Positions 1 through 39,144 of a stretch of 39,144 nucleotides of DNA are shown in pieces. Within the stretch, counting starts at the first letter, position 1. Every line of letters begins with the position of its first letter. The position numbers were made by a program, and so were the translations under genes. The DNA is taken from contig JADGAY010000014.1 of NCBI GenBank assembly GCA_015231775.1, positions 1 to 39,144 on the forward strand, in the 5' to 3' direction. The notes under the pieces are model-generated. The model did not search any database. It was not told the DNA's origin and saw only the letters and a program-made list of their open reading frames with translations. This DNA is from Magnetococcales bacterium (GTDB lineage: Bacteria; Pseudomonadota; Magnetococcia; Magnetococcales; Magnetaquicoccaceae).

Positions 1-63
1 CTGCTGAAAGTCAAGGCAGCTGCTTGACGGGGAAGAATTGGCGCATACGATCATGCTAGCGTA

Positions 64-1263
64 TTGCCGTTGCGCATCTATCTGTTCCCTATTGGTCGAT
101 GGCTGGTTGGTGATCACAAGGGGCTGGTGTCGGTTTTTCTGGCCACCTATGTTGTGATTACCTGCATGATCTTTCCATTGGTGGTGCTTTTTGCCGCTGA
201 GTTGCGCTTCGTAGCATATCATGATGCCGGAATCACCAGAATTCATGGGGTGATGGTCGTTACTGAAATTATTTTAATCTGGTATTTCTGGCCAAAGATT
301 ACCAGTGATCATGTTCTGAGTTTGGAAAGACAGTATACTGGACAAAGAGGAGACGGAAAATTTGACTTCGTGATTCATGTGACCGCCATGGCTCTTGGAG
401 TCGGAGTGTTTCCAGAAGGTACGTTGATGCTATTGCAGGAAGCTACTGCAAAGAAAGATTCGTTTTTAAATTGTCTAGTGGTGAGAGGTGAGATACTTGT
501 TAAGGATCCACCTACTCAAGAGTTGATCGCTGCATATGTGGCAGGCAATAAACATCCTGACCAGGTTTGGTTGGATCATTCACAGGGATTGGATTTGAGT
601 GGAAGAGATTTGCATTGTGCTGATTTTTCTGGGTCACGGTTTTTTAACGTAAAATTTGGAGATGGGATAAATTTGTCTGGTGCAATATTTAGGAGTGGGT
701 ATCTGAATTTTGCACAGTTGAAGAATGCTAATTTGGAGTCGTCAGATCTTAGTGGAGCAGAATTGGTGGATGTCAATCTGGAAGGCGCCTTGTTGCATAA
801 TACTATTTTGAATAAAGTGAATTTAACTGGATCCAATCTCATAGAGACCAAAATGGATAATGTAAAATTGTTTTCATCAAATCTGATATTGACAATATTG
901 TATGATTCAGAAATTAAAAATACAAATTTTCGATTTGCAAATCTTAACTACTCTCAAATAGATGAAATTATGTTAAAAGATGGCGATAACAAATTTGCAA
1001 ATGTATTATTGACCGGAGTAATTGTAAAAACGAATAATAATTTAAAATATCATAAATCTAAATCTGATTTTTTAGAACAATTCTACAGTGAGCTTTTATA
1101 TAGTCATAGGGTGTGCCAATCTTTTATTGTTATGGAAAGACTTTTAATTGATGTAATGCTTTCTTATAGGGCCAGGGTATTAGAATTAAAAGTCGATAGA
1201 AGTTTTGAAAAGATGCTTATTGGTTTGTCTGAAGATGTATGGTTGGAGTTCGTAAAAAAATAG
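64..1263 (+). CDS. Membrane-anchored pentapeptide-repeat protein
   Basis: A protein of about 399 residues. The N-terminal part has two clear hydrophobic segments (about 21-46 and 58-77) and a weaker one (about 102-124). Residues about 176-302 carry pentapeptide repeats with the A(D/N)Lxx-type pattern (for example GLDLSGRDL, SGAIF, NANLESSDLSGAEL, NLTGSNL), which form a right-handed quadrilateral beta-helix in known members. The rest, about 310-399, is charged and helical. The gene is much more AT-rich than its neighbours, and its 3' half is dominated by A/T-ending codons, suggesting horizontal acquisition. The start is uncertain: no ATG lies in frame, the frame opens at base 28, and TTG at 64 lacks a clear ribosome site. 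The reading frame ends in GTA AAA AAA TAG, a possible -1 slippage site leading into 53 more codons. The cellular role is unknown; pentapeptide proteins act in many settings, and no specific function is claimed. Confidence 0.75.
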   Translation: MPLRIYLFPIGRWLVGDHKGLVSVFLATYVVITCMIFPLVVLFAAELRFVAYHDAGITRIHGVMVVTEIILIWYFWPKITSDHVLSLERQYTGQRGDGKFDFVIHVTAMALGVGVFPEGTLMLLQEATAKKDSFLNCLVVRGEILVKDPPTQELIAAYVAGNKHPDQVWLDHSQGLDLSGRDLHCADFSGSRFFNVKFGDGINLSGAIFRSGYLNFAQLKNANLESSDLSGAELVDVNLEGALLHNTILNKVNLTGSNLIETKMDNVKLFSSNLILTILYDSEIKNTNFRFANLNYSQIDEIMLKDGDNKFANVLLTGVIVKTNNNLKYHKSKSDFLEQFYSELLYSHRVCQSFIVMERLLIDVMLSYRARVLELKVDRSFEKMLIGLSEDVWLEFVKK

Positions 1264-1421
1264 CACAATTAGACTGTGATAATAGTGTATGGCCATTTAT
1301 AAGGAAGGAGAAAATAAAGAAGCATCAAAAAGATTTGCTGTCTATCTTGGAAATTGTCGAAGCCAAGAAAAGTGCAGCATCTGCCAGTGCTGAAAAGGGA
1401 GTTGGCGAGGAAAAGCCCTGA
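1239..1421 (+). CDS. Possible -1 frameshift extension of the pentapeptide protein, or separate small ORF
   Basis: A 60-codon frame overlaps the end of the pentapeptide gene by 25 bases in the -1 frame. Its product would be highly charged and helical, ending in an Ala/Ser/Glu/Lys-rich tail. Its own ATG at 1239 has no convincing ribosome site. The upstream gene reads GTA AAA AAA TAG, so the heptamer A AAA AAA lies exactly in the phase used for -1 slippage. Slippage there would join residues 1-399 to the 53 residues encoded by 1260-1418. The frame stops 3 bases before the convergent neighbour's stop, and base composition stays AT-rich throughout, both consistent with coding use. The alternatives are an indel in a homopolymer (mutation or sequencing error) or an unused frame. 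Confidence 0.45.
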   Translation: MVGVRKKIAQLDCDNSVWPFIRKEKIKKHQKDLLSILEIVEAKKSAASASAEKGVGEEKP

Positions 1422-1424
1422 TCC

Positions 1425-3008
1425 TCACGGCATCATCACCAACCTGAACCCCACATGCACGTCCGGGTGGGTGGGGTCGATGCCGGTGCGGTTGGCGGTG
1501 CGGGCGTAGTCGGGCCAGACCGCCCAACTGCCGCCGCGAGCGGTGCGGAAGAACCCTTGGCTCGGTCCCTTGGGATCCTCCTTGGGTGAACTGGCGTAGT
1601 AGCTTGGGGCGTACCAGTCCGCCACCCACTCCCAGACGTTGCCGATCATGTCGTAGAGCCCGAAACCGTTGGGCATGAACATCCCCACCGGCGCGGTCTC
1701 CGCGTAGCCGTCCTCGCAGGGGAAGACGTTCCACTTCGGCCAGGCCTTCTTGGCCGTGGCATCCCCCACATTGGCGTGACGGCAGCCGTCGCCAGGGGTA
1801 TCCCCCCAGGGAAAGGCGGTTTTGGTGCCGGCGCGGGCCGCGTACTCCCATTCGGCTTCGGTGGGCAGACGGAAATGGACCCCGCCGCGTCCAGACATCC
1901 ACCCGGCGAAACGGGTGGCCTGATCCCAGGTGACGTTCACCACCGGTTGCAGATCGCCGTTGAGGTCATGGCCGTCATAGGCCCCGCTGACGTGTTGATC
2001 GTCGAACCGATGGTACTGACCGTTGGTTACCTCGGTGCGGCTCATCCAGAAACTCTTCACGCACACTTCGTGAACCGGTTTCTCGTCCGGATCGTTACCC
2101 TCGCTGCCCATCTGCATGCAACCGCCGGGAATCTCGACAAACTCCAATCCAGTCATCGGCTCGGCCTGTACCCGCCACTGACCGTTCACCTCCCCCTTTT
2201 TCAACACTTTGGGGGTGGCCTCGGGGAGTTTGGGTTCCTGTGCGGGTGATTTTTTCGCCAGTTCAGATTCGTCACGGGGGGTGGTCACGGACCTGTCCGG
2301 GCTCGGTTGAGGTTGGGTCGCGGCAGACGTGGCCTCAACCGGTTTGCGCGGTTCATCGGGTTGCGGCAGGTCGATGGCCGGTTTGTCGAGGGGGGCGGTG
2401 GGTTCGAGGGTCCACGTCGCGTCCGGACCCGGCATGGGCGGGGGAGGGGGCGGGGCGGGACGTTTGCTCTCCGGGGTTTCGCTCCACTTGTTCATTTTTT
2501 CCGCTTTGGCGACCTGTTCCTTGCCGCCATCCTCTGGCGTGTCGGGTTTGGGCGCGGGTTCCGTCTTGGGTTTGAGGGGTTTGGCCGGCGGGCTCTTGGG
2601 TGCGGTTTCGGCCTTGGCGCGGCCTTTGTCGGCGGCGGGCAGACGGTCGATCATGGCCTGGACACGTTTGGCCTTATCCGTGCGTTGACGCGCCAGATTG
2701 GGATTGCCCTCGGCTTCCGCCTCCTTGGAGAGTTCCTGGAACGAGGAGACGATTTTTTTCAAACCTTCTCGACCTGTCGGACTATCTGGATCAAGTGCGA
2801 GGATTTTTTGGTACTTTTCGAGGGCGTTCATCCCTGTTGGTTGCGTGAACCGGTGTCCATGCAGATCCTTTTCGGCGCTGGCCGCCAGGGCTCGGATGGT
2901 CTCCTTGGGGTCGGCGGCGTGGGCATCGCCCCAGACCAGGGGGGTCATGAGGGTCAGCAGGGATAGGACCGAGCGTGGGAAACGGGACAGGGAGTGGGAT
3001 GAATTCAT
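1425..3008 (-). CDS. Secreted SUMF1/FGE-fold protein with long Pro-rich linker, lacking the catalytic Cys pair
   Basis: A protein of about 527 residues from ATG 3008; ATG 3029 would add seven residues. I prefer 3008 because it gives a compact signal peptide (MNSSHSLSRFPRS, a hydrophobic core, then cleavage after AHA). An alpha-helical segment of about 100 residues follows, then a Pro/Lys/Glu-rich linker of about 150 residues including a seven-proline run, then a C-terminal formylglycine-generating-enzyme-type domain of about 240 residues. Domain hallmarks are IPGGCMQMGSE, RTEVTNGQY, RLPTEAEWEYAAR, PWGD, GLYDMIGNVWEWVADW, RGGSW and VGFRLV. Genuine sulfatase-activating enzymes have a Cys pair after the RGGS(W/Y) motif; here that stretch reads RGGSWAVWPDYARTANR with no Cys. 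It is therefore probably a binding or structural SUMF1 domain in the periplasm rather than an active oxidase. The gene is convergent with the upstream gene and divergent from the next. Confidence 0.85.
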   Translation of the reverse strand: MNSSHSLSRFPRSVLSLLTLMTPLVWGDAHAADPKETIRALAASAEKDLHGHRFTQPTGMNALEKYQKILALDPDSPTGREGLKKIVSSFQELSKEAEAEGNPNLARQRTDKAKRVQAMIDRLPAADKGRAKAETAPKSPPAKPLKPKTEPAPKPDTPEDGGKEQVAKAEKMNKWSETPESKRPAPPPPPPMPGPDATWTLEPTAPLDKPAIDLPQPDEPRKPVEATSAATQPQPSPDRSVTTPRDESELAKKSPAQEPKLPEATPKVLKKGEVNGQWRVQAEPMTGLEFVEIPGGCMQMGSEGNDPDEKPVHEVCVKSFWMSRTEVTNGQYHRFDDQHVSGAYDGHDLNGDLQPVVNVTWDQATRFAGWMSGRGGVHFRLPTEAEWEYAARAGTKTAFPWGDTPGDGCRHANVGDATAKKAWPKWNVFPCEDGYAETAPVGMFMPNGFGLYDMIGNVWEWVADWYAPSYYASSPKEDPKGPSQGFFRTARGGSWAVWPDYARTANRTGIDPTHPDVHVGFRLVMMP

Positions 3009-3126
3009 GGCTGGATCCGCGCATCGCATTGAAAGACGATTGAAATTCTTTTATTTTATGACCGGTTGAAACCGTTTTGCAAGGATTGCCGCATCTCTCT
3101 CCCAAACCTGGACCAAGGATGACAAC

Positions 3127-5250
3127 ATGGCGACATGGCGCAAGCGGCTTTCCGCCTGGATGATCCGCCGGCGGGCGACCATCTCTGGAGCGGAGATTCT
3201 TGCTTCGACCAGCGGCGGGTGGTTGGCCCTCGCCAACCACGATCACCGTTTGGACTGGCTCCTGATGGCGCCGTTTCTGCCCGATGGCTGCCGGCTCGCC
3301 CTCCACCCGAGCGAAATGCCACCCACCTGGCTGCGTGCCTGGTGTCACTGGCTGGTGTTCATCCCCCTCGATCCCCTGGAACCCGAACAGCTCAAACCCC
3401 TGGCGCGCCACCTGAAAGAGGGCGGTCGGGTGGCACTCTTTCCCAGTGGCGGCGGCTTCGGGGATGGGGCGGTGGGACGGATCCACGCCGGTCTGGCCCG
3501 CCTGCCGGAGATGGCCGGCGCGCCGGTCATAGGGATGTGGATCGATCACACCGCCTGGTGGCGGGTGAAGGGGTATCGCCCCAGACCTTGCCTGACCATC
3601 TTTCCACCACGCCATCTGGATCCCGGACACGGAGCCGATCGCACACGCGCCGCCGAGTTGGCCCTGGCATCCCTGTTGGAAGAGGCCGCCCTCAACGCCC
3701 ACCATCAGCCGTCCACCCCCTGGCTGGGTCTGGTTGGCATGGCCCAGGCGTTGGGACGCGCCTTTCCCATTCTCACCGACTCCACCGGCGCGCGTTTGAA
3801 CTACGGCGGCGTGCTGTTTCGCGCCCGACTGCTGGGACGACTGCTGACCGCGCGGACCCAACCCGGCGAACGGGTCGGGGTGCTGCTGCCCACCTCCGCC
3901 GGCTCCCTGGTGGTGCTCTTCGCCCTGTTTGCCACCGGTCGCGTGCCGGCCCTGCTCAACTTCACCGTCGGACCCGCCACCGCCCGATCGGCCTGCCGCA
4001 CCGCCCACATCCGCCTGGTGCTGACCTCCCGGCGCTTCGTGGAGAAGGCCAATCTCGGCCCTCTGGTCGCGGAGTTGGCCCAGGAAGTCACGGTGCTCCA
4101 TCTCGAGGATCTGGCCGGTCCGGCCCGTCGTCCCTGGAACCTGGCACGGGCCTGGCTGGTCTCTTTCAGCCGCTCCGGACCGCCGGTGACGCCCCATGAC
4201 GAAGCGGTGATCCTCTTTACCTCCGGCACCGAGGGCGAACCCAAGGGGGTGGCCCTCTCCCACGCCGCGATCATGGCCAACATCCGCCAGGTCCAGGTGC
4301 GCGTCGGGCTGCTCTCCGCGCCGGGAGAGGATCGGATGCTCGACGTGCTGCCGCTTTTCCACGCCTTTGGCCTGACCGTCGCCGGACTCGCGCCGCTCTT
4401 GTCGGGCTTTAAACTCACCATGCACCCCTCGCCACTCGACTACCGCGCCATTGCCGAAATCGCCCAGCGCCTGCGACCCACGCTCCTGGTCGCCACGGAT
4501 ACCTTCCTGGCCGGCTACGGACGGGTGGCCCATCCCGGTGATTTTCAATCGTTGCGCCGGGTTTTCGCCGGCGGCGAACCGCTGCGCGAACGGACCCGCC
4601 ATCTGTGGTTGGAGAAATTCGGCGTGCCGGTCTACCAGGGCTACGGCACCACCGAGTGCGGTCCCGCCCTCTCCGTCGATACTCCGTTGCTCAAGGGGGA
4701 TGCAGGCTGCGTGGGTCTGCCCCTGCCGGGGGTGACCATCATGCTCGAACCGGTGGATGGGGTCCACGAGGGCGGGCGGTTGCTGGTGAGCGGTCCCAAC
4801 CTCATGCTCGGGTATATCCCGCCGCGCGGCGATGGAAGGGTGATCCCGGTTCACGCTTCCGGACCGGGCGCGGGGTGGCACGATGTGGGCGATGTGGTGA
4901 GCGTCGATGGGCATGGCTTCATCCGGATCGTCGGACGGCTGAAACGGTTTGCCAAGATCGGTGGGGAGATGGTCTCCCTGGCCGCGGTGGAGGCCCTGGC
5001 CGAGGCAGCCTGGCCCGACTATCGCCATGCCGCCGTGAGCCTCGCCGACAGCCGCAAGGGGGAGAAGATCCACCTGGCCACCGAGTACCCGACCCCGGAT
5101 CGGGAAACCTTGATCGCGGTGGCCAAACGGGAGGGGATGTCCGGACTGTTCGTGCCGGGTCGGATCGAGCACATAGCAACCATTCCCCAGCTTGGGCCAG
5201 GCAAGATGGATTATCAAAGCGTAATCCGGTTCATGGAAACCGGTATATGA
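3127..5250 (+). CDS. aas: Acyltransferase/acyl-AMP ligase fusion, Aas-like
   Basis: A 707-residue protein close to the length of E. coli Aas (719), which re-acylates lysophosphatidylethanolamine using acyl-ACP made by its own ligase half. The N-terminal third is a PlsC-type acyltransferase: NHDHRLD gives the HX4D catalytic motif (His38, Asp43), and RVALFPSGG stands where FPEGTR usually lies, so the substrate-binding Glu is replaced. The C-terminal two thirds is an adenylate-forming enzyme: FTSGTEGEPKGVALSH is the ATP/AMP-binding P-loop motif, followed by YQGYGTTECGP and the hinge and Lys region GRLKRFAKIGGEMV. The start is ATG 3127 with AAGGA about 7 bases upstream. It is divergent from the SUMF1 gene across about 120 bp. 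The expected role is membrane phospholipid repair at the inner membrane. The altered FPEG motif leaves the exact acceptor open. Confidence 0.85.
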   Translation: MATWRKRLSAWMIRRRATISGAEILASTSGGWLALANHDHRLDWLLMAPFLPDGCRLALHPSEMPPTWLRAWCHWLVFIPLDPLEPEQLKPLARHLKEGGRVALFPSGGGFGDGAVGRIHAGLARLPEMAGAPVIGMWIDHTAWWRVKGYRPRPCLTIFPPRHLDPGHGADRTRAAELALASLLEEAALNAHHQPSTPWLGLVGMAQALGRAFPILTDSTGARLNYGGVLFRARLLGRLLTARTQPGERVGVLLPTSAGSLVVLFALFATGRVPALLNFTVGPATARSACRTAHIRLVLTSRRFVEKANLGPLVAELAQEVTVLHLEDLAGPARRPWNLARAWLVSFSRSGPPVTPHDEAVILFTSGTEGEPKGVALSHAAIMANIRQVQVRVGLLSAPGEDRMLDVLPLFHAFGLTVAGLAPLLSGFKLTMHPSPLDYRAIAEIAQRLRPTLLVATDTFLAGYGRVAHPGDFQSLRRVFAGGEPLRERTRHLWLEKFGVPVYQGYGTTECGPALSVDTPLLKGDAGCVGLPLPGVTIMLEPVDGVHEGGRLLVSGPNLMLGYIPPRGDGRVIPVHASGPGAGWHDVGDVVSVDGHGFIRIVGRLKRFAKIGGEMVSLAAVEALAEAAWPDYRHAAVSLADSRKGEKIHLATEYPTPDRETLIAVAKREGMSGLFVPGRIEHIATIPQLGPGKMDYQSVIRFMETGI

Positions 5251-5285
5251 ATGAACCGGGAGAATCGGTGGTTTAGCGCGCGAAA

Positions 5286-6230
5286 TCAGTCGGTTTGTAC
5301 GCTTTCCGCCTCCCAGGCGTGCAGGCCGGACTGGATCTGGTTGCGGCCCGAGAGCTTGGCCATGTAAAGCAACTGGTCGGCTGCGGCCAGAAGCTCCTCG
5401 GGTTCGTGTCCGCGTTTGGGCGTGACCGAGATCACCCCCATGCTGATCGTCACGATGTCGGCCACATCCGATTGGGGATGAGGGATGGCGAGAGATGCCA
5501 CCGCCTGCTTGATCTTCTCGGCGGTGTATACCGCGCCCTGCAACGGGGTCTCCGGCAGGATGCAGGCGAACTCCTCCCCGCCATAGCGCGCCACCAGATC
5601 GGTCTTGCGCTCCAACGCCCGCGACAGGGCACTGGCGATCTGGCGCAGACAGATATCCCCGGCCTGATGACCCTGACCGTCGTTGTATTTCTTGAAATAA
5701 TCCACGTCGATCAGCATCGCCGAGAGCTTGGAATCATGACGCATGCCACGATGCCACTCCTGGCGCAGAAACTCATCCAGACTGCGACGGTTGGGGATGC
5801 CGGTCAGGCCATCCAGGGAGGCCAGACGCCGCAACAGGTCGCTCTGGCGTTTCAGATCGATGTGGGTCTTGACCCGGGCGCGCAACAAAAAAGGCTTGAC
5901 CGGCTTGGTGATGTAATCCACGCCGCCCGCCTCGAAACCGATCGCCTCGAACTGCTCCTCGCCCATGGCGGTGACGAAGATCACCGGAATGTCCCGTGTC
6001 GAGGGGCGGCTTTTCAGACGCCGACACACCTCGTAGCCATCCATGCCCGGCATGATCACATCCAGCAGGATCAGATCCGGTCCCTTCATCTCGGCCAGAT
6101 TCATCGCCTTGGCGGGGTCGGTGGTGAAGAGCACCCGGTGATCCGGTTGCAGAAGCTTGGCCAGCACCTCGATGTTGGTCACCTCGTCATCCACCACGAG
6201 TACCGTGGCTTGTATGTTCTCTAGCGCCAT
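5286..6230 (-). CDS. Response regulator with GGDEF output (diguanylate cyclase)
   Basis: A 314-residue protein. Residues 8-125 form a receiver with the acidic pair in VVDDE, phospho-acceptor Asp57 in LILLDVIMPGMDG, and the conserved Lys in ITKPVKPF. Residues about 135-300 form a GGDEF domain beginning LASLDGLTGIPNRRSLD, with the active-site loop GGEEF at 217-221, so it should make cyclic-di-GMP. The product-inhibition site RxxD is intact as RKTD (208-211), five residues before the loop. It lies 50 bp downstream of the hybrid kinase on the same strand, so it is the obvious phosphotransfer partner of that kinase's Hpt domain. The likely output is control of motility or surface attachment through c-di-GMP. 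The architecture is REC-GGDEF without the second receiver of PleD. Confidence 0.93.
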   Translation of the reverse strand: MALENIQATVLVVDDEVTNIEVLAKLLQPDHRVLFTTDPAKAMNLAEMKGPDLILLDVIMPGMDGYEVCRRLKSRPSTRDIPVIFVTAMGEEQFEAIGFEAGGVDYITKPVKPFLLRARVKTHIDLKRQSDLLRRLASLDGLTGIPNRRSLDEFLRQEWHRGMRHDSKLSAMLIDVDYFKKYNDGQGHQAGDICLRQIASALSRALERKTDLVARYGGEEFACILPETPLQGAVYTAEKIKQAVASLAIPHPQSDVADIVTISMGVISVTPKRGHEPEELLAAADQLLYMAKLSGRNQIQSGLHAWEAESVQTD

Positions 6231-6280
6231 GCCTTGTAACCCTCAAAGATCAGTCGGGAACGGTGATCCGCATCCTCTTC

Positions 6281-9200
6281 TCATGCCTGCCCGGCCCATG
6301 CCGCCAACTCCTCGGCCAACTCCATGGCGGCCTCCTCGAACGCCAGCATCTCCAGATGCTGCTGGATGCGATCCAATCGCCCGGCGTCCGCCCGACCATG
6401 CAAGCGCGGACGCAGCGTGGCAAACCGTTCACGGGCCTGGAAATCTCCATCGTTCAAAAGATCCAGCAACCGTTCCATTTCGCCAGGCGGGAGACCGGGC
6501 AGCTCCAGGGGTTCGATCGCGAGAGCCGGGATTGGTTCCTTGGCGGCATGCCGGTCGATCGCCGCGATCAGGGTGGAAACCTCCGCGCGCAACCCGTCCA
6601 GTTGCTTCCGGGCGCCGTCCAGATCCCCCTCCTTGATCAGTGTCTCCAGCCGCGAGGCCTGCTCCGCGACCCGGTTGGCGGAGAGATTCCCCGCCACGCC
6701 CTTCACGCCGTGCGCCAATGCCCGCGCCGTCTCCGTGTCGTCACACGTGAGCGCCGCGTCGATCCGATCCGGGGTGTCCCGGTGGGCGGTAACGAACTGA
6801 CGGGTCAAACGCATCAACAGCTCCACATCCCCATCCAACCGCTCCAGGGCCGCGGGGATATCCATCCCCCCGATCTCGGCAGGCGGAATCTCGGACGCGG
6901 GAACGACCAGCGCCGCATTGGACGGCAACCGCTCCTCCACTTCGGGCAACGGCCCATCCTCCGTGCCTGGCGTGGCGTTCTTGTCGGGGATCAGTCCTCC
7001 CAACACCGCGAAGAGTTGCGCGACATTGACCGGTTTGGTCAGATAGTCGTTCATGCCGATCGCCAGACATTGATCCTTCTCGCTTTTCAAGGCATTGGCA
7101 GTCATGGCGACAATCGGCATCCGCGCGGCGTCAAAGCGCATGCGCAACCGGCGCGTGGCCTCGTAGCCATCCATGACCGGCATCTGCAGATCCATCAGCA
7201 CCAGATCGAACCGTTGCGGATCCGCGAAAATCCGTTCGACCGCCTCCTTGCCGTTGGCCGCATGTTCCGAGGCGATGCCGGCCTTGGCCAGAATCCCCTC
7301 GGCCACCTGCCAGTTGATCTCATGATCCTCCACCACCAGAATGCGTGCGCCCCTCAGATGGGCGGGGAGGCGCTCCTTGCTCTTGACCGGGCCGGACTCC
7401 GTGGCCTGGGCCGCAACCATGCCCCGACCGAGGGCTTCTTGTATGGTGTTGAGTAGCGTGGAGGGGGTGACCGGTTTGAGCACGAAGCCGTTGATCCCTA
7501 CATCCTTGGCCTCGCGCATCACCTCTTGACGCCCGTGCGCGGTCACCATGATCACCAGGGAGGAGTTGTTGGCCACGATCTCGCGAATGTGGCGCGCGGT
7601 TTCGATGCCGTCCATGTCCGGCATCTGCCAGTCGAGCAGAATCAGATCATAAGGCCGCTCCCAGGAGTCGATGGCCCGACGCATTTCGTCCAGGGCATCC
7701 GGGCCCGAGGGGACCGCTTGCACCGTGCAATCCAGACCACGCACCATCTCGCTCAGAATCATCCGCGAGCTGTCGTTGTCATCCACCACCAGCACCCGCA
7801 GAATACCTGAATGGTGGTTGCCAAGCGAAATCTGTACCGGTTCGTGGGCGAATTGTCGCGCCAGGGGGACTGTGAAGGCGAATTCGCTTCCCGCGCCGGG
7901 CGCGCTGATCACCGTGAAAGCGCCGTTCATCTGATCCACCAGACTCTTGCAGATCGCCAGTCCCAAACCCGTGCCGCCGTAATGGCGGGTGGTGGAGGAG
8001 TCGGCCTGCACGAACGGCTGGAACAGACCGGCGATCTGCTCCTCGGTCAGACCGATGCCGCTGTCCTTCACCGAAAACCGCAGGCGGGCCGTTGTTTCGG
8101 TCACCTCCAACGCCTCGACCCGGAAGACGATCTCTCCGCTCTGGGTGAACTTGATCGCGTTGGTGCCGAGGTTGATGAGAATCTGCTCCAAACGCAGCGC
8201 GTCGCCGACCAGGGAACGGGGCAGATCCGGCGGGAGCGCGAAGAGGATCTCCAACCCCTTCTCCTCGGCGCGCATCGAGACCATGCTGGCCACCTTCTCC
8301 ATCACTTCGCCGAGCTGGAACGGGTGGAACTCCAGTTCCATGCGTCCGGCCTCGATCTTGGAGAAGTCCAGAATATCGTTGATGATTCCCAGAAGCGTCT
8401 CTGCCGCGTACTGGATCTTGCGCATGCGGGATTGCTGACCCGGCGTAAGCGGCGTCTGCGACAACAGATACCCCAGACCGATGATGGTGTTCATCGGGGT
8501 GCGGATTTCGTGGCTCATGTTGGCCAGAAAGAGACTCTTGGCGCGATTGGCCGCCTCGGCGCTCTCCTTGGCCGCCAACAGGGCGGCCTCGGCCTGCTTG
8601 CGTTCGGTGATGTCGCGGATCACCGCCGAGAAATAGCGTGTCCCATCGGCATGGGTCCAGGCGTTGAGCGACATCTCCAACGGGAACTCCTGGCCATCCT
8701 TGCGTCGCCCGCTCATCTCCGTGGTCAGGCCCAGCATGGGGGCTTGTCCGGTCTGGCGGAACCGCTCGAAACCCACCCGATGGGCCTCGGCATAGCGATC
8801 CGGGATCAGGGGCCGCAGGGTTTGACCGAGAATCTCCTCCTTGGTGTAGCCGAACAGCGCCTCGGCCCCCTTGTTCCAGAAGATGATCTTCTGATCGCAA
8901 TCCACGGCGATGATCGCATCGCGAATCGACAGGGTCACCGAACGGAACCGCTCCTCGCTGGATTGGAGACGCGCCAGGGTCTGTTCGTGACGGATCATCT
9001 CCTGACGCATCTTGAGATTGCTCGATTCGGCCTGGGCGATGGCGTCGTTGAGCGAAGAGAGCATCTGCTTGCGTTCGGAGATGTCACGCAGAAAGGCGGT
9101 GAAAAAGGTGAACTGCTCGCCAGGGATCACCGTGATGGCGATTTCGGTGGGAAGCCGCGTCCCCTTGGCGTTGATGGCATAGATCTCGATGTGCTGGTTG

Positions 9201-10477
9201 ATGACCCGTTGCTCCCCGGTGGTCAGATAGCGGGTCATCCCCTGCCTGTGGGATTCACGAAATTCCGGGGGAATGATGGTTTCCGAGATGTCGTGACCCA
9301 GCACATCCTGCTTGCGAAAGCCGAAGGTCCGTTCGGCGGCTTTGTTGAATTCGAGGATTCGACCTTGGGTGTCGATGGAGATGATGGCATCCAGGGCCGT
9401 GTCGAGAATGGCGCGGTTGCGCTCCTCGCCGTGGCGCAATTCGGCGGTGGCCTTGCGCAGATTGCCTTCGATCCGCGACAGGAGGTGGCGGAACATCCAG
9501 GCCAGGAACAGGGCGCTCAGGGTGATGCCGAGGATGACCCGATTTTTGTGGGCATTGGTGATCTTGTCCAGGGCTTGATCTTCGTAGATCACCAACAGCC
9601 GCGCCACGTCCCGCTCGCGGATGTCACGGAGCGGCAGGGTGAAGTGATGCCGATGATTCCCTCCCTCCACGTCGGAGAGGAGGACCTCGAAGAGACCGCT
9701 ATTCCATTGGTTGGCGCGGACCTGCCTGGCCATTTCCGGTGGCAGGGCATGGGAGGTGCCGACCGAGCGCACCACATCCGGAAAGTGATCCCACTCATCG
9801 GAAGCGGTCGGATGATCGGTTCGCCCCTTCCAGGCATTCAGGTCGAGATGTGCCTTGTTGAGGAACAGATGCAGATCGGCTTGCAGGATCTTGCGCAAAG
9901 TCGGGAGCATGCCGGCCAGATCCTTGCCCATCTCCAACAGACCGATCAACACCCCATCGACCTTCCAGGGCAGAACCACCCGCAGACTCAACTCCCCGTT
10001 CAGACCGATTTCCAGACCGTGGGCGGTTTGCAGGGATTCGATCGCCAGACGGGTGGAGAGTCGCTGGATGCGATCCCCGTGCAGGGTTGGGTTGTGGACC
10101 CGCAGGATATTGGTGCCGGTGGCGTCGTGGAAATAGAGATGGGAGATCCCCTGTTCCCGCTGCCAGTACTGGAGCATGGGCAGGGTCTTGCGCAGCAAGG
10201 CGTCGCGCTGCCGGGCGAGAAAAAAGGTTTGGAGCTCCTGGTCATGGGTGAGGCCGAGCAGTTGACCTTCCATGGCGCGGCGGCTCTCTTCCAGGGTCAG
10301 CCGCAGGGCGGAATCGACTTCCTGCTGGAAGCGGTTGTTGAACCCCTGCTCCTGTTCGGAGTGCATCCAGTTCAAGGAGAGCAGGAACAACCCCAACAGC
10401 GCCCCATAAGCCAACAAAAACGAAGCGATGATCGGCTTCTGGATGCGCCAGATGCTGTTGTCTTGAGATGACGCCAT
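6281..10477 (-). CDS. Hybrid sensor histidine kinase (Cache-like sensor, 2 PAS, HisKA, HATPase, 2 REC, Hpt)
   Basis: A 1398-residue BarA/ArcB-style phosphorelay kinase. Transmembrane segment 1 is at about 14-36 and segment 2 at about 313-330. Between them is a periplasmic sensor of about 275 residues containing [16 protein letters not shown], a pattern typical of double-Cache-like ligand domains. Then come PAS at about 350-470, a coiled coil at about 470-508, and PAS at about 510-628. The HisKA site is NMSHEIRTP with His656. The ATPase has N-box Asn773, DSGIGL and GTGLGL. Two receivers follow, with Asp949 (LILLDW) and Asp1096 (LVLMDL), and a C-terminal Hpt with His1256 ([13 protein letters not shown]). 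All catalytic residues are present, so autophosphorylation and a His-Asp-His relay are expected. The downstream REC-GGDEF gene would receive the phosphate. The first PAS has no visible heme or flavin signature, so the ligand is unknown. Confidence 0.95.
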
Positions 10478-10735
10478 GTCCTGGATTTCCGGTGAGGAGA
10501 TGGTGGATTGAATGGAATGATGCGCCGATCATGCACTGGTCCAACATTATATCATGTCAGATTGATCTAGCTTTGGCCATGGGCGTTACAAAGAGATACA
10601 TGAAACGGCTTTGGGCGTGAGGCTCTTGTGAAGGCTGTTTGGCCATGACATGAACTTTGAGATGGGCTGGCATACGGCCAGATGGGCTCGGTGCGTTTTT
10701 CACGAAAAATCCTCACCTCATGCGCGCGAAGCGAT

Positions 10736-10778
10736 TATACTAATTCCTTTTTCAATAGGTCTTTCAGGAGAGTGATTC
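10736..10778 (+). promoter_or_regulatory. Candidate uvrB promoter -10 and ribosome site
   Basis: The 301-bp divergent gap 10478-10778 separates the kinase gene from uvrB. TATACT at 10736-10741 is a good -10 hexamer, but the matching -35 position is poor. AGGAGAG, about 7 bases before ATG 10779, is a strong ribosome site and fixes the uvrB start. I see no E. coli-type (CTGT-N8-ACAG) or alphaproteobacterial (GTTC-N7-GTTC) LexA box, and nothing else recognisable in the rest of the gap. Confidence 0.35.
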
Positions 10779-12896
10779 ATGGCGCGCGGCAAGTCACCGC
10801 CGAGGCCCGAGGCGGGTCGGGCGGATCTGTTCGATCTGGTCTCCGATTTTCCCCCGCGTGGGGATCAGCCGGGGGCGATTCGGGGGTTGGTCGAGGGGTT
10901 GCGGGGTGGCAAGCGGGATCAGACCTTGCTCGGGGTTACCGGCTCCGGCAAAACCTTCACCATGGCCCAGGTGATCCGTGAACTGGGCAAGCCGGCGTTG
11001 ATTCTGGCCCACAACAAGACCCTGGCGGGCCAGCTCTACGGGGAGATGAAGGCCTTTTTTCCCGACAACGCCGTCGAGTTCTTCGTCTCCTACTACGACT
11101 ACTACCAGCCGGAAGCCTACGTGCCGCGCACCGATACCTTCATCGAGAAGGATTCGGCCATCAACGACCGTATCGATCGGTTGCGACACGGGGCCACCCG
11201 CTCCCTGCTCTCACGTCGCGACGTGATCATCGTCGCCTCGGTCTCCTGCATCTACGGCATTGGTTCGCCGGAAGCCTATCAGGAGATGTCCCTCGAGGTG
11301 GCGGTGGGGCAGGAGATCGACCAACGCGTCCTGCTGCGCAAGCTGGTCGAGATGCAATACACCCGCAACGACATAGAATTCGCCCGCGGCACCTTCCGGG
11401 TGCGCGGGGATACGTTGGAGCTGTTTCCGCCCCACGAGGAGAATCGCGCCGTGCGGCTGGAGTTCTTCGGCGATTTTCTGGAACGGTTGCGCACCATCGA
11501 TGCCCTCACCGGCACGCCCACCCGGGATCTGGAGCGGTTCGACATCTTTCCGGCCAGCCACTATGTGACGCGGCGCGAGGTGGTGTTGCGCGCCATGGAG
11601 GAGATCAAGCGCGACTTGGCCGCGCGTTTGAAGACGTTTCGCGATCAGGGCAAGCTTCTGGAGGCGCAACGCCTCGAAACCCGCACCGCCCACGATCTGG
11701 AGATGATGCGCGAGGTCGGTTTTTGCACCGGCATCGAGAACTACAGCCGCTATCTGACCGGGCGGGCGCCGGGGGAGGCGCCGCCGACCCTGTTTGAATA
11801 TCTTCCCGATGATGCCATTCTGTTCGTGGATGAAAGCCATGTCACCTTGCCGCAGGTGCGCGGCATGTCGCGGGGGGATCGCAGTCGCAAGGAGACCCTG
11901 GTCGAATACGGTTTTCGTCTTCCGGCGGCCCTCGACAACCGACCGTTGACCTTCGAGGAGTTCGATCGCATGCGCCCGCGGACCATCTACGTCTCCGCGA
12001 CGCCGGGCGCTTATGAGCTTGAGCGGAGTCACCAGGTGGTGGTCGAGCAGATCAACCGTCCGACCGGACTCCTGGAGCCGGTGTGCGTGGTGGTTCCGGC
12101 CTCCGGGCAGGTGGATCATCTGTTGGCCGAGATCCGGACCGTGGTGGAGCGGGGACAGCGGGTGCTGGCGACCACCCTGACCAAGCGCATGGCCGAGGAT
12201 CTGACCGAGTATCTGGAGGGGTTGTCGATCCGGGTGCGGTATCTCCATTCGGACATCGACACCCTGGAGCGGCTGGAGATCATTCGCGATCTGCGGCTGG
12301 GGGTGTTCGACGTGCTGGTGGGGATCAATCTGTTGCGGGAGGGGTTGGACATCCCGGAGACGGCGTTGGTGGCGATTCTCGATGCCGACAAGGAGGGTTT
12401 TCTGCGTTCCGAGACCGCGTTGATCCAGACCATCGGGCGGGCGGCGCGCAACATCGATGGCCGGGTGATCCTTTACGGCGATCAGATCACCGGCTCCATG
12501 GAGGCGGCCCTGCGCGAGACCCAGCGTCGTCGCGTCCTGCAGGAGGCGTTCAATCGGATGCATGGCATTCAGCCGGTATCGGTGCAAAAACGGGTCATGG
12601 ATACGCCGGGCGACACCTTCGGCGCGCGGACGCCCGCCGCGCCGGCGCGGGTGCGCGTCGCCGAGGAGGGGGAGGGGTATCGAACCCCGAAATTGGATCC
12701 GGCCCGCGAGATCAAGCAACTGGAGAAAAAAATGAAGGAGGCGGCAGCCAATCTCGATTTCGAGCTGGCCGCGCTCTATCGGGACCGGCTGATCGCCCTG
12801 GAAGAGGAGCTGCTTTTGCCAGGGTTGTCGTTGGCCGATGACCCCAGTTTGCCGGGCAAACGAGAACGCGCGGGGAAAACCCTTCCGAAAAGGTGA
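10779..12896 (+). CDS. uvrB: Excinuclease ABC subunit B
   Basis: A 705-residue UvrB, the damage-verification helicase of nucleotide excision repair that is loaded by UvrA2 and recruits UvrC. Walker A GVTGSGKT is at 52-59. The beta-hairpin region that clamps [19 protein letters not shown], is intact. The DEAD-type box is FVDESH, with helicase motifs [24 protein letters not shown] and QTIGRAARN. The C-terminal UVR helix, [19 protein letters not shown], binds UvrC. It is about 30 residues longer than E. coli UvrB, from a short N-terminal tail and a linker before the UVR motif. ATG 10779 is preceded by AGGAGAG. Regulation by SOS is not evident from the upstream sequence. Confidence 0.98.
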
Positions 12897-12901
12897 TATT
12901 T

Positions 12902-12910
12902 TGTTATAAT
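12902..12910 (+). promoter_or_regulatory. Extended -10 promoter for the Hpt/response-regulator cluster
   Basis: TGTTATAAT combines the TGn extension with a perfect TATAAT (12905-12910). It lies six bases after the uvrB stop and about 100 bases before the Hpt start. The -35 region (around 12882-12887) is poor, as is usual for extended -10 promoters. It would let the Hpt-OmpR-receiver genes be expressed separately from uvrB. Confidence 0.5.
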
Positions 12911-13013
12911 GCGTCCCGCGTGGGGCGCGATGACGTATGGGGCATGAAGCCGTGTTCCGGCCTGACCGAGGCTGGAGATACCTTGGAAACGTTTGCATGG
13001 GGGAGTGTTCGGG

Positions 13014-13325
13014 ATGACTGGCGGGCTGGAGAAGATCGTCGTGCGCATCGATGCGGACCTGGCCGAGATCGCGCCGGGATATCTGGAGAATCGCCGCAAG
13101 GATCTGGAGCAGATGCCCCAGGCGTTGGCGAGTGGGGATTTCAATCTGTTGCGCACCCTGGGACACCGCATGAAGGGATCCGGGGCCGGGTACGGCTTTG
13201 ATGCGATCAGCGAGATCGGACGGGCCATCGAGGAGGCCGCCAAGCGTGACGATCCATCGGGCGTGGAATACGGCGTCGCCGAGTTGGCCGCGTACCTGGA
13301 GCGGCTGGAAGTGGTCTATGGCTAG
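13014..13325 (+). CDS. Free-standing Hpt phosphotransfer protein
   Basis: A protein of about 103 residues from ATG 13014. This start is preferred over the in-frame TTG 12993 because GGGGGAG (12999-13005) sits 8 bases before it. The protein is one helical Hpt domain with the phosphorylatable His51 in LRTLGHRMKGSGAGYGFDAI, the usual HxxKGS(G/A) pattern, followed by ISEIGRAIEEAAKRDD. It carries phosphate between a hybrid kinase receiver and a response regulator and has no catalytic activity of its own. It is followed after 47 bases by an OmpR-type regulator and a receiver protein, so the three form a relay module without a kinase. Possible donors include the hybrid kinase encoded divergently from uvrB, although that protein has its own Hpt. 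Confidence 0.9.
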   Translation: MTGGLEKIVVRIDADLAEIAPGYLENRRKDLEQMPQALASGDFNLLRTLGHRMKGSGAGYGFDAISEIGRAIEEAAKRDDPSGVEYGVAELAAYLERLEVVYG

Positions 13326-13372
13326 TTCTCGTCCAGGGATCTTGGACGTTCAACCGTGGGAGGAACCGTGAG

Positions 13373-14137
13373 ATGTCTACTCCGGATCACGTCCTGGTGG
13401 TGGACGACGACCCCGACATTCGCACCCTCGTGGGACGGCTGTTGGAGAAGAACGGCTTTCGCGTCAGCAAGGTGGCCGATGGCAAGGGTTTGCGGCAACT
13501 GCTCGAAAAGAGTCAGCCCGACCTGATCGTCCTGGATCTGATGCTGCCCGACGAGGATGGTCTGGTGTTGTGTCGCAATCTGCGCTCCCGCTCCAACATT
13601 CCGGTCATCATCCTGAGCGCGCGCGGCGAGGACATGGATCGGATCATCGGTCTGGAGATGGGCGCGGATGACTATCTGGGCAAGCCGTTCCACCCCCGTG
13701 AGCTGTTGGCGCGGGTCAAGAGCGTGTTGCGGCGCGCCCGTTCCCTGCCGGGGGATACCCAGGAAGAGGATGCCAACACCACCTATCGTTTCGGCGGTTG
13801 GGTGTTGGACGTGCCCACCCGTCAGCTTTACTCCCCAAAATCCAAGAAGATCTTTTTGAGCGGCGGCGAATTCTCCCTGCTGCGGGTGTTTCTGAACCAT
13901 CCCAATCGGGTGTTGAGTCGTGACCAACTGTTGGATTTTTCCCACGGTCGCGAAATCGAACCCTTCGACCGCACCATCGACATGCAGGTGAGTCGTCTGC
14001 GGCGTCGCCTGGGCGACGATCCCAAAAAACCATCACTGATCAAGACCGTGCGCAGCTCCGGGTATGTTCTGGCGGTGCGCGTGGAGCGGGGAGGTGACCA
14101 GCATCATGATACGGACGATTCAAGTCCTGTTGATTGA
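13373..14137 (+). CDS. OmpR-family response regulator
   Basis: A 254-residue DNA-binding regulator. The receiver, residues about 6-120, has acidic residues in VVDDDPD, phospho-acceptor Asp55 in LIVLDLMLPDEDG, switch Ser in ILSARG and Lys in YLGKPFHP. The C-terminal winged helix, about 140-240, has LSGGEFSLLRVFLNHPNRVLSR, the recognition-helix region EPFDRTIDMQVSRLRRRLGDD and the wing IKTVRSSGYVL. A short hydrophilic tail rich in His and Asp follows the domain and overlaps the next gene by 32 bases. The start ATG 13373 follows GGAGGAAC. The target genes cannot be told from this window. The neighbouring Hpt suggests phosphate arrives by a multi-step relay rather than from a dedicated kinase. 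Confidence 0.93.
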   Translation: MSTPDHVLVVDDDPDIRTLVGRLLEKNGFRVSKVADGKGLRQLLEKSQPDLIVLDLMLPDEDGLVLCRNLRSRSNIPVIILSARGEDMDRIIGLEMGADDYLGKPFHPRELLARVKSVLRRARSLPGDTQEEDANTTYRFGGWVLDVPTRQLYSPKSKKIFLSGGEFSLLRVFLNHPNRVLSRDQLLDFSHGREIEPFDRTIDMQVSRLRRRLGDDPKKPSLIKTVRSSGYVLAVRVERGGDQHHDTDDSSPVD

Positions 14138-14528
14138 CAGCGACCGCTTGCGGCGCGATTTGTTGCGTTCCATGCTGGAAGGGGTGGGGCTTGAGGTGTT
14201 GGGCGCGCCGGTCGAGGGGTTGGGGTGGCGGGTGATGCGCGCCGCGCCCTGCGATCTGGTGATCACCGATCTGCCGTTGACCGACGCGGAAGGGTTGGAG
14301 ATCCTGCGGGAGTTGCCGAGCGCCTATCCCGAGACCCACATCATCGCCTTGATGGATGGCATCGAGGTCCAACGGGAGGCCCGTGAGCTGGCGGACGACC
14401 GGTTGCGCGATCGGGTGCGGGTGCTGCTCAAACCGGTGTTCCGGGGGCAGTTGTTGACCTCGATCCGGGAGCTGTTTCCGGATTGGCATCCCGAAGGGGG
14501 GACGGATTGGCACCGGGAAGGGGTGTGA
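14106..14528 (+). CDS. Single-domain receiver protein (divergent CheY-like)
   Basis: A 140-residue protein from ATG 14106. The start is fixed by GGGGAGGTGA about 8 bases upstream and overlaps the OmpR gene's end by 32 bases, so translation is likely coupled. It has the receiver pattern: DSD near the N-terminus (residues 11-13), the acceptor position Asp55 in LVITDLPLTD, and the conserved Lys in VLLKPVF. The usual switch Thr/Ser region reads HIIALMDGIE, where Met-Asp replaces the common T/S-A/S, so its response to phosphorylation may be altered. There is no output domain. It could act as a phosphate sink for the Hpt or as an allosteric partner. The C-terminal 15 residues (WHPEGGTDWHREGV) are a hydrophilic tail. 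Confidence 0.8.
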   Translation: MIRTIQVLLIDSDRLRRDLLRSMLEGVGLEVLGAPVEGLGWRVMRAAPCDLVITDLPLTDAEGLEILRELPSAYPETHIIALMDGIEVQREARELADDRLRDRVRVLLKPVFRGQLLTSIRELFPDWHPEGGTDWHREGV

Positions 14529-14597
14529 TCCGAGGGGTATGGAGATGGCGGGTGGTTTTGGCATGCGGGAACCGCGTGAGAATCGGATGAGAACGAG

Positions 14598-15053
14598 ATG
14601 AAGGCGGTGGTTCAGCGGGTCAGCGAGGCCGGCGTGACCGTGGACGGGGTGGAGATCGGCGCGATCGGCACCGGTTTGGTGGTGCTTGTGGCCGTGGAGC
14701 GCGGCGACGGGGAGGGCGAGGTGACCCGCATGGCCCGCAAGATCGCCGGCCTGCGCATCTTTCCCGACGAGCGGGGCCGCATGCACCATTCGGTGCGCGA
14801 TCTTCACGGCGGGGTGCTGGCCATCTCGCAATTCACGCTGGCGGCCAATCTGGAGAAGGGGTTTCGTCCCTCCTTCGACCACGCCGAGGAGCCGAATCGC
14901 GCCCGGATGCTCTTCGATGGTTTCTGTCAACGCCTGCGGGGCGAAGGGCTCGAAGTGGCCACGGGTCGCTTCGGCGCCGACATGCGGGTCCGTCTGATCA
15001 ACGATGGACCGGTCACCTTCACACTCTCCTTCACGCCGGGTGGTGCCGAATAA
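14598..15053 (+). CDS. dtd: D-aminoacyl-tRNA deacylase
   Basis: A 151-residue Dtd, which hydrolyses D-amino acids (and Gly) mis-attached to tRNA. The family's two signature motifs are complete: SQFTLAA at 77-83, which holds the catalytic Thr, and NDGPVTF at 135-141, which holds the cross-subunit cis Gly-Pro. The N-terminus MKAVVQRVSEAGVTVDG and the internal RPSF element also match. The length is normal for the family (about 145-150). It is cytoplasmic and homodimeric in known members. It follows the receiver gene by 69 bases on the same strand. Confidence 0.97.
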   Translation: MKAVVQRVSEAGVTVDGVEIGAIGTGLVVLVAVERGDGEGEVTRMARKIAGLRIFPDERGRMHHSVRDLHGGVLAISQFTLAANLEKGFRPSFDHAEEPNRARMLFDGFCQRLRGEGLEVATGRFGADMRVRLINDGPVTFTLSFTPGGAE

Positions 15054-15124
15054 GCCGCGTGCCGCCTGCGACCGCACCGTGTTCCGTCGGCTACCAGCGT
15101 TTGATCCCTCTCCTGATAAGCAGA

Positions 15125-15138
15125 ACGAATTCGTTTTT
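15125..15138 (+). terminator. Weak candidate intrinsic terminator after dtd
   Basis: The perfect palindrome AACGAATTCGTT (15125-15136) runs into a six-base T tract (15133-15138). As RNA it could form only a 4-bp stem with an AAUU loop before the U run, so efficiency would be low. It sits 72 bases after the dtd stop and before the AAA/HNH genes, a sensible place for a unit boundary. Confidence 0.25.
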
Positions 15139-15229
15139 TGATGGTTATGGTTGGTTGAGTTGTCGAGTCGTGACCGATTATGTGTGACTTCGGGATGGTG
15201 CGGATGGATAACCATGGCAGGAGATCCTC

Positions 15230-16561
15230 ATGAGAATCGACCGTCTGATCGTGAAGAATTTCAAATGTTTCGAGGAGCGGGAGTTTACGTTCCACCCGGA
15301 GTTCAACCTGATCGTCGGCATGAACGGAACCGGCAAGACGGCGATTCTGGATGCGCTGAGCGTGGCGGTGGGTAGTTGGTTGATAGGTTTCCATCATGGT
15401 GAGGATGCGCGTCCTGTCCGACCTGCTGATGTCTTACTCAAACCTTTTGTCCGTAAAGAGATCGACGATGAGGGACAACAGTATTCCAGAGTTGAATGGA
15501 TATCTGTTTATCCTTGTAAGTTCGATATGTATGGCAGTGTGCTTGATCGAGACATTTCTTGGAGCCGATCTTTCGATTCACCAACACTAGGCGCTAACCT
15601 TTCGCCGAAGAATATCCTAGTATTAGCCAGTGGTGCCGATTTGTCGATCCAGCAGGGGAAAGAGATCATTTTACCAATGGTTGCGTATTACGGAACCGGG
15701 CGTCTGTGTGAGAATTCCCGCGAGTCCTATGCGGTCTCGGACCCTGTTAAAGTGGCCAACAAGGAAGAGTCGTCACGGTTGGCTGGATACAGAGGGAGTG
15801 TGGATCCGCGATTGTCCGTCAGCCAACTCATTCATTGGATTGCCCAACAGTCGTGGATAACAGCTTTCATGCGCTCTCATGGGAATTCCCCCATCTTTAC
15901 AGCCGTGAAGAATGCCTTGATCTCTTGTGTGGAAGATGCCACGGATCTCTATTTTGATCCTTCGCTTGGTGAGGTCGTGGTCGAACTTTCCAGAGGAAAG
16001 CTGCCCCTGTCCTATTTGAGTGATGGACAAAGAAGCATGCTGGCCATGGTGGGGGATATCGCCCATAGGGCGGCCAAGCTCAATCCCCATCTTGGCGGCA
16101 GGGTGCTTCTGGAAACCCCTGGCGTGGTGCTGATCGATGAGCTTGATCTCCATCTTCACCCCAGATGGCAACGGCGTGTCATCGAGGATCTGCGCAAGGT
16201 CTTTCCCCGGATTCAGTTCATCTGCACGACCCACTCCCCGTTCTTGATTCAGTCGCTTCGCAGTGGCGAAGAGTTGATCCTGTTGGATGGCCAATCATCT
16301 GCCGAGCTGGGCAATGTTTCGATCGAGGAGATCGCCAGAGGGATCCAGCAGGTGGAGAATCCTCAGTTCAGTCGGCGCTATGCGGAAATGCGGGATGCGG
16401 CGACCGATTATCTGCACACCCTGGATGAGGCATCCCGATCCCCGCGTGAGGCGCTTGAACATTACAAGGCGCGGTTGGCGACCACCATCGCCCCCTTTGC
16501 GGCTAATCCAGCTTTCCAGGCGTTTCTGGAGATGAAGCGCGTGGCGACGTTGGGGGAGTGA
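15230..16561 (+). CDS. AAA/SMC-like ATPase of a two-gene defence system (PtuA-like)
   Basis: A 443-residue ABC/SMC-type ATPase of the OLD/RecF-like class. It begins MRIDRLIVKNFKCFEEREF, the usual lead-in strand, then Walker A GMNGTGKT at 30-37. A long middle insertion of about 220 residues precedes the signature LSDGQRSML at 263-271, Walker B VVLIDELDLHLHP at 299-311, and the switch-His motif TTHSPFLI at 333-340. There is no Toprim domain, so it is not a full OLD nuclease. The start ATG has GGAG 7-11 bases upstream. It lies 3 bases before an HNH nuclease gene, which makes the pair look like Septu PtuA-PtuB. The first half (15400-16000) is visibly more AT-rich than the flanking genes, a sign of transfer. 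The expected role is phage sensing and control of the nuclease. Confidence 0.85.
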   Translation: MRIDRLIVKNFKCFEEREFTFHPEFNLIVGMNGTGKTAILDALSVAVGSWLIGFHHGEDARPVRPADVLLKPFVRKEIDDEGQQYSRVEWISVYPCKFDMYGSVLDRDISWSRSFDSPTLGANLSPKNILVLASGADLSIQQGKEIILPMVAYYGTGRLCENSRESYAVSDPVKVANKEESSRLAGYRGSVDPRLSVSQLIHWIAQQSWITAFMRSHGNSPIFTAVKNALISCVEDATDLYFDPSLGEVVVELSRGKLPLSYLSDGQRSMLAMVGDIAHRAAKLNPHLGGRVLLETPGVVLIDELDLHLHPRWQRRVIEDLRKVFPRIQFICTTHSPFLIQSLRSGEELILLDGQSSAELGNVSIEEIARGIQQVENPQFSRRYAEMRDAATDYLHTLDEASRSPREALEHYKARLATTIAPFAANPAFQAFLEMKRVATLGE

Positions 16562-16564
16562 GCC

Positions 16565-17299
16565 ATGAGGCCGATATGCCGAGGGCAGGCACCTTATCCG
16601 GATGATTACGCTCATTATCAGGATGCCAAGCCGGATCTGGTGGCGCGCCTTGGACCGTACTGCAGTTTCTGCGAGAGGCGGATCGCCACCCAACTGGCCG
16701 TGGAACATGTTCAACCCAAGGGACGACCCGAATATGCCGCTCTGATTGGACACTGGAACAATTTTCTACTGGCCTGCGTCAACAGCAATTCGATCAAGAA
16801 AGACAAGGATGTGGATCCGGCCAAGCTGCTGCTTCCGGATCGTGACAATACCTTTGTCGCCTTTGAGTATCTGCCTGACGGCACCATTCAACCCTCTGAA
16901 TTGGCAAATGCCAAGGGACTCGGGGATATTGCCGAGGATACCCTGGGTTTGACCGGTCTGGACAAAGGAGTCTTGAAAAGTCCAGACGCCAAGGGCCGAC
17001 AGGTGGCCCTGGATCGCGTCTCGCAAAGAAAGGAGACGTGGATTATCGCAGAGGAGGCCCGGAACGATCTGGAAAAGAGTCCGGGCAATCCGTCCCTACA
17101 GGACTATATTGTCAAGTTGGCCGAGAAGACCGGTTTCTTCAGCGTCTGGATGACCGTGTTCAGGGAGCATGCCGACATGTTGCGGCATTTGGTCCTTGGG
17201 TTCGTGGGAACCGCCGAAAGCGGCTGTTTTGACGCGCAGGGTGGCGCGGTCTCTCCCGCGGCCAATCCGGATGGTCTGGCGGGGGGCGGGAAGATTTGA
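16565..17299 (+). CDS. HNH endonuclease partner of the AAA ATPase (PtuB-like)
   Basis: A 244-residue protein with an N-terminal HNH nuclease fold. The first zinc or structural pair is Cys33-x2-Cys36 followed by ERR. The catalytic His48 lies in AVEHVQPKG, and WNNFLLAC carries the Asn pair (65-66), followed by NSNSIKKDKD. In close relatives the second knuckle usually reads CxxCN; here it is CVNSN, so the second Cys is Ser. Residues 100-244 are helical with no recognised domain. The start lies 3 bases after the ATPase stop, so the two genes are almost certainly co-translated. The pairing resembles Septu and the effector pair of some retrons, in which the nuclease degrades nucleic acid on infection. 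It is convergent with the next gene, with a 13-bp gap. Confidence 0.85.
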   Translation: MRPICRGQAPYPDDYAHYQDAKPDLVARLGPYCSFCERRIATQLAVEHVQPKGRPEYAALIGHWNNFLLACVNSNSIKKDKDVDPAKLLLPDRDNTFVAFEYLPDGTIQPSELANAKGLGDIAEDTLGLTGLDKGVLKSPDAKGRQVALDRVSQRKETWIIAEEARNDLEKSPGNPSLQDYIVKLAEKTGFFSVWMTVFREHADMLRHLVLGFVGTAESGCFDAQGGAVSPAANPDGLAGGGKI

Positions 17300-17312
17300 G
17301 GCGGATCCGGCT

Positions 17313-18449
17313 CTATCTCGACTCCAGCGGCTTGGAGAGATGTCGGTCGGTGATCAGGGATGGGGGAGGGTGGAGGTCGCCGGATGCGGAGCCGTCCCCG
17401 TTGGTTTGGGCCAGGGTCGGCTTGGGTGGAGGCTCGACCCGCGCCAGATGGCGCGAGGCGGAGGCGGGACGGGTTCCGATCTGATCGAGCAGTGCCGCCC
17501 ACTGGATGCTCTTCTCCTTGAAGAGCTGTTCGTGATGTTCGGCAGTCCAGGAGAGGAACGGCGCCGGGTTGAGATATTGGTGGATGAAGCGCACCTCGTA
17601 GTGAAGATGGGGGGCGGTGACGATCCCGCTTTGGCCGGTCAGGCCGATCAGATCCCCCTTGCGCACGAAATCTCCGGCCTTGACGTGAATCTTGTTCAGA
17701 TGGCTGAAGGTGGTGCGGAAACCGAAACTGTGGTGCAGACTCACCACCTGTCCCAGGCCGTTGAGCCCCAGTCGCCCGTTGTCCACCCCGGCAAACTCCA
17801 CCACACCATCCGCCGTGGCGGTGATCGGCGTGTTCATTGGCGCCTTCAGATCCACCCCTGGATGAAAGCGGGTCTCCTGATGGGTGGGATGCATGCGGAA
17901 ACCGAACGGACTGTTGATCCCCTGAAACGGAACCGGATAACCGGTGGGAATGGCTGCCCCGAACAGTGCCAACTGCTCCCGGTTCATCAGATAGGGGTCC
18001 AGGGCCTCGAGCAGGGTTTCGTTGACATGCACCTCCATGGGCGAGAGCGCCTTGCCATCGTTGCTCGTGACCGGCAGGCCATCGGGTTCGGGTTCCTGGG
18101 CCTCCGCCTGATCGCTGGCAAACAACTCCTCGAGGGCCTCCGCGGTGGGTGCGAAGGTGGTGTCGCCCGCCATGACCTGGAGCGGACGTTGGCTCTCCCG
18201 CGCCGCGCCATGTCCCTGCTTCAACCCGTGCGTCGCCTCCCCCGTCACGATACCGGTGGGCGTGGATCCGCCTCGGGTGTTCAACCAGATGATTACCGCC
18301 GTGCTGGCCACCAGGGCCGGAATGAGCAGGGTCAACAATCTCGGAAAGATCGCGCGCCAGAAAAGATCGACCATTGGCGCGCTGTTTTTTATCCATGTAC
18401 GGCGTGAATGGTTGCGCAAGAACGCCGGAATGGGATATAACGATAGCAT
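17313..18449 (-). CDS. M23-family (LytM-type) murein peptidase, membrane anchored
   Basis: A 378-residue protein. ATG 18449 is supported by GGGAG 8 bases upstream; ATG 18374 would give a shorter form without the first 25 residues. A transmembrane anchor lies at about 32-56. Residues about 60-165 form a low-complexity or helical periplasmic linker. The peptidase domain is at about 175-305, with the zinc ligands of active M23 enzymes: His196 and Asp200 in RFHPGVDL, and the HxH pair His281/His283 in APHLHYEV, plus His250 in TFSHLN. The tail is Pro-rich. An intact site indicates real endopeptidase activity on peptidoglycan cross-bridges, rather than an EnvC/NlpD-like activator. It is divergent from the CheY-TetR cluster. 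Confidence 0.93.
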   Translation of the reverse strand: MLSLYPIPAFLRNHSRRTWIKNSAPMVDLFWRAIFPRLLTLLIPALVASTAVIIWLNTRGGSTPTGIVTGEATHGLKQGHGAARESQRPLQVMAGDTTFAPTAEALEELFASDQAEAQEPEPDGLPVTSNDGKALSPMEVHVNETLLEALDPYLMNREQLALFGAAIPTGYPVPFQGINSPFGFRMHPTHQETRFHPGVDLKAPMNTPITATADGVVEFAGVDNGRLGLNGLGQVVSLHHSFGFRTTFSHLNKIHVKAGDFVRKGDLIGLTGQSGIVTAPHLHYEVRFIHQYLNPAPFLSWTAEHHEQLFKEKSIQWAALLDQIGTRPASASRHLARVEPPPKPTLAQTNGDGSASGDLHPPPSLITDRHLSKPLESR

Positions 18450-18582
18450 GCGAGAAACTCCCGAACTCGGAATGATCGTACCCTCGTTTCCATATCGGGT
18501 GGGATGGGGTCGGGGTGAAAGGTTTTCGCGTCACGGTTGAAAATCTTTGTTCCATCCATAATTACCGAAATCAAGGTCTGCC

Positions 18583-18978
18583 GTGAAAATCCTGATTGCC
18601 GATGATGATGTCAACAGCCGGGTGATTCTCAATACGATTCTCGCTGAGCATGGGGCCTGCCACGAGGTTGGCAATGGCGTCGAGGCGGTGGCGGCTTTCA
18701 AGGTCGCTCTGGAAAAGCGGGAACCGTTTCAGTTGGTCTGCATGGACATCATGATGCCGGAAATGGATGGTCAGGAGGCGGTTTTGGCCATTCGCGCGCT
18801 GGAAAAGGCCCATCACGTCTCTTCCAACGACGAGGCGGTGGTGATCATGACCTCGGCATTGGATACTCTGGATTCGATCATTCGTTCCTTTGACCAGGGC
18901 GGTTGCAACGCCTATCTCGGCAAGCCGATCCGCCGGGCCGCGTTGTTGGAAAAGATCCGCAATTACGGCTTGATATGA
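18583..18978 (+). CDS. CheY-like single-domain response regulator
   Basis: A 131-residue receiver starting at GTG 18583, with AAGG about 8 bases upstream. Key residues are all present: Asp7-Asp9 in IADDDVNS, acceptor Asp55 in LVCMDIMMPEMDG, switch Thr in VIMTSA and Lys in YLGKPIRR. The short insert between beta-4 and the preceding helix (ALEKAHHVSSNDEA) resembles receivers often seen in standalone CheY-like proteins linked to hybrid kinases. There is no output domain. Its stop codon overlaps the start of the TetR gene (ATGA), so the two are translationally coupled. The coupling suggests the receiver and TetR act in one circuit. Confidence 0.92.
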   Translation: MKILIADDDVNSRVILNTILAEHGACHEVGNGVEAVAAFKVALEKREPFQLVCMDIMMPEMDGQEAVLAIRALEKAHHVSSNDEAVVIMTSALDTLDSIIRSFDQGGCNAYLGKPIRRAALLEKIRNYGLI

Positions 18979-19586
18979 ACAGAACCGGCTATTCGAAGAC
19001 CGCGGTCAAGATCCTGGAGGCATCCCTGCCGTTGTTTGCCGCGCGCGGATACAACGGCGTGGCCATGCGGGATATCGCCCAGACCGTCGGCATTACCGCC
19101 GCCGCGCTCTACAATCACTTTTCCGGCAAGGAAACCCTCTACTTCAAGGCTTTGGAATATGCCTTCGCCGACAAGGTGGATACCCTTTCCGAAGCCTTGC
19201 GCGTCGAGGATCATCCCGAAGACCGTTTGCGACAGTTGATCACCTTCTGGATCGAGATCTTCGGTGGGGATGTGATCCTGCGTTCCCTGTTGCAGCGTGA
19301 ACTGTCGGATGCCGACGAACAGCGTTTGCGCCTGTTGTTGGATCGGGTGTTCCTGCCGGTTTACGAAGGGAGCACCGACACCCTGGTGTTGCTCTCCCGT
19401 GGAAAGACCGATACGGTTTTGCTCTTTTTCGCCATTTTGGGGGTGGTGCTATCCCATTTCCAGTTGGCGCCGATCCGCAGGCGTCTGCCGGGTGCCCAGC
19501 CTGAACATGAAGATGTCGAGCGGGTTGCCACCCATCTCACCATGCTTTTGTATCATGGTCTGGCGCCGGTCGTTTCGGTGCATTGA
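18975..19586 (+). CDS. TetR/AcrR-family transcriptional regulator
   Basis: A 203-residue protein. The N-terminal helix-turn-helix, about residues 8-52, is classical: KILEASLPLFAARGYNGVAMRDIAQTVGITAAALYNHFSGKETLYFKALE. The C-terminal about 150 residues form an all-helical ligand-binding and dimerisation region of no recognised subtype. The start ATG 18975 overlaps the CheY stop in an ATGA junction. An in-frame upstream start would run through the CheY gene and is rejected. The ligand and targets are unknown. No obvious palindromic operator was found in the 133-bp region upstream of the CheY-like gene. The next gene starts 5 bases after its stop. Confidence 0.92.
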   Translation: MNRTGYSKTAVKILEASLPLFAARGYNGVAMRDIAQTVGITAAALYNHFSGKETLYFKALEYAFADKVDTLSEALRVEDHPEDRLRQLITFWIEIFGGDVILRSLLQRELSDADEQRLRLLLDRVFLPVYEGSTDTLVLLSRGKTDTVLLFFAILGVVLSHFQLAPIRRRLPGAQPEHEDVERVATHLTMLLYHGLAPVVSVH

Positions 19587-19591
19587 TTCTT

Positions 19592-20545
19592 ATGAGCGGT
19601 TTGCAAGAGTCGTTTTCCGGGGAGACCCTCCTGAAGGCGGCCCTGGCGCGCTATCTGGAACAGATCTCGGTTCACAAATCCCCCACCCAGCATGCCCGTG
19701 AGCGGCGCAAGGCTGGTCAAATCGCCGCCCGTTTGGGTGAAAGTCCCCTTGGAGAGATCACCGCACTGGATGTGAGCGGGTATCGCGATACCCGTTTGCG
19801 TGAGGCTTCCGCCGCGATCGTGCAGGGGGATCTGGATCTGTTGCGTGAGTTGTTCGAGGTGGCGGTCGCGCGTTGGGGGGTGGTGCTGGATGGCAATCCG
19901 GTGGGTGGCGTGGCGCCGACCCGGGCGGTCTTGGATCGGGAGCGCGCGTTCAAACCCGGCGAGTTGGCCCGTTTGCTGGCTGCCTGTGATCGCCGTCCCA
20001 CGCCGATGTTGGGGTGGATCGTGCGGATTGCCTTGCAGACCGGGATGAGCAAGGAGGAGATTTTGCGGTTGCGGATCGCGGATGTCGATCTGGAGGCTCG
20101 GATGGTCACCATTCCCAGGGTGTTGAGTCGTCCGATGCGCCAGGTGCCGTTGACGCGGGTATTGGTTGGGGTGTTCCGGGAGGTGTTGAATTATCCGGAG
20201 CGTCCGGAGGGTGAGACGTTGTTGTTTTTTGGTGCCATGGGTTCGTTGGGGATTCGGCGTCCGTTGGCGATTGACAAGGGGTTTCGTGCGGCGGTGGTGC
20301 AGGCGCGGTTGAAGGGGTGTACGTTTGGGGATTTGCGGCATGAGGCGGTGACGCGCCTGGCCGAGGTGGGGTTGAGTGTGGTGGAGGTGCATGCGGTGGC
20401 GGGGATGCCGATGCCCCGTGGGGTGCGGGTGGTGAAACCGACGGTGGGGGCGTTGGTGGCGCGGTTGGATGAGGTGGGGTTCGGGGTGGAGGTGGGAGCG
20501 ACTGCTCGGCGTGGGGCGGGAAGGCGGGAAAACCGCTCTTTCTGA
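19592..20545 (+). CDS. Tyrosine-recombinase-fold protein lacking the catalytic residues
   Basis: A 317-residue protein from ATG 19592 (TTG 19583 is also in frame). It aligns along its whole length with phage-type integrases: an N-terminal SAM-like DNA-binding domain at about 10-100 and a catalytic-fold domain at about 120-300. Family motifs are recognisable but altered. Box I, normally TGMRxxEhLxLR, reads TGMSKEEILRLR, so Arg I is Ser. The beta-hairpin Lys is Leu in PRVLSRPMRQVPL. HxLRH reads GDLRH, so the His is lost and Arg II kept. LGH is AGM, and the Tyr-bearing RYxH is RVVKP. Five of six catalytic positions are therefore gone while the frame is intact. It is unlikely to recombine DNA; a DNA-binding or regulatory role is inferred. 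It follows TetR by 5 bases. No phage genes or att repeats are seen. Confidence 0.8.
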   Translation: MSGLQESFSGETLLKAALARYLEQISVHKSPTQHARERRKAGQIAARLGESPLGEITALDVSGYRDTRLREASAAIVQGDLDLLRELFEVAVARWGVVLDGNPVGGVAPTRAVLDRERAFKPGELARLLAACDRRPTPMLGWIVRIALQTGMSKEEILRLRIADVDLEARMVTIPRVLSRPMRQVPLTRVLVGVFREVLNYPERPEGETLLFFGAMGSLGIRRPLAIDKGFRAAVVQARLKGCTFGDLRHEAVTRLAEVGLSVVEVHAVAGMPMPRGVRVVKPTVGALVARLDEVGFGVEVGATARRGAGRRENRSF

Positions 20546-20659
20546 AGGCACGCCAAAATCAAAAGATAAATTAAATTATAATAATATAAGCAAAAATACC
20601 TCCGAGGCGCTGTCTCCGGACCTCCACCGGGGAGCTTGGGCCCCCGGATCTCTGCAACC

Positions 20660-21616
20660 ATGATCCCCATCGTTAGGCCTTTGTTGAAAATCCTCGTCAT
20701 TCTTGGCCCGACCGCCTCTGGCAAGACCCGCTTGGCGGTACGCCTCGCCCGCCGCTTCAACGGCGAAATCCTCTCTGCCGACTCCCGTCAGGTCTACCGG
20801 GGCCTGGATATCGGCACGGGCAAGGATCTCGACGAATACGGCGTCATTCCCCACCACCTGATCGACGTGGCCGATCCGGGTGACGAGTTCAACCTGTTTC
20901 GTTTTCAGCAGTTATGCCTGGCACGTATCGCCGAGATCCACGGACGTGGCGGCCTGCCGATTCTCGCCGGCGGCACCGGCCTTTACCTGGAATCGATCAT
21001 CCGCGGCTACCGCCTCACCCCGGCGCGGGTCGATCCACGGCAACGCGCCGAACTCAATACCCTGTCGGATGAGGCGTTGGCCACCCGCCTGTTCGCCTTG
21101 AAACCGGATCAGCACAACACCACCGACCTGGAAACCCGCGACCGCATGATGCGCGCCATCGAGATCGCCTTGGCCAGCCGAAGCGACGGGGAACCGGTCG
21201 TCCCCGCGCCCGAGACGGAATTTCTGGTGCTGGGTCTGCGCTGGGAACGGGCGGTTTTGCGTGAACGGATCGCCGAACGGCTGCATCGCAGACTGCAAGA
21301 GGGGATGGTCGAGGAGGTGGAGGGGTTGCTGGCGGCGGGTGTGGCGGAAGAGACCCTGGAGGGCATGGGACTGGAGTACCGTTTCGTCACCCGCCTGGTG
21401 CGCGGCGCCCTGACCCGCGAGGCGTGCGAAACGCAATTGGTTCAGGCGATCCGCCAGTTCGCCAAACGCCAGGAGACCTGGTTCCGCCGCATGGAACGCC
21501 AGGGTATCCGCATCCACTGGCTTGACGCGGCGGGGGATCCGGAAAACGAGGCCGAGGCGCGCGTCAGGTGGTTTTTGGAGGCCTCCGAGCCCGAACCGCC
21601 TGTTTTGCCGTGGTAG
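20660..21616 (+). CDS. miaA: tRNA dimethylallyltransferase
   Basis: A protein of about 318 residues from ATG 20660 (TTG 20636 is in frame upstream). MiaA transfers the dimethylallyl group to A37 of tRNAs reading UNN codons. The P-loop GPTASGKT is at 16-23, with the catalytic Asp in SADSRQVYRGLDIGTGK. The substrate motif GGTGLYLESIIRG, the DRMMRAIEIAL helix and the C-terminal RQFAKRQETWFRR (tRNA contact) are all present, and the length is normal. The 114 bases before the start are AT-rich at first, then hold a GC-rich patch with no clear ribosome site. Its last 53 bases overlap the end of the convergent zinc-finger gene. Confidence 0.96.
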   Translation: MIPIVRPLLKILVILGPTASGKTRLAVRLARRFNGEILSADSRQVYRGLDIGTGKDLDEYGVIPHHLIDVADPGDEFNLFRFQQLCLARIAEIHGRGGLPILAGGTGLYLESIIRGYRLTPARVDPRQRAELNTLSDEALATRLFALKPDQHNTTDLETRDRMMRAIEIALASRSDGEPVVPAPETEFLVLGLRWERAVLRERIAERLHRRLQEGMVEEVEGLLAAGVAEETLEGMGLEYRFVTRLVRGALTREACETQLVQAIRQFAKRQETWFRRMERQGIRIHWLDAAGDPENEAEARVRWFLEASEPEPPVLPW

Positions 21617-22187
21617 GTTGGGTTGGCGCCGGTTTGGAGGGGTCGGGTGTTGGAGTGGCCGTTCCCGACTGGGCGGATCCTGCCTTGGCGGGCGTGGTCG
21701 GCAGGGCCATGGGGGTGTTGGCGTCCAGCCCGAAACGGTCGCGATAGGCTTCGACCGTGATCTTGTGGGCGCGGGTGATGTGGGCGCGCAACCCCTTGAA
21801 TCGTTGACCGCAGGCCAGACAGACGATCCCGTCGGCGGTGACCTCGGGGGGGGGCTGCGCGGCGGCGGGTGGTTGCGCCGGGACGGAGCGGAGCGCTGCG
21901 GGAGACGGGGAGGGTGCCATCGGGCTTGCGGGAGCCGGCCCAGGGCGGGAGGCATCGACGGGAGCGGATGGTTTGACGGTTGGAACGGGAGCGGGCGCGT
22001 CGGCATGGACGGCGGTGGGGGATGGTGGCGGAGCGGCGGCAGGGAGGGTGGGTGCCGGTGGCAACGCGCGAGGCGGCGATGGCGCGGGCCGGGGGGGTGG
22101 CTGCGCACCCTCTTGTTTTTCCTGAATCATGCGGGTCACGATGTACCCCATGACCAGCAGCATCGTGATGATTCCCAAGCCCGGCAT
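21564..22187 (-). CDS. Membrane-anchored Ros/MucR-type zinc-finger protein
   Basis: A 207-residue protein from ATG 22187. That start is chosen over upstream in-frame ATGs because AGGGAGGGCGAC directly precedes it. Residues 3-21 (GLGIITMLLVMGYIVTR) form a single transmembrane helix. About 85 residues of Pro/Ala-rich linker follow, then at about 115-162 a Ros/MucR-like domain: VTADGIVCLACGQRFKGLR and ITVEAYRDRFGL. The zinc ligands Cys123, Cys126, His136 and His141 give CX2CX9HX4H, the same spacing as Agrobacterium Ros. A second Pro/Thr-rich stretch ends in a basic tail (RARRPPK). Classical Ros/MucR proteins are soluble regulators of about 140-150 residues, so the membrane anchor and linker are unusual. 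It overlaps the miaA 3' end by 53 bases, tail to tail. Confidence 0.8.
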   Translation of the reverse strand: MPGLGIITMLLVMGYIVTRMIQEKQEGAQPPPRPAPSPPRALPPAPTLPAAAPPPSPTAVHADAPAPVPTVKPSAPVDASRPGPAPASPMAPSPSPAALRSVPAQPPAAAQPPPEVTADGIVCLACGQRFKGLRAHITRAHKITVEAYRDRFGLDANTPMALPTTPAKAGSAQSGTATPTPDPSKPAPTQPTTAKQAVRARRPPKTT

Positions 22188-22445
22188 GTCGCCCTCCCTG
22201 AGCGTTGGTTGAGATGCGATTCGCGTACCGTGGAACTCCCGAAGGGCGGTACACGGTTGGGGGTTGAGGGGATTCTCCCCCATCATACAAGTTAATTATC
22301 GCAAATCAAAACCAGTGGGTCAACCTGTCCCGCGGCGGATTGTCCATCCCGCGTGTAACGAAGCGTATACCCAAGCGGGTGAAGTGGTATATAGTGGGGT
22401 AAAACGGACCGGGAAATCTCAGTCAACAAAGGAGCAGGGCCTCCA

Positions 22446-22499
22446 ATGCCTTCTCTCACGCCTTGGCAAGGGGGGGCGAGGGGTGCCCCCATCCTGTAA
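22446..22499 (+). promoter_or_regulatory. Possible 17-codon leader ORF with hairpin before pyrG
   Basis: The 336-bp gap 22188-22523 between the Ros-type gene and pyrG holds a 17-codon frame (ATG 22446, TAA 22497). AAAGGAG sits 11 bases before the ATG. Inside the frame, GGGGGC (22472-22477) and GCCCCC (22485-22490) form a perfect 6-bp hairpin with a 7-base loop. No T tract follows, so it is not an intrinsic terminator. pyrG starts 24 bases after the small frame ends. A leader-peptide or RNA-structure control of pyrG is possible but unproven. The rest of the gap holds TATATA at about 22389 as a weak -10 candidate. Confidence 0.25.
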
Positions 22500-24149
<1,650 letters not shown>

Positions 24150-24153
24150 GCTC

Positions 24154-25005
24154 ATGTCATCTCCCGCGCGTGATGTGCAGGTTGGATCCATCACCCTCGG
24201 CAACCGGCGCCCCCTGGGGGTGATCGCCGGACCCTGCGTGCTCGAGGGGGGGGATTTCGCCGCGCGTCGGGAGTTCGCCTTTGCCACGGCGCGTGAGATC
24301 CAGACGATCACCAGCCGCGTCGGTGTGCCCTGGATCTACAAGGCCTCCTTCGACAAGGCCAATCGCACCTCTTCCGGAGGGTTCCGGGGTCCGGGCCTGG
24401 AGGAGGGGTTGCGCGTTCTGGAAGCGGTGCGTGTCGAGTTCGGCGTGCCGGTGGTCACCGACATCCACACGCCGGAACAGGCCGAACCGGTCGCCGGCGT
24501 GGTGGACATGCTCCAGACCCCGGCCTTTTTGTGTCGTCAGACCGATCTGATCCAGGCTGCGGCGCGGGCCGGACGTCCGGTGAACATCAAGAAGGGACAG
24601 TTCCTGGCCCCCGCCGACATGGCGCGGGTGGTGGAGAAGGCGCGCGCCACCGGCAACGACCGGATTCTGGTGTGCGAACGGGGTTTTGTCTTTGGTTACG
24701 GCGATCTGGTGGTGGACATGCGCGCCCTGGAGATCCTTGCCGAGGCGGGTACCCCGGTGGTCTTCGACGCCACCCACTCGGTGCAGAAACCGGGTGGTCT
24801 GGGGGGCTCCTCGGGCGGGGAGCGACGTTTCGTCGCTGCCCTGGCGCGGGCCGCGGTGGCGGTGGGGGTGGCGGCGCTCTTTCTGGAGACCCATCCGGAT
24901 CCGGACCATGCCCCCTGCGACGGACCCAACATGGTCCCCTTCGGCCAGCTCGAAGCTTTATTGCGGCAACTCAAGCGACTCGACGAGGTGAGGAAAGATG
25001 CATAA
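24154..25005 (+). CDS. kdsA: 3-deoxy-8-phosphooctulonate synthase
   Basis: A 283-residue Kdo-8-phosphate synthase, condensing phosphoenolpyruvate with arabinose-5-phosphate for the lipopolysaccharide inner core. Motifs are [44 protein letters not shown] and [11 protein letters not shown]. Cys28 in AGPC occupies the position that is Asn in the metal-independent E. coli enzyme, which predicts the metal-dependent class as in Aquifex. AAGGGGTGAG precedes ATG 24154. Its last 8 bases overlap gcvT. The gene shows the cell has a Kdo-containing outer membrane. Confidence 0.98.
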
Positions 25006-26089
25006 GACCATTCTGCACGACCGACATCTGGGATTGGCGGCGCGCATGGCGCCCTTCGCCGGTTGGGAGATGCCTCTCGACTACGGTTCGCAGATCGCCG
25101 AACACCATGCGGTGCGTCGCGCCTGCGGGCTGTTCGACGTCTCCCACATGGGGGTGGTGGATCTGATCGGTGGCGACGTGCTGGGTCTGACGCGCTGGCT
25201 TCTGGCCTGCGATCCGGGCCGACTGGTGGATGGCGCGGGTCAGTACGGACTGCTCCTCAACGAGCGGGGCGGGGTGACCGATGATCTGATCGCCTACCGG
25301 TTGCATGAAGGTCATTTCGTCTTGGTGATCAACGCCGGCAACCGGGAGAAGGATCTGTCCTGGATCCGCATTCACGCCCCGGCCCACAACGTCACGGTGA
25401 CCGAGCGGACCGACCTGGCCATTTTGGCGCTTCAAGGGCCCCATGCGGTCCGGCATCTGGCGCAGGCGCTCCCTGCGGAGATGGCCGAACGAGCCTCCGC
25501 GCTGCCATCGTTCCACATCCTCGACGAGGGGGGGCGGCGCGTGGCGCGCACCGGCTATACCGGCGAGGACGGCTTTGAATTGATCCTGCCGCTGACCGAA
25601 GCCGGCGCGGCCTGGGATCGGCTTCTGGCCGCCGGCGTGGCCCCGGCAGGACTCGGCGCCCGCGACACCCTGCGCCTGGAGGCGGGGTTGAACCTGCATG
25701 GTCGCGACATGGACAGCAAGAGCAACCCTCTGGAGCGGGGGCTTGGCTGGACCATCGCCTGGGAACCGGAGAACCGGCTCTTTTCCGGGAGGCAGGTGCT
25801 CGAACCGTCGCGGCGCGATCCGGCGTTGCGCAAGCGGATGGGGCTGCTGTTGATCGACAAGGGGGTGTTGCGTGACCATCTGCCGGTTGTTCTCGATGGC
25901 GAAGTGGTGGGCGAGATCACCAGCGGCGGTTATTCGCCGACTCTGGAGCGTGGGATCGCGCTGGCGGTGGTGCAACCCCATCTGCAACCCGGCGCGGTCT
26001 GTCAGGTGGAGCTGCGCGGACGGATGCTGAATGCCCGTGCCGTGCGCCCGCCGTTCGTGAAGTTTGGCAAGGCGGCGTTGCGGGATTGA
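24998..26089 (+). CDS. gcvT: Glycine cleavage system T protein (aminomethyltransferase)
   Basis: A 363-residue GcvT, which transfers the methylene group from the lipoyl arm of GcvH to tetrahydrofolate and releases ammonia. Family features are [46 protein letters not shown], the catalytic Asp region [23 protein letters not shown], and the C-terminal [20 protein letters not shown]. It overlaps kdsA by 8 bases, with GAGGTGAGG as ribosome site. The expected next gene, gcvH, is absent; gcvPA and gcvPB lie 7.4 kb downstream. The 275 bp after gcvT contain no gene. Confidence 0.98.
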
Positions 26090-26285
26090 GGCGTCATGGC
26101 CGGGATTCGGGGCGTGTCTCTCCCTGGCGAGGTTTGGAGATGACTTTTCCGTGGTGGCGTGGTAACTTGAAACGGGCCCGAAGTTGGCAAGGTTTCATCC
26201 ATCGTATCGCATGATCCGATGCCGGATGATCCTGCCGTGAGGGTTGTCCTGGGAGTAAGGGGGCGCCAGGTGAAGTTCGTTACAT

Positions 26286-26348
26286 CGTTCATACCTTGAG
26301 CGATGAACGCTTTGGAAAGTGTCGCGCGTCCCCGTCGATACGTTCATC
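26286..26348 (+). repeat. Three copies of CGTTCAT in alternating orientation upstream of the CBS gene
   Basis: CGTTCAT occurs at 26286-26292 and 26341-26347. Its reverse complement ATGAACG is at 26303-26309, between them. The second and third copies extend to an 8-bp inverted pair (GATGAACG 26302-26309, CGTTCATC 26341-26348). The set lies in the 275-bp gene-free gap 26090-26364, 17-79 bases before the CBS gene start, where an operator would be expected. No regulator is assigned. The rest of the gap shows nothing recognisable. Confidence 0.35.
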
Positions 26349-26364
26349 AGGATTCCCTGGTTCG

Positions 26365-27720
26365 ATGGAACTGTTCATTTTGCTGTCGATGGTTCTCCTC
26401 AACGGCGTGTTTTCACTGGCTGAAATGGCCGTGATCTCCTCCCGCAAGGTCCGGTTGCAACACCTGGCCGAGGCGGGTTCCAGCGGGGCCCGCATCGCCC
26501 TGCTCCTCTCCGCCGATCCCAGTCGTTTTCTGGCCACCATTCAGGTGGGGATCACCACCATCGGCATTCTGAGTGGTGCCTATGGCGAGGCGGTATTCCT
26601 CAATAATCTGATCCCGCTGATCGAGCCATTGCCCCTGATCGGTCCCCACGCCACCGAGGCGGGACTGGTGATCATCGTCGTGGGGATCACCTTCGTCTCC
26701 CTGATCCTGGGAGAGTTGCTGCCCAAGCGGCTGGCCCAGCACCATCCGGAATCCCTGGCCATCCTCGTGGCCAAACCCATGTTCTGGTTATCCCGGCTGG
26801 CTTCGCCGTTCATTCGTCTGCTCACCGTCACGACGGAAGGTCTGCTGCGACTGTTGAAACTCCACCACCACGACGACCCCCCGGTGACCGAGGAGGAGAT
26901 CCAGGTGTTGATGCGGCAGGGGGCCGAAGCCGGGGTTTTCGAACAGCACGAGCAGTTGTTGGTCAAGCGGGTGTTGCAAATGGACTCGCGGCGTATTTCG
27001 GATATCATGACTCCGCGCATGGAGATCGATCTCCTGAATCTGCAGGATGGTCTGGAAGAGAATCTGCGCCGCATCGCCGAGAGTCGCCACAACCGCTTTC
27101 CGGTCTGCATGGGGGGGTTGGACGAGGTGGTGGGGGTTTTGGACAGCACCAGTCTGCTTAAAAGAACCCTCATGAATCAACCTATTGATCTGGCTGAGTT
27201 GTTGAAGCCGCCCGTGTTCGTGCCCGCCACCATCGGCATCACCCATCTGTTGGAGTATTTTCGTCGCAATCGGATGGGCATGGTCTTGGTGGTGGACGAA
27301 TTCGGTGGCGTGGCCGGCGTGGTGACGCTGACCGATCTGCTGGTGGAGATGGTGGGTGAATTGGAGGACAGCGCTGCCGCCGAGGATCAATCGGTGGTGA
27401 TGCGGGAGGATGGCTCCATGCTGTTGGATGGCATGCTGGATCTGGAGCGTCTGCGTGAGTTGACCGGCATCTCGAGCACCTTTCCGTTTGAGGACGAGGG
27501 GGGCTATCACACTCTGGCAGGCCTGGCGATGACCATGCTCGAACGGATTCCGCGCGTGGGGGACTGTTTCACCTGGGAGGGATTTCGTTTCGAGGTGGTG
27601 GACATGGATCGCAACCGGGTGGACCGGCTCAGTGTCCAGCACCTCACGAGCCTGTCGCCCTCCACGCCCCATGCCGGAACGGCCTTCCCGGACCCGGAGA
27701 ACTTGCTGCCATCCGTCTGA
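26365..27720 (+). CDS. CorC/TlyC-type protein: DUF21 membrane domain, CBS pair, CorC_HlyC domain
   Basis: A 451-residue protein from ATG 26365; a TTG at 26296 would add 23 residues of non-hydrophobic sequence and is less likely. Residues 1-160 form the DUF21 (CNNM) membrane domain: MELFILLSMVLLNGVFSLAEMAVISSRK, with helices at about 1-20, 58-80 and 96-120 and the LGELLPKRLA signature. Residues about 205-330 form the CBS pair, introduced by RRISDIMTPRMEID and ending with VVDEFGGVAGVVTLTDLLVE. Residues about 340-425 form the CorC_HlyC domain. Relatives act in Mg2+/Co2+ efflux or homeostasis; the hemolysin label used for some is historical. It is convergent with the histidine kinase gene, ends 89 bases apart. 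Confidence 0.92.
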   Translation: MELFILLSMVLLNGVFSLAEMAVISSRKVRLQHLAEAGSSGARIALLLSADPSRFLATIQVGITTIGILSGAYGEAVFLNNLIPLIEPLPLIGPHATEAGLVIIVVGITFVSLILGELLPKRLAQHHPESLAILVAKPMFWLSRLASPFIRLLTVTTEGLLRLLKLHHHDDPPVTEEEIQVLMRQGAEAGVFEQHEQLLVKRVLQMDSRRISDIMTPRMEIDLLNLQDGLEENLRRIAESRHNRFPVCMGGLDEVVGVLDSTSLLKRTLMNQPIDLAELLKPPVFVPATIGITHLLEYFRRNRMGMVLVVDEFGGVAGVVTLTDLLVEMVGELEDSAAAEDQSVVMREDGSMLLDGMLDLERLRELTGISSTFPFEDEGGYHTLAGLAMTMLERIPRVGDCFTWEGFRFEVVDMDRNRVDRLSVQHLTSLSPSTPHAGTAFPDPENLLPSV

Positions 27721-27809
27721 GTTGCCTGCCTGGAGTTTCACGGGTGGGCTGTGGTGGACGTTTACCAAAAGAATTTGGCGAACGCGCCAGATGGAGGATG
27801 TGGGTGCGC

Positions 27810-29219
27810 TTATCTGGATGCCCGTTGTTCGTGTCCGTTCGTGACGACCCTCGGAAAATTCAGGACACCCGGTTTGACCGGCAATGCGATTTCGACCCGA
27901 AAGCCCCCCAATTCCGAGGCGTGCGGAAATCTCATGGTTCCGGCATAATGTGTCACTGTTTCGCGTACCAGGGAGAGTCCAAGCCCGTGACCGGGGCGTG
28001 ATTCATCCAGACGCACCCCCCGCACCGCCAGATGATCGGTTTCCAGAGGTTCCACGCCTGGCCCGTCGTCCTCCACCACAAAATAGACCTCCTCAGACCG
28101 CACTTCGATCACGACCCGGATCCTGCTGGAGGCCCATTTGAAGGCGTTGTCGAGCAGATTCCCGAACAACTCCATCATGTCCTCCTGATCAAACGGGAGC
28201 GTGATTCCGCTTGGAATCGCCATCTCCACGTCGATTTTTTTCTGGAAGTTGATGTTCTTCAAGGTGCGCGTCAAGATGCCGAGTGATTGTTCCGGATAAA
28301 AGAACATGCCATCCAGCGGAAAATCGGTCAGACGCGCGCGCCGCAGTTCCCGATCAATCAACTCGGATAGATGATTCAGTCTCTCCTCGATCTCCGAGCG
28401 CAGTTTTTCATCGCCGCCCAAAACAGGATGATGAACGATCTGGAATAGCGTTGCCAAGGGACTCTTCATGGCATGGGCAAGGTTGGTGATGGTGGTACGG
28501 GAACGGAGCAGACGCTGTTCCATCCGCGACAGCAGGTGATTGATCTGGCCAACGACCTTTTTCATTTCGACCGGAACATCTTCGCTTAATTTGCCGATCT
28601 GTCCCATTTCAAGATGCATCACGTCCTGATGAATCCTGGCAATGGGAGACATGGCTCGATAGACCGCCACGACGTGAATGATGGTCAAGAGCAGCAAAAA
28701 TACAACTGAAATAATTGAATATAACCATAAAAATTGCTCCAGATCCTCCTCGATTGGGGTAAGATCCTCGGCCACGGCCACGGTGAGCTTGCGTTCCCGC
28801 AGTGGGATGGTGCGTACCAGGGTGAGCAGGTTCTCGTCCTTTGGACCCTTGGCGAAGAAGCGGATCTGGTCGCCCACTGGCACGGCGGGGATGTCGAGGG
28901 TGAACTGGTTCAGGGAGCGGGACCGGAGAATTTGGGACTCTTCTCCATCCTGCAGGATGATCTGATAGTAATAGCCGGAAAACGAGAAGTGAAACAGTGC
29001 ATCGACGTGTTTGCCATCCAGGCTGATGAGATCCTGATCATCCAGGGCCAGTTCGGCGAGGATGCTAGCGATCTCCAGTTCCATGCGGTCTTCAAGGTAA
29101 TTGGCGGTCAACTCCTGCAAGGCGGTGCTCACCACCCACCACAACAGGAAGAACATCGCGATCAGACTCACCACCAATGTGACGAGCAACCGGCTCTTGA
29201 TCGAGCGTCTCCAGTTCAT
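27810..29219 (-). CDS. Sensor histidine kinase, PhoQ/QseC-like layout
   Basis: A 469-residue kinase. Transmembrane helices lie at about 11-31 and 165-187, with a periplasmic sensor of about 130 residues between them. A HAMP-like linker with the phosphorylation helix follows, with His249 in NLAHAMKSPLATL. The ATPase domain has the N-box NLLDNAFKWA, DDGPGV and GHGLGLSLV. The HisKA motif is the variant seen in PhoQ-type kinases (HxLKTPLA-like). Its start codon is 3 bases after the stop of the OmpR gene, so the pair is one operon. The periplasmic part has acidic patches, but no ligand can be named. It ends 89 bases from the convergent CBS gene. Confidence 0.94.
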   Translation of the reverse strand: MNWRRSIKSRLLVTLVVSLIAMFFLLWWVVSTALQELTANYLEDRMELEIASILAELALDDQDLISLDGKHVDALFHFSFSGYYYQIILQDGEESQILRSRSLNQFTLDIPAVPVGDQIRFFAKGPKDENLLTLVRTIPLRERKLTVAVAEDLTPIEEDLEQFLWLYSIISVVFLLLLTIIHVVAVYRAMSPIARIHQDVMHLEMGQIGKLSEDVPVEMKKVVGQINHLLSRMEQRLLRSRTTITNLAHAMKSPLATLFQIVHHPVLGGDEKLRSEIEERLNHLSELIDRELRRARLTDFPLDGMFFYPEQSLGILTRTLKNINFQKKIDVEMAIPSGITLPFDQEDMMELFGNLLDNAFKWASSRIRVVIEVRSEEVYFVVEDDGPGVEPLETDHLAVRGVRLDESRPGHGLGLSLVRETVTHYAGTMRFPHASELGGFRVEIALPVKPGVLNFPRVVTNGHEQRASR

Positions 29220-29222
29220 TCG

Positions 29223-29888
29223 TCAGGTTCCCGGCATGAACTGATAGCCCTGCCAACGCAGGGTACGGATGATATCCCGGCCCAGTTTTTTGCGCAGGTG
29301 GTTGATATAGACCTCGATGACGTTGTGATCCATGATCTTGTCGAAGTCGTACAGGACATCGATCAGCGCATCCTTGGAGTGGATACGGCCTGGGGAGAGC
29401 ATGAAGACCCGCAGTAGTCGGAACTCCATGGAGGTCAACTGCACCAGTTCACCATCTGGTTTGATCACGGCTTGCCGTTCCTCTTCTAGGGTGTAGCCCC
29501 CGACGTTCAACTGTCCCTGGAAACGGGCGTGGCAGCGCATGATCAAGGCGCGGAGCCTGGCCAGGAGTTCCTCGACATGAAACGGCTTTCCCAGATAATC
29601 GTCCGCTCCAGCCTCTATCCCGACCACCCGCTCCTGCCAGGAATTGCGGGCGGTGAGCACGATCACCGGTACCGGATTGCGTCCCCGCCGCCAGTTTTTT
29701 AGGATCGTCAATCCAGGGTGATCTGGCAGGCCGAGATCAAGAATCACCGCATGATAAGCCAACTGATTGGCCATCGCCTCGCCATCCAGGCCATGCTGGG
29801 TGATGTCCACCGAAAATCCGGCTGATTCACATTTGCGTTTCAGATGTTGGGCCAGAATCGAGTCGTCTTCGATGATCAGGATGCGCAC
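29223..29888 (-). CDS. OmpR/PhoP-family response regulator
   Basis: A 221-residue regulator partnered with the kinase downstream. The receiver (1-115) has IIEDD at the N-terminus, acceptor Asp51 in AVILDLGLPDHPG, switch Thr in VLTARN and Lys in YLGKPFH. The winged helix (about 130-218) has LTSMEFRLLRVFMLSPGRIHSKDALID, HNVIEVYINHLRKKLG and the wing IRTLRWQGYQF. Its length and motifs match PhoP/QseB-type proteins. No direct-repeat operator was found in the upstream gap. The 375-bp region 29889-30263 separates it from the divergent SWIM-like gene. Confidence 0.94.
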   Translation of the reverse strand: MRILIIEDDSILAQHLKRKCESAGFSVDITQHGLDGEAMANQLAYHAVILDLGLPDHPGLTILKNWRRGRNPVPVIVLTARNSWQERVVGIEAGADDYLGKPFHVEELLARLRALIMRCHARFQGQLNVGGYTLEEERQAVIKPDGELVQLTSMEFRLLRVFMLSPGRIHSKDALIDVLYDFDKIMDHNVIEVYINHLRKKLGRDIIRTLRWQGYQFMPGT

Positions 29889-30149
29889 GTCAGATTTTAT
29901 CTCCGGGAAAGGGGGGAGATTCTCTCGTCCATTGTATCTGAATTCCGCCCAGTGACAAGCGTCGCGGCTTGCAGGTCGCTTGGTCGTTGCCTGGCCGTTG
30001 ATGTGTTGGCATGCCCAGCTTTTTGCATCATCGGGAGAAGGTCATCCCTCGACCGCGGAGCGTTTCTCGGGTGTTCCTGGGGCCGTGTTTTCCGAAGCGT
30101 GCGCCCATGGGAGTAGTTCAGATTCAATTCTATCGCTCGAAGCTGAAAC

Positions 30150-30213
30150 CAAACTGAAGATCGTTCACAATTCTGGAGGAAAAATGACAAGGTTTCAATT
30201 TCAATTCAGTTTG
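30150..30213 (+). promoter_or_regulatory. Structured leader with a strong ribosome site upstream of the SWIM-like gene
   Basis: In the 375-bp gap 29889-30263, CAAACTGAA (30150-30158) and TTCAGTTTG (30205-30213) form a perfect 9-bp inverted repeat. The overlapping pair GAAACC (30145-30150) and GGTTTC (30191-30196) could compete with it. Their loop contains GGAGGA (30175-30180) and ATG 30184, which opens a 53-codon frame running out of phase through the start of the SWIM-like gene. This may be a leader peptide or a structure that gates translation. I see no promoter I trust, and nothing else recognisable in the gap. Confidence 0.3.
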
Positions 30214-30263
30214 CTGTGTCAGGATGTATCTTCATCCGATTCTCCAACTCAGCGAGAACAACC

Positions 30264-30593
30264 ATGCGTGAACTGTATTTTCAGGTTGCCGACAGTCACC
30301 ACAAGCCGTTCGAAGTGGTCATCCGGAAAAACGGTGACAATCTGACCGCCCTGTGCTCTTGCCCGGAAGGGGAGAATGGGATTTGTGTGCACAGACTTAA
30401 CATTCTCCGTGGTTCGGTCGAGGGGATCGTGAACGGTCGCGACGATGAGGTGCGGCAAGTGGTCTCTTGGGTCGAGGGTACCGATGTGGGGCGAGCCTTG
30501 CGCGCGGTGTTGCTCGCCAGCAATCAACTGCAAAACGCGCGGGATGATTTCGTCACGGCCAAGGAACGTCTGGTTCGAGCCATGCTTGATTGA
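30264..30593 (+). CDS. Small SWIM-like zinc-motif protein
   Basis: A 109-residue protein from ATG 30264, an alternative to GTG 30216. It contains Cys31, Cys33, Cys41 and His43 in LCSCPEGENGICVHRL, that is CxCx7CxH, the pattern of the SWIM zinc finger, a nucleic-acid or protein-binding module. The first 28 residues are predicted beta strands (ELYFQVAD, PFEVVIRKNGDNLTAL), and residues 60-109 are helical (DDEVRQVVSWVEGTDVGRALRAVLL, then a charged coil ending AKERLVRAMLD). The same arrangement, motif and C-terminal pattern recur at residues 598-690 of the SulP protein encoded 279 bases downstream, so the two share a homologous domain. The ribosome site (GCGAGA) is weak. The function is unknown; a regulatory or sensory partner of the transporter is inferred. 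Confidence 0.75.
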   Translation: MRELYFQVADSHHKPFEVVIRKNGDNLTALCSCPEGENGICVHRLNILRGSVEGIVNGRDDEVRQVVSWVEGTDVGRALRAVLLASNQLQNARDDFVTAKERLVRAMLD

Positions 30594-30624
30594 TCGGGAT
30601 GACGTGAGATGCCCTAATCTCTTC

Positions 30625-30652
30625 CAGTTGAACCCTGCAGGGCGTTCAACTG
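30625..30652 (+). repeat. Hairpin downstream of the SWIM-like gene
   Basis: CAGTTGAA (30625-30632) and TTCAACTG (30645-30652) form a perfect 8-bp stem. It is topped by CCC/GGG (30633-30642) with a TGCA loop and a two-base bulge. It lies 31 bases after the stop of the SWIM-like gene. No T tract follows directly, so it is only a weak terminator candidate. The remaining gap to 30871 holds a 5-bp hairpin with T5 (30799-30816) that could weakly terminate. Confidence 0.4.
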
Positions 30653-30871
30653 AAAACAGTTTTGCCTTCTGGGATGTGTTCGGGCCTGGGTGGCGCGCGC
30701 TGAAAAGCCGCTATCCGGTTGGATTTGTCTGGCCCGTACCCATCCTCGAGTGCCCCTGTCGATCCCCTTCTCATCGTTCCACACTGGTCGCCAGATACCC
30801 GGATTTTCCGGTTTTTCCGGGGCAGCATTCCGTCCCAACCCTGTCAGACATTGGTATACTAAGGAATCCGC

Positions 30872-32944
30872 ATGACCAAGAAGCAATCCATATCCCGGCT
30901 CAATCCTGAGTCGTGGCTGCCCATTCTGGCGACTCTCAGGGGTTACCGGATCGGCTTTCTGTCAGGAGATTTGGTGGCGGGTTTGAGTGCATGCGTGGTC
31001 ATGATCCCTTCGGTGATCGCCTATGCCGAACTGGTGCACATGCCTCCCATCACTGGCCTTTATGCGGCCTTGGCCGCATCTATTGGTTTCGCCCTGTTCG
31101 CTTCGTCGCGTCAGGTGATCGCCGGACCGGATGCCGCCATCGGCCTGTTGGCGGGAACGGCCATCCTCCCTCTGGCCGGGGATGATCCGGGCCGCATCCC
31201 GGTGTTGGCCGCCACCCTGGCACTGTTGTCCGGGTTGATCCTGCTGTTGGCGGCCAGGTTGCGGGTGGGAACCATCGCCGATTTTCTCTCCAGGCCGGTG
31301 CTGATCGGCTATCTGAACGGTGCCGCCTTGATTCTGGTTTCCACCCAGTTGGGTAAGCTGTTCGCCATCAAGACCACGGGAGAGGAGTTTTTTCCCCTGC
31401 TCTGGCAGATCGTGGAAAACCTGTCCAACACCCATCGTCCCACCTTTCTCGTGGGGATCTCCCTGATTCTGTTGATGGTGATTCTCGGACGGGTGGCTCC
31501 GCGCGTTCCGGGAGCCCTGGTGATATCGGCGCTCGGTATCCTGGGTACGCTCCACTTTGGATTCAGGGAGTCGGGTCTGGCCTTGGTGGGGGATGTGCCA
31601 TCCGGAACCCCAATGGCAGTTCTCCCCCTGTTCCATTGGTCGGACATTCCTGCCCTGGCTCCCGCAGCCATGGCCATCGCCTTTCTCGCCTTCTCCGACG
31701 GGATCTTGCTAGCCCAGGCCTTCGCGGAAAAAAATCGTTACGAAATCAATCCAAACCGCGAACTGACCGCGCTTGGCATGGCCAACATCGGCGCTGGATT
31801 GTTCCAGGGATTTCCGGTTTCCGCCAGTTCGTCCCGCACCGTCATCGTGGATGCCACCGGTGGCAAGACCCAGGTGGCCCAGCTGGTGGCGGCGGTCGGA
31901 CTGCTGTTCTTTTTGTTCTTCTTGACCGGCTTGATCTCCCTGTTGCCCAAGGTGGCCCTGGCGGCCATTCTCATCGTCACGGCTATGGGCATGCTGGAGA
32001 TCAAGCCGATGATCGAACTCTATCGCATGGATCGATTCGAGTTCTTCATGGCTTCGATGGTGATTCTCGCCATCCTGGTGGCCGGGGTGGTTCCCGGCAT
32101 TCTGTTGGGACTGCTCATCTCCCTGATTGGCATGATCGTGGAGATCTCCCGACCCGGAGATGCCGTGCTGCGGCGTCAGGGGCCTGGCAAAAAGTTTCAT
32201 GATTTTGGTGCCAGGGAGCACAACGGCGAGAGTCTGCCCGGTCTGATCATCTACCGGCTCTATGCCCCGTTGATTTTCGCCAATGCACGTCATGTCATGA
32301 CCCGCCTGCGTCATCTGGTCACTTCGGCCCCCACGCCAGTGAAATGGCTGGTGATCGATGCCCAGTCGATCACCGACATGGACATCACCGCCGCTCAGCG
32401 GTTCGCCGAGCTTTACCGGGAGTTCCGCGAGGGGGGCATCTCCGTCAAGGTGGCGGATGCGCCCCGTCCCTTTTTCCTGCAACTGGAAAAGGTGGGGATG
32501 GCCGAAACCATGGATGATTTGCAATTCTACGTTTCCGTGAAAAAGGCCGTGGAGGACTTCGAAGCCATGACCAATCCGGTGCGCGAGGTTCGTTTGGTGG
32601 TGCGGGACAATATCGAGGACTCCGGCGAGCCGGATGAGGCATACGAATCCCATGAGTTGCTTTTTCGGCGTATTGGTTCCAACATGTCGGTGAGCTGTAC
32701 CTGCTCGCTGGAGGATCACTCGGTGTTTTGTACGCATCGCATGGCCGTTCTCATGGGCGACATGGAGAAGATCACCCTCCTGGACGGTACGGTGGAGGAG
32801 GTGGAGGAGATTCGCGAGATGATGAAAGGCACCGACGTGGAGGTGGCCTTGAAGAGCATGATCGCCGCGGATCGGGCCTTGCAGACCGCCAGCCGGGAGC
32901 TCTTTCAGGCCAAGGAAGAGTTAGGGAAGGCCATGAACGATTGA
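30872..32944 (+). CDS. SulP-family anion transporter with STAS and a C-terminal SWIM-like domain
   Basis: A 690-residue protein with AAGGA 6 bases before ATG 30872. Residues about 28-425 form the SulP membrane core: GDLVAGLSACVVMIPSVIAYAELVHMPPITGLYAAL, the SSRQVIAGPDAAIGLL signature, and FQGFPVSASSSRTVIVDATGGKTQ. Residues about 440-565 form a STAS domain (LIIYRLYAPLIFANA, WLVIDAQSITDMDITAA). Known members move sulfate, bicarbonate or C4-dicarboxylates by Na+ symport or exchange; the substrate here is not determined. Beyond the usual end, residues 598-690 add a SWIM-like motif, Cys609-x-Cys611-x8-Cys620-x-His622, and a helical tail (MKGTDVEVALK, AKEELGKAMND). This tail matches the 109-residue protein encoded upstream. 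I know of no described SulP protein with this appendage. It probably faces the cytoplasm, next to STAS. Confidence 0.92.
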   Translation: MTKKQSISRLNPESWLPILATLRGYRIGFLSGDLVAGLSACVVMIPSVIAYAELVHMPPITGLYAALAASIGFALFASSRQVIAGPDAAIGLLAGTAILPLAGDDPGRIPVLAATLALLSGLILLLAARLRVGTIADFLSRPVLIGYLNGAALILVSTQLGKLFAIKTTGEEFFPLLWQIVENLSNTHRPTFLVGISLILLMVILGRVAPRVPGALVISALGILGTLHFGFRESGLALVGDVPSGTPMAVLPLFHWSDIPALAPAAMAIAFLAFSDGILLAQAFAEKNRYEINPNRELTALGMANIGAGLFQGFPVSASSSRTVIVDATGGKTQVAQLVAAVGLLFFLFFLTGLISLLPKVALAAILIVTAMGMLEIKPMIELYRMDRFEFFMASMVILAILVAGVVPGILLGLLISLIGMIVEISRPGDAVLRRQGPGKKFHDFGAREHNGESLPGLIIYRLYAPLIFANARHVMTRLRHLVTSAPTPVKWLVIDAQSITDMDITAAQRFAELYREFREGGISVKVADAPRPFFLQLEKVGMAETMDDLQFYVSVKKAVEDFEAMTNPVREVRLVVRDNIEDSGEPDEAYESHELLFRRIGSNMSVSCTCSLEDHSVFCTHRMAVLMGDMEKITLLDGTVEEVEEIREMMKGTDVEVALKSMIAADRALQTASRELFQAKEELGKAMND

Positions 32945-33012
32945 AACAGGCGGGGACTGCGCTGCCTGGAACGCGGCTGTGGCTTGGCAGGGAGGATGCG
33001 AATTTTCAAAGA

Positions 33013-33450
33013 GGCTGTTTGGTAAATGCCAAACAGCCGACGCGGGCCATACATGGCCCGCCAAATTGCGCGGCAATTTGAGAAGCACGAATCGATATTG
33101 TTCGATTCGTGCAGGTTTGGTGATTCCTTCATGGAATCACCAAACTGTCTCCAAAGGGTTACCGACACGTTATCCTGGAAGTCTCAAACAGACTTCCAGG
33201 ATGGGGGGATGGCCTTCTCCCTTCATCATCAAAGGGTCGTTGATCCTCAATCAGGATCATGACCGGTATTTTGTTCTTCTGTCGAAGTGATCATCGCTTC
33301 CGGTTCCTGTGATCGAATCCCCCCGTCCTTGCCATCCAGACCCCCCGGTCTGTTGTGCCGGAAAAATCAAAAAAAATCCGCACACACCATCGCAATGCGT
33401 TCCATCAGACCGAGTATTCTGCCATACTACCAGATGGGGTGATCGCCCCA
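33013..33450. other. Array of at least eight perfect, sequence-distinct hairpins (plus weaker ones)
   Basis: The 547-bp gap 32945-33491 has no credible gene. It holds consecutive perfect inverted repeats. H1: GGCTGTTTGG 33013-33022 with 33029-33038 (10 bp). H2: GCGGGCCA 33042-33049 with 33054-33061 (8 bp). H3: CAAATTGC 33062-33069 with 33073-33080 (8 bp). H4: GCACGAATCGA 33085-33095 with 33102-33112 (11 bp). H5: GTTTGGTGATTCC 33115-33127 with 33133-33145 (13 bp). H6: ATCCTGGAAGTCT 33172-33184 with 33190-33202 (13 bp). H7: CCCTT 33219-33223 with 33232-33236 (5 bp). H8: TGATCCT 33241-33247 with 33253-33259 (7 bp). Weaker ones follow: 33284-33300 with one G-T pair, 33337-33352 (CAGACC, CCCC loop), and 33435-33450 with one G-T pair. 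Loops are 3-8 bases, and H1 to H5 are spaced by 0-4 bases. The stems differ from one another and no T tracts follow, so this is neither a repeat family nor a terminator series. Confidence 0.85.
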
Positions 33451-33491
33451 AATATCATGTTGATGATTAATTCATTGAGATAAGAGAAAAT

Positions 33492-34856
33492 ATGCCATTC
33501 ATTCCCCATACACCCGACGATGTGCAGGCGATGCTCGGGGCCATCGGCGTCAGGGATCTGGAGAGCCTGTTCGAGGAGATTCCGTCCGAACTGCGCGCGC
33601 CAACCCTGGAGATCCCCCCCGCGCTCGGGGAGATGGCGATCGGGCGGTTGATGCGGGAGCGGGCCGAAGGCGACGGGGCGGGGTTGTGTTTCATCGGCGC
33701 CGGGGCCTACGAGCATCACATCCCCGCCGCGGTTTGGGAGATCGCCGGACGCGGCGAGTTCATGACCGCCTACACCCCCTATCAGGCCGAGGCGAGTCAA
33801 GGCACCTTGCGTCTGCTCTACGAGTTCCAGACCATGATGGCTGGTTTGACCGGCATGGACGCGGGCAATGCCTCGATGTACGACGGGGCCACCAGCCTGG
33901 CCGAGGCGGTGCTCATGGCCGCCCGCGCCACGGCCAACCAGGGCGGCGCGATCCTGTTGCCCGAAACCGTCCATCCCCACCATCGGGCCGTGGTGCGCGC
34001 CATGACCCGTGATCTGGAACTGGAGGTGGTGGAGATCCCCTTCGATCCGGTCGAGGGGCGCATCTCGCTCAAGGCGCTCAATCGCTTCCACGGCCAGAAG
34101 GTGGCCGTGCTGGTGATCCCGCAACCGAACTTCTTCGGCGTGCTCGAGGAGGTCGATACCCTGACCGACTGGGCCCGGCACGAAGGGGCGATCGTCGTCG
34201 GACAGGTCAACCCGGTGGCGCTCGGAGTGCTCAAACCCCCAGGTCAATGGGGGACCATGGGTGCCGAAATAGCCTGCGGCGATGGTCAACCCCTCGGCAT
34301 TCCGCTCTCCTCGGGTGGACCCTATTTTGGCTTTCTGTGCTGCAAGCAGGGGCTGATCCGCCAGATGCCGGGCCGCATCGTCGGCAAGACCCTGGATCCA
34401 CGGGGGCGCACCGGCTATATCCTCACCTTGCAAGCCCGGGAACAGCATATCCGCCGCGCCAAGGCCACCTCCAACATCTGCACCAACCAGGGGTTGATGA
34501 CCGTCGCCGCCTCGATCCATCTCTCCCTGCTCGGACCCGATGGTCTGGCGCGCACCGCCGCCACCTGCCATGCCCGGACCCGCGCCCTGGTGGAGAAATT
34601 GACCACCATCCCTGGCGTGACCCGGGTGTTCCAGGGACCGTTCTTTCACGAGGCGGTGCTGCGTCTGCCCAAGCCGATCGCCCCGGTCCTGGCCCGTCTG
34701 GCCCGTCTGGGGATCAACGGCGGCTATCGCCTGGGGGAGAGCTACCCGGAGTTGGATCAGACCATCCTGGTCTGCGCCACCGAAACCCGGACCGAAGCCG
34801 ATCTGGACCGTTATGCCGACACCCTCTCCTGGGTGCTCAACGTCAAGGAGGGGTGA
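33492..34856 (+). CDS. gcvPA: Glycine dehydrogenase (decarboxylating) subunit 1
   Basis: A 454-residue alpha subunit of the split P protein, which decarboxylates glycine together with GcvPB and loads the aminomethyl group on GcvH. Family features are [18 protein letters not shown] at the N-terminus, [75 protein letters not shown], and [23 protein letters not shown]. The length is typical (about 440-450). AAGAG lies 5-9 bases before ATG 33492. It is 3 bases from gcvPB. The gap upstream contains the hairpin array, and no glycine-riboswitch consensus is visible. Confidence 0.98.
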
Positions 34857-34859
34857 GCG

Positions 34860-37654
<2,795 letters not shown>

Positions 37655-37689
37655 ACGACTGTCTGCATCAAAAAACAAGGGGGGATACT

Positions 37690-38169
37690 ATGAACATGAT
37701 TTCGAATTTTCTGCCTGCGGAGAATCCGGAGACCGCTGGCATGGTCAAGATCGGCGTGGTGGCCAAGCGCTTGGGGATTTCGATTCGCACCATTCACATG
37801 TACGAACGGGAGCGGCTGTTCATCTCTCACAAGAACCGCGCCGGCACGCGCCTGTTCAACGAGGATGACATCGCCTGGCTGATCGAAATCCGGCGCATGA
37901 TCAAATCGAGCATCAGCATCGCCGGCATCCGTTCGATGATGACGCTGATCCCCTGCTGGGATCTGATCAAGTGTCAATACCCCTCCCGGAACTCCTGTCC
38001 CTCCCTCAAGGAAAACAACTATCCGTGCTGGAGCAACAAGGAGAGTCAATGTTTTCAGTCGGCGGATGTCTGTCGGGCCTGCAAGGTCTACGCGATGCGG
38101 TTTCATGTGAGTGACTTGAAAGAGGTGACCGAAATCCGCATGCGACCCGAACTTCTGCCTCAAGCCTGA
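37690..38169 (+). CDS. MerR-type regulator with Cys-rich (two-CW-like) C-terminus
   Basis: A 159-residue protein from ATG 37690, with AAGGGGGG 6 bases upstream. Residues about 18-85 are a MerR winged helix: MVKIGVVAKRLGISIRTIHMYERERLFISHKNRAGTRLFNEDDIAWLIEIRRMIKSSISIAGIR. The C-terminal part holds seven cysteines at 89, 95, 103, 113, 121, 128 and 131, with two Cys-Trp pairs (89-90 and 113-114) and a final CRAC. This resembles the Cys-rich 'two-CW' module found in various bacterial sensor proteins, and suggests metal or iron-sulfur binding, but the ligand is not proven. The dimerisation coiled coil normally between HTH and sensor is short. It follows eno by 35 bases and may be co-transcribed with it. 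Redox or metal-responsive control is inferred. Confidence 0.88.
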   Translation: MNMISNFLPAENPETAGMVKIGVVAKRLGISIRTIHMYERERLFISHKNRAGTRLFNEDDIAWLIEIRRMIKSSISIAGIRSMMTLIPCWDLIKCQYPSRNSCPSLKENNYPCWSNKESQCFQSADVCRACKVYAMRFHVSDLKEVTEIRMRPELLPQA

Positions 38170-38200
38170 CCAACCTCAAGCTGGGGTATCCCCCTCAATC

Positions 38201-38239
38201 CCCGACCGCGGACCGTCCGACAGGTGGTCCGCGGTCGGG
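38201..38239 (+). repeat. 14-bp perfect hairpin upstream of sppA
   Basis: CCCGACCGCGGACC (38201-38214) and its exact complement GGTCCGCGGTCGGG (38226-38239) are separated by 11 bases. The hairpin lies 31 bases after the MerR-type stop and 18 bases before the sppA start. There is no following T tract, so it is not a simple intrinsic terminator. It would place a very stable GC-rich stem next to the sppA ribosome site. The rest of the 88-bp gap holds nothing recognisable. Confidence 0.7.
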
Positions 38240-38257
38240 TGAGCCTCTCGAGCGACC

Positions 38258-39144
38258 ATGGACAAGAACGAACCGAGTTTTGCCGAGGATCCACCCTTGG
38301 CCTCCCCGTCGGAGGAGCCTGCGGGCGGAGGCTGGATGCGTCAACTGGAGGCCAACCGCGTCCGCGAACGGGAGGTGTTGGAACGGTTGCTGCTGGCCAA
38401 TCTCAACGAACAGAAGAGAAGCCGCCGGGGACGCAACTGGTTCCGTTTCTTCATCGCCGCCTATCTGCTGGCGCTGTTGTGGATGAGCCATCCGGGCAAG
38501 GATATCCCGAATCTGGATGGGTTGTCGGCCAAGCACAAGCATGTGGCCGTGGTCCATCTGCGCGGCATGATCGTCGATGAACTGCCCGGTTCCGCGGACA
38601 ACATCGTCAAGGGGTTGCGCGAGGCCTTCGACCATCCGGATACCGAGGCGGTGATCCTGCGCATCAACAGTCCGGGTGGCACGCCGGTACAGGCGGGTCG
38701 GATCTACGACGAGCTGCTGCGCTTGCAAAAACAGCACGCCGAGATGCCGGTCTATGCCGCGCTCGAGGATCTGTGCGCTTCGGGAGGCTACTGGGTGGCC
38801 GCCGCCGCCCCGAAGATCTATGCCGACAAGGCGACCCTGGTGGGGTCGATCGGCGTGATCATGCAGGGGTTCGGCTTTCAACAGACCTTGGAAAAACTCG
38901 GAATGGAGAGTCGTCTGCTGACCGCCGGCAAACACAAGGCACTCCTCGACCCGTTCACGCCGGTGGAACCGAACCAGAAACAGCATGTGCAGAACCTGCT
39001 CAACCGTATCCACGAGCAGTTCATCAAGGCGGTCGAGGTCGGGCGTGGGGATCGCCTGAAGGCGGGTCGCGAGGAGCTGTTCCAGGGGTTGGTCTGGACC
39101 GGCGAGGAGGCGGTGAAACTGGGCCTGGTGGATGGATTGGGTTC
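38258..39144 (+). CDS. sppA: Signal peptide peptidase SppA-type serine protease (5' part, cut by window end)
   Basis: The first 295 residues of an S49-family protease; the gene runs off the window. From ATG 38258 it has a cytoplasmic segment of about 60 residues (acidic, then basic KRSRRGRNW), a transmembrane anchor at about 61-77, and then the protease domain starting VAVVHLRGMI. NSPGG is at about 137-141. The nucleophile Ser175 lies in DLCASGGYWVAAA. Lys227 in TAGKHKALLDPF, 52 residues later, fits the Ser-Lys dyad spacing of Bacillus SppA (Ser147-Lys199). VGSIGVIMQGF is also conserved. It degrades leftover signal peptides or membrane-embedded peptides at the periplasmic face. The 14-bp hairpin just upstream may affect its expression. 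The cytoplasmic N-terminal extension is longer than in E. coli SppA. Confidence 0.93.
   Translation, partial: MDKNEPSFAEDPPLASPSEEPAGGGWMRQLEANRVREREVLERLLLANLNEQKRSRRGRNWFRFFIAAYLLALLWMSHPGKDIPNLDGLSAKHKHVAVVHLRGMIVDELPGSADNIVKGLREAFDHPDTEAVILRINSPGGTPVQAGRIYDELLRLQKQHAEMPVYAALEDLCASGGYWVAAAAPKIYADKATLVGSIGVIMQGFGFQQTLEKLGMESRLLTAGKHKALLDPFTPVEPNQKQHVQNLLNRIHEQFIKAVEVGRGDRLKAGREELFQGLVWTGEEAVKLGLVDGLG

Follow-up and report, generated by a model that had tools for sequence, protein, structure and literature searches.

A SWIM-type domain found as a free protein and as the C-terminal tail of a SulP transporter in the Magnetococcales

Organization of the locus

The window, the 39,144-nucleotide stretch of Magnetococcales DNA analyzed here, carries on its plus strand two neighboring genes whose products contain a SWIM-type zinc-finger motif. 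The first gene (30264..30593) encodes a free protein of 109 aa with three strands, a CxCx7CxH motif (C31-x-C33-x7-C41-x-H43; ligand-block codons 30354..30392), helices and a 35-residue C-terminal helix. Its structural model is a confident prediction (pLDDT 92.8), in which elements E16-23, E26-31 and H42-48 form a strand-strand-helix arrangement around the site. The second gene (30872..32944) encodes a SulP/SLC26-type transporter of 690 aa. This protein consists of a Sulfate_transp membrane domain (residues 30-395, 30959..32056; 5.6e-87, 292.4 bits against a Pfam cut-off of 23.2), a STAS domain C-terminal to it (residues 455-559, 32234..32548; 6.7e-10, 39.1 bits against 22.6) and, after STAS, an acidic 93-residue SWIM tail (residues 598-690, 32663..32941) with the motif C609-x-C611-x8-C620-x-H622 (ligand-block codons 32696..32737). 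The tail model has its elements in the same order as the free protein, with pLDDT values of 72-88 around the site, and a long C-terminal helix is predicted in both models. The coordinates, lengths and Cys/His residues given for both proteins in the first-pass annotation are all correct.

The transporter resembles known SulP/SLC26 proteins (PF00916 plus PF01740) in that its membrane and STAS domains both exceed the curated cut-offs, and it differs from them in the additional SWIM domain that follows STAS. Other cytosolic domains, carbonic anhydrase for example, are also known as fusion partners of SulP proteins. The NCBIfam model TIGR00815 (sulP) is narrowly missed (362.4 bits against a cut-off of 380.45) with the whole model covered, and scores against the NCBIfam DauA and BicA models are far under their cut-offs. 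Of the proteins with a solved structure, plant sulfate transporter 4.1 and prestin match it best in sequence.

An OmpR-type response regulator gene (29223..29888, minus strand) and the free SWIM gene point away from each other, and the gene for the regulator's partner histidine kinase (27810..29219) lies on the same minus strand. Beyond the kinase gene is a plus-strand gene for a CNNM/CorC transporter with CNNM, CBS and CorC_HlyC domains (26296..27720). A profile check of the locus returned not a single match to TerB, TerC or TerD in the window.

Homology of the free and fused domains

The first-pass annotation had proposed that the two domains are related, a view to be given up if they lacked a significant match or if the four Cys/His positions varied among orthologues. 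BLASTP aligns the free protein and the tail over 103 columns with 34% identity (E 9e-20), and the aligned span includes the GTDV..AL and AKE.L..AM blocks, as the described shared layout had it. The four ligands are invariant in 19/19 aligned relatives, comprising 14 SulP tails and five free proteins, all retrieved through sequence searches rather than through the motif. With a significant match and invariant ligands, the proposed relationship therefore withstands both challenges. All 24 free copies examined, as well as two exonuclease fusions, carry these ligands too.

Assignment to the SWIM family varies with the sequence used as query. Against the Pfam SWIM cut-off of 19.6 bits, the two window copies (17.0 and 13 bits) and an exonuclease fusion (15.2 bits) fall below, two homologues score above (27.9 and 26.2 bits), and a further free copy in the same genome (L002) has no SWIM match whatever in the Pfam scan. 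In common with the SWIM zinc finger (PF04434), the domain has the CxCxnCxH pattern, two strands followed by a helix in the free-protein model, and these two homologues over the cut-off; it differs in the conserved N-terminal strand and the long C-terminal helix that flank the site. Judged from their sequences, the free protein and the SulP tail are one homologous SWIM-type domain that exists in free and fused forms.

Distribution and origin of the fusion

The SulP-SWIM fusion is found in 17 of the 48 genomes of the window's order and nowhere else among the data searched. The 18 fused tails are spread across five families of the order. In each of the 17 genomes that have a close SulP orthologue (E <= 1e-240), the tail is on the same contig. 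The SulPs ranking next within the order are 27-31% identical, and the order's other SulPs have no SWIM match on their contigs. In the tree all 18 tails form one clade (100/99) that is separate from every free copy. On these comparisons, the SWIM tail marks one SulP subfamily.

The tail had been explained as a product of duplication and fusion. The fusion is upheld, and the single tail clade argues against its being a duplicate of the neighboring free gene: local duplication of the free gene into a SulP tail is rejected by the tree, even though the branching of the window's free protein, near the base of the clade for the order, is not settled there. A search for fusions with adjacent free copies, also called for earlier, recovered the fusions; a free SWIM gene adjoins SulP in 0/16 of the other fusion genomes within the flanks at hand, some of which are short (213 bp upstream in G004). 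A pair of free and fused genes as a general rule is unsupported beyond the window's genome, where the second SulP-SWIM gene comes after a free SWIM gene and an intervening CNNM gene.

Co-occurrence by genome is high: in the set of 48, the fusion is present in 17, a strong free copy in 16 and both together in 12 (Fisher p 9e-5); for the 27 better genomes, the counts are eight with both, two with the fusion only, two with the free copy only and 15 with neither (p 7e-4). This co-occurrence is weak support because the genomes are related. No free copy was found in 5/17 fusion genomes, two of which have a completeness of 90% or more and a contamination of 5% or less; the fusion therefore does not require a free partner. 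PF18509 (MCR), which we take to be magnetochrome, was matched in 48/48 genomes of the order and in 0/14 controls, and the order is therefore taken as magnetotactic.

Across relatives, identity to the window's SulP-SWIM is 39-78% in the tail and 67-91% in the membrane part. The corresponding dN/dS values, which are rough since dS exceeds 1 in several comparisons, are 0.12-0.38 for the tail (five pairs) and 0.055-0.095 for the membrane part. Faster evolution than in the remaining protein could mark the tail as a functionless passenger of an old gene fusion, but its retention in 18/18 members and five families, with intact ligands and dN/dS at those values, makes this reading extremely unlikely.

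Genetic context

The gene most often seen close to a free SWIM gene is that for CNNM rather than for SulP. Eleven of the 12 short-type free SWIM genes sit 20-115 bp upstream of a CNNM/CorC gene, a count in which related genomes are non-independent, as they are in the other context counts. Among longer or divergent free copies, a CNNM neighbor was seen in 0/11 when the flanks were read. Genes for CNNM or Ter proteins lie near 6/18 SulP-SWIM loci, the window included, and several of the other loci are cut by contig ends. The window's genome has two CNNM matches, both within about 3.2 kb of SWIM genes.

Two genomes (G011 and G012) share the gene string CNNM-TerD-TerD-TerB-TerC-SulP-SWIM. A third (G018) has SulP-SWIM followed by TerD, which is alone of the Ter genes there, and in a fourth (G015) SulP-SWIM is directly followed by a contig-cut CNNM gene whose product is 76% identical to that of the window. 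In three other genomes, SulP-SWIM or SWIM-CNNM loci have a linked homologue of the window's response regulator (67, 70 and 51% identity), and homologues of its histidine kinase also occur in three genomes (62, 61 and 38%). Those with 61-70% identity adjoin the two CNNM-Ter-SulP-SWIM strings. Such contexts suggest that the domain common to the SulP tail and the CNNM-linked free proteins may be a zinc-dependent part shared by ion transport systems.

The window's locus is like Ter/CNNM metal-stress clusters in that SulP-SWIM of two relatives comes after a string ending in TerC and in that short-type free SWIM genes precede CNNM, and it differs in being without TerB, TerC and TerD. To our knowledge, SulP and SWIM proteins are not standard members of these clusters.

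A somewhat unlikely possibility is that the tail itself is a zinc or thiol sensor, with metal loss or oxidation opening or closing the transporter and no partner involved. Its four invariant ligands would suit this role, as would its position after STAS, given that the C-terminus of human SLC26A9 is reported to block the entry path in simulations (PMC11214054). The two relatives with SulP-SWIM after TerC fit as well, the ter operon of K. pneumoniae being reported as strongly zinc-inducible and TerC as conferring zinc resistance (PMC12054061). However, the same ligands recur in 24 free copies and two exonuclease fusions that have no transporter, for which a structural site is at least as good an explanation.

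A purely structural zinc site, in a tail that helps SulP dimers to assemble or remain stable and senses nothing, would be consistent with the long C-terminal helix of both models and with the tail's tolerance of sequence change relative to the membrane part. This account is decidedly unlikely, and it needs neither the linkage of free copies to CNNM nor the presence of Ter, CNNM and two-component genes by some of the fused genes.

Candidate regulatory sites

Upstream of the free SWIM gene is a candidate response-regulator box, a direct repeat CTGAA-N6-CTGAA with an 11-bp period (30141..30158, plus strand; motif defined post hoc), with a looser copy at 30194-30209 on the minus strand. Among the loci scanned, the box AGYTGAANNNAARCTGAA occurs in three places only, all upstream of SWIM/CNNM/Ter-type units, and the motif was derived from the same three sites that it describes. 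Looser copies also lie upstream of CNNM genes in G012, and 3/9 of the loose matches listed lie elsewhere. Even in its loose form the box was not found at the second locus of the window's genome (L074), in G018 (L087) and in G001 (L078).

Between the free SWIM gene and SulP is a perfect 9-bp inverted repeat, CAGTTGAAC-N10-GTTCAACTG (30625..30652), which is the sole such site genome-wide with up to three mismatches allowed. A terminator-like site in the same interval (30799..30811, plus strand), a consensus match with a 5-bp stem and a T run, speaks for probably separate transcripts of the two genes; terminator-like sites number 13 against 3.5 expected in the scan of 29880-33000, which found no promoter-like sites on the plus strand. 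The predicted RNA fold of this intergenic region is mildly stable (z -1.6).

Net charge and nucleic-acid binding

The SulP tails have a mean net charge of -9.9 and a pI of 4.7, with 17/18 at -7 or lower and one at -1. Group means for free and exonuclease-fused copies lie between +0.75 and +3, including +0.9 for homologues outside the order (n=9) and +3 for exonuclease fusions (n=2); the window's own free SWIM protein is at -2. Since the tail is strongly acidic, nucleic-acid binding by it appears unlikely, net charge being an indirect test, and the nucleic-acid-linked role envisaged in the first-pass annotation is disfavored.

Outside the order, the SWIM domain often accompanies DNA-repair genes. 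It is fused there to a DnaQ-like exonuclease, stands in line with an NAD-dependent DNA ligase at three zetaproteobacterial loci and, in one further genome, lies in an exonuclease-SWIM-BRCT frame (identified by eye) after a ligase-like frame. These associations are what could recommend a tail that binds nucleic acid and either anchors DNA or RNA to the membrane or makes transport respond to DNA damage, but the contrast between acidic tails and neutral-to-basic free and exonuclease-fused groups, indirect as net charge is, leaves that account very improbable.

Proposed role and relation to known systems

The reading tentatively preferred, with somewhat less than an even chance of being right, is that the SWIM tail and the free protein are a zinc-stabilized module, for docking or regulation, through which anion transport is tied to the homeostasis of cations and metals. 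It draws on the homology, the ligand conservation, the single tail clade, the context that recurs in part of the loci, the similar direct repeat upstream of several units and the acidity of the tails. A zinc finger that merely stabilizes the tail would look identical.

In this proposed module, the free SWIM/SulP-SWIM pair would be part of membrane ion homeostasis in magnetotactic cocci. The SWIM domain would be a small protein-interaction or regulatory unit, presumably stabilized by bound zinc, that is used in two forms: free in the cytosol, as a partner whose gene accompanies those of CNNM/CorC cation transporters, and covalently attached, as the tail of one SulP anion-transporter subfamily. 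Placed after STAS at the cytosolic face, the tail may dock on a partner or be gated by it. The partner might be the free SWIM protein, a CNNM or Ter component, or a second SWIM domain contacted through the long C-terminal helix. The first-pass annotation likewise envisaged that the free protein docks to the tail or competes with it, with zinc- or redox-linked control, and such interactions may occur. Anion movement could thereby be matched to divalent-cation efflux or metal stress, and the linked OmpR-type two-component system may switch the genes on together. The zinc-inducible ter operon and the zinc resistance given by TerC (PMC12054061) bear on this reading too, and CorC proteins are reported to guard against excess Mg (PMC12421838).

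A more specific and rather unlikely version holds that free SWIM proteins on CNNM exporters pair with SulP tails via their helices. Anion and divalent-cation flux would then be joined within a single complex, turned on by the linked two-component system, and magnetotactic cocci would have put a DNA-repair zinc finger to new use as a connector of transporters.

A partial parallel is the DauA-DctA-DcuS system of E. coli, in which DauA, a SulP protein, is reported to make physical contact with both another transporter and a two-component sensor complex (PMC5703999). The DauA-DctA contact is placed in the transmembrane domains, whereas a zinc-finger tail is the feature of the window's protein.

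No report of a SWIM-SulP fusion was found in openly licensed literature. Descriptions of SWIM domains concern proteins of chromatin, recombination and ubiquitin-related processes, and none is known to us for ion transporters. If the proposed role is correct, ion transporters have recruited, for regulation or docking, a zinc finger that elsewhere often stands beside DNA-repair enzymes. The finding would also provide a bacterial handle on control from the cytosolic end in the SulP/SLC26 family, which has several human disease members, and would predict that an anion carrier is physically linked to CNNM cation transporters and Ter proteins in bacteria dealing with much metal.

Further database searches

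Fold comparison against the PDB gave no match at E <= 1e-3. The free SWIM protein had no match in the phages searched and one match, from Burkholderia, in the plasmids searched. PADLOC returned nothing for the window's free SWIM protein, weaker matches for other SWIM homologues and neighbors, and, for a zetaproteobacterial SWIM homologue, a match to the candidate family PDC-S62 at 24.2 bits.

A SWIM domain in two proteins

The window encodes a free protein of 109 residues (30264-30593, forward strand) and a 690-residue SulP transporter (30872-32944, forward strand) in which a Pfam domain scan finds a complete Sulfate_transp domain plus a STAS domain. The first-pass annotation had described in both a CxCx7-8CxH ligand motif, located in the transporter within a tail after STAS (residues 598-690), and this description matches the sequence exactly. 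The proposed homology of free protein and tail is borne out by alignment (E 9e-20, 34% identity), and the four Cys/His positions are conserved as expected, with CxC and CxH unchanged in all 19 relatives aligned. The motif also occurs in each of the 24 free or free-type copies examined, in both exonuclease fusions examined and in four SulP tails outside the 19-row alignment; these four tails had been delimited by means of the motif itself. Judged by its ligands and homology, the common domain is a SWIM zinc finger. Against the Pfam SWIM cut-off of 19.6 bits the window copies score 17.0 and 13, and zetaproteobacterial and Burkholderia homologues score 27.9 and 26.2; the same domain scan gives no SWIM match for the second free copy of the window's genome. 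The AlphaFold model of the free protein (pLDDT 92.8) has three strands, the ligand loop, helices and a 35-residue C-terminal helix; that of the tail (pLDDT 81.6, low-confidence at its start) has a similar order of elements. A search of solved structures returned no fold match to the domain at E <= 1e-3.

Distribution and origin of the fusion

Profile searches covered overlapping sets of 48, 398, 300, 78 and 99 of 97,973 genomes; many are drafts, and those that are related do not count as independent. The suggested genome search for SulP-SWIM fusions found the gene in 17 of the 48 genomes of the window's order. The same 17 hold a close orthologue of the window SulP (E <= 1e-240), in each case with a SWIM match on its contig; the next-closest SulPs that the order yields at E <= 1e-60 share 27-31% identity with it, and their contigs carry no SWIM match. 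A sample of 398 genomes over the phylum, order included, with at most 11 candidates scored in most genomes, gave no SulP-length SWIM match outside the order, where the nearest SulPs are 34-36% identical (299 genomes, E <= 1e-90). Searches of an open-licence literature library turned up no earlier report of the fusion. PF18509 matches occur in 48/48 genomes of the order versus 0/14 controls, and the window's organism is therefore inferred to be a magnetotactic coccus belonging to the Magnetococcales. In genome G002, the SulP-SWIM gene (L086, contig C123) has an in-frame TAA, due either to a sequencing error or to gene decay.

A tree of 44 SWIM domains places the 18 tails in a single group (support 100/99) apart from all free copies, so the fusion most likely arose once. 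The earlier reading took the tail for a duplication and fusion; this tree rules out the window's neighbouring free gene as its source. Fusion members are spread over five families, and the gene may have been transferred within the order. Purifying selection acts on the tail, with weaker constraint than on the membrane part.

Gene neighbourhoods

All 23 strong free copies of the order (E < 1e-18) were examined, 12 of them short-type (109-110 residues) and 11 longer or divergent. A CNNM/CorC cation transporter gene lies 20-115 bp downstream on the same strand in 11 of the 23, all short-type; the only short-type copy to depart from this is the window's own, which has a CNNM gene about 2.5 kb upstream. 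Within the flanks read, no CNNM neighbour accompanies any of the longer or divergent copies. Both CNNM matches of the window's genome are close to SWIM genes, as are 14 of 23 (within about 5 kb) across seven genomes picked partly because they hold SWIM-CNNM loci.

The genome that holds the window is 89% complete and carries two free SWIM copies and two SulP-SWIM genes. The second SulP-SWIM gene, preceded by free SWIM and CNNM genes, is split over two contigs; their ends share 101 bp with a single mismatch. Gene order is CNNM-TerD-TerD-TerB-TerC-SulP-SWIM in genomes G011 and G012, SulP-SWIM then TerD in G018, and SulP-SWIM then CNNM in G015. CNNM or Ter genes are thus nearby in 6 of 18 SulP-SWIM loci, window included; the remainder show none in the flanks read, several of which reach contig borders. 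Homologues of the window's histidine kinase and response regulator (27810-29888) are encoded divergently from the gene strings of G011 and G012 (61-70%); a free-SWIM-CNNM-CNNM-regulator-kinase cluster of G020 includes more distant ones (38%, 51%).

Genome G014 (L066, L141-L144) has five free SWIM copies, one lengthened in its C-terminal part (L066), and no SulP fusion; no CNNM neighbour was seen, the L142 contig ending 257 bp downstream. Directly 3' of the window's free SWIM gene lies an inverted repeat (30625-30652) with perfect 9-bp arms around a 10-base spacer; the genome has no second site of this kind.

Probable function

The neighbouring genes point towards a role in ion and metal homeostasis. 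CorC proteins guard Salmonella against excess Mg (PMC12421838), and the ter operon of K. pneumoniae is zinc-inducible, its TerC conferring zinc resistance (PMC12054061). A precedent for a SulP protein tied to a partner transporter and a two-component sensor is E. coli DauA, which contacts both another transporter and a sensor complex (PMC5703999). The C-terminus of SLC26A9 blocks the ion path in simulations (PMC11214054). Taken together, these points lead us to favour a putative zinc-stabilised docking or regulatory module; direct zinc or thiol sensing is the main rival explanation.

A candidate regulator box

The candidate box AGYTGAANNNAARCTGAA (window 30141-30158) lies upstream of the free SWIM gene and also of the G020 cluster and the G011 gene string; copies of the window aside, it is confined to these three sites among 147 loci. 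Their agreement is no test, since the pattern was written from them. The box has two CTGAA-like half-sites 11 bp apart, the spacing expected of OmpR/PhoB-type regulator sites, with which it would fit. A looser form was scanned for at nine loci; among the nine matches listed, six are upstream of such genes or gene strings and three are elsewhere. Two such upstream matches are in G012, which was not used for writing the pattern. The looser form occurs three times in the window versus 0.26 expected, and has no match at the second locus of the window's genome or at the loci of G018 and G001.

The domain outside the order

Free copies are rare outside the order. They occur in 3 of 78 genomes of the zetaproteobacterial order of G063 and in 2 of 300 of the order to which G174 belongs, one being G174 and the other showing a weak match within a 235-residue frame; in the family of G160 the domain occurs in 6 of 99, three being exonuclease fusions. 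A scan of named genomes with narrow patterns, returning six loci, gave single free-SWIM loci in Verrucomicrobia, Gallionella, Polynucleobacter and Denitromonas, and one Burkholderia plasmid has a 359-residue version. A reverse-transcriptase-like frame (YLDD, by eye; L137:282-1019, reverse strand) lies near a free copy in the G160 family.

Exonuclease fusions occur in a few of these genomes, as DnaQ-like proteins with a C-terminal SWIM domain (L072:6605-7543, by Pfam and NCBIfam; L073:5988-6893 and L138:847-2031, by eye). L138 has the order exonuclease, SWIM, BRCT-like, preceded by a ligase-like frame. In three zetaproteobacterial genomes a free SWIM gene is in line with an NAD-dependent DNA ligase gene (L068:8392-10515, by Pfam; L069:7754-10093 and L070:8626-9114, by BLAST clustering; all reverse strand), and in L070 a RecQ helicase also adjoins it. 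Other homologues neighbour unnamed proteins. The exonuclease fusions and ligase company suggest that the domain may have had an older role in DNA repair. Mean net charge is -9.9 over the 18 tails, of which 17 are at -7 or below and one is at -1. It is +0.75 over the order's 12 short free copies, among them that of the window at -2, and +2 over three others; nine homologues outside the order average +0.9 and two exonuclease fusions +3. The acidity of the tails argues for loss of the repair role on fusion to SulP.

Two zetaproteobacterial genomes and a verrucomicrobial one encode, next to free SWIM, an unnamed protein of about 245 residues (F.WAVP.AFSDA...; L068:7664-8392, L070:7874-8626, L097:1035-1787); the two members scanned match no Pfam family up to E 1. 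Another, of 175-190 residues (L099:6336-6905, L100:5462-5983, L094:8001-9077), is a neighbour of SWIM in Polynucleobacter and Denitromonas; in Burkholderia it seems, by eye, to form the C-terminal part of the SWIM protein.
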